Assembly (NCBI RefSeq): GCF_000377905.1
Contig: NZ_KB898873.1
Span: 310,001 to 374,000 of the forward strand
Source of the DNA: Thioalkalivibrio sp. ALMg11
GTDB taxonomy: Bacteria; Pseudomonadota; Gammaproteobacteria; Ectothiorhodospirales; Ectothiorhodospiraceae
Reading direction: 5' to 3'
Length of the DNA stretch: 64,000 bases
Part shown: positions 1 through 64,000 of the stretch, piece after piece
How the letters are laid out: every line of letters starts with the position of its first letter
Position numbering within the stretch: position 1 is the stretch's first letter
Translations under genes and position numbers: made by a program
The notes under the pieces: model-generated
Databases searched by the model: none
What the model saw: only the letters and a program-made list of their open reading frames with translations
What the model was told of the DNA's origin: nothing

Positions 1-472
1 TCACCCAGCCCACCAGTGCACGGATCACCCCGGCGTGCACGACCAGCAGCACCCGCTCGGCCTCCTGGGGCCGCAACGCCGCCTCGAAGCCGGTCTCCAC
101 CCGCCGCCGAAAGGCCGCCAGCGGCTCCGCCCCTGCGGGCCGCGAGTGCACCGGATCGGCGTAGAAGGCTCGGTACTCCTCCGGCCGGTCACGCTGCAGT
201 TCGACCCGGGTCCGCCCCTCCCAGTCGCCGAAGCCCACCTCGCGCAGATCCGACGCGAGGGAGAGCGGTAAATCCTGCCCTGCGGCGAAGTCTTCCGCGA
301 AGGCGCGGCAGCGTTGCATCGGCGAACTGATCACGTACTGCCAGCCGGCCGCGCCCTTCACCGCCTGCTCCATCTGGGCCCATCCGCGCGGGCTCAGCGG
401 GTCGTCGCAGCCATGACCGCGATAGCGCTGACCGCCCTCCGGCTCCCCGTGGCGCAACAAATCCACGATCAT
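1..472 (-). CDS. Histidine phosphatase family protein (3' end outside window)
   Basis: The reading frame starts with ATG at 472 and runs off the left edge, so only about 157 N-terminal residues are visible. The protein opens MIVDLLRHGEPEGG, where RHG is the catalytic signature of the histidine phosphatase (phosphoglycerate-mutase-like) superfamily. A second conserved histidine sits in LLVVHAGVIRAL near the visible end. Such proteins transfer phosphate through a phosphohistidine; the substrate cannot be told here (CobC/alpha-ribazole phosphatase, SixA-like and sugar-phosphate phosphatases look alike at this level). The start overlaps the ampD stop by four bases (ATGA), so it is probably the last visible gene of a thioredoxin-ampD-phosphatase operon read leftwards. 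Confidence 0.85.
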   Translation of the reverse strand, partial: MIVDLLRHGEPEGGQRYRGHGCDDPLSPRGWAQMEQAVKGAAGWQYVISSPMQRCRAFAEDFAAGQDLPLSLASDLREVGFGDWEGRTRVELQRDRPEEYRAFYADPVHSRPAGAEPLAAFRRRVETGFEAALRPQEAERVLLVVHAGVIRALVGWV

Positions 473-1032
473 GCCATCGCCTCCTGCAATTCCCGTCGCA
501 GGCGCGCCCAGTCGAAGCAGGGCCCGGGGTCGGTCTTGCGCCCCGGCGCGATGTCGCTGTGGCCCGCCAGCGCATCCGGGCCAATACCGGGGTAACACGC
601 CCGGAGCCAGCCGACCAACCGCGCCAGTGCGGCGTACTGCGCCGGGGTGAACGGATCCTCGTCGGTCCCCTCGAGTTCGATCCCGATGGAGAAATCGTTG
701 CAGCGCTCGCGTCCGCACCACTGCGAGGCCCCTGCATGCCAGGCACGGCGAGAGAACGGCACGAACTGGGTGGCCCGCCCGTCGCGGTCAATCAGCACAT
801 GGGCGGAGACATGCAACGCCGCGATCTCGGCAAAGTAGGGATGGGCCCGCGGATCCAGCCGGTTCTGGAAGAGTTCGGCGACATGCGGTCCGCCGAACTC
901 GCCGGGCGGAAGGCTGATCGCATGCACCACGATCAATTCCGGGGCCTGCCCCAGCGGCCGGGCATCTTGGTTCGGGCTTTCCACCACCTGCGCAGGCGGC
1001 CACCAGTCGGGGTCGATGTCACTCGCGGTCAT
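469..1032 (-). CDS. ampD: 1,6-anhydro-N-acetylmuramyl-L-alanine amidase AmpD
   Basis: 187 residues, the usual size of the cytoplasmic AmpD amidase, which cuts the stem peptide from 1,6-anhydro-MurNAc during peptidoglycan recycling. Expected zinc ligands are visible: His37 (LIVVHAISLPPGEFGG), His158 and Asp168 (LAGHSDIAPGRKTDPG), with the catalytic Glu in IGIELEG near residue 119 and Lys166 before the Asp ligand. No signal peptide is seen, which separates it from periplasmic amidases. It overlaps the thioredoxin-like gene upstream and the phosphatase downstream by ATGA junctions, implying translational coupling. In enterobacteria AmpD loss induces AmpC; no ampC or ampR lies in this window, so only the recycling role is supported. 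Confidence 0.93.
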   Translation of the reverse strand: MTASDIDPDWWPPAQVVESPNQDARPLGQAPELIVVHAISLPPGEFGGPHVAELFQNRLDPRAHPYFAEIAALHVSAHVLIDRDGRATQFVPFSRRAWHAGASQWCGRERCNDFSIGIELEGTDEDPFTPAQYAALARLVGWLRACYPGIGPDALAGHSDIAPGRKTDPGPCFDWARLRRELQEAMA

Positions 1033-1412
1033 GGCGCCTCCTCGGGAGGGCGCGCGAGGCAGGCCATCAGCGCCTCGCGCAGCAGGGGCAGCCGGGGCGG
1101 GGCCTCCAGGCGGCCGTGGTAGGCGCCCGCCTGGAACACGAACAGCGCCGGCAGATGGAAGACCTCGAACTCGCGCACCAGGGCGGTATCAGTCTCGGCG
1201 TCCACCACGAACAAGGCAGGCGCATCCGCGGCCGCCTGCCATTCCGCCAGGACCCGCCCCATTACCTTGCAGGCGCCGCAGCCCTGGCGCGTGAACAGAA
1301 TCACCGCCGGGTCCGGCACATCCATCAGCCGCTGATGAAAATCAAACTGGGTCAGGCGCGGGAGCGACACGTCCGCCCCGGCCGAGGCTGCAGTGCCCGA
1401 CGCATCGGTCAA
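1029..1412 (-). CDS. Thioredoxin-fold protein
   Basis: 127 residues with one thioredoxin-like domain. The redox motif is Cys45-Gly-Ala-Cys48 (FTRQGCGACKV) rather than the classical WCGPC, and a cis-proline candidate follows in FHLPALFVF. No signal peptide or membrane segment is evident, so it is likely cytosolic. The start is placed at a TTG (1412) because a GAGG ribosome site sits about nine bases before it; an internal start would cut the first strand. The gene heads an operon with ampD and a histidine phosphatase and is divergent from rep. It could be a disulfide reductase or a thiol-peroxidase partner; the exact role is unknown. Confidence 0.8.
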   Translation of the reverse strand: MTDASGTAASAGADVSLPRLTQFDFHQRLMDVPDPAVILFTRQGCGACKVMGRVLAEWQAAADAPALFVVDAETDTALVREFEVFHLPALFVFQAGAYHGRLEAPPRLPLLREALMACLARPPEEAP

Positions 1413-1498
1413 TGGCTTATCCTCACCGTTACTGTCTTTATGAATGCTGGATCGTGGGTTAGTTTACGCGCCCCGCTGAGAAGGAATCGACCGCCCCG

Positions 1499-3550
1499 GT
1501 GTCTGAACTGAATCCCCAACAACAGGCCGCCGTGACCACCACGGACCACCCACTGCTGGTGCTGGCCGGAGCGGGGTCGGGCAAGACGCGCGTGATCACC
1601 GAGAAGATCGCGCACCTGATCGAGCAGCGTGGACTCGAGGCGCGCCGCATTGTCGCCATCACCTTCACCAACAAGGCCGCGCGCGAGATGCGCGAGCGGG
1701 TGCAGGGCCGCCTGGCGCGCGAGCAGGCGCGCGGGCTTAGCGTCTCCACCTTTCACACCTTTGGACTCAATTTCCTGCGCCGTGAACTGCAGGCGGCCGG
1801 GCTGCGTGCCGGCTTCTCGATCCTCGATCCGGGCGACTGCCGGCAGTTGCTGCGCGAGATCACCTACCGCGACGACACCGGGTCCGAGGTGGACGCACTG
1901 GTCGGCCACATCAGCCGCTGGAAGAACGACCTGATGACGCCGGCGGAGGCGCTGCACGATGCCGGTCAGATGACCGACGCCCCGGAGGCGATCGCCGCGG
2001 CCAACCTCTACCCGCGCTACGAGGACGCCCTGCGCGCCTACAACGCGGTGGACTTCGACGATCTGATCAAGCGCCCGGTGGACTGCCTGCGCGACGATCC
2101 GGAGCTGCGTAACCGCTGGCAGGACCGCATCCGCCACCTGCTGGTCGACGAGTACCAGGACACCAACTCCGCGCAATACCAACTGGTGCGCCTGCTGGTT
2201 GGCGTCAGCGATGGACTGACGGTGGTCGGCGATGACGACCAGTCGATCTACGCCTGGCGCGGCGCGCGCCCGGAAAACCTCGTGCGCCTGCAGGACGACT
2301 TCCCGCGCCTGGAGGTGATCAAGCTGGAGCAGAACTACCGCTCCACTAACCGTATCCTGCACACCGCGAACGCGCTGATCGCGAACAATCCGCACGTGTT
2401 CGAGAAGCGCCTGTGGAGTGCGCTTGGCGAGGGCGAGAAGATCGAGGTCATCGGCTGCTCCGACGCCGACACCGAGGCCGCACGCGTGGTCTCCGAACTG
2501 ATGCGTCGGCGTTTCCGTCACAATGCGGGCTGGGGGGATTTCGCCATCCTCTACCGCAGCAACCACCAGTCCAGACTGTTCGAGAAACTCCTGCGCGAGC
2601 AGGGCATCCCCTACCGCCTGAGCGGCGGCCAGTCGTTCTTCGAGAAGGCCGAGATCAAGGACCTGGTCGCCTACCTGCGCCTGCTCGCCAACCCGGACGA
2701 CAACACCGCGTTCCTGCGCGTGGTCAACGTGCCGCGCCGCGAGATCGGTCCGGCGACCCTGGAGAAGCTCGGCCACTACGCCAACCAGCGCGGCACCTCG
2801 CTGTTGCAGGCCGCGCGCGGCGCCGGTCTTTCCGAATACATGGATGCCCGCGCCCATGCCCGACTGGAGCGCTTCACTGACTGGATTGACGGCTTCCAGC
2901 GCCGCGGCGCGGAAGAGTCCCCGGACGCACTACTGCGCGCCCTGGTCGAGGACATCGACTACGAATCCTGGCTGCTGGAAAACAGTCCCAACCCGCGCGC
3001 CGCCACCCGGCGCATGGACAACGTGCGCGAATTCATCGACTGGGTCGGGCGCATGGGCGGAGCCAACACCACGGCCGAATACGGCGACGACGAGGCCGAG
3101 GACACCCGCAGCATGGGCCTGGCCGACATCGTTAATCGCATCAGCCTGATGGACATCCTCGACCGCAACCGGGATTCCCAGGACGGCAACGAGTCGGTAC
3201 AGCTACTGACCCTGCACACCGCCAAGGGCCTGGAGTTTCCGCATGTCTGCCTGGTCGGCTTCGAGGAGGAACTGCTGCCACACCGGGTCAGCGTCGAAGA
3301 CGACTCCATCGAGGAAGAGCGCCGCCTGGCCTATGTCGGCCTGACCCGCGCCCAGCAAACCCTGCTGATCACCTACGCCCAAAGCCGAAGCCGCTACGGC
3401 GAGAGCATCGACTGCGAGCCCTCGCGCTTTCTCGACGAACTCCCCGAGGAGCATCTCGACTGGCCGGACGCCAAGCCGCCGGACCCCGAGACCCAGCAGC
3501 TCACCGCCCGCGCCCACCTCGCCGGCCTGAAGGCCATGCTCGAAAAGTAG
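1499..3550 (+). CDS. rep: ATP-dependent DNA helicase Rep
   Basis: 683 residues, matching the SF1A 3'-5' helicase Rep that helps forks pass protein barriers. Visible motifs: Walker A LAGAGSGKTRVI near residue 25, the Ia/Ib stretch AITFTNKAAREM, Walker B VDEYQDTNSAQYQLV, motif III GDDDQSIYAWRGA, motif IV LEQNYRS, and the late motifs TLHTAKGLEFPHVCLVG and ERRLAYVGLTRAQ. The whole length follows Rep rather than UvrD, including the ending LAGLKAMLEK. The start is GTG (1499), where the protein aligns with Rep from its second residue; the upstream GAGAAGGA is somewhat far for an ideal ribosome site. It is divergent from the thioredoxin gene and convergent with nhaP2. Confidence 0.96.
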   Translation: MSELNPQQQAAVTTTDHPLLVLAGAGSGKTRVITEKIAHLIEQRGLEARRIVAITFTNKAAREMRERVQGRLAREQARGLSVSTFHTFGLNFLRRELQAAGLRAGFSILDPGDCRQLLREITYRDDTGSEVDALVGHISRWKNDLMTPAEALHDAGQMTDAPEAIAAANLYPRYEDALRAYNAVDFDDLIKRPVDCLRDDPELRNRWQDRIRHLLVDEYQDTNSAQYQLVRLLVGVSDGLTVVGDDDQSIYAWRGARPENLVRLQDDFPRLEVIKLEQNYRSTNRILHTANALIANNPHVFEKRLWSALGEGEKIEVIGCSDADTEAARVVSELMRRRFRHNAGWGDFAILYRSNHQSRLFEKLLREQGIPYRLSGGQSFFEKAEIKDLVAYLRLLANPDDNTAFLRVVNVPRREIGPATLEKLGHYANQRGTSLLQAARGAGLSEYMDARAHARLERFTDWIDGFQRRGAEESPDALLRALVEDIDYESWLLENSPNPRAATRRMDNVREFIDWVGRMGGANTTAEYGDDEAEDTRSMGLADIVNRISLMDILDRNRDSQDGNESVQLLTLHTAKGLEFPHVCLVGFEEELLPHRVSVEDDSIEEERRLAYVGLTRAQQTLLITYAQSRSRYGESIDCEPSRFLDELPEEHLDWPDAKPPDPETQQLTARAHLAGLKAMLEK

Positions 3551-3591
3551 GGCCCTATAGAGAACCGGACCTTGCACCGCCGGACTTACAC

Positions 3592-5319
3592 TTAGGAAGG
3601 CTTCAGCAGCTTCAGACCGACGCGGGTGATGCGGGCGCCGTCCATCTCGCGGATGACCAGGCGCATCGGGCCGAGATCGACGGCATCGCCGACGACCGGT
3701 TCGGCCTGGAGCTCGCGACGCAGATAGACCTCCAGGGTTTCACCCTGGCGTTCTGGCGGGACCGGGGCGCCGTAGGCCATGCCGACCGCGCCCAGCTGGG
3801 CGTCGCCGTTGAGCGCGAATTCGCCGAACACGCTGCGCTCGGTGAGGCGTTCCGGCACCTCGTCCTTGGGCACGAACAGGCGGTCAAGGTCATGCAGGTC
3901 CGCGGGTGTAACCATGATGTAGAGGTGGTCGCCGGCGTGCAGATCCAGCAGCTCCAGGGTCTCCAGCAACTTGCCTTTGCGCAGGTGCGCCACCACCCGT
4001 GCGCTGCCCGGCAAACGGAAGTTCGACCAGGCCTCGCGCACCACCGGTGTGGTCTCCGCCAGACGGTAGCCGACCAGCTCCATCTCCTGCTGCCCCGGGA
4101 TGTCGAGCTCGGTGCGCTGCACCCGCGCGGTGGTGGGTGGCAACTCCAGCCCCAGCCAGCGTGCCGAGGTCGCGACGGTCCAGCCCTGCACCAGCAGCGA
4201 GATCAGCACAACGAAGAACACCACGTGGAAGAAGTAGCCGGCCAGCTCCAGCCCGGCCAGCAACGGGAAAAGCGCGAGGATGATCGGCACCGCCCCGCGC
4301 AGACCGACCCAGGAGATGAACAGCTGCTCGCGCCAGGGAAAGCGGAACGGGTAGAGACAAATCCACACCGCCAGCGGCCGCGCGACCAGGATCAGCACGG
4401 CGGCGACCAGGCCGGCGTCCAGCGCCACCGGCGGAAGCTCCGACGGGGCGACGATCATGCCCAGCATCAGGAACATGCCGATCTGCGCCAGCGAGGCGAT
4501 GCCGTCATGGAAACGCTTGATGTTCTGCGAGGCCTCCAGCGGACGGTTGCCGAGCAGCAGCCCCGCCAGGTACACGGCAAGGAACCCGGAACCACCAACC
4601 AGCCCGGTCAGCCCGAAGATGGCCAGGGCCCCGGCCATGGCAAACAGCGGATAAAGCCCCGCCGCCATCGGCACCCGGTTGATCAACGCGAGCAGGGCAA
4701 AGCCACCGCCCACGCCGAGCAACGCGCCCAGGCCCATCTGCTGGACGAACTCCACCAGCACCACCAGACCGAACTGCTGTTCCGGCATCAACAACAGCTC
4801 GATCAGCACGATAGTCAGGAAGATCGCCATCGGGTCGTTCGAGCCGGACTCGATCTCGAGCGTCGCCCCTACACGACTCTTCAGCTCCAGTCCGCGCGAG
4901 CGCAGCAGGGAGAACACCGCCGCGGCATCGGTGGAGCCGACGATCGCCCCGAGCAGCAGCCCCTCCAGCCAGGACAGCCCCAGCCACCACACGGCAAACG
5001 CCCCGGTCAGCCCCGAGGTGACAATGACCCCGAGTGTGGCCAGCCCCAGGGCCGGCTTCAGCCCGATGCGGAAATTGCGCGCCGGTGTGCGCATCCCGCC
5101 ATCAAACAGGATGATCGCAAGGGCCGCCGAGCCGACCAGGTAGGCAACGGTGATATTCTCGAACACCAGGCCACCCGGACCTTCCGGGCCCAGCAGCATC
5201 CCGATGACCAGGAACACCAGCAACAGGGGCACCCCCAGCCGCGAGGTGATGACGCTCGAAAGGATGCTCCCCAGCAACACGATCGCGGCCAGGAAGATGA
5301 TCTGGTTGGAGAGATCCAT
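3592..5319 (-). CDS. nhaP2: Potassium/proton antiporter, CvrA/NhaP2 type
   Basis: 575 residues. The first about 390 form a CPA1 exchanger with many membrane helices; key stretches are LAIILFDGGMRT, GAIVGSTDAAAVFSLLRS, TLEIESGSNDPMAIFLT (the Asp-containing ion site) and SWVGLRGAVPIILALFP. An RCK_C (TrkA-C) domain and a C-terminal CorC/HlyC-like domain follow, the same order as E. coli CvrA. The family exports K+ (in some members Na+) for H+, important in saline or alkaline habitats. The ATG at 5319 gives MDLSNQIIFLAA, matching the family N-terminus; its codon overlaps the start of the divergent LpxR-like gene inside a shared CATG. No clear ribosome site is seen on this strand. Confidence 0.94.
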   Translation of the reverse strand: MDLSNQIIFLAAIVLLGSILSSVITSRLGVPLLLVFLVIGMLLGPEGPGGLVFENITVAYLVGSAALAIILFDGGMRTPARNFRIGLKPALGLATLGVIVTSGLTGAFAVWWLGLSWLEGLLLGAIVGSTDAAAVFSLLRSRGLELKSRVGATLEIESGSNDPMAIFLTIVLIELLLMPEQQFGLVVLVEFVQQMGLGALLGVGGGFALLALINRVPMAAGLYPLFAMAGALAIFGLTGLVGGSGFLAVYLAGLLLGNRPLEASQNIKRFHDGIASLAQIGMFLMLGMIVAPSELPPVALDAGLVAAVLILVARPLAVWICLYPFRFPWREQLFISWVGLRGAVPIILALFPLLAGLELAGYFFHVVFFVVLISLLVQGWTVATSARWLGLELPPTTARVQRTELDIPGQQEMELVGYRLAETTPVVREAWSNFRLPGSARVVAHLRKGKLLETLELLDLHAGDHLYIMVTPADLHDLDRLFVPKDEVPERLTERSVFGEFALNGDAQLGAVGMAYGAPVPPERQGETLEVYLRRELQAEPVVGDAVDLGPMRLVIREMDGARITRVGLKLLKPS

Positions 5320-6367
5320 GCGCCAATCATACCGGAACACCCCCGTAGCCCGCGGGCATACGCCTCGCCGCACAAAGGGTGCGCTGCTGGCCGGGGCGGT
5401 CCTGTGCGCGGCCAGCGCCAGCCCGGCCGCACTGGCCGGAGGCGGCGTGGACGCCCTGCACTTCGAGTTCGAGAACGACCTGTTCGGCGGCGAGGATCGC
5501 TACTACACCAACGGGCTTCGCATCGGCTGGACCCGCAGCGAGGGCCGCGTGCCGCCCTGGCTGCGAACCGTCGCGGACAGCCTGCCGTTCTTCGTCAGTC
5601 GCGAGGAGCCCGGACGCCTGAAGGCGGCGATCCACCTGGGCCAGAACATGTACACCCCGGAGGATATCGAGCGCGCGACGCCGGACCCGGATGATCGCCC
5701 CTATGCCGGCTGGCTGTACCTGAATTTCAGCATGGCTGCGGAACACGACGACCGCCTGGACCGCCTGCAGGTCACCCTGGGCACGGTCGGCCCGGCATCC
5801 CTGGCCGATCGCACCCAGAGGGAGGTCCACAGCTGGTCCAGCGCGCCGGAGCCGCAAGGATGGGATCGCCAGATCGGCAATGAACCGACCCTGATGCTGG
5901 CCTACGAGCGCCAGTTGCGCGGCCGGTCCCATCGCACGCAAAACGGCTGGGGTGCCGACCTGACCCCGCACTGGGGCGTGGCGGCCGGGACACCGTTTAC
6001 CTTCGCGAATGCCGGTGCCATCGTGCGCGCGGGACGCAACCTGCCGGGCGATTACGGCCCGCCCCGGATCAGGCCGGCCCTGTCCGGCACCCACACCTTC
6101 GAGACCACTGCGCGTGCAGGCGGCTATGCGTTTGCCGGCGTGGATACGCGGCTAATGCTCTACGACCTGTTCCTGGACGGCCCGGTCTTCCGTGACGGGC
6201 CATCGGTGGACAAGCACCCCGTAGTGGGCGAGCTCACCGCCGGGTTCGTGTTCCACGTGGGCGGGGTGCGTCTGGGCTACACCCATGTCTGGCGCTCGCG
6301 CGAGTTCAGCGGGCAGGCCAAGGGCGCGGCGGAGTTCGGCTCACTGCACGCCACCTGGCAGTTCTGA
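5318..6367 (+). CDS. Outer-membrane LpxR/DUF2219 family protein (lipid A 3'-O-deacylase-like)
   Basis: 349 residues with a signal peptide (RRTKGALLAGAVLCAASASPAALA, cleavage near residue 43) and an amphipathic beta-strand-rich body ending in Trp-Gln-Phe, typical of outer-membrane beta-barrels. The family signature near the mature N-terminus is clear: FEFENDLFGGEDRYYTNGLR, containing the Asn-Asp pair and YTNG of LpxR enzymes, which remove the 3'-acyloxyacyl group of lipid A. Many DUF2219 members are uncharacterised, so deacylase activity is inferred. The start at 5318 is supported by GGAG six bases upstream. The start codon shares CATG with the divergent antiporter gene, leaving no separate promoter space. 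Confidence 0.83.
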   Translation: MRQSYRNTPVARGHTPRRTKGALLAGAVLCAASASPAALAGGGVDALHFEFENDLFGGEDRYYTNGLRIGWTRSEGRVPPWLRTVADSLPFFVSREEPGRLKAAIHLGQNMYTPEDIERATPDPDDRPYAGWLYLNFSMAAEHDDRLDRLQVTLGTVGPASLADRTQREVHSWSSAPEPQGWDRQIGNEPTLMLAYERQLRGRSHRTQNGWGADLTPHWGVAAGTPFTFANAGAIVRAGRNLPGDYGPPRIRPALSGTHTFETTARAGGYAFAGVDTRLMLYDLFLDGPVFRDGPSVDKHPVVGELTAGFVFHVGGVRLGYTHVWRSREFSGQAKGAAEFGSLHATWQF

Positions 6368-6376
6368 CAACGGGAT

Positions 6377-7348
6377 TCAGAAGACCGCCGCCTCGACATC
6401 CGGGTAGGTAGTGGCCACCGAGCGGTCGATCTTGTCGTCGAAGCCGGGGTAGTGATCAATCAGGTCGCCCATACGCTCGCGCACCAGCGGCACGGTCTCG
6501 AAGTCGGCCAGCCCCTGTTCCACGCCCTCCTCGATCGCCTCCCACAAGGTGACCAGATAGCGCTGCAGTCGATCCAGCGTTTGCGCGTCCTCCAGCCCAC
6601 CGTGCCCGGGTACGACGACCGCCGGCTCCAGCGCGATCAGCTCGCCCAGCAGATCGATCCATTGCGCGACGTCGCCATCCCAGACCGATGGCGCACGATC
6701 GCTGTAGACCACGTCCCCGGCCAGCAGGACCCGCGCCTGCGGCAACCAGACGCTCAGATCGCCCGGCGAATGCGCGCCCCTGGAGGGAAGGATCACGACC
6801 TCGGTACCCCCGAGGTCACGGGAGATGCGCTCGTCCACCGCAAGATTCGGGAGCAGCGGCGTGGTGTCGCCGGTCGCGCCCTCGGTCATCTCGCGGAAGT
6901 TCTCGACCCAGCCTTCGGCCTCCGTCTCCATACGCGCGATCGCGGCGGAACCGGCCATGATCTCCGGGTCGGAGTCGGCGAAGGCGTGATTGCCCAGCCA
7001 GTGGTCGCCATGACTGTGGCTGTTCACGATCCAGCGCACCGGCTGGTCGGTGACCTCGCCAATCGCCTCGCGCAGTGCCACGCCCATGGTCTCGGAGGAG
7101 CCGGTGTCGAACACCAGCACGCCGGCGTCGGTCACCACGAACGCCATGTTCGCGTTCCAGCCGAGATTCTCGCGACTGGGGAGATCCCGCGCCGGGGTCA
7201 TCACTGCATAAACCCCCGGCGCCACCGCCTCGGGGGTCATCGCGTAGTCCTCGGGCGCCGCTGCGTCCGATGGCCCCGCGACGGAGGCCTGCGGTAACGC
7301 AACCACCGAGACTACCAGCGCCAGAGCGCCCAACCCGGTCCATCCCAT
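6377..7348 (-). CDS. Exported MBL-fold metallohydrolase (SoxH-like)
   Basis: 323 residues. An N-terminal hydrophobic stretch (LGALALVVSVVALPQASVAG) is a signal peptide, so the enzyme is probably periplasmic. The metallo-beta-lactamase fold is shown by VNSHSHGDHWLGN (HxHxDH), the later His in SRGAHSPGDLSVW, the Asp in VLLAGDVVYSD and the His in VVVPGHGGL, which together supply both metal sites. Closest in style are SoxH-like and quinoprotein-associated zinc hydrolases. The substrate is unknown and no sox gene is adjacent. It is convergent with the LpxR-like gene, nine bases away. Confidence 0.85.
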   Translation of the reverse strand: MGWTGLGALALVVSVVALPQASVAGPSDAAAPEDYAMTPEAVAPGVYAVMTPARDLPSRENLGWNANMAFVVTDAGVLVFDTGSSETMGVALREAIGEVTDQPVRWIVNSHSHGDHWLGNHAFADSDPEIMAGSAAIARMETEAEGWVENFREMTEGATGDTTPLLPNLAVDERISRDLGGTEVVILPSRGAHSPGDLSVWLPQARVLLAGDVVYSDRAPSVWDGDVAQWIDLLGELIALEPAVVVPGHGGLEDAQTLDRLQRYLVTLWEAIEEGVEQGLADFETVPLVRERMGDLIDHYPGFDDKIDRSVATTYPDVEAAVF

Positions 7349-7506
7349 CGTCCGCTCCTATCTCGCCAAGAAAGCCGCTCAAGCCTGTTGCATAGACTGT
7401 ACCCATTCACGGAAGTGCCACCCCCGAGCTTGGGTGGCCAACGGCAGACCGTGCAGCGGCCACGAATGCGTTAGCATCCGGAGATCATCCCTGCACGGAG
7501 CCTGCT

Positions 7507-8109
7507 GTGCGCCGAATCTCCCGCACCTTCCTGACCGGCCTGGCCGCGATTCTGCCGGCCGCGATCACGCTGGCCCTGCTGTGGTGGCTGGGGAGCACCG
7601 CCGAGGAGGTCCTCGGGGGGCTGCTGCAGGCCATCCTGCCGGATCTGCTCTATTTCCCGGGCATGGGGATCCTGGCCGGCATCGGCCTGGTCTTCGGCCT
7701 GGGGGTGTTGCTCCAAGCCTATGTCGTGCGCTGGCTGTTCGACTGGATGGAGGGGCTCATGCAGCGCATCCCGGTGGTCAAGACCATCCACGGCACGGTG
7801 CGCGACGTCACCAACCTGCTCTCCGGCGACATCCATCAGCGCTTCGGGAAGGCCGTACTGGTCACCTTTCCCGGCAGCGACTTCAAACTGGTCGGCTTCG
7901 TCACCCGCGAGGACTTCGAGGGCCTGCCGGACAACCTGGGCGGGCCAGAGACGCTCGCGGTCTACATGCCCATGAGCTACCAGATCGGCGGCTACACCCT
8001 GATGCTGCCGCGCGAGCGCGTCGAGCCGCTGGACCTGCCGCTGGAGGACGCGATGCGCTACGCCCTGACCGCCGGCGTCTCCGCGCGCCAGGACAAGGGA
8101 ACCGGGTAG
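7507..8109 (+). CDS. DUF502 family inner-membrane protein
   Basis: 200 residues with two hydrophobic segments, roughly residues 8-28 and 50-72, followed by a soluble half. The stretch RIPVVKTIHGTVRDVTNLLSG and the later MPMSYQIGGYTLMLPRERVEPLDL are typical of DUF502 proteins, which are widespread in proteobacteria and have no firm function. The GTG start (7507) gives a positively charged N-terminus (MRRISRT) just before the first membrane helix. The gene ends ten bases before coaBC and is read the same way, so the two may be cotranscribed. Confidence 0.85.
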   Translation: MRRISRTFLTGLAAILPAAITLALLWWLGSTAEEVLGGLLQAILPDLLYFPGMGILAGIGLVFGLGVLLQAYVVRWLFDWMEGLMQRIPVVKTIHGTVRDVTNLLSGDIHQRFGKAVLVTFPGSDFKLVGFVTREDFEGLPDNLGGPETLAVYMPMSYQIGGYTLMLPRERVEPLDLPLEDAMRYALTAGVSARQDKGTG

Positions 8110-8119
8110 AATCCGGCGC

Positions 8120-9337
8120 ATGACGGAACACGACACCCAGCCCCGGATACTGGTCGGCGTCAGCGGCGGCATCGCCGCCTACAAGGCCTGCGAACTGGTG
8201 CGCGAATTGAAGCGTGCCGGCTGCGAGGTGCGCGTGGTGATGACCGCGGGCGCCCATGCCTTCGTCACCCCGCTCACCTTCCAGGCCCTTTCCGGTGCGC
8301 CGGTGCGCACCGAGCTGCTGGACGCCGAGGCCGAATCGGGCATGGACCATATCGCCCTGGCACGCTGGGCCGATCGCATCGTGGTCGCCCCGGCCAGCGC
8401 CAATCTGATCGGCCGCTACGCCCAGGGCCTGGCGAACGACCTGCTGAGCACCCTGCTGCTGGCGACCACCGCACCGGTCGCCCTGGCACCAGCGATGAAC
8501 CACCGCATGTGGGCGCACCCCGCCACGCAGGCCAATATCGCGACCCTGCGGGCGCGCGGCGTCACGCTGATCGGACCGGACAGTGGCGACCAGGCCTGTG
8601 GCGAGCAGGGCGAGGGCCGCATGCGCGAGCCGGCCGCGATCGCGCGCGAACTCCTGCAACCGGCAGATGCCCCGCTGGCCGGTCGCCGCGTGCTTATCAC
8701 CGCCGGCCCCACCTTCGAGCCGATCGATCCCGTGCGTTTCATCGGCAACCGCAGCTCCGGGCGCATGGGCTTCGCCCTGGCCGCGGCCGCGCGCGATGCC
8801 GGGGGCCGCGTAACCCTGGTGCACGGCCCCACCGCGGAGGCCGTGCCCGCCGGCGTCGAGGGCATTGCCACCGAGACCGCTGCCGCCATGCATACGGCGG
8901 TGATGGAGCGCCTGCCCGCGACTGACATCCTGATCGCGGCGGCGGCCGTGGCCGACTACCGCCCGGCCACACCACAGGCCCAGAAGATCAAGAAGTCCGA
9001 TTCGGTGATGAACCTGGCCCTGGAACGCACCCAGGACATCCTCGCCGACGCCGCACGTCGGGCGACCCACCTCCCCCAGCGCCCGTTCCTGGTCGGCTTC
9101 GCGGCCGAGACCGAGCACCTGCGCGAACACGCCGACACCAAGCGCCGCACCAAGGGGCTCGACCTGATCGCGGCCAATCGCGTCGGCGAGGGCCTCGCCT
9201 TCGGCACCCCCGACAACGAGCTGCTGTGCCTGTGGGAGGGCGGCGAGCGCACGCTGCCGAACCAGCCCAAGGCCCAACTGGCGCTGGCGCTGATCGACCT
9301 GATCATCGAGCGCCTGAACCCACGCGAAACAGATTAG
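8120..9337 (+). CDS. coaBC: Bifunctional phosphopantothenoylcysteine decarboxylase / phosphopantothenate-cysteine ligase
   Basis: 405 residues, the normal size for CoaBC (Dfp), which performs two successive steps of coenzyme A synthesis. The N-terminal flavoprotein decarboxylase half has SGGIAAYKACELVRELKRAG, the catalytic His in GMDHIALARWAD, the PAMNHRMW motif and the active-site Cys in QACGEQGEGRM. The ligase half begins around residue 190 with VLITAGPTFEPIDPVRFIGN, then AAAVADYRP and KIKK. In many gammaproteobacteria coaBC is directly followed by dut; here a TnpB element lies between them. The TAG stop of the upstream gene forms part of TAGAAT, eight bases before the ATG, but no -35 is seen. 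Confidence 0.97.
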   Translation: MTEHDTQPRILVGVSGGIAAYKACELVRELKRAGCEVRVVMTAGAHAFVTPLTFQALSGAPVRTELLDAEAESGMDHIALARWADRIVVAPASANLIGRYAQGLANDLLSTLLLATTAPVALAPAMNHRMWAHPATQANIATLRARGVTLIGPDSGDQACGEQGEGRMREPAAIARELLQPADAPLAGRRVLITAGPTFEPIDPVRFIGNRSSGRMGFALAAAARDAGGRVTLVHGPTAEAVPAGVEGIATETAAAMHTAVMERLPATDILIAAAAVADYRPATPQAQKIKKSDSVMNLALERTQDILADAARRATHLPQRPFLVGFAAETEHLREHADTKRRTKGLDLIAANRVGEGLAFGTPDNELLCLWEGGERTLPNQPKAQLALALIDLIIERLNPRETD

Positions 9338-9347
9338 CAAAAATCCG

Positions 9348-9412
9348 CGTAAACCCTCGCCCACTCGGGCGGGGATACAAGCGGGCAGCGCGATAGCGCT
9401 GCTGGGTTTACG
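9348..9412. repeat. Nested inverted repeat at the left end of the TnpB element
   Basis: An outer 9-bp stem pairs CGTAAACCC (9348-9356) with GGGTTTACG (9404-9412). Inside it lie a CGCCC/GGGCG hairpin starting at 9358 and a perfect 7-bp hairpin, GCAGCGC (9385-9391) with GCGCTGC (9396-9402), around a GATA loop. This multi-branched shape fits the subterminal imperfect palindromes that the HUH transposase TnpA recognises on single-stranded DNA in IS200/IS605 elements. Confidence 0.6.
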
Positions 9413-9448
9413 GTATGGGGTCCGGCGGCATAAGCTGTACACGCATCC

Positions 9449-10642
9449 ATGCATCAATGGCGCGCCATGCGGAAGGCCACCAAGATACGCATTTATCCCA
9501 CAACCGAGCAGGCGGCGTTTCTGAACCGCCAGTTCGGCGCGGTGCGTTTTTGCTATAACACCGGCCTTCGCATCATGTCCCATCGCTACCAGCGCCACGG
9601 CCAGTCGTTGAGTGCAAAGCACGACATCAAAAAGCTGCTGCCGGTGGCCAAGAAATCGCGCAAGTATGGCTGGTTGAAAGAAGCGGATTCCATCGCACTC
9701 CAGCAGGCGTGCCGGAACCTCGATAATGCCTTCCAGCGCTTTTTTGACCCTGCGCAGAAGGCCGGCTATCCGCGCTTCAAGAGCCAGCGTGGCAAGCAGT
9801 CGAGTTACCACTGTGTTGGTATCCAGGCTGACGGGAACTGGATCAGGGTGCCCAAGCTCGGTCCGATCAAGGCCAAGGTGCATCGCAAGGTTGAAGGCAA
9901 GCTGAAAAGCATCACCCTGACCCGGACGGTCACCGGGAAGCACTACGCCTCGCTGCTCTTCGAAACCGAACAGGCCGCCCCGGCACCGCTGAAGGATGTC
10001 GACGCCGCCGGTGTCGTCGGCCTCGACATGGGGTTGTCGCATCTGGCCATTGACTCCACCGGCCATAAGACCTCCAACCCGCGCTTTCTCACCCAGGCCG
10101 CAGCCAATCTGCGGCGTAAACAGAAGGCGCTCTCTCGCTGCCAGAAAGGTAGTCGCCGCCGCTCCCGCGCGCGGCTGCTCGTGGCCAAGGCTCACGAACG
10201 GCTGACCAACGCCCGCAACGACTTCCAGCACAAGCTCTCTCGACAGATCGTTGACGACAACCAAGCGGTGATCGTCGAGACGCTGAAGGTCCGCAACATG
10301 ATGAAGAACACCCGCCTCGCCAAGCACATCGGCGATGCGTCCTGGTATGCCTTGGCCGCTAAACTGGACTACAAGGCCATGGAGAAGGGCAAACGTCTGG
10401 TCAGGATCGACCCGTGGTTTGCCAGCTCCAAGACCTGCCATGTCTGTCATCACAAGATGGACGCCATGCCGTTGAGCGTCCGGTCGTGGAAGTGCCCCGC
10501 CTGCCAGACTCATCATGACCGGGACATCAATGCGGCACTGAACATCAAGCACCAAGGCATGATCCATTTGAAGGCGGAAGGGCTGTCCGTCTCTGCCCAT
10601 GGAGGCTCGCGTAAATCCGGCATGTCGCCGGTTGCTGCCTAA
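9449..10642 (+). CDS. tnpB: RNA-guided endonuclease TnpB (IS200/IS605 family)
   Basis: 397 residues. The N-terminal helix-turn-helix stretch (ATKIRIYPTTEQAAFLNRQF) is typical of TnpB. All three RuvC carboxylates are present: Asp193 (GLDMGLSHLA), Glu277 (VIVETLKVRNM) and Asp359 (HHDRDINAALN). The zinc ribbon is intact with Cys330, Cys333, Cys349 and Cys352. TnpB is an omega-RNA-guided DNA nuclease, the ancestor of Cas12, that protects or restores its donor site. The reading frame is full length with no frameshift, so the nuclease is probably active. An alternative start is the ATG at 9467 (MRKATKIRIY), which matches many relatives; neither has a good ribosome site. Confidence 0.92.
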   Translation: MHQWRAMRKATKIRIYPTTEQAAFLNRQFGAVRFCYNTGLRIMSHRYQRHGQSLSAKHDIKKLLPVAKKSRKYGWLKEADSIALQQACRNLDNAFQRFFDPAQKAGYPRFKSQRGKQSSYHCVGIQADGNWIRVPKLGPIKAKVHRKVEGKLKSITLTRTVTGKHYASLLFETEQAAPAPLKDVDAAGVVGLDMGLSHLAIDSTGHKTSNPRFLTQAAANLRRKQKALSRCQKGSRRRSRARLLVAKAHERLTNARNDFQHKLSRQIVDDNQAVIVETLKVRNMMKNTRLAKHIGDASWYALAAKLDYKAMEKGKRLVRIDPWFASSKTCHVCHHKMDAMPLSVRSWKCPACQTHHDRDINAALNIKHQGMIHLKAEGLSVSAHGGSRKSGMSPVAA

Positions 10643-10716
10643 GAAGTGGGAAGCCTTGCCCGTGGCGCGTCAGCGCTTAGGGCGGGGAGCAGTCACTCAT
10701 TGCCAAGGAACCCCGA
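10560..10716 (+). ncRNA. Candidate omega-RNA (reRNA) scaffold and guide of TnpB
   Basis: In TnpB elements the guide RNA comes from the 3' end of tnpB through the right end, and the about 16-20 bases just outside the element act as guide. Here the last part of tnpB, a GC hairpin (GCCC at 10664-10667 with GGGC after the GCGC-GTCA-GCGC inner stem, up to about 10687) and the terminal GTCAC fit that plan. The guide would start at 10697 (TCATTGCCAAGG) and reach the dut start codon. The 5' border is a guess; no transcript data are available. Confidence 0.35.
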
Positions 10717-11178
10717 ATGCCCGTCCCCGAGATTGACCTGAAGATCCTCGACCCGCGCATGGGCGTGGACTTCCCGCTGCCCGCCCCGGCCACCGACGGC
10801 TCGGCCGGCGTGGACCTGCGCGCGATGATCGAGGCCCCACTGACGCTGGAGCCGGGCGCGGCCGAGCTGATCCCGACCGGGCTGTCGATCCACATCGAGG
10901 ACCCGGGTTATGCCGGGATGATCCTTCCGCGCTCCGGGCTCGGCCACAAGCATGGCCTGGTGCTGGGGAATCTTGTCGGCCTGATCGACGCCGACTACCA
11001 GGGGCCGTTGATGGTCTCCTGCTGGAACCGGGGCGCGAACGCCTACACGCTCGAGGTCGGCGAGCGCCTCGCCCAACTGGTGATCGTCCCGGTCGTCCAG
11101 CCGCGCTTCCGCGTGGTCGAGGACTTCGAAGAGACCACCCGTGGCGCGGGCGGCTTCGGCTCCTCCGGGCGCGGCTGA
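10717..11178 (+). CDS. dut: Deoxyuridine 5'-triphosphate nucleotidohydrolase (dUTPase)
   Basis: 153 residues with all five motifs of the trimeric dUTPase: motif 1 [10 protein letters not shown], motif 2 [11 protein letters not shown], motif 3 [13 protein letters not shown] with the catalytic Asp, motif 4 [11 protein letters not shown] and the C-terminal glycine-rich motif 5 [11 protein letters not shown]. The enzyme converts dUTP to dUMP and pyrophosphate, keeping uracil out of DNA and feeding thymidylate synthesis. The ATG at 10717 follows AAGGAA by a short spacer. It sits immediately after the right end of the TnpB element, so its promoter or leader may have been changed by that insertion. 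It is convergent with hmp. Confidence 0.97.
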
Positions 11179-11185
11179 ACCGGCG

Positions 11186-12367
11186 TCAGGTCTCCAGGGC
11201 CGAGGCCGGGCCGAAGAACTCGTAGTTCACCCGCTCGTCCGGGATGCCTAGCCCGCGCAGGTGGGCGCGCACCTGCTGCATGAAGGGCTTCGGCCCCAGG
11301 AAATAGACATCCACCTCGCGGCTGTCGGGCAGCCATTCGGCGAGCTGCTCACGGGTCAGAAAGCCTTCGGCATGCGGCTGATCGCCGGCACGCGGCTCGC
11401 TATAGCAATAGCGACGGGTCAGACCGGACATCTGTTCTGCCTGACGCTCCACCCAGTCGTGAAACGCGTGCACGCCACCGTGCCGCGCACAGTGGAGAAA
11501 GTGCACCTCGCGACCGTCCGCCAGCGCCGCCTCGGTCATCGCCATCGCCGGCGTAATCCCGACTCCTGCGGTCACGAAGGCCACGGGACGATCCGACGCC
11601 CGCAGCACGAAATCGCCGGCCGGAGGGAAGACGTCCAGCGCGTCACCCTCCTGCACCCGGTCGTGCAGGAACGTCGACGCGACACCGCCCGGCTCGCGCT
11701 TGACGCTGATGCGCAGGCTTTTTCCGTTCGCCGCTGCGGACAGGGAATAGTTCCGCCGCACCTCCTCGCCATCGATCATCAGGCGTAGCCCGAGGTACTG
11801 CCCTGGCTGGTGCGGCGGGACAGGCTGACCATCAACCGGCTGCAGATAGAACGAGGTGATCTCCTCGCTCTCGGGGACCTTGCGCTCCACACGAAAGGCG
11901 CGGGCACCACGCCAGCCGCCGGGTTGCTGCTCGTGCGCGGTGTACACGCCCTCCTCTGCCTCGATCAGGATATCTGCCAGTTGCTGATAGGCCGCCGCCC
12001 AGGCCTCCAGTACTGCATCGGTCGCCACGTCCTCGCCCAGCACCTCGCGCATGGCCTGCAACAGGCAGGTGCCGACAATCGGGTAATGCTCGGGCTGCAC
12101 CTGCAACGAGACGTGCTTGTTGACGATCTGGCCCACCAGCGGGCCCAGGGCCTCCAGTTGGTCGATGTGCCGTGCGTAGTTCAGGACCGCATTGGCAAGT
12201 GCCCGTGCCTGCTCGCCACTGGCCTGGTGCGCCTGATTGAACAGCGGCTGCACCTCCGGGTAGTCGCGCAACATGATCTCGTAGAAGTGGCGGGTGAGGG
12301 CTTCGCCGCCGGACTCCAGCAGCGGCACGGTTTGCTGGATGATCGCCTTCTGTTCAATCGAGAGCAT
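11186..12367 (-). CDS. hmp: Flavohaemoprotein, nitric oxide dioxygenase
   Basis: 393 residues with the three Hmp domains in order. The globin domain (about 1-138) carries Tyr29 (B10) and the proximal His85 (IVNKHVSLQVQPEHYPIVG). The FAD domain follows with RRNYSLSAAANGKS, and the NAD-binding domain has VTAGVGITPAMAM and the ending YEFFGPASAL. Hmp oxidises nitric oxide to nitrate using O2 and NAD(P)H. A good NsrR-like 19-bp operator lies 66 bases upstream (12433-12451), so nitric-oxide-responsive repression is likely. The gene is divergent from argB and convergent with dut. Confidence 0.97.
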   Translation of the reverse strand: MLSIEQKAIIQQTVPLLESGGEALTRHFYEIMLRDYPEVQPLFNQAHQASGEQARALANAVLNYARHIDQLEALGPLVGQIVNKHVSLQVQPEHYPIVGTCLLQAMREVLGEDVATDAVLEAWAAAYQQLADILIEAEEGVYTAHEQQPGGWRGARAFRVERKVPESEEITSFYLQPVDGQPVPPHQPGQYLGLRLMIDGEEVRRNYSLSAAANGKSLRISVKREPGGVASTFLHDRVQEGDALDVFPPAGDFVLRASDRPVAFVTAGVGITPAMAMTEAALADGREVHFLHCARHGGVHAFHDWVERQAEQMSGLTRRYCYSEPRAGDQPHAEGFLTREQLAEWLPDSREVDVYFLGPKPFMQQVRAHLRGLGIPDERVNYEFFGPASALET

Positions 12368-12432
12368 GTGACACCTTCATTTGTTGTATGCAGTGCGCAG
12401 CTTTATACCCACTCAGACTCCCGGGGTCAAAC

Positions 12433-12451
12433 GATATACCGCAAATACATC
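12433..12451 (-). promoter_or_regulatory. NsrR-like operator upstream of hmp
   Basis: On the plus strand this reads GATATACCGCAAATACATC. Read towards hmp it is GATGTA, seven bases, TATATC, which fits the NsrR consensus GATGYA-TTTNAAA-TRCATC in length and in both outer arms; the TTT of the left spacer is kept. NsrR repressing hmp is a well-known gammaproteobacterial link. No nsrR gene is in this window. Confidence 0.65.
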
Positions 12452-12492
12452 TTAGTGGGGCAGCTCATCGCGCCCGCGAGGCGGGGTGCTAA

Positions 12493-13407
<915 letters not shown>

Positions 13408-13433
13408 GCCAGCCTGCACCAGGCTTCGTCACC

Positions 13434-14096
13434 CTAACCGCGACCGTTCATCACCAGAGTCTGGAAGTCGCGGCGATCCAGGTCCAGACGCTCGTGGATC
13501 GCGGCCAGACGGTCACGCTGACCCCGACGATACTGGCGCTCGCGGGCAATGCGCGCATCCAGCTCGTCCAGCTCCGCCCGGTAACGATCCGCCAGCGGGG
13601 AGTTGTCATTGGCTCCATCCAGCTGCCGACGGATGCGCTCGCGTTCACGCAGCAGGGTCTTTTCCTGGGCCTCGCTGCGCAGGACGTTGCCGCCGATCGA
13701 GCGCGCGCGGCGCTCGCGCAGCTCTTCGATCTCTTCCAGCGAGGTGTAGGCCCGGCGCAGCTGGTGCTCGCGCGCGACGCGATCCTGACGCGCCTGCTGC
13801 GTGGCCTCCAGGTCGCGCTCCGCCTGCTCGCGCTCGGCCGCAGCCTGCGCCCGCTCCTCGGCGCTCATCGGCGCCGGCAGGATCTCGCGCATGCGGCCCT
13901 CGGAGTCATAGATGCGCCGCTCGCGCTGACTGGTCTCCGGCTCCGGGGTGCTGGAATAGTGTACGGTCCCGTCATCATCCACCCAACGGTAGATATCCGC
14001 CTGGACCGGGACTGCGAGCCCCAGCAACAACGCACCGGCCATCGCCGAACGCAAAAGCCCTGACCGCTGCCCGTTCCACACACCCCAAATGACCAT
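13434..14096 (-). CDS. DUF4124 domain protein with coiled coil, exported
   Basis: About 220 residues. After a signal peptide (LLRSAMAGALLLGLAVPVQA) comes a DUF4124 module, ADIYRWVDDDGTVHYSSTP, a short envelope domain common in gammaproteobacteria. The rest, about 70-210, is rich in Glu, Arg and Ala with heptad-like spacing and is very probably coiled coil. Function is unknown; periplasmic or membrane-attached location is inferred. The start is not certain: ATG at 14096 has GAGG nine bases upstream but overlaps the divergent TSUP gene by eight bases; GTG at 14081 (VWNGQRSGLLR) would avoid that and still leave a complete signal peptide. Confidence 0.75.
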   Translation of the reverse strand: MVIWGVWNGQRSGLLRSAMAGALLLGLAVPVQADIYRWVDDDGTVHYSSTPEPETSQRERRIYDSEGRMREILPAPMSAEERAQAAAEREQAERDLEATQQARQDRVAREHQLRRAYTSLEEIEELRERRARSIGGNVLRSEAQEKTLLRERERIRRQLDGANDNSPLADRYRAELDELDARIARERQYRRGQRDRLAAIHERLDLDRRDFQTLVMNGRG

Positions 14097-14850
14097 TCTC
14101 GAACACCTCGGACTCGTCTTGATCGCCATTGTGGCCAACGGTTTCTCCGCCTTGGCCGGTGGCGGGGCGGGCCTGCTGCAACTGCCCGCCCTGATTTTTC
14201 TGGGCCTTCCCTACCCCGTGGCACTGGCCACCCACAAGATCGCCTCCGTGGCCCTGGGCGCCGGTGCCGGCCTGCGCCACTTCAAGAAAAGCACATTCGA
14301 GCCGGCGCGCCTAGCCATTATCCTGCTGGCCGGTCTGCCTGGGGTGCTAATCGGTGCCTGGCTGGTGTTGGGGATCCCGCCGCGGGCCGGCGAAATCGCC
14401 CTGGGCCTGCTGACCATCGGCCTCGGCTGGTACTCCTGGCGCCGCCCGCAGCTCGGGCAAATGGTGCGCGAGATCCGCTTTTCCTGGAGCCACGCCCTGA
14501 TCGGTGCGGCCGGTCTGTTCCTGATCGGCATCCTGAACGGCTCGCTCGCCTCGGGCACGGGGCTTATGGTCACCCTGTGGCTGGTGCGCTGGTATGGCAT
14601 GAACTACACCCAGGCAGTCGCCTACACCATGGTCCTGGTGGGGCTGGTCTGGAACGGGGCGGGCGCCCTGATGCTCGGGACCTTCGGCACGGTGCAGTGG
14701 GACTGGCTACCGGCACTGCTCATCGGCAGCTTTGTCGGCGGCTATCTGGGGGCCTGGGCCGCCCAGCACTACGGCAACCGCCTGGTCAAGCGCGCCTTCG
14801 AGGTCGTCACTGTCCTCACCGGCATCGCCCTTCTACTGCCCGTGCCCTGA
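14089..14850 (+). CDS. TSUP (TauE/SafE) family transporter
   Basis: 253 residues, nearly all hydrophobic, with about eight membrane helices. The opening GLVLIAIVANGFSALAGGGAGLLQLPALIFLGLP and the repeat later on (HALIGAAGLFLIGILNGSLASGTG) are the twin glycine-rich halves of TSUP proteins. Members move sulfite, sulfoacetate, thiosulfate-related anions or other small organosulfur compounds; the substrate here is unknown, though sulfite or sulfonate export would suit a sulfur oxidiser. ATG at 14089 has no obvious ribosome site and overlaps the divergent DUF4124 gene's proposed start. Confidence 0.85.
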   Translation: MTILEHLGLVLIAIVANGFSALAGGGAGLLQLPALIFLGLPYPVALATHKIASVALGAGAGLRHFKKSTFEPARLAIILLAGLPGVLIGAWLVLGIPPRAGEIALGLLTIGLGWYSWRRPQLGQMVREIRFSWSHALIGAAGLFLIGILNGSLASGTGLMVTLWLVRWYGMNYTQAVAYTMVLVGLVWNGAGALMLGTFGTVQWDWLPALLIGSFVGGYLGAWAAQHYGNRLVKRAFEVVTVLTGIALLLPVP

Positions 14851-14874
14851 CGACCTGCCTCGCCAGGGACGCCC

Positions 14875-15065
14875 ATCACGAAGCGCACGAAGAAGGGCCA
14901 AGGCGGTTGTACCGCAGAGGGCACGGAGATCACGGAGTGGGTGGATGGCGACCCCCACCCCCGTTTCGCTCTATGGATTGCCGGGATCGCCCAATCACTT
15001 CCCGACCTCGCCATTTCTCCACAAAGCGCATATCCCCTTCTTCGTGCCTTCGTGTGCTTCGTGGT
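14875..15065. repeat. Intergenic element with CACGAAG-rich terminal inverted repeats, copy 1
   Basis: The whole gap between the convergent TSUP and sucrose-phosphate synthase genes is one element. Its left end (14875-14897) contains CACGAAG and ends in AAGAAGGG; its right end (15035-15065) is the inverse, CCCTTCTTCG then CTTCGTG units and TTCGTGGT. A related purine-rich block (GCAGAGGGCACGGAG) lies at 14914-14928. A second element of nearly the same length and same ends is at 62891-63077. No protein is encoded. Confidence 0.7.
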
Positions 15066-15076
15066 AGCAAATTGGA

Positions 15077-17260
15077 CTATTCGTCAGCCCCGGCGTCGGC
15101 GGGGCTTTCGCAGCGGTTCAGAAGATCGAAGTGCTCGATCCCTTCGAGGAGGCCACGGGCGTGGGTGGCCCCGGCGAAGAAGATGCGCTGAAAGCCACGC
15201 AGGCTCTCCAGCTCCGGCTGGTGATTGCCCACGACCGTCCCCAGCAGGCGCCCGCGCAGCATGTCCTCGTCGTTGCCGGAATCGCCGGCGACCAGTACGT
15301 GTTCCAGCGGGATGCCCCACTTGTCGGAGAGATAACGCACCGCCAGCCCCTTGGAGGCGCGCACCGGCAGCAGGTCGAGGAACCGGTCGTGCGAGTAGAT
15401 CACCCGGGCGTGCAGGTCCTCGCGGTACAGCTGCGTCTCGACCGTCTTCGCATCCAGACTGCCGGGCGGTTCGACAAAAAAGCTGACCTTGAACGCACGC
15501 TGATCCACATCCGGCTGCAATACCAGGTTCTTCTCCTGCTGCAGGCATTCGCGTAGCCGCTCCGGCTCCCAGCGGTGGCTGATGTGCCGGGCCCAGCCGC
15601 GGTCCTCAGTCTGCTTGGTGCCGTAATGGATCTCGCTGCCCACCGAGGTGATCCAGACATCCGGCGTGGGCACGCCGTGCTCTTCGAGGATCGCCGCGGC
15701 CGAGTCGATGCGCCGGCCAGTGGCCACGCCGAACGCGACCCGCTTGCGATTGCGCTTGAGCCAGGCGACGAAGGCACGGGTGGCCTTGTCGTCCCCCAGC
15801 AGGGTGTTGTCGATGTCGGTGATCACGGCGCGATCCATCTGCGCCAGGTGGCCGGAGACCCGGCGTTCGTGGTGGCGCTCCTGGCGCACCTCGCGGGTCA
15901 GCGACTTCACCAGCTTCACGTATTTTTCGGCGTGGCCGTCCCAGGAATAGTGCTGGCGCACGCCCTTGAGCCCGGCGCGCGAGTAGCGCTGCCAGCGCGG
16001 ACGGTCGGCGAGGATGCCCTGGATCGCGTCGGCGATGCCCTCCGGGTCCAGCGGGTCGATCAGCTGCCCGTTGTGGCAGCGCGAGATGATCTCCTCCGGC
16101 CCGCCGTCATTGGTAGCCACGATGGGGGCACCGCTGGCCGCGGCCTCGATCAGGGTCAGGCCAAAGGGCTCGGTCAGTGCCGGGTTCACGAACACGCCCT
16201 TGCTGGAGGCCACCAGGCGGTAGAGATCCGCCACGTCGTCGGAGTCGTGATGCTTGGGATAGGCCACCAGGCCATGCAGGTCGTGGCGATCGATCCGCAG
16301 CAGCAGGTCGGTCATGACATCGCGCGCACCCTTGTCGAGGTCGGCGATGTCGTCACGGTTACCGGCGACGATCAGCAGGTTGGCGTTCTCGCGCAGCCAG
16401 TCACTCCCGGCGTAGGCCTCGATCAGGGCGCGGATGTTCTTGCGCTCGTCGGCGCGCGACAGTGCCATGATCAGCGGGCGATCGGGGGTTTCCAGGAAGC
16501 GCCGGATGGCCGCCCAGATCGGCGGCTTGCGCTGGCCCCGCTTCGGCGGATGGAAGCGCGTCAGGTCGGTACCCGGCGGGATCACCTCCATCCGCTCCGG
16601 CTGATAGTTGTCGTAGGTCGCGTACTGTTCGCCAATCTCCTGGCGGGTACTGGCAATCACGCGGTGGGCGTGGGCCAGCGCCTCTTCCTCCGCATGAATG
16701 CGGGTGGAGATGTTGTAGCGTGCCTCGATGTCGGCATCCGACATCCCGCTCTCGCGCAGGCGTTCGCGCTTGACCCGCCCCAGCGAGTGGCCGGTCTGCA
16801 GCATCGGCGCACCCAGCAGGTTCGACAGCTGCACCGCAACATGCCCGGCATCGGCGTAATGCCCGTGGATCACGTCCGGGCGTAGCCCCACCCGCCGAAT
16901 ATGCCCCAGGGCGTTGTCGGCGAAGCAGTCCAGATAGGGCCAGAGCTTCTCCTTGCGCAAGTAGCGCCGCGGGCCGCAGTCCAGGCGCACGATATGGGCA
17001 CCATCACCCAGGTCCTCTTCCGGCTCGGCATAGTCGGCGGATACCTTGCTGTCGACCACCCGCCGGGTCAGCAGGTCGACCCGGCCAACCTGCGGATGAC
17101 GGGCCAGGGCCCGTGCCAGCTCGACCACGTAGAGCGTTTGCCCGCCGGTGTCGGCGTCGCGGCCGAGCTCCATCTCCCGCCCGCGGACCAGGCCGTGGAC
17201 ACTGATCAGGACGAGATAAAGGCCTTCGCCGTCGCGTGACTTGCTCTGGGTCTTTTTCAT
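15077..17260 (-). CDS. Sucrose-phosphate synthase with fused sucrose-phosphatase (HAD) domain
   Basis: 727 residues in two parts. Residues about 12-460 are a GT4 sucrose-phosphate synthase: SVHGLVRG, the ADTGGQTLYVVELARAL loop that binds the sugar acceptor, LQTGHSLGRVKRERL, and the donor-binding EPFGLTLIEAAASG. Residues 475-727 are a HAD-IIB phosphatase like SPP, with Asp482-x-Asp484 in DIDNTLLGDD and motif IV at GDSGNDEDM near 660, so both steps from UDP-glucose plus fructose-6-phosphate to sucrose may lie on one chain. Sucrose is a known osmoprotectant in halophilic sulfur oxidisers. It overlaps the upstream GH100 gene by ATGA. Confidence 0.93.
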   Translation of the reverse strand: MKKTQSKSRDGEGLYLVLISVHGLVRGREMELGRDADTGGQTLYVVELARALARHPQVGRVDLLTRRVVDSKVSADYAEPEEDLGDGAHIVRLDCGPRRYLRKEKLWPYLDCFADNALGHIRRVGLRPDVIHGHYADAGHVAVQLSNLLGAPMLQTGHSLGRVKRERLRESGMSDADIEARYNISTRIHAEEEALAHAHRVIASTRQEIGEQYATYDNYQPERMEVIPPGTDLTRFHPPKRGQRKPPIWAAIRRFLETPDRPLIMALSRADERKNIRALIEAYAGSDWLRENANLLIVAGNRDDIADLDKGARDVMTDLLLRIDRHDLHGLVAYPKHHDSDDVADLYRLVASSKGVFVNPALTEPFGLTLIEAAASGAPIVATNDGGPEEIISRCHNGQLIDPLDPEGIADAIQGILADRPRWQRYSRAGLKGVRQHYSWDGHAEKYVKLVKSLTREVRQERHHERRVSGHLAQMDRAVITDIDNTLLGDDKATRAFVAWLKRNRKRVAFGVATGRRIDSAAAILEEHGVPTPDVWITSVGSEIHYGTKQTEDRGWARHISHRWEPERLRECLQQEKNLVLQPDVDQRAFKVSFFVEPPGSLDAKTVETQLYREDLHARVIYSHDRFLDLLPVRASKGLAVRYLSDKWGIPLEHVLVAGDSGNDEDMLRGRLLGTVVGNHQPELESLRGFQRIFFAGATHARGLLEGIEHFDLLNRCESPADAGADE

Positions 17261-18654
17261 GGCACCTCGGGTTCCGGGCTGTCGAACAGGCTAAGGGTCT
17301 CGGGGTTGTCGATCAGGCCCTGCGAGACAAGCACCGCGGTCGCCGACCAGGTCTGGCGGTAGTTGGCACGCCGGCCGACGAGACGACCGTGGCGCCCGTC
17401 GTAGTACTCCGGCCAGTTGTCGCGATGCAGGCGCTCGGCCGCAACCGCATGCACGCTACGTGCGAGATCCGGCCGGCCGACGCGCAGGGCCGCGCCGGTG
17501 AACGCCCACAACAGCGCTGGCCAGTTGCCGCCGTTATGGTAGGACCACGGGGTGTTCTTGGGATCGGACCCGGTCAGCAGGCGCCACTCCTCGCCAATCA
17601 TCGCCGGATAGCAGATCTTGACCGGCATGGTCCCGATCAGGTCCTCGAAGCGCTGTTCGAAGGTCTGCATGATCGAACGCGACTGGTGTTCGTCCGCCAG
17701 CCCGAACAGCACCGCCAGCAGGTTGCCGAAACTGAAGAAGCGAAAGTCCATGCGTCCGGGGCCGAGGTTGCCGACCAGGTAGCCGCTCTCCGAGGGGATC
17801 CAGTCCACCAGCCAGTCGGGGATGCTCTCCGGGTAGATGTTCAGCGAGTTCTCGGACTCGTGACCAAAGTGCTCGGTGCGATAGCGGTGGATATCGTTCA
17901 GTCGTTCGAGATCGAGCCAGTAGTAGTTGCGAATGTAATCGGACAGCTGCCGCGTACGGATCGCGGACTGCTCGCACAGCAGCTCGGAGTCCTTGTCACA
18001 GGGCTCCAGCATCGCCAGCGAGGCCTTCAGCATCCCGTAGAACAGGGCCTGAATCTCCAGCGGATGGCCGAACACCCCCATGCGCCGATCGATCATGAAG
18101 CTGCCGTCCGGTACCAGCAGGGTCGGGAAGACCTCGAAGCGGTCCTGCAGGCAGATGCTCAGGATCAAACGGATGCCCCGCTGCACGTCGGCACTCTTGA
18201 TGAACGCGTGGTCGCCGGTGCGGTTCTGGTAGGCGCGCAGCAGCAGCACCCACCACATCATCGAATCGACCGGCGCCACGCGCCCGATCGCGCGGTCGCC
18301 GAAGTCCGCCGCCAGGCTCTCACGGCCGTTCTCGTCGGTGAACACACGGAAGCTCGCCGGCATCACCCGCGGCAGACGGCGGTGGCCCTCGATCTCTTCC
18401 TGGGTATCACGGATCTGCAGGATCAGCGCGAGGAAGTCGCGCACCACCTCGGGCTCGTCGTTCAGCAGATAGACCAGCCCCGACGGCACGAAGTCGCGGA
18501 TGAAGCAGTCGGCATAGTTTTCCGCTGGCGCGCGCTCGTCCAGGCTCGCCACGGTGCCCACCGTGCGCCCGCGATAGCGCACCTCGGCATCGTGCAGCAA
18601 CTGGTAGGCGGATTCGAGCGTCGGATTGCGGGCGTCGGGGGGGAGTTGATTCAT
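17257..18654 (-). CDS. GH100 neutral/alkaline invertase
   Basis: 465 residues, (alpha/alpha)6-barrel family GH100, which hydrolyses sucrose to glucose and fructose in the cytoplasm. The catalytic Asp is Asp130 in APVDSMMWWVLLLRAY and the acid/base Glu is Glu416 in NWPEYYDGRHGRLVG, both within well-kept motifs; MDFRFFSFGNLLAVLFGL and NTPWSYHNGGNWP are further signatures. There is no signal peptide. ATG at 18654 is chosen over a TTG three codons earlier. It is the first gene of a two-gene operon with sucrose-phosphate synthase, so synthesis and breakdown of the solute are coexpressed, perhaps for fast turnover. Confidence 0.93.
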   Translation of the reverse strand: MNQLPPDARNPTLESAYQLLHDAEVRYRGRTVGTVASLDERAPAENYADCFIRDFVPSGLVYLLNDEPEVVRDFLALILQIRDTQEEIEGHRRLPRVMPASFRVFTDENGRESLAADFGDRAIGRVAPVDSMMWWVLLLRAYQNRTGDHAFIKSADVQRGIRLILSICLQDRFEVFPTLLVPDGSFMIDRRMGVFGHPLEIQALFYGMLKASLAMLEPCDKDSELLCEQSAIRTRQLSDYIRNYYWLDLERLNDIHRYRTEHFGHESENSLNIYPESIPDWLVDWIPSESGYLVGNLGPGRMDFRFFSFGNLLAVLFGLADEHQSRSIMQTFEQRFEDLIGTMPVKICYPAMIGEEWRLLTGSDPKNTPWSYHNGGNWPALLWAFTGAALRVGRPDLARSVHAVAAERLHRDNWPEYYDGRHGRLVGRRANYRQTWSATAVLVSQGLIDNPETLSLFDSPEPEVP

Positions 18655-18769
18655 AACCACCAAGTCTATGGAAACACGTGCGCTTGTGCACGCACCCCAG
18701 CCACTTGCAACGCCCCCATAAACTTCATACTCTTTGCATCATCAAGAACGAAAGCGATTACTTACTTGC

Positions 18770-19411
18770 ATGCAACGAAAATCCGGCGAAGAACGACGCG
18801 AAGAGATCGTTCAGGCACTGCTCGACCTGACGGCCGAGCACGGGGCGCGGGACGTCTCCACCCAGGCCATTGCTAATCGGGTGGGGATCGCCCAGCCCAC
18901 GATCTTCCGGCATTTCCCGACCCGCGACGCGATCTTCCGCGCGGCGCTGGATTCCATCGGCCGCAAGCTCCTGGACGTGCTTACACCGATGCTGTCCGGA
19001 CGGGGATCGGCAGACGCCCGACTGCGCAAACTCCTGACCCGGCAATTGCGATTCATCAGTCGTCGCAAGGGGCTGCCGCGCCTGATCTTCTCCGAACGGT
19101 TGCACCTGGAAGACCCCGAGTTGAAAGCGGTGGTCCGCGACATCATCGACCGTTACACCTCCCGGCTGGAGGAACTGCTCCGGGAAGGCGTCACCCAGGG
19201 ATGCTTTCGCCAGGACCTGGAACCTGCCGAGATCGCCCGCCTGATCGTGGCGATGATCCAGGGGCTGGTCATGCGCTGGTCACTCTCCGACTTCGAGTTT
19301 CCGCTCGACCAGCAGGGCGACGTGCTGTGGCGATTGCTGGAGCCCGCACTGCAGGCACCGGACAGCCGACCGGCTCGTGGATCCGGTTCGCACCCGAATA
19401 CGCTCGACTAA
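18770..19411 (+). CDS. TetR/AcrR-family transcriptional regulator
   Basis: 213 residues. The N-terminal DNA-binding domain is clear: EEIVQALLDLTAEHG, then the helix-turn-helix VSTQAIANRVGIAQPTIFRHFPTRDAIFRAA. The remainder is an all-helical ligand domain with the ending FEFPLDQQGDVLWRLLEPAL. It heads a run of four genes: regulator, c-type cytochrome, adaptor and RND pump, and probably represses them. ATG at 18770 is preferred over an in-frame TTG at 18734. A weak ribosome site precedes it; the leader between 18664 and 18769 is AT-richer than its surroundings and should carry promoters for both directions. Confidence 0.9.
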   Translation: MQRKSGEERREEIVQALLDLTAEHGARDVSTQAIANRVGIAQPTIFRHFPTRDAIFRAALDSIGRKLLDVLTPMLSGRGSADARLRKLLTRQLRFISRRKGLPRLIFSERLHLEDPELKAVVRDIIDRYTSRLEELLREGVTQGCFRQDLEPAEIARLIVAMIQGLVMRWSLSDFEFPLDQQGDVLWRLLEPALQAPDSRPARGSGSHPNTLD

Positions 19412-19428
19412 CCCACAGGAGACTGGAC

Positions 19429-19881
19429 ATGTCTTTCATCCGCACCCGCACCACCGGCAGTGCCACCCTTGTACTCGCCCTTCTCGTCATGCCCTTGGCC
19501 AGCACCGCATCGGCCGAGAGCTTCCAGTCCGTCATGCAGGACCTCGCGGACGACATGAACCGGGTCCAGTCCGCGCTGTTTGTCGAGGACTTCGATGCCG
19601 TCACCGAGGCGGCGGAGGCGATCGCAGACCACCCGAGGCCCTCGCTGGGTGAGCGGCGACGCATGCTGTCAGCAGTAGGCACCCGTGTCGGCGAATTCCG
19701 CTCACTGGATCAGCAGGTGCACGAAGCCGCCAAAAACCTTGCGGACGCGGCGCGTGATCAGGACCTGGATACGGCCATCCGCTACCACGGCAGGCTGGTG
19801 AATGCCTGCATCGCCTGTCACAGCGCATTCCGGGACGAGGTGGTCAACGCCCTGTCTCCGGAAGCTGCCGCGGAACGCTGA
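19429..19881 (+). CDS. Periplasmic monohaem cytochrome c of the c'/c556 type
   Basis: 150 residues. A signal peptide ends at TASA-ES near residue 29. The body is all-helical with one C-terminal haem site, Cys127-Ile-Ala-Cys130-His131, as in cytochrome c' and c556 four-helix bundles. Met36 or Met43 near the mature N-terminus could be the second haem ligand (c556 type); a c' protein would leave that site open to bind NO or CO. An AGGAG ribosome site lies eight bases before ATG. It sits between the TetR gene (17 bases away) and the adaptor gene (7 bases), so it belongs to an efflux operon, an unusual place for a cytochrome. Confidence 0.88.
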   Translation: MSFIRTRTTGSATLVLALLVMPLASTASAESFQSVMQDLADDMNRVQSALFVEDFDAVTEAAEAIADHPRPSLGERRRMLSAVGTRVGEFRSLDQQVHEAAKNLADAARDQDLDTAIRYHGRLVNACIACHSAFRDEVVNALSPEAAAER

Positions 19882-19888
19882 GCACAAC

Positions 19889-21025
19889 ATGAACGCCCCC
19901 CGGACCCCATCCAGCCGCCGCGGCCTGCGGCGGACCCTTGGCCTCGTCGCGCTGGGCGGGGTCATCGTCGTAACCGCCTGGAGCGCGACGGACCGGCTGG
20001 CGGAACGGTTTTCTCCCGATGCCGCGCGCGCCACGCCACCCCCGGCGGTCACCACGATCCCCGCGCAGCCAACAGGCGTCACGCTCTACAGTCCCGCGTA
20101 TCGGGGCAGCATCGCGACCCACCACGAGACCACCATTTCGGCCCGGATCACGGCCCGGGTGCTGGAAAGCCCACTGAATGCCGGGGACCGGGTCGAGGCG
20201 GATGGACTCCTGGTGCGCATGGATCGCGACGAGACGCGCCTGGAGGTCGAGCAGCGACAGGCCACCGACCAGCGCCTGGACGGAGAGCGCGCAACCGCAC
20301 AGCGCAACCTTGATCGCCAGCAGGGCCTCTTTTCCCGGAACCTGATCCCGGAAAGCGAGCTTGATGACGCGCGCCAGCGCGTCGCCACGCTGGAGGCCCA
20401 GGTCCGCGAAAACCAGTCGGCGCTGGAACTGGCCCGCACACGCCGGGAATACACAACGGAACGGGCCCCCTTCACCGCCCAGGTTCGCCGTACCCATGTC
20501 CGTCCGGGCGACCTGGCCGTTTCGGGCCAGCCCCTGATCGACCTGGTCGGCTTCGATGACCTGCATGCGATTCTGCGCGTGCCGGAGCGCGACACCCTGC
20601 TACTGGAACCCGGCCTGGACGTGGAGCTGACCATTCCCGCCCTGGACCACAGCGTGACAACCCGGCTGGACCGGATCCACCCCACACTGGATACCGGCCG
20701 GCGCAGCGGGAGCTTTGAAACGCGCCTGCCCGAGGCACCGGAGGCGCTGCGTCCCGGCATGGCCGTACAGGCACGGGTCGTTCTGGAACATCTGGACGCG
20801 GCCATCCGGGTACCGGCCCACGCCGTCTGGGGCGACGCCGACGCCCAATGGGTCTATCGGCTGGAGGACGGACACGCCGAGCGCAGGGAGGTGGTGACAC
20901 GGTCATTGCCAAATGGAGAACGGGCGATCCTCGAGGGCATCAACGCGGGTGATCGCATTATCGTGACTCCGGATCGCCGGGTCCGGGACGGGATGCCCGT
21001 GCACGACGTGGACGATACTCCCTGA
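19889..21025 (+). CDS. RND efflux periplasmic adaptor (HlyD/MexA family)
   Basis: 378 residues. One N-terminal membrane helix (LGLVALGGVIVVTAWS, about 19-34) anchors it. The order lipoyl half, coiled-coil hairpin (about 110-190, RLEVEQRQATDQRLDG through REYTTE), lipoyl half (ERAPFTAQVRRTHVRPGDLAVSGQ), beta-barrel and membrane-proximal domain is that of membrane fusion proteins, which bridge an inner-membrane RND pump to an outer-membrane channel. It ends on TGATG, sharing one base with the pump gene, so the two are translationally coupled. No outer-membrane channel gene follows, so one must be supplied from elsewhere. Confidence 0.92.
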   Translation: MNAPRTPSSRRGLRRTLGLVALGGVIVVTAWSATDRLAERFSPDAARATPPPAVTTIPAQPTGVTLYSPAYRGSIATHHETTISARITARVLESPLNAGDRVEADGLLVRMDRDETRLEVEQRQATDQRLDGERATAQRNLDRQQGLFSRNLIPESELDDARQRVATLEAQVRENQSALELARTRREYTTERAPFTAQVRRTHVRPGDLAVSGQPLIDLVGFDDLHAILRVPERDTLLLEPGLDVELTIPALDHSVTTRLDRIHPTLDTGRRSGSFETRLPEAPEALRPGMAVQARVVLEHLDAAIRVPAHAVWGDADAQWVYRLEDGHAERREVVTRSLPNGERAILEGINAGDRIIVTPDRRVRDGMPVHDVDDTP

Positions 21026-24000
21026 TGACCTGGGTCGAAGGACTCCTTCGGTACCGACACACGGTGCTGGCACTGCTGGCCGCCGCCTTGATCCTGGGCC
21101 TGCAGGCACGCGTCGAATTGCCCGTACAACTCTTCCCCGACACCGACCCGCCGACCGTCACGGTCATCACGGCATACCCCGGCATGGCGGCTCTGGACGT
21201 CGACCGCGAACTCACGCGCCTGCTGGAGGAGGAGTTTGCCAGTCTCGACGGCGTCACCCGGATCAGCTCCTCCAGCCAGACGGGGCTGTCCGTGGCGCGC
21301 GTGGAATTCGACTACGGCATCACCAGCGCCCTGGCTGCAGTGGACGTCCAGAACGCAGTCGGCCGGCTGCGGCCGGACCTGCCTGCCACCATCGACGAAC
21401 CGCAGATCCTGGAATTTTCCACGGCGGACAAGCCGATCATCACCATCGCCCTGACCAGCGACACACTGCCGCTCGACGCGATTCGCGAGCAGGCCGACAA
21501 CGCGGTCCGCGAAACCCTTGAGTGGATCCCCGGTGTCGCTGCGGTCGATGTGGTCGGGGGGCACAAGAGAGAGCTGCATGTTGCCCTCGACCCAGAGCGC
21601 GCCGAGGCCCTCGGGATCGACATGTCCCGGGTACTGGACGCCCTCGACGACTGGAACCTCATGGCGCCGGGTGGACGTGTCCGGCTCGGTGACCTCGAGA
21701 GCGTCGTGCGCTTCGATGCGCCGCTGCAGAGCGAAGCCGATGCGCGCGGGATCATCCTGGACGCGGACGGCGATACCCGCGTGCGGCTGGGTGATGTCGC
21801 CCGCGTCAGTCTGGAGCCCGGCGAGCCCCGCTCGGCCTACCGTCATGACGGCCGGGCGGCCATCGCCATCCAGGTGCTGCGCCGGGACGACGCCAACACG
21901 GTGGAAGTGGCCGCGCGGGTTCGCGAGGCGCTGGACGCCTTGCGCGCGACCTCGCCCGATCTGGACATCGTCGTCGCCGACGATGATTCGGTCTTCACCG
22001 AGAAGGTGATCGCCGACATGACGCAAACCGTGATGATCGCCATCGGGCTGACGATGGTGATCGTCCTGCTGTTTCTCGCCAACCTGCGTCAGGCCGGGAT
22101 CATCGCCCTCTCCATCCCGGCAGCCTTCCTGGCAACCTTCGGTCTGATGCAGCTGGCCGGTCTAGACCTGAACATGGTCACCATGTCGGCGCTGATCCTG
22201 GCCATCGGCCTGCTGGTCGACGACGGCATCGTGATCCTCGAGAACATCCACCGCCACCTGGACGAAGAGGGCCAGCCCCCGCGGCAGGCGGCCATCGAGG
22301 GGGTCGGCGAGGTGTTCGGCGCCAAGCTGGGCGGCACACTGACCACGCTCGGCGTACTGCTGCCTCTCACGTTCATGGGCAGCTTTGTCGGCGAGCTGTT
22401 CCGTCCGCTGGCGCTGACCCTGGCGTTCGCCCTGAGCGCGTCGTTCGTGATGGCTGTCACCCTGATCCCGCTGCTGGCCACCTACTGGCTGCGACCCGCA
22501 ACGTCCACCACCACCCCGCGCTGGAGGGAGACCCTGGAGGCGCCGGCGCGAGGGGTACGCAACCTCTATCTGGACATCCTTGCCCTGGCGCTGCATCGTC
22601 CGCTGGCGACGCTGGTGGTGGCGGTCATGCTCCTGGTCCTCAGCCTGGGCATGCTCCGCATGACCGGAAGCGAGATGCTGCCGCGTTTCGACTCGGGCAG
22701 CTTCCAGGTTCTGGTCGACATGGCGCCGGGCACCCGGCTCGACACCACCCTGACAACCCTGGAACCCGTCGAGCGGTATCTGGCCAACCACGAGTACGTG
22801 GTGGATGTCAGCAGCCAGGCCGGGCACGAAGCCGGCGCCCGCTCGATGGGCGACCGCGGCGCCATGGGCGTCAACCAGGCCGAAATCACGGTGACGCTGG
22901 TGCCGCGGACGCAACGCCCCCTCACACAGTGGGAGATCATGGACGACGTGCGCCAGCGCCTGGAGGCCACCCCCGGGGTCACCCTGGCCGTGCCCCGGGA
23001 ACTCGGCGGCACCGCGCGTTCGTCAACGGCCGCGCCGATCATCGCCCGGATCAGCGGCGAGCAGGCCGCGGCCCTGGACCGCACGGCCAGCGAACTGCTG
23101 GACCATCTTTCGGGCATCCCCGGCATCACCGACCTGTACAAGGACTGGGCCCTCGACACCCCCGAGGTCCGGGTCCGGGTCGACCATGACCGGGCGGCCG
23201 AACTCGGCCTCACCGGGGGCGCAATCGCCCGCGCGGTCCACCAGGCCATGGATGGGGCCGTGGCCACACGGTTCCGCCAGCCGCCGAAGCGCAATCTGGA
23301 CGTGGTCGTGCGCTACGAGGCCTCCGAGCGCCGCTATCTGGAAGACCTGGAAGGCATCCTGCTGCCCACCCGCGAGGGACCGGTACCCCTGAGCGAGGTC
23401 GCAAGCCTTGAACATACCCTCGGTCCGCGCATCGTCACACGGGAAAACGGCCAACGAACACTGGACGTCCTCGGCTTCCACCTGGGGCGTCCGCTGTCCG
23501 AGGTCGTGGCCGACGTCCAGCAACGCCTGGACACGTTCGACGCCCCGAGTGGCTACTCGGCAACGCTGGCGGGCGAGCAGGCGGACTTCGACGAGGCCCG
23601 TGACCACATGATGCGGGCACTGCTGCTGGCCGCCCTGGCGGTCTACCTTCTGCTGGTCGTGCAGTTCCGCAGCTTCGCCCACCCCGTCATCATCATGACC
23701 GCCATTCCATTGCAGTTCATCGGCGTGGTCGCTGCGCTGCTGATCGCCGGAAAGTACGTATCGATGCCGGCGCTGCTCGGGATCGTCCTGCTGATCGGCA
23801 TCGTCGTGAACAACAGCATCATCCTGCTCGACCTGGCCCGGCGCCGACTGGCCGAGGGCCGGGACGTTTACGCCGCCGTCACCGAGGCAGTGGAAACCCG
23901 CATGCGCCCCATCATGATGACCGCCCTGTCCACCATCGCCGGGATGTTGCCGCTGGCCCTGGAGATGGCCGTCGGGGCCGAACGTTTCTCGCCGATTGCC

Positions 24001-24114
24001 ACGGTGATCATCGGCGGCATCCTGGCCGCGACCCTTCTGACGCTGGTGGTGATTCCGACCCTGTTTGTGCTTCTGCACCGATTCTGGCCTACAACCGCCA
24101 GCGCCAGGGAATAG
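21025..24114 (+). CDS. RND efflux permease, first of three
   Basis: 1029 residues with the usual RND plan: one helix, a large periplasmic loop, six helices, a second loop and five helices. The first helical block keeps the two aspartates of the proton path in GLLVDDGIVILENIHRHL. In the second block the place taken by the AcrB lysine reads GIVVNNSIILLDLARRR, with Asn instead, a feature of a pump subfamily different from AcrB. The substrate is unknown. It follows its adaptor with a one-base overlap under a TetR regulator; the cytochrome upstream hints at a redox-active or haem-linked substrate, which is only an inference. Confidence 0.92.
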   Translation: MTWVEGLLRYRHTVLALLAAALILGLQARVELPVQLFPDTDPPTVTVITAYPGMAALDVDRELTRLLEEEFASLDGVTRISSSSQTGLSVARVEFDYGITSALAAVDVQNAVGRLRPDLPATIDEPQILEFSTADKPIITIALTSDTLPLDAIREQADNAVRETLEWIPGVAAVDVVGGHKRELHVALDPERAEALGIDMSRVLDALDDWNLMAPGGRVRLGDLESVVRFDAPLQSEADARGIILDADGDTRVRLGDVARVSLEPGEPRSAYRHDGRAAIAIQVLRRDDANTVEVAARVREALDALRATSPDLDIVVADDDSVFTEKVIADMTQTVMIAIGLTMVIVLLFLANLRQAGIIALSIPAAFLATFGLMQLAGLDLNMVTMSALILAIGLLVDDGIVILENIHRHLDEEGQPPRQAAIEGVGEVFGAKLGGTLTTLGVLLPLTFMGSFVGELFRPLALTLAFALSASFVMAVTLIPLLATYWLRPATSTTTPRWRETLEAPARGVRNLYLDILALALHRPLATLVVAVMLLVLSLGMLRMTGSEMLPRFDSGSFQVLVDMAPGTRLDTTLTTLEPVERYLANHEYVVDVSSQAGHEAGARSMGDRGAMGVNQAEITVTLVPRTQRPLTQWEIMDDVRQRLEATPGVTLAVPRELGGTARSSTAAPIIARISGEQAAALDRTASELLDHLSGIPGITDLYKDWALDTPEVRVRVDHDRAAELGLTGGAIARAVHQAMDGAVATRFRQPPKRNLDVVVRYEASERRYLEDLEGILLPTREGPVPLSEVASLEHTLGPRIVTRENGQRTLDVLGFHLGRPLSEVVADVQQRLDTFDAPSGYSATLAGEQADFDEARDHMMRALLLAALAVYLLLVVQFRSFAHPVIIMTAIPLQFIGVVAALLIAGKYVSMPALLGIVLLIGIVVNNSIILLDLARRRLAEGRDVYAAVTEAVETRMRPIMMTALSTIAGMLPLALEMAVGAERFSPIATVIIGGILAATLLTLVVIPTLFVLLHRFWPTTASARE

Positions 24115-24127
24115 AACGGATGCGCTG

Positions 24128-25207
24128 TCAGGACTCCGGGTGGTTCGGCAGCGGCGGCTCCGCCGCCGGGCGCGCGAACAGGTAGCCCTGGCAGAGATCC
24201 ACGCGTTCCTTCAACCAGCGCCATTCGTCCACGGTCTCCACGCCCTCGGCCACCACCCGGGTATTCAGATCCCGCGCCAGTTCGATGATCTTCTCGAGGA
24301 TCTTCTGCTGGTAGACGTCCTGGTCGATCCCGCTGACCAGCTCGCGGTCGATCTTCACGAAATCCGGGCGCAGCTGCGACAACATGTTAAGCGAGGCATA
24401 ACCGGCGCCAAGATCGTCCAGGGCCACCTGAAACCCGGCTTGCCGATAGCGCTCGACGATCCGCGACAGGTGCTCCATATCGTTGACCTGATCGCTTTCG
24501 ATCACCTCGAACACGAAGCCGGCCGGTCCCGGTTGCTCCGGCGCGCCCGACAGGATCTCGCGCACCGTGGTCTCCAGGCAGAAGGCCGGGTCATAAATCG
24601 CGGTGGGGTTGAAGTTGATGAACAGATGGCTGCCGATTCCGCGTTCGCGGGCGCGCCGGATCGCGTTGATCCGGGCGGAGCGATCCAGATGAAACAGCAG
24701 CTCGGCGTTGCGCGCCGTCTTGAACAGGTCCAGCGGCGGGATGATGTCGCCGCCCGGCGTGGAGGCGCGCACCAGGGCCTCGTAGGCAAAGACCTCGGTG
24801 GGGTTCGCGGCATGCACAATCGGCTGGAAGTGGAAATCCAGGGTGTCGTTGGCCAGGATCGCCGAGAGGTCGCGCGCATTGTGCCGCGCGATCAGCGTGG
24901 ACAGCAGGTGGGTGTCCTGCAGATGCCCCAGCCCGAAGTCCTCGCCCTTCGGCACGAAGGTCGCGCGACAACCGGCCTGCTCGGAACTGCTCAGGACCTG
25001 CTCCAGCCGCACCAGCATCTCGCCCAGCCCGCCGGCACCCCTGACCGGCAGGGCCAGGATGCCCGAGGTCGGCTCCGCACAGGGCAGTTTCTCATCCACC
25101 ATGCGTTGGCGCAGGGCCGCACGGGTGTGCGCCAAAACCGGCGCCAGGTAGAGGGTGCCGGAGGCGGCCGGTAGAAGATCGATACGTTCGCAATCGGAAC
25201 AACCCAC
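24128..25207 (-). CDS. EAL-domain cyclic-di-GMP phosphodiesterase
   Basis: About 359 residues. The C-terminal 240 residues are a complete EAL domain: YEALVR, FINFNPTAIYD, FEVIESDQ, ALDDLGAGYASLNML, VKIDREL, VAEGVETVDE and LCQGYLFARP supply the metal and catalytic residues (Glu, Asn, Glu, Asp-Asp, Lys, Glu, Gln), so activity on c-di-GMP is expected. The first 115 residues are not a known sensor; they open with a cysteine pair, GCSDCERIDLLP, that might bind metal or react to redox state. GTG at 25207 is chosen because GGAGG lies five bases upstream; a longer frame to an ATG at 25333 would run into msrB. Confidence 0.85.
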   Translation of the reverse strand: MGCSDCERIDLLPAASGTLYLAPVLAHTRAALRQRMVDEKLPCAEPTSGILALPVRGAGGLGEMLVRLEQVLSSSEQAGCRATFVPKGEDFGLGHLQDTHLLSTLIARHNARDLSAILANDTLDFHFQPIVHAANPTEVFAYEALVRASTPGGDIIPPLDLFKTARNAELLFHLDRSARINAIRRARERGIGSHLFINFNPTAIYDPAFCLETTVREILSGAPEQPGPAGFVFEVIESDQVNDMEHLSRIVERYRQAGFQVALDDLGAGYASLNMLSQLRPDFVKIDRELVSGIDQDVYQQKILEKIIELARDLNTRVVAEGVETVDEWRWLKERVDLCQGYLFARPAAEPPLPNHPES

Positions 25208-25323
25208 GACCACCTCCAGCGGTCCAGTCTTTGGCCAGCCGGTCGAGAACCGGGGATAATTTTCCCGGTCCACCGGAAGACCCGTTCTCGGTTCGCAAAC
25301 AATAGCACCAACCCGGAGGTTGC

Positions 25324-25722
25324 ATGAGCTCATCCCACCGCCCCACCGACGCCGAACTGCGCGAGCGCCTGACGCCGGAGCAGTATCGCATCGCCCGCGA
25401 AGGCGGGACCGAACGGCCATTCACCGGCGCCTACAACGACCACAAGGCCGACGGCGTCTATCACTGCGCGGCCTGCGGCGCGCCGCTGTTCGACTCCGCG
25501 GCCAAGTTCGACTCGGGCAGCGGCTGGCCCAGCTACACCGCCCCCGTTTCCGCTGCCGCCGTCGACGAACACCGCGATGGCGCGCTCGGCATGGAGCGCA
25601 CCGAGGTGCGCTGTGCCGCCTGCGACTCCCACCTGGGCCACGTCTTCCCGGATGGCCCGGCGCCCACCGGATTGCGCTACTGCATCAACTCCGCTGTCCT
25701 GGAATTCCGCCCGCGCAGCTGA
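25324..25722 (+). CDS. msrB: Peptide-methionine (R)-S-oxide reductase MsrB
   Basis: 132 residues. MsrB reduces methionine-R-sulfoxide in proteins. The catalytic Cys is in [12 protein letters not shown] near the C-terminus, and the structural zinc is held by two CxxC pairs, [13 protein letters not shown] and [14 protein letters not shown]. The core motif [15 protein letters not shown] is intact. No signal peptide, so cytosolic. CCGGAGGTTGC directly before the ATG gives a strong ribosome site. The 116 bases before it include AT-rich tracts (GATAATTTT near 25254 and CAAACAATAG near 25297) that may hold the promoter. Confidence 0.96.
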
Positions 25723-25774
25723 CCCAGTCACCCCAAACCGGGCCATGATGGCCCGGGCCCTCGAAGGGAATCTC

Positions 25775-26974
25775 ATGTCCGGCCAGACCACCCCGCGCGA
25801 GCGCGCGAACGTCCTGATCCTCGCCCTCGGGCAGGCCCTGTTCCTGATCGCCGCGGTGACCGTGATGACCCTGAGCGGCGTGGTCGGCGAGCGCCTGGCG
25901 AGCGATCCTTCGCTGGCCACCCTGCCGGTCGCCGCCATGATGATCGGGACCCTGGTCATCACCCTCCCGGCGTCATTGTTCATGAAGCGCTTCGGGCGGC
26001 GCACGGGCTTCCTGCTGGGGGCGGGCATCGGCGGCTTCGGCGGGGCGGCAATTGCCGCGGTCGGGGTATTCGCCGAGGCCTTCTGGATCTTCGTCCTCGG
26101 CAATCTCCTGCTGGGCGCCTACCAGGCCTTCGCGATGTACTACCGCTTCGCCGCAGCGGATGTCGCCAGCGAGGCCTTTCGTCCCCGGGCGATCTCGCTG
26201 GTCATGGCCGGGGGCGTGGCGGCGGCATTTCTCGGCCCGTGGAATGCCCATCATGCCCAGGCTCTGCTGCCAGACACGCCGGAGGCCGGCCCCTACCTGA
26301 TGCTCGGGGCGCTGGCCCTTCTGGCCATGCTGTTGCTGGCCTGGCTGCGCGTGCCGGCCCCGCCTGCGGCGGAGCGCGCCGCCTCCCGCCCTCTGCGCCA
26401 GATCATGCCGCAGGGGCGCTTCATCGTCGCGCTGACAACCGCTGCCCTGGGCTATGCCGTGATGATCCTGCTGATGACCGCGACCCCGCTGGCCATGCGC
26501 CAGGCTGGCTTCGAAATGGGCCAGGTCGCACTGGTGATGCAGTGGCACGTGCTCGGGATGTTCGCGCCCTCCTTCGTGACCGGGCACTTGATCACGCGCC
26601 TCGGCCTCACGCGGGTGCTCGCGCTCGGCAACGCCCTGGTGCTGTTCAGCGTAGCCATCGCCGCCCATGGCGAGACCCTGGCCCACTTCTGGCTCGCGCT
26701 GTTCCTGCTCGGCGTCGGCTGGAACTTCCTGTTCATCGGCGGCAGCACGCTGCTGACCACCACCCACACGGCCGGCGAAAAGGGCAAGGTCCAGGGCATG
26801 AACGACCTGACGGTGTTCGCCCTGGTCACCGCCGGATCGCTGCTCGCCGGGGCGCTGCTGCGTCCTCTCGGCTGGGACGGCCTGAACCTGGCGATGCTCC
26901 CGGTAATCGCCGTGCTGACCGCCGCCATCCTCTGGCTCTGGCGCGACGACTCCCGCACCCCGGCACGCGGCTGA
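25775..26974 (+). CDS. Major facilitator superfamily transporter
   Basis: 399 residues with about twelve membrane helices. The MFS loop 2-3 signature is visible as ASLFMKRFGRRTGFLLG. The later MPQGRFIVALTTAALGYAVMILLMTATPL and GVGWNFLFIGGSTLLTTTHT stretches are typical of proteobacterial MFS proteins annotated as permeases or drug-resistance transporters of unknown substrate. ATG at 25775 follows AAGGGA with a seven-base spacer; a possible upstream ATG at 25745 lacks this. It is 52 bases after msrB and read the same way. Confidence 0.85.
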   Translation: MSGQTTPRERANVLILALGQALFLIAAVTVMTLSGVVGERLASDPSLATLPVAAMMIGTLVITLPASLFMKRFGRRTGFLLGAGIGGFGGAAIAAVGVFAEAFWIFVLGNLLLGAYQAFAMYYRFAAADVASEAFRPRAISLVMAGGVAAAFLGPWNAHHAQALLPDTPEAGPYLMLGALALLAMLLLAWLRVPAPPAAERAASRPLRQIMPQGRFIVALTTAALGYAVMILLMTATPLAMRQAGFEMGQVALVMQWHVLGMFAPSFVTGHLITRLGLTRVLALGNALVLFSVAIAAHGETLAHFWLALFLLGVGWNFLFIGGSTLLTTTHTAGEKGKVQGMNDLTVFALVTAGSLLAGALLRPLGWDGLNLAMLPVIAVLTAAILWLWRDDSRTPARG

Positions 26975-27100
26975 CCCGTCCATTCCCTCAGGCCGCGCTC
27001 GGCCTGCCGCCGTCCGGTCCGCGGGCATGGCTCATCATCGCGTGTTTACGGTGCCTTCGGTCCGCCACCTGCCTTGTTGTGGCTGGCCTCGGTTCGTCAT

Positions 27101-27632
27101 CGGTGTTTACGTGCCTTCGTCGGGCCGCCTGCCACGCGCTCTCTCGCGAGCGCGCCGCGCCCGTTGTTGATCAACAACGGGCTTTCTTGCTTGCCCAAGA
27201 AAGGACCCAAAGAAGGGCACCCGGATTCCACCCGGGAACCTCGCTCCCGACGCGCTGGGCTCCATACGGGAAGCGAAAGTCAAAACAGGCGGTATCCAGA
27301 CACCAGCAGCAAGCCCGCACCCCGTAGGGTGCGGTTGAGCGCAGCGAAACGCACCGTCCCCCACGCCGTGCGAAATCCTGATGCGATTCGCTGCGCTCAT
27401 CACATCCTACGTTCCCCGGCACCCGCTCCGCGGGTGCGGCACGCAACGGCCGAAGGCCGAGCGTGCCCAGAATGCCCGAAGACCTAGCCTTCATCCATGA
27501 GCACAGCGGTCGGGCGTGTTTCTTGGGTACTTCTTTGCACGAGCAAAGAAGTCCGTTGTTGATCAAAAACGGGCGCGGCGCGCTGGCGAGTCAGCGCCTG
27601 GCAGGCGGCCGGACGACGGCACGTAAACACCG
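27101..27632. repeat. Composite element bounded by an 80-bp inverted repeat
   Basis: The left arm (27101-27180) and the right arm (27553-27632, inverted) match at 73 of 80 positions without gaps. Each arm carries CGGTGTTTACGTGCC at the outer end and a palindrome at the inner end; the left one, CCGTTGTTGATCAACAACGG, is perfect. Just inside each arm is a hairpin: CTTTCTT/AAGAAAG on the left (27182-27203) and ACTTCTTTGC/GCAAAGAAGT on the right. The stems differ in sequence but keep pairing. The size and shape resemble a non-autonomous mobile element or a large REP-like unit. Confidence 0.7.
27323..27411. repeat. Inverted pair of GAGCGCAGCGAA repeats inside the composite element
   Basis: Forward copy at 27323-27356 begins CGTAGGGTGCGG and contains GAGCGCAGCGAA; the inverted copy at 27377-27411 reads CGTAGGATGTGATGAGCGCA on the other strand. 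Units of this kind recur in intergenic DNA of many proteobacteria. A small CACCCGC/GCGGGTG hairpin follows at about 27421-27437. Confidence 0.6.
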
Positions 27633-27686
27633 GATGTCGAACCCGGCCTAGCCACCGCACCACAGGCTGCAAGAGACGCCGAGCGA

Positions 27687-30600
27687 TCAGGGCTCGGCGC
27701 GTGGGGCAGCGGTGGCGCGGGCGCCACGGCGTTCGCCGTCGACGTCCTCGACCTCGGCATCAAGGTCGTTCAGGCGGCGCGTGGTGGCCAGCGGCGAGGT
27801 CGTGCCGCGGGCGACCAGGCGGTAGGCCGCCGGGATCACAAACAGCGTAAACAACGTGGCAAACAGCACGCCGGAGAATACCGCCACCCCGATCACGAAG
27901 CGCGTCTCCTCGCCCGGGCCGGAGGCCAGGATCAGCGGGATGGAACCGGCCACGGTGGTCAGCGCAGTCATCAGCACCGGACGCAGGCGCATGCGCGAGG
28001 CCTCGAGGATCGCGGTGTCGAAGTCGCGTCCGCGATCGCGCAGCTGGTTGGCGAACTCCACGATCAGGATGCCGTTCTTCGCTGCGAGACCGATCAGCAT
28101 GACCATGCCGATCTGACTGTAGATGTTCAGCGTCTGCCCGGTGACCGTCAGGCCGATCAGCGCCCCGACCACCGCCAGCGGCACGGTCAGCATGATCACC
28201 AACGGGTGCACGAAGCTCTCGAACTGCGCCGCCAGAACCAGGAACACCACCAGCAGGGCCAGCGCGAACACGAACAGGATGGCCTCGGAGCCGGTGCGCA
28301 GGTCCAGGGACTCGCCCTTGTAGTCGATCCCCGCCTCTGCCGGCAGCAGCTCGGCCGCCTTCGCGTCCAGCGCATCCAGGGCCTCGCCCAGGGTCATGCC
28401 GTCGCGCAGCCCGGCGGTCAGGGTGACCGCCCGCGAGCGGTTGTAACGCTCCAGCGACGACGGCCCGGCCTGCTCCTCGTAGGTCACCAGGCTGGACAAC
28501 GGCACCATCGCGCCGGAGCTGGAACGCACGTAGAGGTTGTCGATATCCCCGGGTGTTCGGCGCTGGTCGGCCAGCCCCTCGATGATCACGTCGTATTCCT
28601 CGCCGCGATCAACAAAGGTGGTCACGTCGCGCCCGCCGAGCACGATATCCAGCGTGCGCCCGACATCGCGCATGGAGACACCCAGATCCCCGGCACGGTC
28701 ACGATCCAGACGCACATTGAGCTGCGGCTGGGTGGGCTCGTAGTCCAGATCCACGCGGGTCAGGCCGTCGATGCCCTCGGCGGCCTCGCGCATGATCTCG
28801 CCCCACTCCTCGAGCTGATCGTAATCCGGCCCGGAGATCACGAACTGCACCGGCGGCCCGATACGGCCACTGGAGAGTCCCTGGCGCATGACCACCCGTG
28901 CCTCGACCCCTGGCATTTCGCCGATGATGCCGCGGATTTCGTCGATCACCTCCTGGCCGGAGACGTCACGGTCATCCCAGTGGTCCAGGATCGCGATCAC
29001 AAAGCCGTTGTTCATCAGCTCGGAGCCACCAAAGCCGCGCGGCGTGCGCACCAGTGCTCGGCGAATCGGGCCATCCTCGATCAGCGGCTGGATGCGCGCC
29101 TCGACCTCGGCCATCTGCCGGCTCATGTAGTCGAAGTTGGCCCCCTCGGGACCGTCCACCAATACGAAGAAGGACCCGCGATCCTCCTGCGGCGCGAATT
29201 CTTCGGGCAGTTCCGCGAACAGGTACCAGCCTCCGGCCAGCACCGCGGCGAGAAGCGGCACGACCAGCCAGGAGCCCTTGAGCCCCTTCGCCAGCATCCG
29301 GCCGTAGCCGGCCTCCAGCGCGGCAAATCCGCGACCGATATAGCGCGCGGCACCGGTCTCGTCGTCGCCCTTGTGCATCAGGCGCCCGGCCAGCACCGGT
29401 GCCAGGGTCAGCGCCACGATGCTGGAGAAGAACACGGCGATGGCCATGGCAATGGCGAACTCGGTGAACAGCTGGCCCACCGTGCCGTCGAGGAACGCCA
29501 GCGGCACGAACACCGCGATCAGCACCGAAGTCGTCGCAACGATCGCGAAGCCCACCTGCCCGGCGCCGCGATAGGCCGCCAGCAACCCCGGCTCGCCGCG
29601 CTCGATGCGCCGGTGGATGTTCTCCAGCATCACGATCGCGTCGTCCACGACCAGTCCGACCGCCAGCACCAGCGCCAGCAGGGTCAGCAGGTTCACCGAG
29701 AAGCCGAACAGGCTGATGCCGATGAAGGCCGCGGTGATCGCCACCGGCACGGTGACGGCCGGGATCAGGGTCGCGCGCCAGCTGCCCAGGAACAGGTAGA
29801 TCACGAACACCACGGCCGCGGTCGCCACCGCCAGGGTGATATAGACCTCGCGGATCGCGCCCTCGATGAACACCGATTCGTCGTAGGTGGTCACCAGCGA
29901 GGTACCCTCCGGCAGGGAGCCCTGCAGGCTGGCCGCCATCGCCTTCACGCCGTTGGCCACCTCCAGCACGTTGGCGTTGGACTGGCGGATGATCCCCAGC
30001 CCGATCATGTCCTCGCCATTGCCGCGGAACTCGCTACGCTCGGTATCGGCGCCGATGTTCACCTCGGCCACATCGCCCAGGCGCACCAGTTGCCCGCTCG
30101 CCCCGCGCTTGAGGACCAGGCCGGCGAAGTCCTCGGGGGTGCGGTACTGGCGTTCCACGCGCACGGTGAACTCGCGCTCCTGCGAATCCAGGCGCCCAGC
30201 CGGCAGTTCCACGTTCTCCTGCTGCAGCGCGTCGGCGATGTCGGTCACGGTCAGCTCGCGCGCCGCGAGGGCCTCGCGGTCGACCCAGATGCGCATCGCG
30301 TAGCTGCGCGCGCCACCACGGCGCACCAGACCCACGCCGTCCACCACCGAGAACCGGTCGATCAGGTTGCGCTCGGCGTAGTCCGCCAGTTCCAGCGCGT
30401 TCATCGTCGTGCTGGAGAGGTTCAGCCACAGGATCGGGCTGGCGTCGGCATCCGCCTTGGTCACTTCCGGCGGATCAACCTCGTCGGGCAGATCCCCCAG
30501 CACGCGGCTGACCGCCTCGCGCACGTCATTCGCCGCGGCGTCGATGTCGCGGCTCAGATTGAACTCGATGGTGATGCGCGAGCGCCCGTCCTCGCTGGAG

Positions 30601-30845
30601 GACTGCATGAAGCGAATCCCCTCGATCCCCGCGATGCGGTCCTCGATGCGCTGGGTCACCTCGCGCTCGATGATCTCGCCACTGGCACCCGGGTAGATGG
30701 TATCCACCGACACCACCGGCGGGTCCACGTCCGGGTATTCGCGCAGCGGCAGGCTGTCGTAGGCGATCAGGCCGAAGGTGATCAGCAGCAGGTTGAAGAC
30801 AATCGCCAGCACCGGCCGGCGATTGGCGACGTCCGAGATGATCAT
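27687..30845 (-). CDS. RND efflux permease of the AcrB/HAE1 class, second of three
   Basis: 1052 residues, twelve membrane helices and two large periplasmic loops. Both proton-path aspartates are in GLVVDDAIVMLENIHRRIERG, and the matching lysine is in LAAKNGILIVEFANQLRDRG, so the whole AcrB-type relay is intact. Multidrug or toxic organic export is likely but unproven. It overlaps its adaptor gene by ATGA (30842-30845). The C-terminal tail after the last helix (from about residue 1020) is acidic then basic and has no known motif. The gene ends near the 27-kb repeat region. No outer-membrane factor is adjacent. Confidence 0.93.
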   Translation of the reverse strand: MIISDVANRRPVLAIVFNLLLITFGLIAYDSLPLREYPDVDPPVVSVDTIYPGASGEIIEREVTQRIEDRIAGIEGIRFMQSSSEDGRSRITIEFNLSRDIDAAANDVREAVSRVLGDLPDEVDPPEVTKADADASPILWLNLSSTTMNALELADYAERNLIDRFSVVDGVGLVRRGGARSYAMRIWVDREALAARELTVTDIADALQQENVELPAGRLDSQEREFTVRVERQYRTPEDFAGLVLKRGASGQLVRLGDVAEVNIGADTERSEFRGNGEDMIGLGIIRQSNANVLEVANGVKAMAASLQGSLPEGTSLVTTYDESVFIEGAIREVYITLAVATAAVVFVIYLFLGSWRATLIPAVTVPVAITAAFIGISLFGFSVNLLTLLALVLAVGLVVDDAIVMLENIHRRIERGEPGLLAAYRGAGQVGFAIVATTSVLIAVFVPLAFLDGTVGQLFTEFAIAMAIAVFFSSIVALTLAPVLAGRLMHKGDDETGAARYIGRGFAALEAGYGRMLAKGLKGSWLVVPLLAAVLAGGWYLFAELPEEFAPQEDRGSFFVLVDGPEGANFDYMSRQMAEVEARIQPLIEDGPIRRALVRTPRGFGGSELMNNGFVIAILDHWDDRDVSGQEVIDEIRGIIGEMPGVEARVVMRQGLSSGRIGPPVQFVISGPDYDQLEEWGEIMREAAEGIDGLTRVDLDYEPTQPQLNVRLDRDRAGDLGVSMRDVGRTLDIVLGGRDVTTFVDRGEEYDVIIEGLADQRRTPGDIDNLYVRSSSGAMVPLSSLVTYEEQAGPSSLERYNRSRAVTLTAGLRDGMTLGEALDALDAKAAELLPAEAGIDYKGESLDLRTGSEAILFVFALALLVVFLVLAAQFESFVHPLVIMLTVPLAVVGALIGLTVTGQTLNIYSQIGMVMLIGLAAKNGILIVEFANQLRDRGRDFDTAILEASRMRLRPVLMTALTTVAGSIPLILASGPGEETRFVIGVAVFSGVLFATLFTLFVIPAAYRLVARGTTSPLATTRRLNDLDAEVEDVDGERRGARATAAPRAEP

Positions 30846-31966
30846 GCGCCGGCCCCGGCCTCGCCGTTATCGGACTCCTGCACGCGCGGCGGCAGTACAC
30901 GCACCTCGCGGCCGTCGCGGACCCGCGACACACCCTCGGAGACCACCGTATCCCCCGGCTCCAGACCGTCCAGGATTTCGGCATAACCCGGGTCGCGGCG
31001 ACCGATGCGGATGCGCACGCGTTCCACCGTGCCGTCGGCGCGCAGCCGGAATACGAAGTGCTGATCGGCGACCTGCTGGATGGCTCCCTCCGGCACCCCC
31101 GGGCGTTCGACCGGGTCCAGCGGCAGGCGGATGTTCACCAGCATGCCGGGACGCAACAGCAGATCGGGATTCTCGACCCGGGCCCGCACGGTCAGGGTGC
31201 GGGTAGCCACGTCCAGACGATTGCTGACCGCGGCAACCTGCCCCGCGAACTCGCCGCTCGCACTGTGGCCCGCCACCTCCATGCCCAGGTCGATGGCTGA
31301 GACGTGGCGCTCGGGGACGGCGAAATCCACCTTGACCACCGATACGTCGTCCAGCTCCACGATCGCGGTACCCGGGCTGACCAGCGAGCCGGGACTGACC
31401 TGGCGCAGGCCCAAACGGCCGGCAAACGGGGCCCGGATCACCCGGTTTGCCACCCGGGCCTCGGCCGCCGCCACCCGGGCCTCGGCCTCGTTCAGCCGCG
31501 AACGCTGCTGATCCACCTGCTGTTGCGTGACCACGCCATCGGCCACCCGATTGCGTACGCGGTCCAGTTCGCGCCGGGCCTCGTCCACCTGCACGCGGAT
31601 CTCGCGCAGGGCCGCGCGTTCCTCGTCGGCGTCCAGGCGCACCAGCACATCGCCGGCCTCCACTGCATCGCCGTCGTCGAACAGGATCTCGACCACGCGC
31701 TCGGTCACGCTCGCGGTCACCACGACCGACTCGTTGGCCTCTACCGTGCCCAGGGATTCAACCATGGTTTCGAAGGTGCGCGGGGCCACCTCGCTGACCC
31801 GCACCGGCGTGCGCTCGTCGCGTTCGGACGCGGCCGGGGCATCGCCCCCCTCGTCGCGGGCGCCATCCTCGGGGCCAAACGCAAACCAGGCCGCGGCCAC
31901 CAGCGCCACGACCAGGACCAGCCCCAGAAACCCGCCAATCGCCTTCACTTGCCTCTCCCCTGACAC
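30842..31966 (-). CDS. RND efflux periplasmic adaptor, partner of the 27.7-30.8 kb pump
   Basis: 374 residues. The N-terminal helix LGLVLVVALVAAAWFAFG anchors it in the inner membrane. A low-complexity acidic linker (about 30-50) precedes the lipoyl half VTERVVEILFDDGDAVEAGDVLVRLD, a short coiled coil (about 108-165, RAALREIRVQVDEARRELDR onwards) and the second lipoyl half RAPFAGRLGLRQVSPGSLVSPGTAIVEL. Barrel and proximal domains follow. This is the MexA/AcrA-like plan. It is the first gene of a two-gene operon. No regulator is next to it. Confidence 0.92.
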   Translation of the reverse strand: MSGERQVKAIGGFLGLVLVVALVAAAWFAFGPEDGARDEGGDAPAASERDERTPVRVSEVAPRTFETMVESLGTVEANESVVVTASVTERVVEILFDDGDAVEAGDVLVRLDADEERAALREIRVQVDEARRELDRVRNRVADGVVTQQQVDQQRSRLNEAEARVAAAEARVANRVIRAPFAGRLGLRQVSPGSLVSPGTAIVELDDVSVVKVDFAVPERHVSAIDLGMEVAGHSASGEFAGQVAAVSNRLDVATRTLTVRARVENPDLLLRPGMLVNIRLPLDPVERPGVPEGAIQQVADQHFVFRLRADGTVERVRIRIGRRDPGYAEILDGLEPGDTVVSEGVSRVRDGREVRVLPPRVQESDNGEAGAGA

Positions 31967-31972
31967 GAATGC

Positions 31973-31993
31973 GGCCCGGCAAGCTGCCGGGCC
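31973..31993. terminator. Possible hairpin terminator between the GST and adaptor genes
   Basis: A 9-bp stem, GGCCCGGCA (31973-31981) with TGCCGGGCC (31985-31993), closes on a three-base loop in the 58-base gap. There is no T-run on either strand, so intrinsic termination is doubtful; it may only partly separate the two leftward genes. Confidence 0.35.
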
Positions 31994-32024
31994 ACGGTTC
32001 TCTGTGCCAACAGTGTAACGACCG

Positions 32025-33041
32025 TCACGCCTCGCCCGTGTTCCGAAGCACCGCCGGCAGCGCGCCCAGTGGCCGCCCGTGTGGCTGGTTGTAGTCGATC
32101 AACGGCCCCTTGGGCACGATCCCGCTGGGGTTCAGCATCGGGTGGCTGCCGTAGTAATGCGCCTTGATGTGATCCATGCGCACGGTCTCGGCCACCCCCG
32201 GGCGCTGGTACAGCATGCGCAGGTAGGCGGAGAGGTTCGGGAAGTCCAGCAGCCGCTGGCGGTTGCACTTGAAGTGGCTGTAGTACACCGGGTCGAAGCG
32301 CAGCAAGGTGGTGAACAGCCGCCAGTCGGCCTCGGTCAGTCGCTCGCCAACCAGGAACGGCTGGCGTGCCAGGCGCTCCTCCAGCCAGTCCAAAGTCTCG
32401 AACAGGCGATCGAAGGCCGCCTCGTAGGCCTGCTGGCTGGTCGCGAAGCCGGAGCGATAAACCCCGTTGTTCACGTTCTCGTAGACCCGATCATTGACGG
32501 CGTGGATCTCCTCGCGCAGATCTTCCGGGTAGAAGTCCAGCGTGTTGCCGGTAATGTCGTCGAACGCACTGTTGAACATGCGCACCAGATCGAGCGACTC
32601 GTTGTTCACGATGCGGTCGGTCTGGGTGTCGAACAGCGCGGGCACGGTAATAATGCCGGTGTAGTTCGGGTCGGTACGGGTGTAGAGCTCGTGCATGTAG
32701 CGCGAGCCGTGCACCTGGTCGCCGGTGCAGCCGTCGCAGTCATCGAACGACCAGCCGGCATCGCCCATGTAGTGATGCACCACCGATACACCGACATGCG
32801 GCTCCAGCCCCTTCAGCTTGCGCAGGATCAGCGCGCGGTGTGCCCAGGGGCAGGCGTAGGAGACATACAGGTGATAGCGGCCGGACTTGGCCGGGTACCC
32901 GCCTTCGCCCAGGGGGCCAGCCGATCCATCGGCGGTCACGTAATTGCGGTATTGCTGGTCCTGGCGCACGAACTCGCCGTTCTCGTCCGACTCCTCTTCC
33001 AGCCAGCCCTCGCGCAGTTCACCATTGATCAGAAGACTCAT
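32025..33041 (-). CDS. Glutathionyl-hydroquinone reductase-like GST (YqjG/ECM4 type)
   Basis: 338 residues, longer than common glutathione transferases and matching the Xi class. The N-terminal thioredoxin-like domain has the catalytic Cys in YVSYACPWAHRALILRKLKG, the CPWAH motif that marks enzymes reducing glutathionyl-hydroquinones. The helical C-terminal half includes LTEADWRLFTTLLRFDPVYYSHFKCN and LYQRPGVAETVRMDHIKAHYY, both typical of this class. ATG at 33041 has AGGGG seven bases upstream. gshA lies just upstream and is read the same way, but 149 bases apart, so a separate promoter is likely in the AT-rich gap (33042-33189). Confidence 0.92.
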   Translation of the reverse strand: MSLLINGELREGWLEEESDENGEFVRQDQQYRNYVTADGSAGPLGEGGYPAKSGRYHLYVSYACPWAHRALILRKLKGLEPHVGVSVVHHYMGDAGWSFDDCDGCTGDQVHGSRYMHELYTRTDPNYTGIITVPALFDTQTDRIVNNESLDLVRMFNSAFDDITGNTLDFYPEDLREEIHAVNDRVYENVNNGVYRSGFATSQQAYEAAFDRLFETLDWLEERLARQPFLVGERLTEADWRLFTTLLRFDPVYYSHFKCNRQRLLDFPNLSAYLRMLYQRPGVAETVRMDHIKAHYYGSHPMLNPSGIVPKGPLIDYNQPHGRPLGALPAVLRNTGEA

Positions 33042-33189
33042 GCCATGCCCCTGCCGCCCGTGCCCGGCACTGGATGTGCGCATGCGTCGGCGGCTGCTTT
33101 TTCGATTGCTGGAATGATCCCATCGATTTTGTCGAAGATAAATCGCGTTAGATGCGGTCGATCATTCGATAAAAACGGAAGAACCCGGT

Positions 33190-34776
33190 TCAGGAGGCGC
33201 GCAACGTGCCGTCGAAGTAGCGTGCGAGGAAAGTATCAAAGTCCAGCTCGTCCGCCTGCTCGATCGCCGCCTGATCGGCCAGGCTCTCGCGGGCCAGAGC
33301 CTCCAGGGTCTCGGCCCGCGGCAGGGGCCCGTTGAAGCGAAAGGCTTCGCGGTGCTGGGCGGACAGGCGACTCGCGTAGCGATAGAAACCTTCCTCGCGC
33401 GCCATCATGTCTTCCAGCATGCGCGCGGACGGGGTCAGATCGGCCTGCTCGACCTTGCCCCACTGCTCGCTGAGCGCTCGGCGGTAGGGATCGCCCGGCA
33501 GTTCCTGATCCAGGACGGCCGCCACCGGCCGCATCAGCGCCAGCAGCTCGCGCGCCCAGGCCTGCAGCGCAACGCTCTCGCCCTCCCGGCGCAACTCGAG
33601 GCCGGGGCGGCGCCCGTAGTGCGCGACATCCAGCAGGTTGCGATCGATCGCGTCCAGTTCGCCGTCCTCCAGCAGCGGGCTCGGCTGCAGCAGGCAGGCC
33701 AGTGCGAACACCTCGAGAAAACGCAGCTGGGTCTCGTCCACGCCCAGCGGGTGCTGGGCGTTGATGTCGACGGAGCGCAGCTCGACGTATTCGATGCCGC
33801 GCGCCTCCAGCGCGTCGGTCGGCTTCTCGAAGCGCTCCAGCGGCTGCTTGGGTCGGACCGTGGAGTAGTACTCGTTCTCGATCTGCAAAATGTTGGCGTT
33901 CAGCTGGCGGTACTCGCCATCCACCTTTACTCCGATGTGTTCCCACTCCGGGCTGGGGGTGTTGATCGCACAGCGCAGGGAGTCGACATAGCCGGCCAGC
34001 GAGTTGTAGTCCGCCTTGATGCCGGTATCCGCCTCCTTGCGGTTGGTGTAGCCGATATCGCCCATGCGCAGGCTGGTGGCATGCGGCAGATAGGAGGTGT
34101 CGTCGTCGAAATCCTCCAGCACCGCGCCGTGGCCTTCGAGAAAGGAGTTGCAAACCGCCGGCGACGCCCCGAACAGATAGGGCACCAGCCAGCCGAAACG
34201 CAGCAGGTTGCGGATCATCCCCATCATCCGCTCGTCGCGGAAGGCGCGGCCATCGGTCGCGCCCAGCACCTCCGCCAGGACCGGCCAGAACTCCGGACGC
34301 GGGGAATAGTTGAAGTGCACCCCGGCGATCACCTGCATCTTGCGCCCGTAGCGGTGGCCCAGCCCGATCCGGTAGACGGTCTTCATGCACCCGGCGTTGG
34401 AGCGGCCATACTCCGCGACGGGGATGGCATTGTCGTCGGCGGTCACGCAGGGCATGGAAGTCGACCACAACGTCTCGTCGCCGACATTCGCGGCCGCGAA
34501 GGCCTGCAGGTCGTGCAGAAAACCCAGCGTCTCGCGCACATCCTCGAACGGCGGCGTCACCAGCTCCAGCAACGCCTCGGAGTAATCCGTGGTGATGTAC
34601 GGATGCGTCAGCGCGGACCCCAGCGCGGCCGGGTGCGGGGTAAGCGCCGGTGAACCTTCCGGCCCGACCCGCAGCGTCTCCTTCTCCAGCCCGATCCGCC
34701 CGTGCAGCCCGACACCCGCCAGCGCCTCGGCCAGCTGGTGCGTCAGGTCCTGCAGATTGCGCTCGTCCGTACCCAC
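33190..34776 (-). CDS. gshA: Glutamate-cysteine ligase
   Basis: 528 residues, the gammaproteobacterial (E. coli) type of GshA that makes gamma-glutamylcysteine, the first and limiting step of glutathione synthesis. Family stretches include GLEKETLRV near residue 30, TDYSEALLELVTPPFEDV, MQVIAGVHFNYSPR, the GYTNRKE element and YVELRSVDINAQHPLGVDETQLRFLEVF. The start is a GTG at 34776 giving MGTDERNLQDLTHQL; an AGGG lies a little far upstream. Production of glutathione fits the neighbouring glutathione-dependent reductase. The gene is divergent from the AraC regulator at 34947. Confidence 0.96.
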   Translation of the reverse strand: MGTDERNLQDLTHQLAEALAGVGLHGRIGLEKETLRVGPEGSPALTPHPAALGSALTHPYITTDYSEALLELVTPPFEDVRETLGFLHDLQAFAAANVGDETLWSTSMPCVTADDNAIPVAEYGRSNAGCMKTVYRIGLGHRYGRKMQVIAGVHFNYSPRPEFWPVLAEVLGATDGRAFRDERMMGMIRNLLRFGWLVPYLFGASPAVCNSFLEGHGAVLEDFDDDTSYLPHATSLRMGDIGYTNRKEADTGIKADYNSLAGYVDSLRCAINTPSPEWEHIGVKVDGEYRQLNANILQIENEYYSTVRPKQPLERFEKPTDALEARGIEYVELRSVDINAQHPLGVDETQLRFLEVFALACLLQPSPLLEDGELDAIDRNLLDVAHYGRRPGLELRREGESVALQAWARELLALMRPVAAVLDQELPGDPYRRALSEQWGKVEQADLTPSARMLEDMMAREEGFYRYASRLSAQHREAFRFNGPLPRAETLEALARESLADQAAIEQADELDFDTFLARYFDGTLRAS

Positions 34777-34926
34777 GTGATGGTAACCCTGCGGTCATCG
34801 AAACCCGGCGAACATACCCGAATGCGGCGCCAGGGTCACATACGACCCGGTGCAGTCGACGAGGTTCGCACTACGCCGACCGGGCTGCCCGCATCCGCGA
34901 CGGGTTGGCCCAAAATGGCCTATAAC

Positions 34927-34959
34927 AACGTTGCGAGGTGAGGCAAATGCTGCAACGTT
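34927..34959. promoter_or_regulatory. Inverted repeat enclosing the AraC gene's ribosome site and start codon
   Basis: AACGTTGC (34927-34934) and GCAACGTT (34952-34959) form a perfect 8-bp dyad around the GAGGTG ribosome site and the ATG at 34947. In RNA this could form a hairpin hiding the start; in DNA it could be an operator for feedback control. Confidence 0.5.
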
Positions 34960-35846
34960 CATCCAGCATGCTCGACTTCTTCGCCCGGGGACGTGATGCG
35001 CCATTCCTGGAGGAGGCTCGTGCGCGGCCCGATCTCCCGGTGCGGATGATCGAGAACGCGCACCCACCCGGTCACCTGGGCACCCCGCCGGTCCGCGAAC
35101 TGATGCTGAGCCAGACCGTGGGCAACCCCTTTCGCTACCGCTGTGACATCGGGGCCGGTCCGTTCTCCGGCTGCGCCGGCCCGCGCGAGTTCGTGGTGAT
35201 CGCCCCGCAGGTCGCAGGACGCTGCGACATGCGGGACCCGGCACGCATGCGGTTCTTCGGCATCCCGCCCGAGCTGGCCCGGGACTGCCTGGAACGCGCC
35301 CCCGGCGATCCGCTGGACTTCGGCCACCTGCACACCCGCCAGCACCAGGACCCCCTGATCACCCAGGCCCTGGACGCCCTGTGGCAGGAGATGGGCCGCA
35401 ACGACCCGGCCGCGCAACTGTTCGTCGAGAGCATGCTCGCCGTTCTGGTCGTGCGCCTGGCCCGCATGGCCGAACAGGACCGGGACCTGGAACGGCGCCG
35501 CGGCGGCCTGGCACCGCACCAGTCGGCACGGGTGATCGACTACATGCAATGCCACCTGGACCAGCGCATCACATTGCGCGACCTGGCGGCCCTGACCGGG
35601 CTCTCGCCCTGGCACTTCGCCCGCGCCTTTCGCGAGACCCACGGCCTGCCACCGCATCGCTATCTGACGCGTCTGCGCGTGGAGCGGGCCCGCGACCTCC
35701 TGACCCGGACCTCCCTTAATGTCACCGAGGTCGCCTCCGCAACCGGATACTCCCCACAACAACTGGTCCGCCATTTCCGCCAGGCCCTTGGTGTGGCCCC
35801 TGGGGCATACCGCCGCCAGCAGGAACACGGATCATCTCTCCCCTGA
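34947..35846 (+). CDS. AraC-family transcriptional regulator
   Basis: 299 residues. The C-terminal 100 residues are the AraC DNA-binding domain with two helix-turn-helix units: ITLRDLAALTGLSPWHFARAFRETHGLPPHRYL and TRTSLNVTEVASATGYSPQQLVRHFRQALGVAPGAYRR. The N-terminal part (about 40-130) looks like a small-molecule-sensing cupin-like domain but is poorly conserved. ATG at 34947 follows GAGGTG. The next genes, methyltransferase, truncated haemoglobin and DUF302 protein, start 120 bases downstream, and a direct repeat well suited to an AraC protein lies in that gap (35853-35891), so they are its probable targets. Confidence 0.9.
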   Translation: MLQRSSSMLDFFARGRDAPFLEEARARPDLPVRMIENAHPPGHLGTPPVRELMLSQTVGNPFRYRCDIGAGPFSGCAGPREFVVIAPQVAGRCDMRDPARMRFFGIPPELARDCLERAPGDPLDFGHLHTRQHQDPLITQALDALWQEMGRNDPAAQLFVESMLAVLVVRLARMAEQDRDLERRRGGLAPHQSARVIDYMQCHLDQRITLRDLAALTGLSPWHFARAFRETHGLPPHRYLTRLRVERARDLLTRTSLNVTEVASATGYSPQQLVRHFRQALGVAPGAYRRQQEHGSSLP

Positions 35847-35852
35847 AATCCA

Positions 35853-35891
35853 CCGCAAGATTCGCCCCACCCCCGCAAGATTGTGACCACC
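35853..35891 (+). promoter_or_regulatory. Direct-repeat operator candidate for the AraC regulator
   Basis: CCGCAAGATT, four bases, CCACC occurs twice with a period of exactly 20 bases: 35853-35871 and 35873-35891. Tandem half-sites about two helical turns apart are the usual target of AraC-family proteins. The regulator gene ends at 35846 and the methyltransferase starts at 35966. Confidence 0.6.
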
Positions 35892-35965
35892 CGAAAAGAC
35901 TTCCCGGCCTAGGCTCGAAGTAAAGCCGCTACCCGGCCCGGTTTGTCCTGACGGAGGGCCACCGC

Positions 35966-37054
35966 ATGTCGTCAGTCTCGGAAAGCCTTTCCCCCCCATA
36001 TGCCGCCGAGGCATTCGGCGAGCATCTGGTCAACGTGCTCAACCACGGCGCGCTGTGCCTGACACTGTCGATCGGGCACCGCACCGGGCTGTTCGACCAC
36101 ATGCGCAACCGGCCGCCCGCCACCTCCGGCGAGATCGCTGCAGCCGTGGGCCTGAACGAGCGCTACGTACGGGAATGGCTCGGTGCCATGGCCACCGGCG
36201 GCATCGTGACGGTGGATACGGGAGGCCCCCGATTCACCCTGCCCCCGGAGCACGCCGCCTGCCTGACGCGTGCGGCCGCCGCCGACAACCTGGCCGTGTT
36301 TTCCCAGTACATCGGCCTGCTGGGCGGGGTGGAGGACGCGATCGTCGCCGCGTTCCGGGCCGGCGAGGGCGTGGGGTACGCGCACTACGCCCGCTTCCAC
36401 GAGGTGATGGCCGAGGACAGCGGCCAGTCCGTGCTGTCGTCGCTGGAGAGCGACATCCTGCCACTGGTGCCAGGGCTGACCGACCACCTCGAACGCGGCA
36501 TCCGGGTACTGGATATCGGCTGTGGCAGCGGGCGCATCCTCAACCGCCTGGCAACACTTTACCCACGCAGCCAGTTCACCGGCCTGGACCTGTCGGCAGA
36601 GGCCATCGAGCGGGGCCGCACCGACGCACAGGAGGCAGGGCTTGGCAACGTCGAGTTCATCCAGGCCGACGCGGCCGAACTGGATCGGCATGTCACCGAG
36701 CAACAGTTCGAGCTGATCACGACCTTCGATGCCATCCACGATCAAGCCGACCCGCTGGGCGTGCTGACGGGCATTCACCGCGCGCTCAAGTCCGAAGGGA
36801 TCTACCTGATGCAGGACATCCGCGGCTCCGGCCAGATCCGTGGCGATCTCGACCACCCGCTCGGTCCGTTCCTCTACACCGTCTCCTGCATGCACTGCAT
36901 GCCGGTATCGCTCGCCCAGGGCGGCCCCGGCCTGGGCGCGATGTGGGGCGAACCCCGGGCACGTGACTACCTGGAACGCGCCGGCTTCCACGACATCCAG
37001 GTCCACCAACTGACTCACGACCTGCAGAACAACTGGTACGTGACCACGCGTTAA
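35966..37054 (+). CDS. SAM-dependent methyltransferase with N-terminal winged helix
   Basis: 362 residues. Residues 20-95 form a winged-helix-like dimerisation region (GLFDHMRNRPPATSGEIAAAVGLNERYVREWLGAMATGGIV) as in O-methyltransferases and Rv2258c-like proteins. Residues about 175-300 are the Rossmann methyltransferase: motif I VLDIGCGSGRILNRLATLYP, then FTGLDLSAEAIERG, IQADAAEL and TTFDAIHDQADPLGVL. The acceptor is unknown. GGAGGG sits eight bases before ATG. It is the first of three genes (with the haemoglobin and DUF302 genes) with gaps of 24 and 36 bases. Confidence 0.88.
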   Translation: MSSVSESLSPPYAAEAFGEHLVNVLNHGALCLTLSIGHRTGLFDHMRNRPPATSGEIAAAVGLNERYVREWLGAMATGGIVTVDTGGPRFTLPPEHAACLTRAAAADNLAVFSQYIGLLGGVEDAIVAAFRAGEGVGYAHYARFHEVMAEDSGQSVLSSLESDILPLVPGLTDHLERGIRVLDIGCGSGRILNRLATLYPRSQFTGLDLSAEAIERGRTDAQEAGLGNVEFIQADAAELDRHVTEQQFELITTFDAIHDQADPLGVLTGIHRALKSEGIYLMQDIRGSGQIRGDLDHPLGPFLYTVSCMHCMPVSLAQGGPGLGAMWGEPRARDYLERAGFHDIQVHQLTHDLQNNWYVTTR

Positions 37055-37078
37055 CGATCCCGCAAAGAGGACTCCACC

Positions 37079-37441
37079 ATGACTGAAACCAACCTGTACG
37101 AACGCCTCGGTGGTGAGACGCGCATCCGCGAACTCGCCAATACCATCTTCGACAAGCACACGCAGAACGCGACCATCCTCAACCGCTACGTCGACAGCGA
37201 TCGCGACGACGTCATCCGGCTGGTTACCGAGTTCATCTGCAACGGAACCGGCGGCCCGCAGGCCTACACGGGCCGCGACATGCTGACTACCCATCGCGGC
37301 ATGAACATCAACGAGGAAGAGTTCGTCGCCGTGGTCGACGACATTGTCGAGGCCCTGGACGAACACGGGGTTGGCCAGCGCGAAAAGGAAGAGCTGCTGA
37401 TGATCTCCTGGTCGCTGAAACCGGAGATCGTTCGCGTCTGA
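37079..37441 (+). CDS. Group 1 truncated haemoglobin
   Basis: 120 residues, the normal size of a 2-over-2 globin. The opening NLYERLGGETRIRELANTIFDKH and the later GRDMLTTHRGMNINEEEF, with proximal His72, are typical of trHbN-like group 1 proteins. These bind O2 and NO and are linked to nitric oxide dioxygenation or O2 delivery. I could not firmly identify the distal B10 tyrosine. With Hmp at 11-12 kb it is the second globin in the window. It lies in a tight run behind the methyltransferase. Confidence 0.92.
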   Translation: MTETNLYERLGGETRIRELANTIFDKHTQNATILNRYVDSDRDDVIRLVTEFICNGTGGPQAYTGRDMLTTHRGMNINEEEFVAVVDDIVEALDEHGVGQREKEELLMISWSLKPEIVRV

Positions 37442-37477
37442 CCCCCACCCCTGCCCACACACCTGGAGGACACGATC

Positions 37478-37930
37478 ATGAAAACACTGACACCCATCAC
37501 CGCTCTCACGCTGGCCACTGCACTGGCGCTGTCCGCCCCGCTGGCCGCCGCCGAACCGGACGACCACTTCATCATCCGCGACTGCGAACAGTCGCGCGAG
37601 GACCTGGCGGGGGCGATTCGCGAATACGCCGAAAACGAGGAGGACTGGATCTTTCTGGCCGAATTCGACCTGGCGGGCGGTGACATCACTGCGCTCAAGG
37701 TCTGCTACCTGCCGCTGGGACCGGACATCCTGGATGCCGGACTGCACGTCGGGGCGATGATGCCCTGCGGCCACATCGGCCTGTACGAGGAGGACGGAGG
37801 CACGAAGCTGTCCATGCTGCACCCGAAGTTCATGACTACGCTGCAGCCTCACCCGAGCCTTGAACGTGCAGTGGAACGCGCCGAACCGGCCTTCGAGGCG
37901 CTGCTGGATCATGTCCTGGGCGGGCCGTAG
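37478..37930 (+). CDS. DUF302 family protein, exported
   Basis: 150 residues with a signal peptide (MKTLTPITALTLATALALSAPLAAA). The mature part has the DUF302 pattern: ALKVCYLPLGPDILDAGLHVGAMMPCGHIGLYEEDGGTKLSMLHP, where the PCxxxxYE stretch follows a beta strand. DUF302 proteins often occur near thiol or sulfur genes, but their activity is not known. The two cysteines in the core (VCYLP and MMPCG) could bind a metal or sulfur species. CTGGAGGAC before the ATG is a strong ribosome site. It is third in the AraC-controlled set. Confidence 0.85.
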   Translation: MKTLTPITALTLATALALSAPLAAAEPDDHFIIRDCEQSREDLAGAIREYAENEEDWIFLAEFDLAGGDITALKVCYLPLGPDILDAGLHVGAMMPCGHIGLYEEDGGTKLSMLHPKFMTTLQPHPSLERAVERAEPAFEALLDHVLGGP

Positions 37931-38005
37931 AGGAACAGTCCGGTTTGCGTGCGTCGCCTGCCTACCCGGATACCGCGACCCGCCCGGTATCCCGATGTCA
38001 CCCGG

Positions 38006-38038
38006 CCTTGTATATTAGAACTCACTAATAAGACAAGG
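38006..38038. promoter_or_regulatory. AT-rich 33-bp dyad upstream of the small membrane protein gene
   Basis: CCTTGT (38006-38011) pairs with ACAAGG (38033-38038), and TATTAG (38013-38018) pairs with CTAATA (38025-38030) around AACTCA. This is the most AT-rich stretch nearby and lies eight bases before the GTG start at 38046. It suits an operator or a leader hairpin; without a T-run it is a poor terminator. Confidence 0.5.
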
Positions 38039-38045
38039 GTGAAAC

Positions 38046-38444
38046 GTGCAATCGTCCGGAGAACATCGCAGCTGGGAGGACCGGGTCGTGGATGCGTTAC
38101 GCGCACCCGCGACCTGGCTGTTCGTGCTGGGGCTGGTGCTCGGCGCCGCCGCCGTGCACTGGGGCGTCGAGCGCCCTCCGGCCGAGGGGGCGCTGATGGT
38201 CACGGTGCACAACGACAGCGACGTGCTGATCCAGGCGATCCACTTCGACTTCGGCCACGACCTGTCGGAATCGAGCATCCGCGAGGGCCAGCTCCGGCCC
38301 GGCGAACACCGGCGGGTGGCGCTGAACCATGTCCCCGCAGCCGGCTTCAACATGGAGATCCGCTACGCTGACGGTGAGGTGCAGGAGTTTTGCGCCAACC
38401 GCGGTGTGGAGGGCTGGGAACAGGAGGTCCGGGTCTACCGCTGA
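38046..38444 (+). CDS. Uncharacterised protein with one membrane helix
   Basis: 132 residues. A membrane helix at about 23-40 (TWLFVLGLVLGAAAVHWGV) is followed by a periplasmic beta-rich domain of some 80 residues (ALMVTVHNDSDVLIQAIHFDFG ... VALNHVPAAGFNMEIRYADG). The repeat of short strands suggests a carboxypeptidase-regulatory-like or immunoglobulin-like fold, but I do not recognise the family. GTG at 38046 follows AAGGGTG. The gene stands alone behind the dyad at 38006-38038 and is convergent with the HelD gene. Confidence 0.7.
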   Translation: MQSSGEHRSWEDRVVDALRAPATWLFVLGLVLGAAAVHWGVERPPAEGALMVTVHNDSDVLIQAIHFDFGHDLSESSIREGQLRPGEHRRVALNHVPAAGFNMEIRYADGEVQEFCANRGVEGWEQEVRVYR

Positions 38445-38469
38445 GCGGGCCACCGAGCCGGCAAGGGCT

Positions 38470-40560
38470 TCAGGCGTCGGGCAGCCACTCACTGGGCGCA
38501 GCGGTATGGGTCAGGACGAGCCGGTGCATCGCCCGGGTACAGGCGACATAGAGCAGGTTGCGGTCGAGCTCCGTGGTGTAGTGCTTGGCCGAGACCTCCG
38601 GCACCAGCACGGTGTCGAACTCCAGGCCCTTGGCCATGTGCGCGGTGGTCACGATCACGCCGGCGCCGAAGTGCTGGCTCCCGGCGTCCAGGATCTGCAG
38701 CTTCTCGTGCGTACCTGTCAGTGCCTCGTACACCCGCCGGGCCTGCTTCTGCGTCTTGCAGATCACCCCCAGGGTGTTGAAACCGGACTGGCCGAAGGCC
38801 TCGACCTCGCCGCGTAACGCCTCCGTCTCGGCCGGACGCGTCTTGCAACGCAGGACCCGTGGTGCTTCGTCGTGGCGCTCGATCGCGCGCAGCTCGGGGT
38901 TGGGCACGATCTGGCGGGCGAACTCCATGATCTCGTAGCTGGAGCGATAACTCGTGTTCAGCGAGACCTTCTTGGCATGGCGCAGTGCGGCCTGGATCTG
39001 GTCGGCGTGCGAGGAGCTGTACGGGTTTACCGACTGGCTGGCATCCCCGAGGATCGTCTTGCGGCAATCGAACAGCTGCCGCAGCACCGCGTACTGCACC
39101 GGGGTGTAGTCCTGCATCTCGTCGACCAGCAGGTGCTTCACGTTGCGGTACGGCGAGCGGATGCCCTCCAGCTTCATCTTCAGGTAGATCAGCGGGAACA
39201 CGTCCGCGTATTCCAGGCGGCCGCCGGCGGCCCTGCGGAACAGCTCCGGCTCGCCCAGCCAGTCGAAGAAGACGCGGTAGGTCTCGCGCAGCGTGGATTG
39301 TCGGATCATCCCGCGCACCCCCTCCTTCAGCTGCTTGCGGTTGTCCGGGGTCAGGTCGTAGCGGTATTCCATCGCGACCTTCTGTTCCACCTCGCGCAGC
39401 AGCTGTTCGATGCGCTCGCGCACCTGCAGGGTCGGGTGCCGCTCCCAGATCTCCTGCAGCAGGAAGGCCGGGATCAGGCGCCGGGCGATCCACACGTCCT
39501 CCGCCTGAAAGCGGTTCTTCTCGACCTGCGCGGCGTAGGTATCGAGCTGCTTGAGGAACTCGGGCGCGGCCTTCACCTGCATACGCCGCTTGAGCGCCGG
39601 GTCGTCCTTTTGCAGCAGCACATCGGTCTGCTCGAAGAATGTCTGGAAGCGGTACTGCCCCTCCAGCAGGGTGTCGGCCACCTCTTCCATGCCCATCTCG
39701 CGCACGCTCTCCTCGCCCAGCTCCGGCAGCACGTTGGAGATGTAGTCGGCGAACACCCCGTTGGGCGAGATGATCAGGATGTCCTCGGAAGACAGCGTGT
39801 CCTTGTAGCGGTACAGCAGCCAGGCGATCCGGTGCAGCGCAATGGAGGTCTTCCCGGAGCCGGCCACGCCCTGGATGATCAGGGCCTGCGCCTCGTCGTC
39901 GCGGATGATCGCGTTCTGATCGCGCTGGATGGTCGCGACGATGTTCTTCATGCCCTCGTCGGAGTTGCGCGCGAGCTCGTCCTGCAGCACGTCGTCGACC
40001 ACGTTCACCGAACTGTCGATCATCAGCTCGATGCGCTCGCCAGCAATGCGGAACTGCCGCTTCAGGTGCACGTGGCCATCCACCGTGCCCTCCGGCGCCT
40101 CGAAGCGCACCGGGCCGGTCTCGTAGTCGTAGAACAGGCTGGCGATCGGGGCGCGCCAGTCGTGGATCACGTTTTCGCCGGCCGCGTCATCGAAGAAGTG
40201 GTGCACGCCGATGTACACGGGCTCCGGCGCATTCGCGTCGGCGCGGGCGAAGTCGAAGCGGCCGAAATACGGCGAGCGCTGCAGCTTCTGCAGGTGGCGC
40301 CGCCGGTCCGCGAGGTTGCCGGCACTGCGCTCGGACTGGTCGATGGATTCGCGTTGCGCGATCTTCTCGATGTGGTCCATCTCGTCGCGCGCGTCCCACA
40401 GATAGCGCTTCTGCTCCCGGATCTCGCCGGCGTAGTCCTGCAGCCGCACCTCGATCGCACGCAGGTTGCGAGCCAGGCGCTCGTGCACCTCGGCGAGGCG
40501 GGCCTGCTCCTCGTCGCGGGCCTGCTGCTCGGCGGTGGCGGCGTTCGGATTCGCGCTCAT
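38470..40560 (-). CDS. HelD-family UvrD-like ATPase/helicase
   Basis: 696 residues. The N-terminus (about 12-90) is a long antiparallel coiled coil rich in Glu and Arg, the part that in HelD proteins enters the RNA polymerase channel. The SF1 motor follows: Walker A GVAGSGKTSIALHRIAWLLY, Walker B VDEMQDYTPVQYAVLRQLF, GDASQSVNP and C-terminal TAHMAKGLEFDTVLVPE and LLYVACTRAMHRLVL. HelD, best studied in Firmicutes and Actinobacteria, removes stalled RNA polymerase. This is not E. coli helicase IV, which has a different N-terminus. ATG at 40560 has GGAG eight bases upstream. Confidence 0.88.
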   Translation of the reverse strand: MSANPNAATAEQQARDEEQARLAEVHERLARNLRAIEVRLQDYAGEIREQKRYLWDARDEMDHIEKIAQRESIDQSERSAGNLADRRRHLQKLQRSPYFGRFDFARADANAPEPVYIGVHHFFDDAAGENVIHDWRAPIASLFYDYETGPVRFEAPEGTVDGHVHLKRQFRIAGERIELMIDSSVNVVDDVLQDELARNSDEGMKNIVATIQRDQNAIIRDDEAQALIIQGVAGSGKTSIALHRIAWLLYRYKDTLSSEDILIISPNGVFADYISNVLPELGEESVREMGMEEVADTLLEGQYRFQTFFEQTDVLLQKDDPALKRRMQVKAAPEFLKQLDTYAAQVEKNRFQAEDVWIARRLIPAFLLQEIWERHPTLQVRERIEQLLREVEQKVAMEYRYDLTPDNRKQLKEGVRGMIRQSTLRETYRVFFDWLGEPELFRRAAGGRLEYADVFPLIYLKMKLEGIRSPYRNVKHLLVDEMQDYTPVQYAVLRQLFDCRKTILGDASQSVNPYSSSHADQIQAALRHAKKVSLNTSYRSSYEIMEFARQIVPNPELRAIERHDEAPRVLRCKTRPAETEALRGEVEAFGQSGFNTLGVICKTQKQARRVYEALTGTHEKLQILDAGSQHFGAGVIVTTAHMAKGLEFDTVLVPEVSAKHYTTELDRNLLYVACTRAMHRLVLTHTAAPSEWLPDA

Positions 40561-40654
40561 GCGGTCGCTCCGGGCAACGGAAAGAGGCAACCTTAAGACA
40601 AGACGGACGCCGCTTCACCCACGGACACGCAACGTGCGGGAACCGGCAGCCGCT

Positions 40655-41422
40655 TTACTCCAGAAAACGGCGCCGGAAGGCGTGGACGGTATCCAGCAGG
40701 TCCGGCGGCAATCGAGCCTCGGCCTGCGTGCGGATCACCTCCGGCACGCCGAAGTACGCCTCGGCGATGCCGCCGGCAATGCAGGCCTGGGTGTCAGCAT
40801 CACCGCCCAGCGATACCGCATTGCGCACCGCGTCCTCCCATGAGTCCGCCTCGAGAAAGCTGATGATCGCCTCCGGCACCGAACCCTGGCACGACACGTC
40901 GAAGCCATAGCCGGGCCGGATATCCGCGAGGCACCGGTCGAGGTCGTAGCCAAAACGCCGGGTGAGCTCCTCGCGGATGACCTCGCGATCCCCCGTCGTA
41001 CGCGCAAGAAACACCGCCAGGGCCACCGCCTGCGCCCCCTTGATGCCCTCCGGGTGATCATGCGAGATCGCGGCCGAACGCGCCGCCTCGGCCAGCACCG
41101 TGTCGACATCGGCGAATGCGAAGCCGACCGGGCTCACGCGCATCGCCGCCCCGTTGCCCCAGCTCCCGTAGGGCTGCGGATCGGCCTCCTGCAGCCAGCC
41201 GATAAAGCGCGCCCCGTAACCGGCATCCGGGTAGCGCCACCCCAACGCATGAACATGGTCGCGGTAATCCTCGTTCTCCAGGATCGCCCGCGCCACCGCG
41301 ACCGTCAGCACCGAGTCGTCGGTGAACCGGCTGCCCGGCGCGAATAGCGGGAAGTCCTTCGACTTGACCGGCCGCACCTCGAAGGTCGACCCGATGATAT
41401 CCCCGGCGATCGAACCAATCAT
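40655..41422 (-). CDS. ADP-ribosylglycohydrolase family protein
   Basis: 255 residues. The all-helical ADP-ribosylglycohydrolase fold is shown by the opening GSIAGDIIGSTFE, the metal-binding RFTDDSVLTVAVA near residue 33 and SLGGDADTQACIAGGIAEAYFG near 205; both di-metal clusters look complete. Members reverse ADP-ribosylation of proteins (DraG) or nucleic acids or act on ADP-ribose derivatives. No ADP-ribosyltransferase is visible nearby, so the target is unknown. The start is divergent from the GT4 gene, 124 bases away, and the Pho-box-like repeats lie in that gap. Confidence 0.93.
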   Translation of the reverse strand: MIGSIAGDIIGSTFEVRPVKSKDFPLFAPGSRFTDDSVLTVAVARAILENEDYRDHVHALGWRYPDAGYGARFIGWLQEADPQPYGSWGNGAAMRVSPVGFAFADVDTVLAEAARSAAISHDHPEGIKGAQAVALAVFLARTTGDREVIREELTRRFGYDLDRCLADIRPGYGFDVSCQGSVPEAIISFLEADSWEDAVRNAVSLGGDADTQACIAGGIAEAYFGVPEVIRTQAEARLPPDLLDTVHAFRRRFLE

Positions 41423-41481
41423 TACGCCTCCTCCAAAGAAGCATTAACCCGTGTTGCCGTTGCAATATTTCCGCAAGAACG

Positions 41482-41499
41482 GCGTCATCACGCGGTCAT
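41482..41499 (+). promoter_or_regulatory. Pho-box-like repeat upstream of the GT4 glycosyltransferase
   Basis: GCGTCAT (41482-41488), four bases, CGGTCAT (41493-41499). The GTCAT cores are 11 bases apart, the exact phasing of the PhoB site, two CTGTCA(T/C) units with a four-base spacer. Matches to the unit are five and six of seven. It lies 48 bases before the proposed GTG start. Confidence 0.55.
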
Positions 41500-41546
41500 G
41501 CATCTTGCCCAGACTACGGGACTCGAGCCCCGTGACAGGTGCCGCC

Positions 41547-42761
41547 GTGCACATTCTGATGCTGAGCGATGTGTACTTCCCCCGGATCAACGGGGTCTCC
41601 ACCTCGCTGGACAGTTTCCGCTCACAACTTCAGAAACTGGGCCATCGCGTCACACTGGTGGCCCCGGCCTATCCTGGACTGGGCGCCCGCCCCGGCCCCG
41701 CGCCCGACGATCCGGACCTGATCCGCATCCCATCGCGGTACCTGATTGTGGACCCGGAGGATCGCATCCTGAAGGGCGGTCTCATCCGGAGGTACCTGCG
41801 GGAAGCGGGCATCGAACGTACCGACCTGATCCACATCCACACGCCCTTCGTGGCTCATTACGCCGGGCTGAATCTCGCCCGGCGCTGGCAGGTACCTGTG
41901 GTGGAGACCTACCACACCTTCTTCGAGGAGTACCTGCAGCACTACCTGCCGTGGCTGCCCGCCACTTGGCTGAGGGCCTTCGCACGCCGAATATCGCGCA
42001 GCCAATGCAATGCAGTCGACCGGGTGATCGCCCCCTCCACGGCGTTGCGCAAGGCACTACTGGACTATGGGGTCAAGACACCGATTGTCCGCCTGCCCAC
42101 CGGTATCGACCCGGAGGCCTGGACCGGGGGCGACGGACACCTGTTCCGGGCCGAGCGAGACATCCCCTACGGCCGCGAGATGCTGGTGCATGTCTCGCGC
42201 ATCGCGTTCGAAAAGAACATTGGTTTCCTGCTGCAGATGCTGCAGCACCTGCGCGAGCGACGCCCCGACATCCTGCTGCTGATTGCGGGCGAAGGGCCGG
42301 CCAAGGATGGCCTGCAGCGCCAGGCGGAACGCATGGGACTGGAGGACAACATCCACTGGTGCGGGTATTTGGACCGCACCACGTCCCTCGTTGACTGCTA
42401 CCGCGCCGGGCATGCCTTCGTGTTTGCCTCGGCCACCGAAACCCAGGGGCTAGTGCTGTTGGAGGCGATGGCCAGCAGGTTGCCGGTTGTGTCCACCGCG
42501 CGCCTGGGGACGATCGACATCCTGACTGCGGAATCCGGCGCCGAGGTCGCCCCCGAGGACCCCGCCGCCTTTGCCAAACGGGTCGCCGCGGTACTGGATG
42601 ACCCGGAACTCCAGCGGGCGATGCGCGAGGCGCACGGGCGTTGGGTGCAGCAATGGAGCGACCGACGCATGGCCGAACAACTGCTCGCCCTGTATCAGGA
42701 CCTGGCGGGCACTCCCGACTCGGTACGCGGCCCACAGCCAGCTTCCGACCGATCCCACTGA
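41547..42761 (+). CDS. GT4 glycosyltransferase, probable diacylglycerol glycosyltransferase (Agt-like)
   Basis: 404 residues in the GT-B fold. The N-terminal half opens MHILMLSDVYFPRINGVSTS and has VVETYHTFFEEYLQHYLPWLP, close in style to bacterial alpha-monoglucosyl-diacylglycerol synthases. The donor site is ETQGLVLLEAMASRLPVV with the Glu-x7-Glu pair. I infer it moves a sugar from a nucleotide sugar onto diacylglycerol. GTG at 41547 has AGGTG six bases upstream; an ATG-less extension to 41451 is less likely. It is followed by dgkA (32 bases) and a PlcP-like gene, and preceded by Pho-box-like repeats. Other GT4 acceptors such as inositol or mannose cannot be excluded. Confidence 0.85.
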   Translation: MHILMLSDVYFPRINGVSTSLDSFRSQLQKLGHRVTLVAPAYPGLGARPGPAPDDPDLIRIPSRYLIVDPEDRILKGGLIRRYLREAGIERTDLIHIHTPFVAHYAGLNLARRWQVPVVETYHTFFEEYLQHYLPWLPATWLRAFARRISRSQCNAVDRVIAPSTALRKALLDYGVKTPIVRLPTGIDPEAWTGGDGHLFRAERDIPYGREMLVHVSRIAFEKNIGFLLQMLQHLRERRPDILLLIAGEGPAKDGLQRQAERMGLEDNIHWCGYLDRTTSLVDCYRAGHAFVFASATETQGLVLLEAMASRLPVVSTARLGTIDILTAESGAEVAPEDPAAFAKRVAAVLDDPELQRAMREAHGRWVQQWSDRRMAEQLLALYQDLAGTPDSVRGPQPASDRSH

Positions 42762-42793
42762 CCCCCTTCTGAACCATTTTCGAGAACACCACG

Positions 42794-43156
42794 ATGGCCA
42801 ACGGCGGAGCGACCGGCATTGACCGCATCTTGCGGGCCTTCGTGTACTCCTGGCGCGGCCTGCGGGCGACCTTTCGCCATGAGGAGGCCTTTCGCCAGGA
42901 ACTGATCCTGGTGGTCCTGCTCGCGCCACTGTCGCTGGTCTTTGGCGAAACCCCGACCGAGCGGGCCCTGCTGCTCGGAAGCCTGTTCCTGATCCTGATC
43001 ATCGAGGTGCTGAACTCCGGCATCGAGGCCACCGTGGACCGTTTCGGACCGGAACAGCACAAGCTCGCGGCGCGCGCCAAGGACATGGGCTCCGCCGCGG
43101 TCCTGCTCGGTTTTCTGCATGCCGCCGTGATCTGGCTGCTGATCGTCTGGCCCTGA
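42794..43156 (+). CDS. dgkA: Diacylglycerol kinase
   Basis: 120 residues, the small trimeric membrane kinase DgkA, which turns diacylglycerol into phosphatidic acid. Family stretches include RAFVYSWRGLRATFRHEEAFRQE, the active-site EVLNSGIEATVDRFGPEQHKLAARAKDMGSAAVL and three membrane helices. Length and sequence match E. coli DgkA. It lies between the GT4 and PlcP-like genes. In that setting it would return diacylglycerol, released by phospholipid breakdown, to the phospholipid pool, and so would compete with the glycosyltransferase for the same substrate. Confidence 0.96.
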   Translation: MANGGATGIDRILRAFVYSWRGLRATFRHEEAFRQELILVVLLAPLSLVFGETPTERALLLGSLFLILIIEVLNSGIEATVDRFGPEQHKLAARAKDMGSAAVLLGFLHAAVIWLLIVWP

Positions 43157-43167
43157 CGGGATCCGCT

Positions 43168-43207
43168 CCATCACCCAATCGTCATCGTCTCGCCACAAGC
43201 CAGTCAC
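43168..43207 (+). promoter_or_regulatory. Four 11-nt-phased Pho-box-like half-sites upstream of the PlcP-like gene
   Basis: CCATCAC (43168), TCGTCAT (43179), TCGCCAC (43190) and CAGTCAC (43201) occur every 11 bases, each separated by four. Against CTGTCA(T/C) they match at 5, 5, 4 and 6 of 7 positions. The tract is centred about 60 bases before the ATG. Confidence 0.55.
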
Positions 43208-43250
43208 TCCGTCGCGCGATGCTGACGGCACGCCTCAGCGGGAGTACCCG

Positions 43251-44069
43251 ATGGCCACCCTGGATTGCCGCACCCTGTTCCTGTCCGACCTGCACCTGGG
43301 CACCCGCGAATGCCGCGCGGAATACCTGCTGGACCTGCTGCGCCAGGTGAACTGCGACCGTCTGGTGATGGTCGGCGACGTGTTCGACCTCTGGGCCATG
43401 CGCCGGCGCATCTTCTGGAACGCGACCCAGGCGGCGGTCGTCGAGCAGGTCCTGTCCCTGGCGCTGCACGGGGTCGAGGTGATCTACATCCCCGGCAATC
43501 ACGATGAAGTCGTGCGCGACTTCGTCGGCTCCGAGATCCGCGGCGTTCGCATCGAACGCGAACTGGTGCACTGGACGGCCGACGGCCGCCGCTTTCGCGT
43601 AACCCATGGCGACGAATTCGACGGCGTCGTGCGCCATAGTCGCCTGGTGCACTGGCTGGGCGACCTGGGCTACAACCTGCTGCTGCGCGGCAGCCGCTAC
43701 CTGAACAGCATCCGCCGCCGCCTCGGCCACCCGTACTGGTCCCTGTCCGCCTGGCTTAAGACCCGCGTCAGTCATGCCGCCCGCGAGTACATCCGCCGCT
43801 TCGAGCACGCCGCCGTCACGACCGCGCGCAAGGGCGGATTCGACGGCTGCATCTGCGGCCACATCCACAAGCCGAACGTCGAGTCCTTCGGTGACGTCCT
43901 CTACTGCAACGATGGCGACTGGGTCGAGCACTGTACCGCCCTGGTGGAAGATCGCGCCGGCAATCTCAGCCTGCTGCACTGGTCGGATCATGGCGCTGTA
44001 CAGAGCGCGGAGGCGGGCGCATCCACGGTCGATGCACTCGATCTCGAGTCGCTCCTCGCCAAGCGGTAA
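43251..44069 (+). CDS. PlcP-like calcineurin-fold phosphoesterase (phospholipase C type)
   Basis: 272 residues. Metal ligands of the calcineurin fold are present: Asp-x-His in FLSDLHLGTRE, Asp in MVGDVFDLW, Asn-His in IPGNHDEVV, His in VTHGDEFDGVV and the pair GHIHKPNV. Such proteins are often labelled UDP-2,3-diacylglucosamine hydrolases (LpxH), but the length, the RFRVTHGDEFD stretch and the ending CNDGDWVEHCTALVEDRAGNL fit PlcP, which splits phosphatidylcholine and phosphatidylethanolamine to diacylglycerol under phosphate starvation. GGGAG precedes the ATG. Context with a GT4 enzyme and Pho-box-like repeats supports PlcP over LpxH. Confidence 0.82.
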   Translation: MATLDCRTLFLSDLHLGTRECRAEYLLDLLRQVNCDRLVMVGDVFDLWAMRRRIFWNATQAAVVEQVLSLALHGVEVIYIPGNHDEVVRDFVGSEIRGVRIERELVHWTADGRRFRVTHGDEFDGVVRHSRLVHWLGDLGYNLLLRGSRYLNSIRRRLGHPYWSLSAWLKTRVSHAAREYIRRFEHAAVTTARKGGFDGCICGHIHKPNVESFGDVLYCNDGDWVEHCTALVEDRAGNLSLLHWSDHGAVQSAEAGASTVDALDLESLLAKR

Positions 44070-44076
44070 CCGGCCC

Positions 44077-44105
44077 TTGTCACCGGGCTGTCATGGGCCT
44101 GTAGT
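44077..44105 (+). promoter_or_regulatory. Strong Pho box upstream of the 44.1-kb membrane protein gene
   Basis: TTGTCAC (44077-44083), CGGG, CTGTCAT (44088-44094), GGGC, CTGTAGT (44099-44105). The middle unit is a perfect match to the PhoB repeat and the first has six of seven, at exact 11-base phasing. The start codon follows 11 bases after the last unit, so the transcript may have a very short leader. Confidence 0.7.
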
Positions 44106-44116
44106 ACCGTGGACAC

Positions 44117-44518
44117 ATGAGCGAATCACGATCGCGTCACTGGGCGGGGGCCGGCGCCGACCTGCTCCTGCTGCTGCAATCCATCGAGAACAGCGAGCAG
44201 GCCCAGCGCCTGGCGCGCGTGGCCGGCTGGGTGCTGGTATTCGCCGGGGTCGTGGTTGTGTTGCTGGGCGTCCTTGTGCAGCACACACCCACGATGATCG
44301 AGGGCACGCTAGTCGCGCTGCTCGCACTGGTGGGCGGCTGGCTGCGCAGCCGGGCCGCCGCCACGTTGCTGATGCTGCTGATGGCACTGGGGCTGGCCAC
44401 CGGCCTCGCGCTGGGCGCAGCGACCGGCGGACTCCTGCTGCAGGTCGCGTTATTCGGCGTCGCCCTGCGCATGGTCGAAGGCACCTTCCGCTTCCGTCGC
44501 CTCGCAACCGACGAGTAG
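44117..44518 (+). CDS. Uncharacterised small membrane protein, probable Pho-regulon member
   Basis: 133 residues with four hydrophobic segments (about 33-52, 57-75, 80-101 and 103-115) after a short charged N-terminus (MSESRSRHWAGAGADLLLLLQSIENSEQAQRLARV). I do not recognise the family and see no catalytic motif. It follows the PlcP-like gene by 47 bases and has the best Pho box in the window directly before it. No clear ribosome site is seen, so it may be translated from a leaderless or near-leaderless message. A role beside the lipid enzymes, such as lipid movement or membrane adjustment, is only a guess. Confidence 0.72.
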   Translation: MSESRSRHWAGAGADLLLLLQSIENSEQAQRLARVAGWVLVFAGVVVVLLGVLVQHTPTMIEGTLVALLALVGGWLRSRAAATLLMLLMALGLATGLALGAATGGLLLQVALFGVALRMVEGTFRFRRLATDE

Positions 44519-44597
44519 CCCGTATAGACAAGTACCGTAAGCAGCGGAGCACCAGAGGTCGAAGCGCGTTAAGGAAACGCTGGTGCCTCCGGGCAGC

Positions 44598-44630
44598 GAT
44601 TGCTTCGTCGCTGCGCTCCTCGCACTGACG
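44598..44630. repeat. Dispersed GCGAGGAGCGCAGCGACGAAG-type intergenic repeat
   Basis: Read on the minus strand this 33-base unit contains GAGGAGCGCAGCGACGAAGC, a sequence common between genes in many proteobacteria. It is a single copy here, in a 240-base gap that otherwise shows no gene. Confidence 0.55.
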
Positions 44631-44758
44631 GGCAGGTAGCAGAACGCAACACCCAGGGACTGCTCGGCAGTCCGCCCTCGGCCGCGCAAACTTGAACCCG
44701 GCGGGCGGGGCGGACAGGATGGAGGCCCTCTACACTCCGCCAAGGAAGCGCGAACGCG

Positions 44759-46444
44759 ATGTCCGTCGTCGGCCGCCTGCAAACCCGTCTGCGCGCCTTC
44801 ATCTGGCCCGCCTGGGCCAACCGCATCCTCGGGACGCTGTCGATCCCGGGGCTGATCCTGGCCACGCTGTTCTTTGCCGCCTCGCTGACCCCCAGCCTGA
44901 TCCCGCGCACCGATGACGTACAGGGCATCCTGTCCGGGGTTTCACTGGCGGCCGGCTACGGCGTGGGCGTGTTTTTCCACTGGCTGTGGTCCTACCTGGA
45001 GCTGCCGGAGCTTGGCGAACGCACCCACAACACCCTGGTGGTGATCGCCGGCGGCGGGGCCGTGCTGATCGTGCTGATCTTCCTGTGGCAAGCCACCGAG
45101 TGGCAGAACAGCATCCGCGCGCTCATGGAACAGGAGCCGGTGGACGGTGGATTCCCCATACGCCTGGGGCTGATCGCAGCGGCGGTGTTCATCGCCACGC
45201 TGGCCGTGGCACGGCTGTTCCAGTTGCTGGTGCGCTTCCTCGCGCGGCACCTGCGCCGCTTCATCCCGCGCCGGCTGTCCAACGTGATTGGCGTGCTGGT
45301 GGCGGCCGGGGTGTTCTGGGCGGTGATCGACGGGGTCATCCTGGAATACAGCCTGCGCGCCGCCGATCGCAGCTTCCAGCAGTTCGACGTACGCGAACAC
45401 CCCGGGGCGGAGCAGCCGGGCGCGGCCTTCCGCACCGGCAGCCCGGCCTCGCTGATCAGCTGGGACGAGGGCCTGGGCCGCCAGGGCCAGCGTTTCATCG
45501 ACCAAGCCCCGGACGCCGCCGCGATTAGCGACTTCACCGGTGACGGAGCGCTGGACCCGATCCGCGTGTATGTGGGGCTGAACGCCGCCGAGACCATCGA
45601 GGAACGCGCGCGACTGGCCCTGCAGGAGATGCTGCGGGTCAATGCCTTCGACCGTTCGGTGCTGGTGCTGGCCACGCCCACCGGACGCGGCTGGGTGGAC
45701 AACCGTGCGATCCAGCCGGTCGAGTACCTGCACGGTGGCGATGTGTCCACCGTGGCCGTGCAGTACTCCTACCTGCCGAGCTGGTTGTCGCTGATGGCGG
45801 AATCGCAATACGGTCACGAGACCGCCCAGGCGGTCTTCGCTGAGATCTACGGCTACTGGAAACAGCTACCGCCGGACGCCCGCCCGGACCTGTACCTCTA
45901 TGGCCTGAGCCTCGGGGCGCTGAACTCCGAGCGGGCGGCAGACCTGTACGACGTAATCGGCGACCCGTTCTCCGGCGCGCTGTGGGCCGGCCCTCCGTTT
46001 CGTAGCGAGACCTGGCACGACATCGTGCGCCAGCGCCAACCCGACTCGCCGGCCTGGCTGCCGCGCTTTCGCGACAGTTCGGTGGTGCGCTTCACCAATC
46101 AGGGAAACCACCTGGATATCCCCGGCGCCGAATGGGGCCCGATGCGCATCGTCTACCTGCAATACGCCAGCGACCCGGTCACCTTCTTCGAGCCCCAGGC
46201 CCTGTACCGCCAGCCGGAATGGATGCAGGCTCCGCGCGGCCCGGATGTCTCCCCGGACCTGACCTGGTACCCGGTGATCACCATGTTGCAGCTGGCGGTC
46301 GACGTCGCGATCGGCGACGCCGCCCCGCGCGGCTACGGCCACGTCTATGCCACCGAGCACTACATCGATGCCTGGCAGGCGGTGACAAACGTGGACAGGT
46401 CAGCGGACGAGATCGCGTGGCTCAAACGCCACCTGGCCGACTGA
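44759..46444 (+). CDS. Membrane alpha/beta-hydrolase (Abhydrolase_9 family)
   Basis: 561 residues. The N-terminal 220 residues carry about five membrane helices (IPGLILATLFFAASLTPSLIPR, LVVIAGGGAVLIVLIFLW, LIAAAVFIATLAVARLFQLL and others), matching the Abhydrolase_9 N-terminal module. The cytoplasmic or periplasmic C-terminal domain has the nucleophile elbow YLYGLSLGALNSE (Gly-x-Ser-x-Gly) around residue 380 and NQGNHLDIPGAEWG near the end. The substrate is not known; such proteins are suspected lipases or esterases. Its position after the Pho-linked lipid genes is suggestive, but 240 bases with a repeat separate them and no Pho box was found before it. Confidence 0.87.
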   Translation: MSVVGRLQTRLRAFIWPAWANRILGTLSIPGLILATLFFAASLTPSLIPRTDDVQGILSGVSLAAGYGVGVFFHWLWSYLELPELGERTHNTLVVIAGGGAVLIVLIFLWQATEWQNSIRALMEQEPVDGGFPIRLGLIAAAVFIATLAVARLFQLLVRFLARHLRRFIPRRLSNVIGVLVAAGVFWAVIDGVILEYSLRAADRSFQQFDVREHPGAEQPGAAFRTGSPASLISWDEGLGRQGQRFIDQAPDAAAISDFTGDGALDPIRVYVGLNAAETIEERARLALQEMLRVNAFDRSVLVLATPTGRGWVDNRAIQPVEYLHGGDVSTVAVQYSYLPSWLSLMAESQYGHETAQAVFAEIYGYWKQLPPDARPDLYLYGLSLGALNSERAADLYDVIGDPFSGALWAGPPFRSETWHDIVRQRQPDSPAWLPRFRDSSVVRFTNQGNHLDIPGAEWGPMRIVYLQYASDPVTFFEPQALYRQPEWMQAPRGPDVSPDLTWYPVITMLQLAVDVAIGDAAPRGYGHVYATEHYIDAWQAVTNVDRSADEIAWLKRHLAD

Positions 46445-46448
46445 GCGG

Positions 46449-47003
46449 CTACTCCACCGCCGGGTCCGGCTGCAGGCCGAACCAGACGATGGCGTGCTCG
46501 TCCGACAGCGCCGCCCCCAGCGCCCGCCATTCGCGGGAGGCCCAGACGCCCTCGTTCGCCAGCACGGCATAGTGGGCGGGGCTGCGCCGCCAGATGCCCA
46601 GCGCGGCCTCCTCCGTCATCGCCTCGCTGCGCCAGGCCACGATCTCGAATCCGGCATGCGGATAGTCATCGCCTGTCAGTTCGCCCGGCTTGTCGCGCAT
46701 GCACTGCGCCGAGGCGGAGTCACCGGCCTCGTAGCAGCAGGGCGTCCATGCCCCTTCATCCGACCAGCTGTGCAGCGAGCACTCGCGGGCAGCCGGGTCA
46801 TGCGCCTCGATATCGGCCAGGTGCACCTCGGCGACCTCGGCCAGCGTCGGCGACCACGGGATCGCCGACAGCCCGCGCGCCTCGCGATAGTCGTTGATCT
46901 CCTCCGCCAGGTCGTGCCCCGGCGGTGTCGATGCACAGCCGGAGAGCACCAGTAGCACGGCCACGAACCAACCGACTCGCGCCGCCTCATTCATCTTTCG
47001 CAT
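46449..47003 (-). CDS. CAP/SCP-domain lipoprotein
   Basis: 184 residues. The lipobox LLVLSGCAS marks a lipoprotein with the acylated Cys near residue 23. The rest follows the bacterial CAP (SCP/PR-1) fold: EINDYREARGLSAIPWSPTLAEVAEVHLADIEAHDP, then CSLHSWSDEGAWTPCCY and GIWRRSPAHYAVLANEGVW, with the histidines and Glu expected in the cavity. Function is unclear; bacterial CAP proteins are envelope-associated. ATG at 47003 has GGAGG five bases upstream. It is convergent with the hydrolase gene. Confidence 0.82.
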   Translation of the reverse strand: MRKMNEAARVGWFVAVLLVLSGCASTPPGHDLAEEINDYREARGLSAIPWSPTLAEVAEVHLADIEAHDPAARECSLHSWSDEGAWTPCCYEAGDSASAQCMRDKPGELTGDDYPHAGFEIVAWRSEAMTEEAALGIWRRSPAHYAVLANEGVWASREWRALGAALSDEHAIVWFGLQPDPAVE

Positions 47004-47026
47004 ATCGCCTCCCTGCGCATGCCGAA

Positions 47027-47389
47027 TTAACGTTCGCTGAAGCGGGCACCCTCGATGATCACCGGGTAGGTATAACCCGCCCCGAAGTCGCGATCCAGGA
47101 TCAGCGTTCCGGTCACCGAGACCCGGTCACCCGCCTCGGGACGCTCGGTGGAGGTGATGGTGATGTAATCGCCCTCGCTGCCGGTGCCGTCCACCAGGTG
47201 GATGAAGTTGCGCCCCATGATGTCGTCGTTTACCCGGCCCACGATGCCCTCCAGGCGCACTTCCTCGCCCGCCAGCTCGGCCGGGGCCTGGTTCAGCTGC
47301 GCAACGGTATGTACCTCGTCGGCCGCCAGGGGTGCAGCCCCCATCAGCATCACCGCCAGCAGCACGCCACTCCCGATCATTCGACCCAT
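47027..47389 (-). CDS. Small exported OB-fold protein
   Basis: 120 residues with a signal peptide (MIGSGVLLAVMLMGAAPLAADE). The mature part, ELAGEEVRLEGIVGRVNDDIMGRNFIHLVDGTG followed by YITITSTERPEAGDRVSVTGTL, resembles a single OB-fold of the type seen in periplasmic nucleic-acid-binding-like proteins of unknown role. ATG at 47389 follows GAGGGGAACGGG, a better ribosome site than for the earlier in-frame ATG at 47413. It lies just after the third RND pump in the same direction, with 46 bases between, so cotranscription is possible. Confidence 0.75.
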   Translation of the reverse strand: MGRMIGSGVLLAVMLMGAAPLAADEVHTVAQLNQAPAELAGEEVRLEGIVGRVNDDIMGRNFIHLVDGTGSEGDYITITSTERPEAGDRVSVTGTLILDRDFGAGYTYPVIIEGARFSER

Positions 47390-47435
47390 CCCGTTCCCCT
47401 CGTCGTCTTTCATGATTTTCCGAATGGCCGGCATC

Positions 47436-50400
47436 CTAACCGATTGTCCCGGCATCCGAAGGCGCTCGCGAGCGTCCACCCAGTGTTTCCTTCACGCGCT
47501 CCGCGGCCCGGTTTACCACCAGGTACAGGCAGGGCACCACCAGCAGCGTCAGGATCATCCCGGCGATCAGGCCACCCACCACGGTCAGTGCCAGCGGGCG
47601 CATGATCTCCGCCCCCTCACCCATACCGATGGCCAGCGGCAGCATGCCCAGCACCGTGGTCAAGGTGGTCATCAGGATCGGCCGCAGGCGCAACGCCCCG
47701 GCCTCCACCACCGCCCGCGCCGGGCTCAGGCCACGCAGTCGGCGGCCCTGCTCGATGTACTCCACCAGCAGGATCGCGTTGTTCACCACCACCCCGATCA
47801 GCAGGATCGCCCCGATCATCACCGGGGCAGAGACCGGTGTACCCGTCGCCCACAGGATCGCGACCAACCCGGTCAGCGACAACGGCGCGGCCGCCACGAT
47901 CACCAGCGGATTCGCCAGGCGCTCGTACTGCACCGCCAGCACCACCAGCACCAGGAAGATGGCGAGCGCCACCACCGTGGCCATCTCGCGTTGGGTCTCC
48001 TGAATGGTCTCCCACTCGCCCCCAATCAGCAGGCTGTAGTGCTCGGGTACATCCACCTCGGCCAGGCGCTGTTCGACCTCGGCCATCACGGAACCGACGT
48101 CGCTCACCTCGGTGTTGATGTCGCCGTTCACGCGCACCACCCGGCTCTGGTTCTCGCGCTCGATATGCGCGGGCCCCTCGCCAATCGCGAACTCGGCCAC
48201 GTCCGCCAGCCGCACCGGGTCGGCCCCGTCGCGGAACAGGATCATCCGTCCCAGGGTCGCCGTGTCCTGCACGTCCTCCCGCGGCAGACGCACGCGCAAG
48301 TCGTATTCGCGATCGTCACGGACGTACTGCGTCGGCACCGACCCCTCCACCGCATCGCGGATCGCCTGCCCAACCGGGCCCACCTGCAAGCCCAGCGCGG
48401 CCGCCCGCTCGCGATCCACATGCACGCGCAGGATCGGGCTCTGGTCCTCGCGCCCGACCTCGACGCCCTCCAGGCCCCGGACACCCTCCAGGCGCCCGGC
48501 GATCTCGCGGGCGATGCGGCGCATCTCGACGAGATCCGCCCCCACCACCGCAATCGAAAGGTCGTCCCCGGTTAGGCTGAACTGCAGGCCCTGGATGCGC
48601 GGCGGGCGCACGGTGATCCGTGCCCCAGGGAGATCCAGCGCATCCATCGCCGCCTGCGCCTCGGCCACCCACTGCCCCGCGCTCATCTCGCGCTGCCCGG
48701 CAGGGGTAAGCTGCACAGTGATATTGGAGGTGCCCGGGCGCTCGTTGACCACACCGCCCCCGAGGTGCCCGCCGACCATCGCGAACACACTCTCCACATG
48801 CGGCAGCACCTCCAGCGCGGCCTCGATATCGCGCGCGGCGGCATCGGTCTCGTGCGGCGGGGTCCCCGGCGGCAGGACCATGCGCACGCTGACCTGGCCA
48901 TCGTCCACCTGCGGCAGGAACTCGGTGCCCAGTTCGCCGCCGATCTGCACCGCACCGGCCAGCAACACGACGGCCCCCGCCAGCACCGCCCAGCGCAGGC
49001 GCAGGACCTTCGGCAGCAGACGGCGATAGCGCCGGCGCAGCCCCTGCACCCCGCGATCAAACCCGCGCAGCAGCCAGGTCCGGTCCAGCCCACTCTCCCA
49101 GCGGATGCGCGAAAGCAGGGCCGCGAGCATCGGCACCAGGGTGATGGCCGCCGCCAGCGTCGCGATGATCGCGAACGACAGGGTCAGGATCAGCTCGCGG
49201 AAGATCAGCGCCCCGATCCCGGTGATCAGCAGGAACGGAAGCACCGCGGCCAGATTGGTCAGGGTGCCTGCGATGACCGCCGAGACCACCTCGCCGGCTC
49301 CATCATGGGCCGCATCCGCTGGCGATTTCCCGAGCTTGTCGCGATGGCGGTAGATGTTCTCCAGCATCACGATTGCGTTATCGAGCAGCAGCCCCACCCC
49401 CAGCGCGAGACCGCCCAAGCTGATGATGTTCAGCGTGAGTCCGCCCAGACCCATCATGGCGAAGGTCGCCATCAACGCGATCGGGATCGACAACCCGATA
49501 ATGAAGCTCTTGCGCAGGCTGCCGAGGAACAGGAATACCGCCAGCATCGCCAGCACACCCCCCAGGATCGCGGCGGTGCCGACCGAGCTGACCGCGCCGC
49601 GGATGAACGGCGCGGAGTCGCTGACCACCTCCCACTGGATGTCCTCGGGGATGAATCCCGAGCGCTCGAGCCGTTCGAGCGTGGCGCGTACCGAGTCCAC
49701 CGATTCGACGGTGTTGGCGTCCGGCAGCTTGAACACGGACACGCGCGCGGCCGGCGTCCCGTCCAGGCGGATGAACAGGCGCTGCACGCGGTGGCCATCG
49801 CGCACCTCGGCCAGCTCGCCCAGGCGCACATGCGCGGACTGCGGCCCCGGCAGCGGGATCAGCACGTTGCGCACGTCCGCCTCGGAGGTGAACAGGCCCT
49901 CGGTCTTGGCCATCACGTCGAAGGTGTCGGAGGTCACCCAGCCACCGGCCACCTCCCGATTTTCGTCCGCCAGCGTCTCGCTGATCGCGGCCAGCGACAG
50001 GCCATAGCCGCGCACCCGTTCCTGGTCGAGGATCACCTCCAACTCGCGTTCCTGCCCGCCGGAGGCCTCCACCGAGGAGATGCCGTGGATCGCGATCAGC
50101 TGCGGCGCCAATTGGTGTTCCACCCAGTCGCGCACCGCGGTCTCCGAGCGCACGGTGGAGGAAAACCCCGCCTCCCAGATCGGGTCCTGCGAGGGGTCGT
50201 ACTTGTACAGGCGCAGGGATTCGAAGTCGTCCGGCAACTGCGTGCGCGCCAGCTCCAGGTGGCGCGCCGCGTCCTGCAGCGCCAGATCCAGGTTGGTCCC
50301 GTACTCGAATAGCAGATTGACGTTGGTGCGCCCCTCGGAGGCACGGCTGTAGATGCGCGTGAGGTTCTCGGTCGCCGCGAGGTTGCGTTCCAGTACGCGA

Positions 50401-50621
50401 GTGACCTGTTCCTCCATCACCTCCGGCGAGGTGCCGGGATGGTTCACGGTCACGCGGATATGCGGGTACTCGACGTGCGGCAACAGGTCCACCGGCAGGC
50501 GATCGACAAAGAACATGCCGAGCACGATCACCACCGAGGCCAGCGCCATGATCGCCACCGGCCGGCGGATGGAGAAACTGGTCACCCGTCCGCGCGGGCG
50601 GTCCTCCGGGTCGGCTGCCAT
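47436..50621 (-). CDS. RND efflux permease, third of three (Asp-Asn class)
   Basis: 1061 residues in the RND twelve-helix plan. In the first helical block the usual Asp-Asp reads Asp-Asn: GVGLLLDNAIVMLENIYRHRDK. The second block has GVVVNNAILLVEYIEQGRRLRG, lacking the AcrB lysine. Pumps with this pattern (SwrC-like and relatives) occur widely in Gram-positive and Gram-negative bacteria, so proton coupling may differ from AcrB. The periplasmic ends include SRASEGRTNVNLLFEYG and SSVEASGGQERELEVILDQERVRGYGL. It follows its lipoprotein adaptor by three bases. Confidence 0.92.
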   Translation of the reverse strand: MAADPEDRPRGRVTSFSIRRPVAIMALASVVIVLGMFFVDRLPVDLLPHVEYPHIRVTVNHPGTSPEVMEEQVTRVLERNLAATENLTRIYSRASEGRTNVNLLFEYGTNLDLALQDAARHLELARTQLPDDFESLRLYKYDPSQDPIWEAGFSSTVRSETAVRDWVEHQLAPQLIAIHGISSVEASGGQERELEVILDQERVRGYGLSLAAISETLADENREVAGGWVTSDTFDVMAKTEGLFTSEADVRNVLIPLPGPQSAHVRLGELAEVRDGHRVQRLFIRLDGTPAARVSVFKLPDANTVESVDSVRATLERLERSGFIPEDIQWEVVSDSAPFIRGAVSSVGTAAILGGVLAMLAVFLFLGSLRKSFIIGLSIPIALMATFAMMGLGGLTLNIISLGGLALGVGLLLDNAIVMLENIYRHRDKLGKSPADAAHDGAGEVVSAVIAGTLTNLAAVLPFLLITGIGALIFRELILTLSFAIIATLAAAITLVPMLAALLSRIRWESGLDRTWLLRGFDRGVQGLRRRYRRLLPKVLRLRWAVLAGAVVLLAGAVQIGGELGTEFLPQVDDGQVSVRMVLPPGTPPHETDAAARDIEAALEVLPHVESVFAMVGGHLGGGVVNERPGTSNITVQLTPAGQREMSAGQWVAEAQAAMDALDLPGARITVRPPRIQGLQFSLTGDDLSIAVVGADLVEMRRIAREIAGRLEGVRGLEGVEVGREDQSPILRVHVDRERAAALGLQVGPVGQAIRDAVEGSVPTQYVRDDREYDLRVRLPREDVQDTATLGRMILFRDGADPVRLADVAEFAIGEGPAHIERENQSRVVRVNGDINTEVSDVGSVMAEVEQRLAEVDVPEHYSLLIGGEWETIQETQREMATVVALAIFLVLVVLAVQYERLANPLVIVAAAPLSLTGLVAILWATGTPVSAPVMIGAILLIGVVVNNAILLVEYIEQGRRLRGLSPARAVVEAGALRLRPILMTTLTTVLGMLPLAIGMGEGAEIMRPLALTVVGGLIAGMILTLLVVPCLYLVVNRAAERVKETLGGRSRAPSDAGTIG

Positions 50622-50624
50622 GCT

Positions 50625-51722
50625 CTAGCCCCGCCAGCCGACGATGCGTACGCGCTGGCCCTCGCGCATGTCGATCGGGTTGGTCGCCAGCACGATCTCG
50701 CCTGCTTCCAGGCCGTCGGTGATCTCGGTCCACGGGCCGCGGGTCACGCCGGTCTCGACGGTGCGGCGCTCCAGCTGCTCGTCCACCACCACGTAGACAT
50801 AGCGCTGGTCGCCGTCCTCGCCGATCGCGGCGGCCGGGACCGCCAGCGCATCCGGGCGATCGTCGACGGTCATGCGAATACGGGCGAGGTTGCCCGGACG
50901 CACGCCATTCTCCGCGGCCTCGGTCGGCAGGGCGATCTCGACCGTCACCTGCTGGGAGGCCGGCGAGGCCACCGGGAAGATGCGCCGGATCTCGGCGACA
51001 TAGTCGGTATCCGGAAACGCGTCCAGCCGAATGGGCACATCCTGGCCGACCACCAGATCGCGTACGTCCAGTTCGGAGACCCCGGGACGCAGGACCAAGG
51101 TGGTGACATCGACCAGTTCCAGCAAGGTATCCCGCGCGGCGACCGCCTCGCCGGGCTCGACCATCCGCTCGGTGATCACACCGTCGCGCCCGGCGGCGAG
51201 CGTCCCGTAGTCCACCCGCGCCTGCCACAGCGCCTGCTCGCTCTGGGCCGAGCGCAGCGCGGCGCGAGCCCGCTCGTAGCTGGCACGGCTGGCAATCCCC
51301 TCGTCGCGCAGCTCGGAACTGCGCGCATACTCCAGCCGGGCCTCTTCGGCATGCGCCTCGGCGCGCGCCAGCTCCGCGCGTTCCTCGGCCACGTCCAGCT
51401 CGACCAGGGTCTCGCCTTGTTCCACACGGTCGCCTTCCTCGACATGCACCGCCTCGACCACACCATCGGTGCGCGCCGCCAGACGCACCCGCGCCATCGG
51501 CTCGACCCGCGCGGACACCATCAGCTCGCGTGACAGGTCCCGCGGCTGGAGCTCCACCGCCGCGATCGGCGTAGCCGCCTCGCCGCCTTCGTCATTGGCC
51601 CCGGCCTCGTTGCCGCTCCCGCAGGCGGTCAGCGAGAACACCAGCGCAAGGGCCAGCGTGACTCCCGCCCAGCGGGTCGCGCGCGAGGACCGCGCGAATA
51701 AACCACCCTGGATGTTCGGCAT
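50625..51722 (-). CDS. Lipoprotein RND efflux adaptor, partner of the 47.4-50.6 kb pump
   Basis: 365 residues. The N-terminus has a lipobox, ALALVFSLTACGSG, so it is an acylated adaptor like AcrA rather than a helix-anchored one. The adaptor domains follow: lipoyl half GVVEAVHVEEGDRVEQGETLVELD, coiled coil about 125-180, second lipoyl half ITERMVEPGEAVAARDTLLELV, then barrel and proximal parts (VPAAAIGEDGDQRYVYVVVDEQ). ATG at 51722 is chosen because it gives this signal. A 9-bp hairpin (51746-51754 with 51764-51772) lies in the leader about 24 bases before the start and could affect translation. Confidence 0.9.
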   Translation of the reverse strand: MPNIQGGLFARSSRATRWAGVTLALALVFSLTACGSGNEAGANDEGGEAATPIAAVELQPRDLSRELMVSARVEPMARVRLAARTDGVVEAVHVEEGDRVEQGETLVELDVAEERAELARAEAHAEEARLEYARSSELRDEGIASRASYERARAALRSAQSEQALWQARVDYGTLAAGRDGVITERMVEPGEAVAARDTLLELVDVTTLVLRPGVSELDVRDLVVGQDVPIRLDAFPDTDYVAEIRRIFPVASPASQQVTVEIALPTEAAENGVRPGNLARIRMTVDDRPDALAVPAAAIGEDGDQRYVYVVVDEQLERRTVETGVTRGPWTEITDGLEAGEIVLATNPIDMREGQRVRIVGWRG

Positions 51723-51921
51723 GTGCAGCGACCTGTTCGGCGACGGGGAGCACGCGGTGCCATCGTGCTCCCGCGGGCGACCGATCTTTGGGGCTGATCC
51801 CCATGGTAGCGGTTCCTGCCCACGCCCCGCAGGCCAGGGAGGCGCTCGGGGTTCGCGCGGGTGCCCCATGATTTTCCGGCCCTGCACGGCGCCCGGCTGG
51901 CAAACATGCGACGATTGGACG

Positions 51922-52758
51922 ATGCATTCGACACCACATTTTCCTCTGCGCGGCCTGTTCCGCCGCCTTCTGGGGCCCTTTGCCGGCCTGGAACCGGAGG
52001 CCGTGCAGCTGGACAACGACGAATGGGAAGTCCTGCGCCGGCGGGTCCCGTTCATCGCCAGCCTCACACCGGAGGAGCGCTCCCGGCTGCGCGAACTGGT
52101 CGGCCAGATCCTGGCGCAAAAGGAATTCATCGGCATCGCCGCCGAACCGGAACCCTGGCAGTGCCAGGTAATCGCCGCCTACGCCGCGCTGCCGGTGCTG
52201 GAACTGGGCCTCGAGCCCTACCGCGACTGGCGTACGCTGATCCTGTACCCCGACACCTTCGTGCCCGAACACGAGTGGGTGGACGAGGCCGGCGTCGTCC
52301 ATCAGGGGGCGATACCCCAGTCCGGCGAGGCCTGGGAGCGCGGCCCGGTGATCCTGTCGTGGAACGATGTCGAACGCGACGGTGCCGTGGTCGTGCACGA
52401 GATGACCCACGTGCTGGACGCCGGCAACGGCGAGGTCAACGGCTTTCCACCTCTGCCCCACGGGCAGGCGGCCCGCGCCTGGACGGAGGATTTCTCGCGG
52501 GCCTTCGAGGCATTCGTGGAGGCGGTGGAGGCCGGCGAGATCGCCGAGGCGGAGCTGCCGCTGGACCCGTATGCGGCCACCGCGCCGGAGGAGTTCCTGG
52601 CCGTCGCGGCGGAGTCCTTCTTCTTCGAGCCGGCGCGCCTGCGCGAGGCCATGCCCGAAATCTATGAGCATCTGGTGGCATACTTTGGTCAGGAGCCCCA
52701 TCGACGCGGCGGCCTGATCGCCTCCAGCACGCAACCCGCCCCGGAGCACACGCCATGA
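51922..52758 (+). CDS. mtfA: Zinc-dependent peptidase MtfA (M90 family)
   Basis: 278 residues. The M90 zinc motif is clear: VVVHEMTHVLD (HExxH, near residue 158) with the third ligand expected in the downstream helix (EEFLAVAAESFFFEP). In E. coli MtfA is a cytosolic peptidase that binds the glucose regulator Mlc. The N-terminal VPFIASLTPEERSRLRELVGQILAQKEF is also typical. ATG at 51922 is chosen by frame; the ribosome site is weak (GGA). The gene overlaps the FliL-like gene by ATGA. It is divergent from the lipoprotein adaptor, 199 bases away. Confidence 0.93.
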   Translation: MHSTPHFPLRGLFRRLLGPFAGLEPEAVQLDNDEWEVLRRRVPFIASLTPEERSRLRELVGQILAQKEFIGIAAEPEPWQCQVIAAYAALPVLELGLEPYRDWRTLILYPDTFVPEHEWVDEAGVVHQGAIPQSGEAWERGPVILSWNDVERDGAVVVHEMTHVLDAGNGEVNGFPPLPHGQAARAWTEDFSRAFEAFVEAVEAGEIAEAELPLDPYAATAPEEFLAVAAESFFFEPARLREAMPEIYEHLVAYFGQEPHRRGGLIASSTQPAPEHTP

Positions 52759-53162
52759 TCCGAAGCCCCTTTCGTTCCCTGCACCTCGCTCTTCTGGGTG
52801 TTGCCCTGATGCTGGCCGCGCCCCTCGCGCTCGCCGTGGACGACCTGGACAGCCATTACGTGACCCTGGAGCCAGTGGTGGTGAACATGGAATCCTCCGA
52901 CCGCGGGCGCTACCTGCAGGCCTCCATCCAGCTGGAAGGAAACGATCTGGAAGACGCCCGCGCGATTCGCGAGCACATCCCCGCAGTGCGCGACCGACTG
53001 ATCCGCATCCTTGGCGGGCGCAGCCCGGACAGCCTGACCGGCGGTGGCGCCCGAGAGGACCTGCGCACCGAGGCCACGGATGAGCTGAACGAACTGCTGG
53101 AGGAGATCACCGGGGCGCCCCGGATCGCAGCGCTCTACTTCTCGGATTTCATCCGCCAGTAA
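52755..53162 (+). CDS. FliL-like protein outside a flagellar operon
   Basis: 135 residues. A cleavable-looking signal (LHLALLGVALMLAAPLALA) precedes a FliL-type domain: HYVTLEPVVVNMESSDRGRYLQASIQLEGND, AIREHIPAVRDRLIRILGGR and EITGAPRIAALYFSDFIRQ, matching the stomatin-like core of FliL. Real FliL has an uncleaved N-terminal helix and sits in a flagellar operon; here no flagellar gene is near and the gene is coupled to mtfA by ATGA. It may be a FliL paralogue with another envelope role. Confidence 0.83.
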   Translation: MIRSPFRSLHLALLGVALMLAAPLALAVDDLDSHYVTLEPVVVNMESSDRGRYLQASIQLEGNDLEDARAIREHIPAVRDRLIRILGGRSPDSLTGGGAREDLRTEATDELNELLEEITGAPRIAALYFSDFIRQ

Positions 53163-53201
53163 TCCTCGCTCGCAAGCGGACCGCTCACCGGCAGGAAAAA
53201 G

Positions 53202-53229
53202 CCCCCGGCAGCACAGGCTGCCGGGGGCC
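53202..53229 (-). terminator. Rho-independent terminator for the leftward gene at 53311-53607
   Basis: A perfect 12-bp stem, GCCCCCGGCAGC (53202-53213) with GCTGCCGGGGGC (53218-53229), closes on ACAG. On the minus strand it is followed directly by a T-run (CTTTTTCCTG), so it ends leftward transcription; plus-strand reading (after the FliL-like gene) lacks the T-run but would meet the same stem. Confidence 0.85.
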
Positions 53230-53310
53230 GATGATCCCGCCAGTACGTGACGGGATCGAGCCCCGATGGGGGCTCACTCCAAAATCAATAATCGCTCCAC
53301 GATAGACCGA

Positions 53311-53607
53311 TCAGTGCGGCCGATGCAGCAGCGGCATCTCGCCACGCTCCATCATGTGCCGGATCAACGCGGCCCGGCCGGGCTCTTCCTGCTCCAGCTC
53401 GTCGGCACACTGCGAGGGCTCATGCGCGGCCTCCGCCAGCATCACCTCCAGCTCGCGCAGGTCGACCTTGGGTTCCTGCAGGTCTTCCGGCTTGGGATTC
53501 TCCAGCATGTGGGTCTCCCAGAACATGCGCGGGTGCCAGCAATGCAGCTTTGCATCGGGGTTGTGAAAGAGCTCGACACAGCGACGATTCAGTTCCTGTG
53601 CATTCAT
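53311..53607 (-). CDS. Uncharacterised small soluble protein
   Basis: 98 residues, acidic, without signal peptide or membrane helix. A feature is NPDAKLHCWHPRMFWETHMLENPKPEDLQEPKVDLRELEV. Its two His, one Cys and aromatic residues (HCWHPRMFW) could hold a metal, but I know no such family. The second part is helical (LREVMLAEAAHE-like) and ends in LLHRPH. ATG at 53607 has AGGAG nine bases upstream, which is better than the ATG at 53658. It has a strong terminator after it, supporting a real gene. Confidence 0.68.
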   Translation of the reverse strand: MNAQELNRRCVELFHNPDAKLHCWHPRMFWETHMLENPKPEDLQEPKVDLRELEVMLAEAAHEPSQCADELEQEEPGRAALIRHMMERGEMPLLHRPH

Positions 53608-53693
53608 GGGGATCACTCCTCGCTCCAATGTATTCACCCCCATGTATAGACCCTGCAATACCCGACTTCAAGGGTGGGTCTTTGACGAGCCCC

Positions 53694-55607
53694 TCATTCG
53701 GTAGTTTCTCCCTGCGCCGCCTCAAGGGCCTCCAGCGCATCCATCCACTCGGCCTCCGCCGTTTGCAGCCGGCTACGCAGCTCGCCCTGCTCCCGGGTCA
53801 GCTGCGCCAGACGATCCGCGGCGTCGTCGGCATACAGCGCCGGATCGGCCAACTCGATCTCCAGCGCATCCAGTCGCTCCTGCACGCGAGCGTGCTCCTG
53901 CTCGGCAAGGTCGGCAGACTTCTTCAGCGGCTTGAGTGCGGCGCGTGCCTGCGCCGCCTGCTGACGCCGCTCCTTCGCGGACAGTACCGGACCACTTGTG
54001 GACGTCGTGGCAGGCGTTTCCGCGGCGTTCGTGGCGGCACCCTCCCGCTCGCGGGCCTTCAGCTCGCGGGCGTAGTCGTCCAGATCCCCGTCGAAGTCGC
54101 TTAGATGGCCGCCTTCAACCTTCCAGAAACGGTCGCAGACCCGAGCCAGCAGTTCGCGGTCATGCGCCACCACCACCAGGCCGCCGGCATAGTTCTCCAG
54201 CGCCTCGGCCAGCGCCTCGCGCATGTCCAGATCCAGATGGTTGGTCGGTTCGTCCAGCAGCAGCAATGACGGCGCCTGCCAGATCAGCAGGGCCAGCACC
54301 AGGCGCACCCGCTCCCCCCCGGAACACTGATCGACCGGACGTTCCGCCTTCTCGCCGGGAAACCCCATGCCACCGAGGAAGTTGCGCAGGCGCTGCTCCT
54401 CGGCACGCGGGTCCTGACGTTGCAGGTGCACCAGGGGCGAGGCATTCAGGTCGAGTTGCTCGCTCTGGTGCTGGGCGAAATAGCCGACCTTCAAGCTGGG
54501 CTCGACCCGGCGCTCGCCCGCGGTCGGGGCCAGCTCGCCGGCCAGCAGCGTCAGAAGTGTCGATTTCCCGGCACCATTGGGGCCCAGAACGCCGATTCGG
54601 TCCTCCGGCCGCAGACGTAAAGTCGTCGGATGCAGGCGGACGCGGTCCCCGGAGCGCACCTCGGCATGATCCAGCGCCAGCAGCGGGTCGGGCAGACGCT
54701 CCGGGGTCGGGATCTCCAGGTGAATCGGCCGTGCCGCGCGGATCACGGCCACCTCGTCGAGCTTTTCCAGACGCTTCAGGCGGCTCTGTGCCTGGCGCGC
54801 CTTGGTCGCCTTGGCCCGGAAGCGGCGGACAAAGTCCTCCAGATGGGCGCGCTCGGCCGCCACCTTTGCGGCAGACGCCTCGCTCTGGGCCATCGCCTCG
54901 GCGCGCTTGGCCTCGGCGTGGGTGTAGCTCCCGGCGTACAGCGCGATGCCACCACGCTCGATGTGCGCGATATGGGTACACACGGAATCGAGAAACCGCC
55001 GGTCATGCGCAATCACGATCACCGTGCCCGGATAGCGCGCCAGCCAGTCCTCCAGCCACAAGATCGTCTCGACATCGAGGTGGTTGGTGGGCTCGTCCAG
55101 CAGCAAGAGGTCCGAGCGCGTCATCAGCGTGCGCGCCAGGCCCAGGCGCATGCGCCAGCCGCCGGAGAAATCGCTCATTGGCCGATCCGCATCCGCCGCA
55201 GCGAACCCGAGGCCTGCCAGCAGCCGCCGCGCACGGGCATCCGCCGTCCAGCCGTCGACCGCCTCCAGCGCGCCGAACAGGCGGGCCTGCTCGGCGCCAT
55301 CGGACACCTGCTCCAGGCGCTGTTGCAAATCGCGCAGTTCGGTATCGCCATCCAGGACGTAGTCCACGGCCGAGCGCTCGCTCCCCGGGACCTCCTGCGG
55401 CAGATGCGCCACCACCCACTCCGAGGGCTGGTCGATCTCGCCGGCATCCAGGCTTAATTCGCCTTGCAACGCCGCCAGAAGACTGGATTTTCCGGACCCG
55501 TTGGCGCCGGTCAGGCCCACCCGCCAACCCGCATGCACCGTCAGGCTGGAGTGTTGCAGCAGGATCTGCCGGCCGCGACGCAGCTCAATATCTTGTATTC
55601 GAATCAT
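53694..55607 (-). CDS. ABC-F family ATPase (YheS/Uup type)
   Basis: 637 residues with two ABC domains and no membrane part. First domain: Walker A GLTGANGSGKSSLLAAL, signature FSGGWRMRLGLARTLM, Walker B LLLLDEPTNHLD. Second: GVLGPNGAGKSTLLTLL, CSGGERVRLVLALL, LLLLDEPTNHLDLDMREAL. The linker (about 235-300) is charged and helical, as in ABC-F proteins that enter the ribosomal E site. The C-terminal tail (about 530-637) is a coiled coil. Length and order match E. coli YheS. ABC-F proteins help stalled ribosomes; the exact trigger is unknown. Confidence 0.94.
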   Translation of the reverse strand: MIRIQDIELRRGRQILLQHSSLTVHAGWRVGLTGANGSGKSSLLAALQGELSLDAGEIDQPSEWVVAHLPQEVPGSERSAVDYVLDGDTELRDLQQRLEQVSDGAEQARLFGALEAVDGWTADARARRLLAGLGFAAADADRPMSDFSGGWRMRLGLARTLMTRSDLLLLDEPTNHLDVETILWLEDWLARYPGTVIVIAHDRRFLDSVCTHIAHIERGGIALYAGSYTHAEAKRAEAMAQSEASAAKVAAERAHLEDFVRRFRAKATKARQAQSRLKRLEKLDEVAVIRAARPIHLEIPTPERLPDPLLALDHAEVRSGDRVRLHPTTLRLRPEDRIGVLGPNGAGKSTLLTLLAGELAPTAGERRVEPSLKVGYFAQHQSEQLDLNASPLVHLQRQDPRAEEQRLRNFLGGMGFPGEKAERPVDQCSGGERVRLVLALLIWQAPSLLLLDEPTNHLDLDMREALAEALENYAGGLVVVAHDRELLARVCDRFWKVEGGHLSDFDGDLDDYARELKAREREGAATNAAETPATTSTSGPVLSAKERRQQAAQARAALKPLKKSADLAEQEHARVQERLDALEIELADPALYADDAADRLAQLTREQGELRSRLQTAEAEWMDALEALEAAQGETTE

Positions 55608-55871
55608 GCGGCGCAGTGTAGGGCAAGCGCGCGCCCGGCTCATGTAGGCCGCCCATCACTCGGGGATCGTGCCCCATCGCCGGGGCGTCAGAATATTGCC
55701 ACCCGTTGCCGCCGCGGCGGTCAGGACCTGCCGGGGGCGGCGGAAAATCGCCGAATTTCCGTCAAAACCTCCGTTATCCGTGATCCAAGTCTCTGTTTTA
55801 CCGAAATATACGATAAGTGGCATGGATCTCGCTTTACTCTCGATCCAACGATCGATGCGAGCGAGACGGCC

Positions 55872-56795
55872 ATGAACCGCGACGGGAACGCCCACAACCT
55901 GCGACTGGTATCCGCCAAGGGCAAGACGACTGGCGATGCCGGAACGCCCTTTGATGCCCTTGCCTTCGTGCAGGCCCTGTCCTCCAGCCTCGAGCTCGGG
56001 ACGGTCCTCGCCCGCCTGCAGGAACACCTGCACGCTCAGGTCCACCATAGCGGCTGGTTCTTCATCCGGCAGGAGAGTGACGAGACCTGGTCCGGCGGCG
56101 ACGAGGATCGCCATCGCATCGAGTACGGGATGAGCTTCAACGGCGAGACCATGGGTTCGCTGATCCTGATGCGCGGGCGCCGCTTCACCGACGAAGAACA
56201 GCAGCTGATCGAGGCGCTGCTGGGGCTGGCCGCGCCCGCGCTGGCCAACGCCCTGCGCTTCCAGCGCCTGAACGAGAGCCTGGAGACCGATGAACTGACC
56301 GGACTCGGCAACCGCCGCGCCTTCGAGAAACAGGGGGCCCAGTGGCTGGCCGACTGTCGCCGCCAGGATCGCCCGATGTCGGTGCTGGCCATCGATCTCG
56401 ATCACTTCAAGCAGATCAACGACGAATACGGCCACAGCGTGGGGGACGATATCCTGCGCCTGGTGGCGCAGACCCTGCGCAGCACCACCCGCGAATCCGA
56501 CCTGTGCGTACGCATGGGCGGCGAGGAGTTCCTGGCGGTGCTGCCCGGCGCGGATCTCAGCCGCGCAATGGAATGCGGCGAGCGCATCCGCCTGGCCATT
56601 GCCGCCCTGCGCACCTGCGCCACCGCCGGCGACCAGTCCGCGCTGGAGAGCGCCGGCGCGGTCAAGGTCACCGCGAGCATCGGCGTGGCCGGCATCGGGC
56701 GCGGCGCCACCCTCCAGTCCGCCTACCAGGCGGCGGACGAGGCCCTGTATGCGGCCAAGCAGGCCGGGCGCAACCGCGTCCTCGCCGGCAACTGA
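55872..56795 (+). CDS. GGDEF-domain diguanylate cyclase with GAF-like N-terminus
   Basis: 307 residues. Residues about 22-130 look like a degraded GAF sensor. The GGDEF domain follows, with the start DELTGLGNRRAFEKQ, AIDLDHFKQINDEYGHSVGDDILR and the active loop VRMGGEEFLAVLPG. The Glu-Glu form of the loop is active in known enzymes. The product-inhibition site RESD lies five residues before the loop. Enzymes of this kind make c-di-GMP. ATG at 55872 is taken by frame; the ribosome site is weak. The leader between 55608 and 55871 is AT-rich towards its end (near 55798-55820) and may carry the promoter. Confidence 0.9.
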   Translation: MNRDGNAHNLRLVSAKGKTTGDAGTPFDALAFVQALSSSLELGTVLARLQEHLHAQVHHSGWFFIRQESDETWSGGDEDRHRIEYGMSFNGETMGSLILMRGRRFTDEEQQLIEALLGLAAPALANALRFQRLNESLETDELTGLGNRRAFEKQGAQWLADCRRQDRPMSVLAIDLDHFKQINDEYGHSVGDDILRLVAQTLRSTTRESDLCVRMGGEEFLAVLPGADLSRAMECGERIRLAIAALRTCATAGDQSALESAGAVKVTASIGVAGIGRGATLQSAYQAADEALYAAKQAGRNRVLAGN

Positions 56796-56841
56796 ACCGC
56801 GGCAGAACATCCCGCCTCAAGCAGTGTTTCCTTAAAGGGGC

Positions 56842-57780
56842 CTACCCCGCGCCGGGCTGGATAAAATCGACGCAGGTCAGCGGGGTCGAGAGCACCGCGC
56901 GACGCAGCGCCTCAATGGCCTCCGGACGCGGGAAGCTGGTCCGCCAGGCCAGGGCCACACGCCGGCTGGGTGCCGGATCCTGAAACCGCCGCACGGCCAG
57001 CAGCCGCTGGGCATAGCGATCCGCTCCCACCGCAGTGCACGGGAGGATGGTTACCCCCATCCCCGAGGCCACCATGTGGCGAATCGTCTCCAGCGACGAC
57101 CCCTCCAGGTTGCGTGGGGTACTGCCATCCGCAGTCACCGTGCGCTGGCAGTCCGGGCAGCGCTCCAGCACCTGGTCGCGGAAACAGTGTCCGGCGCCCA
57201 GCATCAGCAGGGTCGCATCGGCCATATCCTCCAGGCGCAGGGGTTCCTTGTCCTTCAGCGGATGCGCCGCCGGCAGCACGGCCATGAACGGTTCGTCGTA
57301 CAGGGGCAGCGTGACCACCCCCGGCTCCTCGAACGGCAGCGAAATGATGATCGCGTCGAGCTCACCCTGCTTGAGCCGCTCGCGCAACCGCCCGGTATAA
57401 TTCTCATCGATCACCAGTGGCATGTTCGGCGCGCGCTCGTGCAGCGCGGGGATCAGTTCCGGAAGCAGGTACGGACCAATGGTGTAGATCGCGCCCAGGC
57501 GCAACGGACCGGAGAGTTGATCCTGACTCTGCACGGCAACCGAACGCAGCTGTTCGACCTCGGCCAGCACGCGCCGCGCCTGCGCGATAATCTGCTCACC
57601 TGCCGGCGTCACGTTCACCTCGCCACGGCCGCGCTCGAACAGGGTCACGCCCAGTTCTTCCTCGAACTTGCGCACCGCCACCGACAGCGATGGCTGGCTG
57701 ACATGACTGGCCTCGGCCGCTCGCCCAAAGTGGCGGGCATTTGCGACGGCCACCACATAACGCAGCTCGCTCAGGGTCAC
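56842..57780 (-). CDS. oxyR: LysR-family peroxide-sensing regulator OxyR
   Basis: 312 residues. The N-terminal winged helix FGRAAEASHVSQPSLSVAVRKFEEELG is LysR-type. The peroxide sensor pair is kept with OxyR spacing: GHCFRDQVLERCPDCQ, where the cysteines nine positions apart match C199 and C208 of E. coli OxyR. The GSSLETIRHMVASGMGVTILP stretch is also typical. It activates catalase, peroxidase and thiol-repair genes in other bacteria. The start is GTG (57780), overlapping the DUF3301 gene stop (GTGA), so it is translated together with that gene. Confidence 0.94.
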   Translation of the reverse strand: MTLSELRYVVAVANARHFGRAAEASHVSQPSLSVAVRKFEEELGVTLFERGRGEVNVTPAGEQIIAQARRVLAEVEQLRSVAVQSQDQLSGPLRLGAIYTIGPYLLPELIPALHERAPNMPLVIDENYTGRLRERLKQGELDAIIISLPFEEPGVVTLPLYDEPFMAVLPAAHPLKDKEPLRLEDMADATLLMLGAGHCFRDQVLERCPDCQRTVTADGSTPRNLEGSSLETIRHMVASGMGVTILPCTAVGADRYAQRLLAVRRFQDPAPSRRVALAWRTSFPRPEAIEALRRAVLSTPLTCVDFIQPGAG

Positions 57781-58133
57781 CGGGGCGCCCCTCCGCCCTC
57801 GTCATCGCTGTCCGGCCCCTGAAACTCGCGGCCGCCGTCCGGCCAGTCCAGGGTCACGCGCTTCAACTGTCGGCCTTCCAGCGATATCTCGCCGGGATGT
57901 CGCTCCGCCCCATCGGCGGAAAATTCGAAGCGGTAGCGGCGTTGCAGCGTCAGGCCACGGTCGCCCCAGAGCAGACGCTGGCCGGTACGCACGACGGTGG
58001 CATCGAGCAGCTGCACCCCTGCCCGCTCGCAGGCATGGCGCCCAACCCGCCGGGCACGCTCATTGGCACGCCAGGTGTCATTAACGTAAAACACCACTAG
58101 CGCAATGGATAATATAATGATCAAGCCCGTCAT
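57777..58133 (-). CDS. DUF3301 family membrane protein
   Basis: 118 residues. One N-terminal membrane helix (LIIILSIALVVFYVNDTW) is followed by a soluble region with ARRVGRHACERAGVQLLDATVV and RYRFEFSADGAERHPGEISLEGRQLKRVTLDWP, the DUF3301 pattern. The function is unknown. ATG at 58133 gives a short start (MTGLI) before the helix. It overlaps oxyR by GTGA and so is made with it. Confidence 0.85.
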   Translation of the reverse strand: MTGLIIILSIALVVFYVNDTWRANERARRVGRHACERAGVQLLDATVVRTGQRLLWGDRGLTLQRRYRFEFSADGAERHPGEISLEGRQLKRVTLDWPDGGREFQGPDSDDEGGGAPR

Positions 58134-58229
58134 GGACCGGTATGATAAGCGCAATCGAACCGGAGTTTGTCCGGGCCTACCCGGCCGCCTCCGGCTCGCT
58201 CACCTTGCCACTAGCGTTTTCAGGCCTGC

Positions 58230-59060
58230 ATGACTTCCACTGCTCTCCCCTTCTCCGATCTCGCGCAGGGTCTGCGCGAGATCGGGCGGCAAGAACTGCT
58301 GCCCCGTTTCGAGGCCGATATCGCCGTGGATTACAAGGCGGACGGCAGCGTGATCACCGAGGCCGACCACGCGGTGGATGCGCGTGTGCGCGCCCTGCTG
58401 GACGCATACGGGCAGAACGCGCCGGTACTGAGCGAGGAACAGGCACGCGGCGAACAGGCACGCATACTGGAGACGGCCCCCACCTTCTGGCTGGTGGACC
58501 CGCTGGACGGCACCTCCAATTTCGCCGGCGGCATGCCCTTCTTCGCCATCTCCATCGCCCGCATCGAGGGCGAACGGGTCACCCACGGGGCCACTTATGA
58601 CCCGGTACGCGACGAGCTGTTTACGGCGACCGAGGACACCGCACTGACACTGAACGGGGTCGCGCCCCCGGCGGCCAATCGCCTCCCGGCCACGGAGCTG
58701 GGCCGCGCCATCGCCCTGGTGGACTACAAGCGCCTGGATGCCCCCCTGGCGCGCGAACTGGCCTGCAATGCGCCGTTTCGCTCGCAACGCAATCTCGGCG
58801 CCTGTGCCCTGGAGTGGGCCTGGCTGGCGGCCGGGCGCGCCGATCTGTACCTGCACGGCGGCCAGGCCCCGTGGGACAGCGCGGCCGGCGGGCTGATGCT
58901 CGCCCGCGCCGGCGGGGCCATGTGCAGCCTCGCGGGCGACCCCGTATTCGGCCGATCGCTGACCAAGCGCTCCGCCGTGGCAGCGCGCTCCGACACCCTG
59001 CTCGCCGACTGGCGGGCCTGGCTGACCCCATGGACCGCGAACCAGGACCCGATCTCGTGA
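58230..59060 (+). CDS. Inositol-monophosphatase family protein
   Basis: 276 residues. Family metal motifs are kept: SEEQ near residue 69 (VLSEEQARGE), the WLVDPLDGTSNFAGGMPFF stretch near 91, and APWDSAAGGLMLARAGG near 215. Members remove phosphate from inositol phosphate, from 3'-phosphoadenosine 5'-phosphate (CysQ) or from fructose-1,6-bisphosphate. SuhB- and CysQ-like properties cannot be told apart by eye. The gene starts a run of three overlapping genes with the cyclase and a lipoprotein. Confidence 0.9.
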   Translation: MTSTALPFSDLAQGLREIGRQELLPRFEADIAVDYKADGSVITEADHAVDARVRALLDAYGQNAPVLSEEQARGEQARILETAPTFWLVDPLDGTSNFAGGMPFFAISIARIEGERVTHGATYDPVRDELFTATEDTALTLNGVAPPAANRLPATELGRAIALVDYKRLDAPLARELACNAPFRSQRNLGACALEWAWLAAGRADLYLHGGQAPWDSAAGGLMLARAGGAMCSLAGDPVFGRSLTKRSAVAARSDTLLADWRAWLTPWTANQDPIS

Positions 59061-60460
59061 TCCGCCGCCGCAAGTCCGGCGGCGGATCACGCCTGGGCGT
59101 GAGCAGCGCCGACTTCACCCCGCGCTACCTGCCGATCGCATGGAAGATCGTCGCGGCGATCGCCGGGCTGACGCTGGCCGGCATCGTGACCCTGTCGGCC
59201 GTGGTCCTGAACCAGGTCAGCAACGTGCTGGACAACCAGATTCGCGCCCAGGCCGAGAGCACCGTGGCGCCGGTCGCGCGCACCTCGGCCGAACTGATGC
59301 TGGCCGAGGACTACCTGACCCTGGAGACCCTGCTGAACTCACTGGTGGAGGAGGGGCGCGTCGAGTCCATCACCGCCTACGCGATCGACCGAGGTCAGGT
59401 TGCCAGCGCCGGGACACCTCCGGAGCAATCCCTCACCGACGGAGTGTGGCCGCTGGCACCGACGGTGGAACCCTACCGACGCAACGTGCGCTTTCAGGAC
59501 GTGCAGGTGGGCCACATAGAGGCCTACATCGACACCTCGCCAATGCAGGAGCTAATCCGCAACACGCTGAACGCCGGGATCGCGACGGCCGTCGGGATCT
59601 TTCTCCTGAGCCTGATCCTGGCGATCGACATCAGCAAGCGCCTGGTGCGCCCGCTGGAGCGCCTGGCCGAAAGCATGCGTTCGCGCGGGCAGCCCATGGA
59701 CGACCAGGGGAACCCGCTGCCGATGGTGCGCCAGGACGAGATCGCCCAGCTGACCGACGCCTTCAACGATATGGCGCGCGACCTGCTGCGCAAGGACCAG
59801 GTCGAGGCCGCCCTGCGCCGCTACGTGTCGGATGCCATCGCCCAGGACATCCTGGAAAACCTGGACCGGGTGGAGCTGGGCGGGCGCGCACTGGACGGGG
59901 CAGTACTGTTTGCCGACATCCAAGGCTACACGGCGCTGTCGGAGCGCTGCAGCCCGGAGGCCCTGGGGCGCATGCTCAACGAATTCTTCGGCCCGATGTC
60001 GGAATGCATCGCCCGTCACGGCGGCACGGTGGACAAGTACATGGGCGACTGCACCATGGCGGTTTTCGGCCTCGGGGCGGATGCCGGAAACCATCGCCTG
60101 ACCGCCGTGCAGACCGGCCTGGCCCTGCTGGACACCGTCGCCTCGATCAACGCCGAACGCGAACGCCGCGGCGATACCCGGGTGGAGTTCCGTATCGGCC
60201 TGAATGCGGGCGAGATGCTGGCCGGCAACATGGGGGCCGAAGACCGCATGCAGTTCACCGTGGTCGGCGATACCGTCAACCTCGCGGCCCGCCTGGTTAC
60301 GGTCGCTCCCCCCGGCGGGCTGGTCACGACCGCCGCATTCATGGAGCATGAGCAGGTGAAGGGGCGATTCCGTACCGAAGACTGGGGCACCCACGAGCTG
60401 CACGGGGTCAGCGAAGCCGTGCCCACCGCCCGGGTACTGAACGCCACGGATCGCACATGA
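59057..60460 (+). CDS. Class III adenylate/guanylate cyclase with membrane sensor
   Basis: 467 residues. Helix at about 34-55 (IAGLTLAGIVTLSAVVLNQV), a periplasmic sensor of some 110 residues, helix at about 178-200 (GIATAVGIFLLSLILAIDIS), HAMP domain (about 202-265) and a class III cyclase domain (from about 290). The cyclase keeps metal-binding Asp in GAVLFADIQGYTALSER and in VDKYMGDCTMAVFG, and the VVGDTVNLAARL stretch. GTG at 59057 gives a GTGA overlap with the phosphatase; an ATG at 59030 would overlap by 31 bases. Which nucleotide it makes is not known. Confidence 0.9.
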   Translation: MIRRRKSGGGSRLGVSSADFTPRYLPIAWKIVAAIAGLTLAGIVTLSAVVLNQVSNVLDNQIRAQAESTVAPVARTSAELMLAEDYLTLETLLNSLVEEGRVESITAYAIDRGQVASAGTPPEQSLTDGVWPLAPTVEPYRRNVRFQDVQVGHIEAYIDTSPMQELIRNTLNAGIATAVGIFLLSLILAIDISKRLVRPLERLAESMRSRGQPMDDQGNPLPMVRQDEIAQLTDAFNDMARDLLRKDQVEAALRRYVSDAIAQDILENLDRVELGGRALDGAVLFADIQGYTALSERCSPEALGRMLNEFFGPMSECIARHGGTVDKYMGDCTMAVFGLGADAGNHRLTAVQTGLALLDTVASINAERERRGDTRVEFRIGLNAGEMLAGNMGAEDRMQFTVVGDTVNLAARLVTVAPPGGLVTTAAFMEHEQVKGRFRTEDWGTHELHGVSEAVPTARVLNATDRT

Positions 60461-61578
60461 ACGCAACCCGCGCCCTGTTCCCGCTCGCGGGCATCCTGCT
60501 GGCGCTTCTGCTGGTCCAGGGCTGTGCCGCCCTGGACCCCTTCGCCCCGCCCGAGCTGCGCATCGAACGCGCGCTGGTGGCGGGTGAGTACCAGCGCGCC
60601 CTCGAGCTGATCGACCAGCACGCCCCGGAACCGCGCGCCGAATGGGCCGAACGACGGGCGGCCATCGAGGACGAGGCTGCGACCGCCGCGACCGAGGCGA
60701 TGCAGGAGGCGCGCGCCGCCTCGGCCGAAGGCGCGGTCGCTCAGGCCCTGGAGATCCTCGAGACGGCCGAGGAACAACTGCCGCCGGACAGCGAACGCCG
60801 GGAATTCATCAGCCAACTGGAGCGCCAGCGACAGATTGGATTGCAGACCCTGCAGCAACGCCACGACATCCTCGAGGCGCGCGCCCTCGTCCAGCGGCTG
60901 CGCCTGCTCGAGGTCATGCGTCCGTTGGTGCGCCACAGCGAACGATTGCCGGACGATCCCGACCGCCTCGCCAATCGTCGCGAGCCCCTGGCGCGGTCGC
61001 TGGATCGCTACGCCGCCGATACCCATGGCGAGGAACGTCTGGAGCTCCTGCACCTGGCCCAGGGTCTGGCCTCGGACTCCGAACGCGCAGAACGCATCGC
61101 GCGCCTGGAGCGCGAACTGCGCCAGGCCGAACCCCCCGAGATCGAGGAAGAAGTCCCGCGTTCCACCATCAATGCGCGCCTGCGCCAAGCCCTGGAGGCC
61201 GACGACCTGGTGACGGCGGCGCGCTGGTGCCGCAACGAGATCACGCCCGACACTGACGCCTCCGGCCCGGACCAGGCCGCCCAGCGAGCCCATCGCGTGC
61301 TGTGCGAGGAATGGCGCGAGCGCCGAGACGCGCGCGCCGAGGCGCTGCTGGAGGAGGGCCGCAGCCATTACTCCGCCGGTGACATCGAAGAGGCCCTGGG
61401 GCACTGGAAAGAGGGGCTCGAACTGGCGCCCGACCATGCCGGACTGATCTCGGCCCACGAGCGCGCGCTGCGCGTGGTCGAACGCCTGGAGAGCCTCCGC
61501 GTGCCGGAACCGCTCCCTGAAGCGGACGAAGACAGCCCGCCCGACGACGTGCCACAGGCCGATCCCGATGCCCCGTAA
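60457..61578 (+). CDS. Lipoprotein with helical/TPR-like repeats
   Basis: 373 residues. The lipobox is LLVQGCAAL with Cys near residue 23. The rest is nearly all helical and rich in Ala, Glu and Arg, with TPR-like pairs such as RALVAGEYQRALELIDQHAPEP and the better YSAGDIEEALGHWKEGLELAPDH near 310. Function is unknown; such proteins often hold envelope assemblies. ATGA overlap with the cyclase gene suggests joint production, perhaps as a partner of the periplasmic sensor of the cyclase. The proline-rich tail follows the last repeat. Confidence 0.8.
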   Translation: MNATRALFPLAGILLALLLVQGCAALDPFAPPELRIERALVAGEYQRALELIDQHAPEPRAEWAERRAAIEDEAATAATEAMQEARAASAEGAVAQALEILETAEEQLPPDSERREFISQLERQRQIGLQTLQQRHDILEARALVQRLRLLEVMRPLVRHSERLPDDPDRLANRREPLARSLDRYAADTHGEERLELLHLAQGLASDSERAERIARLERELRQAEPPEIEEEVPRSTINARLRQALEADDLVTAARWCRNEITPDTDASGPDQAAQRAHRVLCEEWRERRDARAEALLEEGRSHYSAGDIEEALGHWKEGLELAPDHAGLISAHERALRVVERLESLRVPEPLPEADEDSPPDDVPQADPDAP

Positions 61579-61662
61579 CGCGCGATCCGGCCGCCGGCGC
61601 TGCGGGCCGCGCGCATTCGCCGTAGAATACGCCCCGCCCTCCGGAGCAAGAGCCCGCCACGC

Positions 61663-62877
61663 ATGAATCCCGCCGTCCAGGAACTGATCGCCGACGAACC
61701 CCACCGCGTCCTGCAACTGGGCGACACCGAGGTCGTGGTGCTGGGCACCGCGCACGTGTCGCGCGCCAGCGCCGACAAGGTACGCGCCCTGATCGACACG
61801 GGGGCCTTTGACAGCGTGGCGGTCGAGCTGTGCGAAAGCCGTCAGCGCGCAATGCTGGACCCCGACGCGGTCGGGCGCATGGACCTGTTCAGCGTCATGC
61901 GCAAGGGCCAGGCCCCGATGATCGCCGCCAGCCTGGCGCTAGGGGCCTACCAGCAACGTCTGGCCGACCAATACGGCATCGAGCCCGGGGCGGAGATGCG
62001 CGCGGCGATGGATGGCGCCCTGGACAATGGCCTCCCCCTGGCCCTGATCGACCGCGACATCGGCCTGACCCTGCGCCGCACCTACCGCGCGGTGCGCTGG
62101 TGGGAACGCATGGGGCTGATCGGCGGGCTGTTCAGCTCCGTCCTCTCGCGCGAGAAGATCGACGAATCCGAGATCGAACGCCTGAAGGAAGGCGACATGC
62201 TGGAGTCCACCTTCAGCGAGTTCGCCGAGCAGTCCGAGGACCTCTACCGCACCCTGATCGAAGAGCGCGACCACTACATGGCCGCCCACCTGCGTCGCCT
62301 CGCGGCCAACCCGGAAACCCGGTGCATCCTGGCGGTGGTGGGGGCCGGCCACCTGCCCGGGATTGCCGAACAGGCCGAGGATCACCTGACCCCGCCCGAC
62401 GCGATCCTCGATGCCCTGGATCAGGCCCCGCCCAAGGCGCGCTGGCCCAAGGTCGTTCCGTGGGTGGTGATCGGGATCATCCTCGCCGGCTTTGCCATCG
62501 GGTTCTCGCGCAACCCGGATATCGGCCTCCAGATGGTGATCGACTGGGTACTGATCAATGGCGGGCTGGCGGCCCTCGGCGCGATCATCGCCCTGGCCCA
62601 TCCGCTGACCGTACTCACCGCCGCCCTGGCGGCCCCGCTGACCTCGCTGAACCCCACCATCGGGGTCGGCTTTGTCGCGGCGGCGGCCGAGCTGTACCTG
62701 CGCAAGCCGCGGGTCTCCGACTTCGCCAGCCTGCGCCAGGACACCACGACGCCCCGCGGCTGGTGGCGCAACCGCGTCTCGCGCGTGTTGCTGGTCTTCC
62801 TGCTGACCACCCTGGGCTCGGCCGCCGGCACCTACATCGGCGGCGCCCGCGTCTTCAGCCACCTCTTCGGCGGCTAA
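61663..62877 (+). CDS. TraB family membrane protein
   Basis: 404 residues. The N-terminal half is a TraB/Tiki-type domain, VVVLGTAHVSRASADKV followed by SVAVELCESRQRAML, with the ILAVVGAGHLPGI stretch near 225; the GxxH and Glu residues of the proposed metal site are visible. The C-terminal part has about four membrane helices (VVPWVVIGIILAGFAIGF, GLAALGAIIALAHPLTVLTAAL, and others). TraB proteins are common but biochemical data in bacteria are few. TAGAAT at 61623-61628 might be a -10; no clear -35. It is convergent with the oxidoreductase gene. Confidence 0.87.
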   Translation: MNPAVQELIADEPHRVLQLGDTEVVVLGTAHVSRASADKVRALIDTGAFDSVAVELCESRQRAMLDPDAVGRMDLFSVMRKGQAPMIAASLALGAYQQRLADQYGIEPGAEMRAAMDGALDNGLPLALIDRDIGLTLRRTYRAVRWWERMGLIGGLFSSVLSREKIDESEIERLKEGDMLESTFSEFAEQSEDLYRTLIEERDHYMAAHLRRLAANPETRCILAVVGAGHLPGIAEQAEDHLTPPDAILDALDQAPPKARWPKVVPWVVIGIILAGFAIGFSRNPDIGLQMVIDWVLINGGLAALGAIIALAHPLTVLTAALAAPLTSLNPTIGVGFVAAAAELYLRKPRVSDFASLRQDTTTPRGWWRNRVSRVLLVFLLTTLGSAAGTYIGGARVFSHLFGG

Positions 62878-62890
62878 CCTTTCTGGTCCA

Positions 62891-63077
62891 CCACGAAGCA
62901 CACGAAGGCACGAAGACGGGCAAGGTCAAGATCGGGTTACACGAAGGTTGGACGATCGGTTGCCGGGGCCGAGTGGCAACCGTGTAGGTCAACGCATCAC
63001 CGGTGGACCGCAAAAGGGCGCCCACACCATCCTTCTTCCGACCGACCTTTCTTCGTGTCTTCGTGTGCTTCGTGGTT
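62891..63077. repeat. Intergenic element with CACGAAG-rich terminal inverted repeats, copy 2
   Basis: The gap between the convergent TraB and oxidoreductase genes is one element of about 187 bases. The left end (62891-62920) is built of three CACGAAG units and ends in ACGGG; the right end (63048-63077) is the inverse, with CTTCGTG units and TTCGTGG. The core is different from that of copy 1 (14875-15065), but length and ends are alike. Confidence 0.7.
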
Positions 63078-63088
63078 GCAAGACCCGC

Positions 63089-64000
63089 TTATTCGGGGAT
63101 ACGCAGTACGAGCTTGCCACGGCGGCCGCCGGCTTCGATGCGGCGGTGGGCCTCGGCGGCCTCGGCCAGCGGAAGGGTGTCCTCGACGTTGACCTGCAAG
63201 CGACCGCTGGCCAGCCGGGCCAGACCCTCGCCCACTAGAGTGGCCTGGTGCTTCAGACGGCGGCGATCATTCTCCAGCATCGGCGTCAGCATCAGCTCCA
63301 GACTGATGCTCGGGTTGCGCAGCCGCGCCGGGTTCCAGTCGGTGTCTGCCGGGGGTGCCAGCAGGGTAACCAGATCCCCGCCATAGGCCACCTGCGTCAG
63401 GCCCTCGCGGAAGACCTCGCCGCCAACGGTGTCCAGCACGATGTCGAAGCCGCGACCGTCGGTGTACTGCATGATCGCGTCCGCGGCATCCGGCTTGCGC
63501 AGGTCGACGACATCGCCCCCAAGCGCGGTGACAATCGCGGCCGCCTCGTCGCGCCGCACCAGGCCCAGTACCCGGCCACCGGCGGCGCGCGCGATCTGCA
63601 CGGCCATCTGCCCGACCCCACCGGCCGCCGCATGGACCAGCACGCTCTGGCCGCGCTGCAGGTCGGCCCGCTCGAACAGGGCCTCCCAGGCGGTCAGCCA
63701 GGTCAGCGGCAGGGCGGCGGCCTGGGCATCGGATACCGCCGCCGGTACCGGGACTACCGCGGCCTCGGGCACCACCACCTGTTCGGCGTAGGTCCCGGGG
63801 TCGGCCCCGACCCCGCCAAAACAGAAGGCGACCCGCTGCCCCGGCCGCGCGTGATGCACGGCGCTGCCACATTCCTCGATGATTCCCATCCCATCGCAGC
63901 CCGGCGTGTTGCGCGGCGCGCCGGGGACGATCATGCCTCCCGCGCGCACCTTGGTATCCACCGGATTGACGCCGGCCGCCAGCATCCGAATGCGGACCTG
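63089..64000 (-). CDS. Zinc-independent quinone-oxidoreductase-like dehydrogenase (MDR family; 5' end outside window)
   Basis: At least 304 residues are visible; the frame runs off the right edge and an internal ATG at 63985 is not the true start. The MDR plan is clear: GroES-like half with AAGVNPVDTKVRAG and the Rossmann half with VLVHAAAGGVGQMAVQIARAAGG, the NADPH-binding loop of quinone oxidoreductases. Cysteine ligands of zinc alcohol dehydrogenases are not seen. The substrate is unknown; relatives reduce quinones or enones. It is convergent with TraB. Confidence 0.88.
   Translation of the reverse strand, partial: QVRIRMLAAGVNPVDTKVRAGGMIVPGAPRNTPGCDGMGIIEECGSAVHHARPGQRVAFCFGGVGADPGTYAEQVVVPEAAVVPVPAAVSDAQAAALPLTWLTAWEALFERADLQRGQSVLVHAAAGGVGQMAVQIARAAGGRVLGLVRRDEAAAIVTALGGDVVDLRKPDAADAIMQYTDGRGFDIVLDTVGGEVFREGLTQVAYGGDLVTLLAPPADTDWNPARLRNPSISLELMLTPMLENDRRRLKHQATLVGEGLARLASGRLQVNVEDTLPLAEAAEAHRRIEAGGRRGKLVLRIPE

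Follow-up and report, generated by a model that had tools for sequence, protein, structure and literature searches.

Gene cluster and predicted promoters

The window analysed is a stretch of 64,000 nucleotides from Thioalkalivibrio sp. ALMg11, and all positions given below refer to it. A stretch of approximately 3 kb within the window holds four genes, all of them on one strand, as the preliminary description had stated; the coordinates of the open reading frames bear this out (41547–44518, all +). These genes, their downstream neighbour and the predicted promoters are as follows:

41547..42761, + strand: GT4a, gene of a GT4 glycosyltransferase (404 residues, GTG start), proposed diacylglycerol glycosyltransferase
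42794..43156, + strand: dgkA, diacylglycerol kinase (Pfam DAGK_prokar), for which the genome has a second copy
43251..44069, + strand: plcP, predicted phospholipase C of the metallophosphoesterase superfamily, in one clade with the PlcPs of S. meliloti and P. aeruginosa
44117..44518, + strand: gene of a small, hydrophobic membrane protein (133 residues, no family over threshold)
44759..46444, + strand: gene of an Abhydrolase_9 membrane hydrolase (Pfam PF10081 and PF15420)
41482..41515, + strand: predicted PhoB promoter of the GT4–dgkA unit (two 11-base units at 41482–41499, 10 bases, -10-like CAGACT at 41510–41515)
43168..43223, + strand: predicted PhoB promoter of plcP (array of four units in phase at 43168–43207, 10 bases, -10-like GATGCT at 43218–43223)
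44077..44110, + strand: predicted PhoB promoter of the membrane-protein gene (two units at 44077–44083 and 44088–44094, further bases up to 44105 that resemble a third unit, and -10-like TACCGT at 44105–44110)

The dgkA gene starts 32 bases past the end of the GT4 gene and has no Pho box of its own. The Abhydrolase_9 gene lies 3' of the boxed form of the membrane-protein gene in all ten genomes that have it; the gap upstream of it gave a negative PhoB matrix score and holds no Pho box. It may be co-transcribed with the membrane-protein gene and was not counted as a proven part of the cluster.

Pho-box arrays

Repeats at 11-base spacing had been described before the genes of GT4, PlcP and the membrane protein, and they were found exactly there (41482–41499, 43168–43207 and 44077–44105); the dgkA gap holds none. 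A PhoB matrix was trained on the phoB and pstC boxes of the genome and its relatives (12 pstC loci and 19 phoB loci from the genus, whose twentieth, L157, was left out because its upstream DNA was too short), so that the scores of the genome's own phoB and pstC sites, both being in the training set, are not independent. The matrix was then run over 145 kb of the genome, including the three cluster sites and the pst/phoB region, and the expected number of equally scoring positions per gap was determined. The GT4 gap reached 11.8 bits with two units (0.008 expected), the plcP gap 17.1 bits with four units (0.0023 expected; 0.012 with two units) and the membrane-protein gap 19.1 bits (0.0005 expected), against 0.39 expected for the dgkA gap and 1.7 for the gap of the next gene, which served as controls. 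When each gap was redrawn 20,000 times from a first-order Markov model, the observed score was reached 142 times for GT4, four times for plcP and never for the membrane-protein gene. The best pair of units is 11 bases apart in the GT4 and membrane-protein gaps; in the plcP gap a pair spaced by 8 bases scores like the 11-spaced pair (9.6 vs. 9.2), and the special feature there is solely the phased array of three and four units. The boxes of GT4 and PlcP score below those of pstS and pstC.

PhoB-dependent promoters carry 11-base direct repeats with the last unit approximately 10 bases before the -10 element, and this arrangement is present at the cluster. A -10-like xAxxxT was found 10 bases past the last repeat in 30 of 31 promoters, including those of pstC, and at any other spacing in at most two of 31. 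Two of the twelve pstC loci (L184 and L185, gene start not resolved) were left out of this test, and the phoB, pstS and ppk promoters lay outside it; among the PlcP rows, L132 failed in the register of three units. A strict pattern, in which a pair of GTCAY units 11 bases apart is followed after 10 bases by xAxxxT, has five exact matches in the 3.04 Mb genome, two of them within this 3-kb stretch, one being the GT4 promoter.

The register of all three arrays is kept in all five genomes that carry the cluster, as is the -10 spacing before GT4 (5/5) and before plcP (5/5). The GT4 two-unit scores in these genomes range from 7.8 (G026, with one degraded unit) to 13.1. The Pho box of the membrane-protein gene is present in ten genomes, each time with the -10 spacing (10/10). 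In that gene the ATG follows the -10-like TACCGT by only six bases, and the mRNA is therefore predicted to be leaderless. The PhoB scores of the three gaps thus exceeded those of the control gaps, and their sites are conserved in relatives, the two points on which the preliminary description had asked its promoter claim to be judged. We infer that the three arrays are promoters bound by PhoB.

Identity of the phosphoesterase

A PlcP-like enzyme had been proposed, to be distinguished from LpxH by profile comparison. Taken literally, the best NCBIfam match is an LpxH-type model, at 43 bits far below the cut-off of 134; the assignment to PlcP came from a tree, in which 35 PlcP rows and 7 LpxH rows are separated by one branch (100/100) and the cluster enzyme groups with the PlcPs of S. 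meliloti and P. aeruginosa. The tree used 13 of 80 named loci, and that the rows from these two species are the studied plcP genes was inferred from gene order; the S. meliloti enzyme (L279) is the one that we take to be SMc00171, from its place near AHL-synthase and LuxR genes. Identity amounts to 43% over 238 residues with the S. meliloti protein and to 45% with the P. aeruginosa copy (L280). The metal motifs DLHLG, GDVFD, GNHDE, HGDEFD, CGHIH and GDWVE are all present, invariant positions having been defined from four PlcPs. A separate true LpxH is encoded elsewhere in the genome (G000:C5:147325, where G000 is the genome under study; 234.7 bits, cut-off 190.35). On account of the tree grouping and this separate LpxH, identification as LpxH was rejected and the enzyme was assigned to PlcP, its function as a phospholipase C being predicted. 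Three solved-structure matches of PlcP were all to SAKe6 chains, with low scores repeated over several segments, and were regarded as chance hits.

Glycosyltransferase and diacylglycerol kinase

GT4a carries the Pfam domains Glyco_transf_4 and Glycos_transf_1. Its best NCBIfam match is alpha-monoglucosyldiacylglycerol synthase (120 bits, cut-off 400), with N-acetylglucosaminyl phosphatidylglycerol synthase at 112 bits (cut-off 480), and every curated cut-off shown exceeds its score. In the tree the 17 GT4a rows form one clade (100/100) and the 11 Agt rows another (100/98); identity with the P. aeruginosa Agt is 30%. Identification as Agt was rejected on the basis of the separate clade. Of the earlier claim of an Agt-like lipid glycosyltransferase, the likeness to a glycolipid synthase is thus retained, at a score below the cut-off, and the Agt assignment is not. 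Placement below all curated cut-offs shown and outside the Agt clade counts against glycosylation of diacylglycerol by GT4a, a function that is proposed from gene context.

The subfamily is Pho-boxed in part and often adjoins plcP. A strong GT4a match was obtained in 18 of 58 genomes, 11 of which have it within approximately 3 kb of PlcP; among the other seven, a Pho box precedes GT4a in four (G030, G031, G034 and G053). No good box was found directly before GT4a in six genomes in which it stands beside plcP (G002, G005, G011, G015, G051 and G057): G005, G011 and G015 have a boxed OlsB-like gene upstream of it, and in G051 and G057 no promoter for it was found.

DgkA is a member of DAGK_prokar (116 bits, cut-off 22). 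It matches a solved diacylglycerol kinase with 109 bits, the core being near-identical around IEVLNSGIEA and RAKDMGSAAVL; we take this to be the E. coli protein and the core to be its catalytic region. The cluster gene is additional to another dgkA of the genome: a paralogue lies at G000:C2:283290, two copies are present in all five cluster genomes, and the cluster copies form a single clade. More than one dgkA also occurs in G035 and G057, both without the cluster. PlcP was found at E < 1e-60 in 23 of the 58 genomes, and 12 of these have dgkA no more than 3 kb away from it, seven being additional to the five cluster genomes; in G030 and G034 this nearness may be incidental, since dgkA follows a glycine-cleavage gene there. 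Strong boxes were found at two of the 20 dgkA copies that stand apart from plcP and an ambiguous tandem repeat at one (G027), the others lacking a box; the stand-alone dgkA genes of G009 and G011 carry Pho boxes of their own (16 and 19 bits). In one cluster genome, G021, the dgkA frame is broken and ends after residue 96. The claim that DgkA is built into the system holds, given its position 32 bases past GT4, the second copy in 5/5 genomes and its nearness to plcP in seven more. The benefit is not self-evident, because DgkA and GT4 compete for one substrate.

Membrane protein

Neither Pfam nor NCBIfam has a family that the membrane protein matched above threshold, and a profile search of solved structures gave nothing up to E = 1. 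Its single-sequence fold consists of helices only (mean pLDDT 65, pTM 0.32), a quality too low for use as a query in a fold search. It was found in 15 of 40 genomes (own genome included), all of one genus, in a set that comprised few genomes from other genera of the family and none of G030–G036; a profile search of 274 genomes of the class (at least G033 included) gave two certain matches, the own genome and G022. A third match (G163, 20.5 bits) lay inside a frame of 4460 residues and was taken as chance. In the sets searched, the protein was thus seen only in this genus. Identity with PsiE was rejected: PsiE is absent from the 14 Pfam families matched (E up to 1) by the 15 orthologues, and a true PsiE is encoded at G000:C4:375943.

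The gene and its Pho box are kept in five genomes without an intact plcP, and a lipid role is for this reason unproven; of its earlier placement in a lipid-remodelling locus, the link to Pho stands. The protein might instead be part of Pst/PhoU uptake or sensing and merely neighbour the cluster, which is compatible with remodelling by the other three genes. We give this about an even chance: in G007, G014 and G019 the gene lies directly 3' of phoU on the same strand, and the retention of its box in those five genomes points the same way, whereas in G002, G011 and G015 neither link was found.

Distribution in relatives

The distribution of PlcP is patchy, with a strong match in 23 of 58 genomes and in 11 of 30 of the own genus; the near relative G008 has lost the cluster. 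Among the 20 loci examined, the cluster abuts phoU–pstB convergently in G005, G014, G015, G019 and G036. In sister genomes, GT4a or a remnant of it is preceded by the gene of an OlsB-like acyltransferase with a Pho box, and in some relatives the cluster genes stand with an OlsB-like acyltransferase and GAPDH.

Comparison with known systems

The P. aeruginosa lipid renovation system (PA3219–PA3218, PA0842) resembles the cluster in having PlcP, 45% identical, and a GT4 enzyme in one Pho-boxed locus (PMC8528852). It differs in that the cluster GT4 is not Agt and that the cluster adds dgkA and the membrane protein; the main text of PMC8528852 contains no word starting with "dgk". The S. meliloti PlcP falls on the same side against LpxH, but its gene has no annotated glycosyltransferase neighbour in the surrounding 10.7 kb. 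In marine bacteria plcP stands beside agt, other glycosyltransferase genes or btaA and btaB, with Pho boxes reported (PMC4796936), and in connection with the plcP–agt of Methylosinus trichosporium it is described beside agt or other glycosyltransferase genes (PMC9239053). The pairing with a glycosyltransferase gene is shared with the cluster, which differs in having dgkA; the main texts of both papers contain no word starting with "kinase". For Pseudomonas putida BIRD-1, PlcP, DagK, OlsA and OlsB are counted among the lipid-remodelling proteins that are produced during phosphate stress, and they are described as PHO-dependent (PMC5082522). The company of PlcP with a diacylglycerol kinase and OlsB resembles the cluster and its relatives, but those proteins were seen in a proteome, and the cluster dgkA shares a unit with a glycosyltransferase gene.

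A full-text literature search for Thioalkalivibrio together with PlcP found no paper, nor did one that joined diacylglycerol kinase with PhoB, phosphate limitation and a glycosyltransferase. One paper was found to name dgkA together with PlcP, in a gene list.

Proposed function and alternatives

The locus very probably serves PhoB-controlled remodelling of the membrane under phosphate starvation. The earlier suggestion of a PlcP/glycosyltransferase lipid swap is supported by the promoters, the PlcP tree and conservation, and was corrected with regard to Agt and the membrane protein. At low phosphate, PhoB would act on the phased repeats and switch on two units, GT4–dgkA and plcP; the membrane-protein gene would be switched on separately. 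PlcP would remove the phosphate head group from membrane phospholipids to give diacylglycerol, to which GT4 would add a sugar, yielding a phosphorus-free glycolipid. The extra DgkA may convert surplus diacylglycerol into phosphatidic acid, so that the pool would stay small and the swap tunable or reversible. The membrane protein would be a lineage-specific product of the Pho regulon.

It is conceivable, although we regard it as very improbable, that the phosphoesterase belongs to the lipid A enzymes, as LpxH or otherwise, and that GT4 builds lipopolysaccharide or exopolysaccharide, the whole being an envelope cluster unrelated to phosphate. The sub-cut-off LpxH match and public plasmid records, which label most relatives among the matches listed as UDP-2,3-diacylglucosamine diphosphatase, speak for such a cluster; the separate LpxH over its cut-off, the 100/100 split that leaves the cluster enzyme on the side of the PlcPs of S. 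meliloti and P. aeruginosa, and the PhoB-type promoters speak against it. Somewhat less improbable, but still unlikely, is that PlcP remodels lipids under Pho while the GT4–dgkA unit works towards a different product, for instance a polysaccharide anchor or a glycosylated phospholipid, and DgkA recycles the diacylglycerol released in the process. The common role of DgkA in recycling the diacylglycerol left by glycerophosphate transfer fits this division of labour, as does the resemblance of GT4a to N-acetylglucosaminyl phosphatidylglycerol synthase. However, GT4 has a PhoB-type promoter and repeatedly accompanies plcP, and a lipid that retains its phosphate saves no phosphorus.

Within the preferred reading of PhoB-controlled remodelling, the cluster might, as a tentative and rather doubtful extension, form a diacylglycerol branch point run by PhoB, at which a dedicated second DgkA, co-transcribed with a non-Agt GT4, sets the split of PlcP-derived diacylglycerol between glycolipid and phospholipid, and the genus-specific membrane protein, made from a leaderless transcript, aids adaptation of the membrane or of Pst/PhoU.

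The remodelling strategy as such is known; the enzyme mix and the added membrane protein are new variations of it. The cluster would extend phosphate-driven lipid swapping to Thioalkalivibrio, a genus of haloalkaliphilic sulfur oxidisers, with a non-Agt GT4 subfamily and a diacylglycerol kinase inside the unit, and it points to a Pho-linked membrane protein described by neither Pfam nor NCBIfam. The simple signature of two GTCAY units and a spaced xAxxxT identifies Pho promoters in this genome. G000 and G008, close relatives of which only the former has the cluster, offer a natural comparison in which its benefit could be measured.

Pho boxes and promoters of the cluster

All four genes and the three repeat arrays were confirmed in the window (G000:C3:310001-374000) at the positions given in the preliminary description, and are listed here with two neighbouring genes:

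40655-41422 (-), gene of the ADP-ribosylglycohydrolase family, oriented divergently to the GT4 promoter
41482-41499, repeat array of the GT4 gene
41547-42761 (+), GT4 glycosyltransferase of the window type (GT4a)
42794-43156 (+), dgkA
43168-43207, repeat array of plcP
43251-44069 (+), plcP
44077-44105, repeat array of the membrane-protein gene
44117-44518 (+), membrane protein
44759-46444 (+), Abhydrolase_9 gene

A PhoB matrix was trained on the Pho boxes (PhoB-type repeats, 11-base spacing) 5' of phoB (19 loci) and pstC (12 loci) in the own genome (G000; 3.04 Mb, 18 contigs) and its relatives. No training site came from the cluster itself; 7 columns per unit were scored, and the spacer was excluded. 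Judged against a background of 145 kb of own-genome DNA, true sites included, 0.0005 equally good places were expected for the membrane-protein gap, 0.008 for the GT4 gap (two units) and 0.0023 for the plcP gap (four units), versus 0.39 and 1.7 for the gaps of dgkA and of the next gene, respectively. The corresponding values per gap were 0.0014 for pstS and, for the training sites pstC and phoB, 0.0014 and 0.0028. Markov redraws of the gaps gave the same outcome. The two-unit score of the plcP gap was ordinary (reached in 158 of 5000 redraws; spacing 8 equals spacing 11), and the special feature of this gap in the redraws is its phased four-unit array.

The hexamer xAxxxT was located exactly 10 bases 3' of the last unit in 30 of 31 promoters (pstC 10/10, GT4 5/5, plcP 5/6, membrane protein 10/10) and in at most two of the 31 at spacings of 3 to 9 and 11 to 19; the rows are related and represent fewer independent cases, and two of the 12 pstC loci were excluded. 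The same distance between last unit and -10 element is found in E. coli pstS. When the strict pattern GTCAY-N6-GTCAY-N11-A-N3-T was searched over the 3.04-Mb genome, five exact matches were obtained, 5' of pstC, GT4a, the membrane-protein gene, a gene for a Yip1-domain membrane protein (contig C4, G000:C4:74677-74708; locus L306 1501-2165) and a GAPDH gene. When one mismatch was tolerated, 28 matches were found in total, versus 10 for the reversed control pattern; they include the plcP site and a site 5' of a putative polyphosphate kinase gene, read from the sequence, with a three-unit Pho box (L010 9922-9950, G000:C7:89922). The -10 element ends six bases 5' of the ATG in both the membrane-protein and the Yip1 gene, and leaderless mRNAs are therefore predicted for the two.

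Phosphoesterase and glycosyltransferase

The best NCBIfam matches of the phosphoesterase are LpxH models, at scores far below their cut-offs (43/134 and 34/190 bits), and a full LpxH is present elsewhere in the genome. In the tree, 35 PlcP rows, with those of S. meliloti and P. aeruginosa among them, were separated from 7 LpxH rows at 100/100. The PlcP-like identity proposed earlier was borne out by this split and by the separate LpxH, and on sequence grounds the enzyme is a PlcP. Its identity is 43% to the S. meliloti protein and 45% to that of P. aeruginosa; the closest named PlcP among the records compared is that of Ectothiorhodospira shaposhnikovii (60%). The S. meliloti gene, which we take to be SMc00171, lies near AHL-synthase and LuxR genes. 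The P. aeruginosa plcP row is followed 3' by a glycosyltransferase gene, and PMC8528852 gives this order for PA3219-PA3218. Three records filed as P. aeruginosa plasmids carry plcP; the copy compared here comes from one of them (L280 2956-4820), where plcP and the glycosyltransferase gene lie in chromosomal-looking surroundings.

In NCBIfam the GT4 enzyme scores highest with two glycolipid synthases, in both cases below the cut-off. Membership in Agt was rejected: the enzyme and 16 relatives form a clade of their own, distinct from the 11 Agt rows and from the 12 rows of a third GT4 group, GT4b. A strong GT4a match was found in 18 of 58 genomes, with PlcP within approximately 3 kb in 11. Boxes precede GT4a in the five of window type (G000, G003, G021, G024, G026); no good box lies directly 5' of it in the remaining six (G002, G005, G011, G015, G051 and G057). 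Among the seven genomes with GT4a away from PlcP, two-unit boxes of 12.5 to 13.7 bits precede it in G030, G031, G034 and G053, and the matrix found none in G007, G013 and G032; a boxed GAPDH gene lies 3' of GT4a in G007, and a boxed GAPDH gene plus dgkA in G013. Plasmid pTs417 of Candidatus Thiodictyon syntrophicum carries a GT4a-type gene (53%) next to plcP in divergent orientation; the box facing GT4 scores 15.4 bits and the one facing PlcP 7.9 bits.

GT4b genes carry three-unit Pho arrays (18 to 23 bits) in 11/11 genomes of one group (L248-L258). Among the other 19 copies scored, L277 is comparable (21.5 bits) and L272 intermediate (12.4 bits); the own copy is without an array.

Diacylglycerol kinase

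The window DgkA matches a solved diacylglycerol kinase over nearly its full length. That it is built into the system, as had been suggested, is supported by a second dgkA elsewhere in each of the five cluster genomes and by the single clade formed by the cluster copies in the tree. Near relatives without the cluster have one dgkA (G008, G010, G022) or none (G001, G004); two other genomes without it have two (G035) and three (G057). dgkA was found within 3 kb of PlcP (E < 1e-60) in 12 of 23 genomes: the five cluster genomes, G002, G014, G030, G034, G036, G051 and G057. Of 20 scored copies away from plcP, those of G009 (16.0 bits) and G011 (19.0 bits) stand alone with boxes, the tandem repeat at the G027 copy is ambiguous, and no good box was found for the others. 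Against a built-in role count the G021 cluster copy, which ends after residue 96, and the copies of G030 and G034, which lie 3' of a glycine-cleavage gene (read from sequence). In G021, approximately 285 extra bases relative to the window lie between the dgkA break and plcP (L128 9022-9478). PMC5082522 reports a Pho-dependent DagK for P. putida BIRD-1 alongside PlcP and OlsAB; the presence of a diacylglycerol kinase is therefore not by itself a novelty.

Membrane protein

Of 40 genomes searched, 15 including the own have the membrane protein, all of the same genus, and G026 has it too; very few genomes from the family's other genera were covered. A Pho box lies 22-23 bases 5' of its ATG in ten genomes (16 to 21 bits, except for 11.5 in G010), namely the five with the cluster and five without intact plcP (G001, G004, G008, G010, G022), and Abhydrolase_9 follows 3' in all ten. 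In the six more distant genomes the gene has no box; in G007, G014 and G019 it lies directly 3' of phoU, and no Pho link was seen in G002, G011 and G015. Because of this distribution, the protein is probably part of the phosphate response in most genomes having it and not clearly part of lipid remodelling: the Pho link of the preliminary description held, and the lipid role is uncertain.

The island in relatives

The most complete arrangement in sister genomes runs OlsB-like acyltransferase, GT4a, GAPDH, dgkA, plcP. All five are present in G002, where a contig end cuts the OlsB-like gene. dgkA is missing from the island in G005 and G015, and GAPDH plus dgkA in G009 and G011; GT4a is a remnant in G009 and G014. 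plcP directly faces phoU-pstB in G005, G015 and G036; in G014 and G019 the membrane-protein gene lies between them, the G019 contig holding the plcP end only. Of the 35 loci compared, 7 have the OlsB-like gene:

L135, L133, L137, L129, L130, L136, L228: OlsB-like ornithine N-acyltransferase genes, 5' of GT4a or its remnant

In all five loci with the start at hand, this gene is preceded by boxes of three units (15.8 to 24.8 bits) that keep the 10-base spacing. Its product scores below the OlsB cut-offs (157 and 164 versus 320 and 350 bits). The same island may thus provide for another type of phosphorus-free lipid.

The island GAPDH matches the ArsJ-associated type, with 515 bits in the own genome and 517 bits in G014 (cut-off 450). 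Among 11 genomes with the start at hand, it is boxed in seven (G000, G005, G007, G013, G015, G017, G027) and without a box in G002, G014, G016 and G033. The own copy lies outside the cluster and has an ArsJ gene 3' of it (567 bits against a cut-off of 400):

G000:C4:351131-351162 (-) (promoter match), locus L331 4848-7104: ArsJ-type GAPDH and arsJ, apparent operon

The exact PhoB-pattern match suggests phosphate-controlled arsenate detoxification. The GAPDH type of this operon is the one inside the lipid cluster of sister genomes.

G008 has the same PhoB sequence as the own genome and retains a plcP 3' remnant (L143 7548-7832), the boxed membrane-protein gene and Abhydrolase_9. The remnant stands directly 3' of the gene ending at 38444 in the window; approximately 5.5 kb, comprising a helicase-like gene (read from sequence), the ADP-ribosylglycohydrolase gene, GT4, dgkA and most of plcP, is missing, and no strong GT4a match was found elsewhere in G008. 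As this close relative has lost it, the cluster can be dispensed with in some habitats.

Proposed function

The promoter-like sites and gene families are evident from the DNA; we infer PhoB binding, what the enzymes do, which sugar is used and how DgkA is of benefit. Most likely, PhoB would induce PlcP, PlcP would free diacylglycerol, GT4 would glycosylate it, and DgkA would return the surplus. The principle of such lipid remodelling is already published; the composition and regulation of this cluster are a new variant of it.
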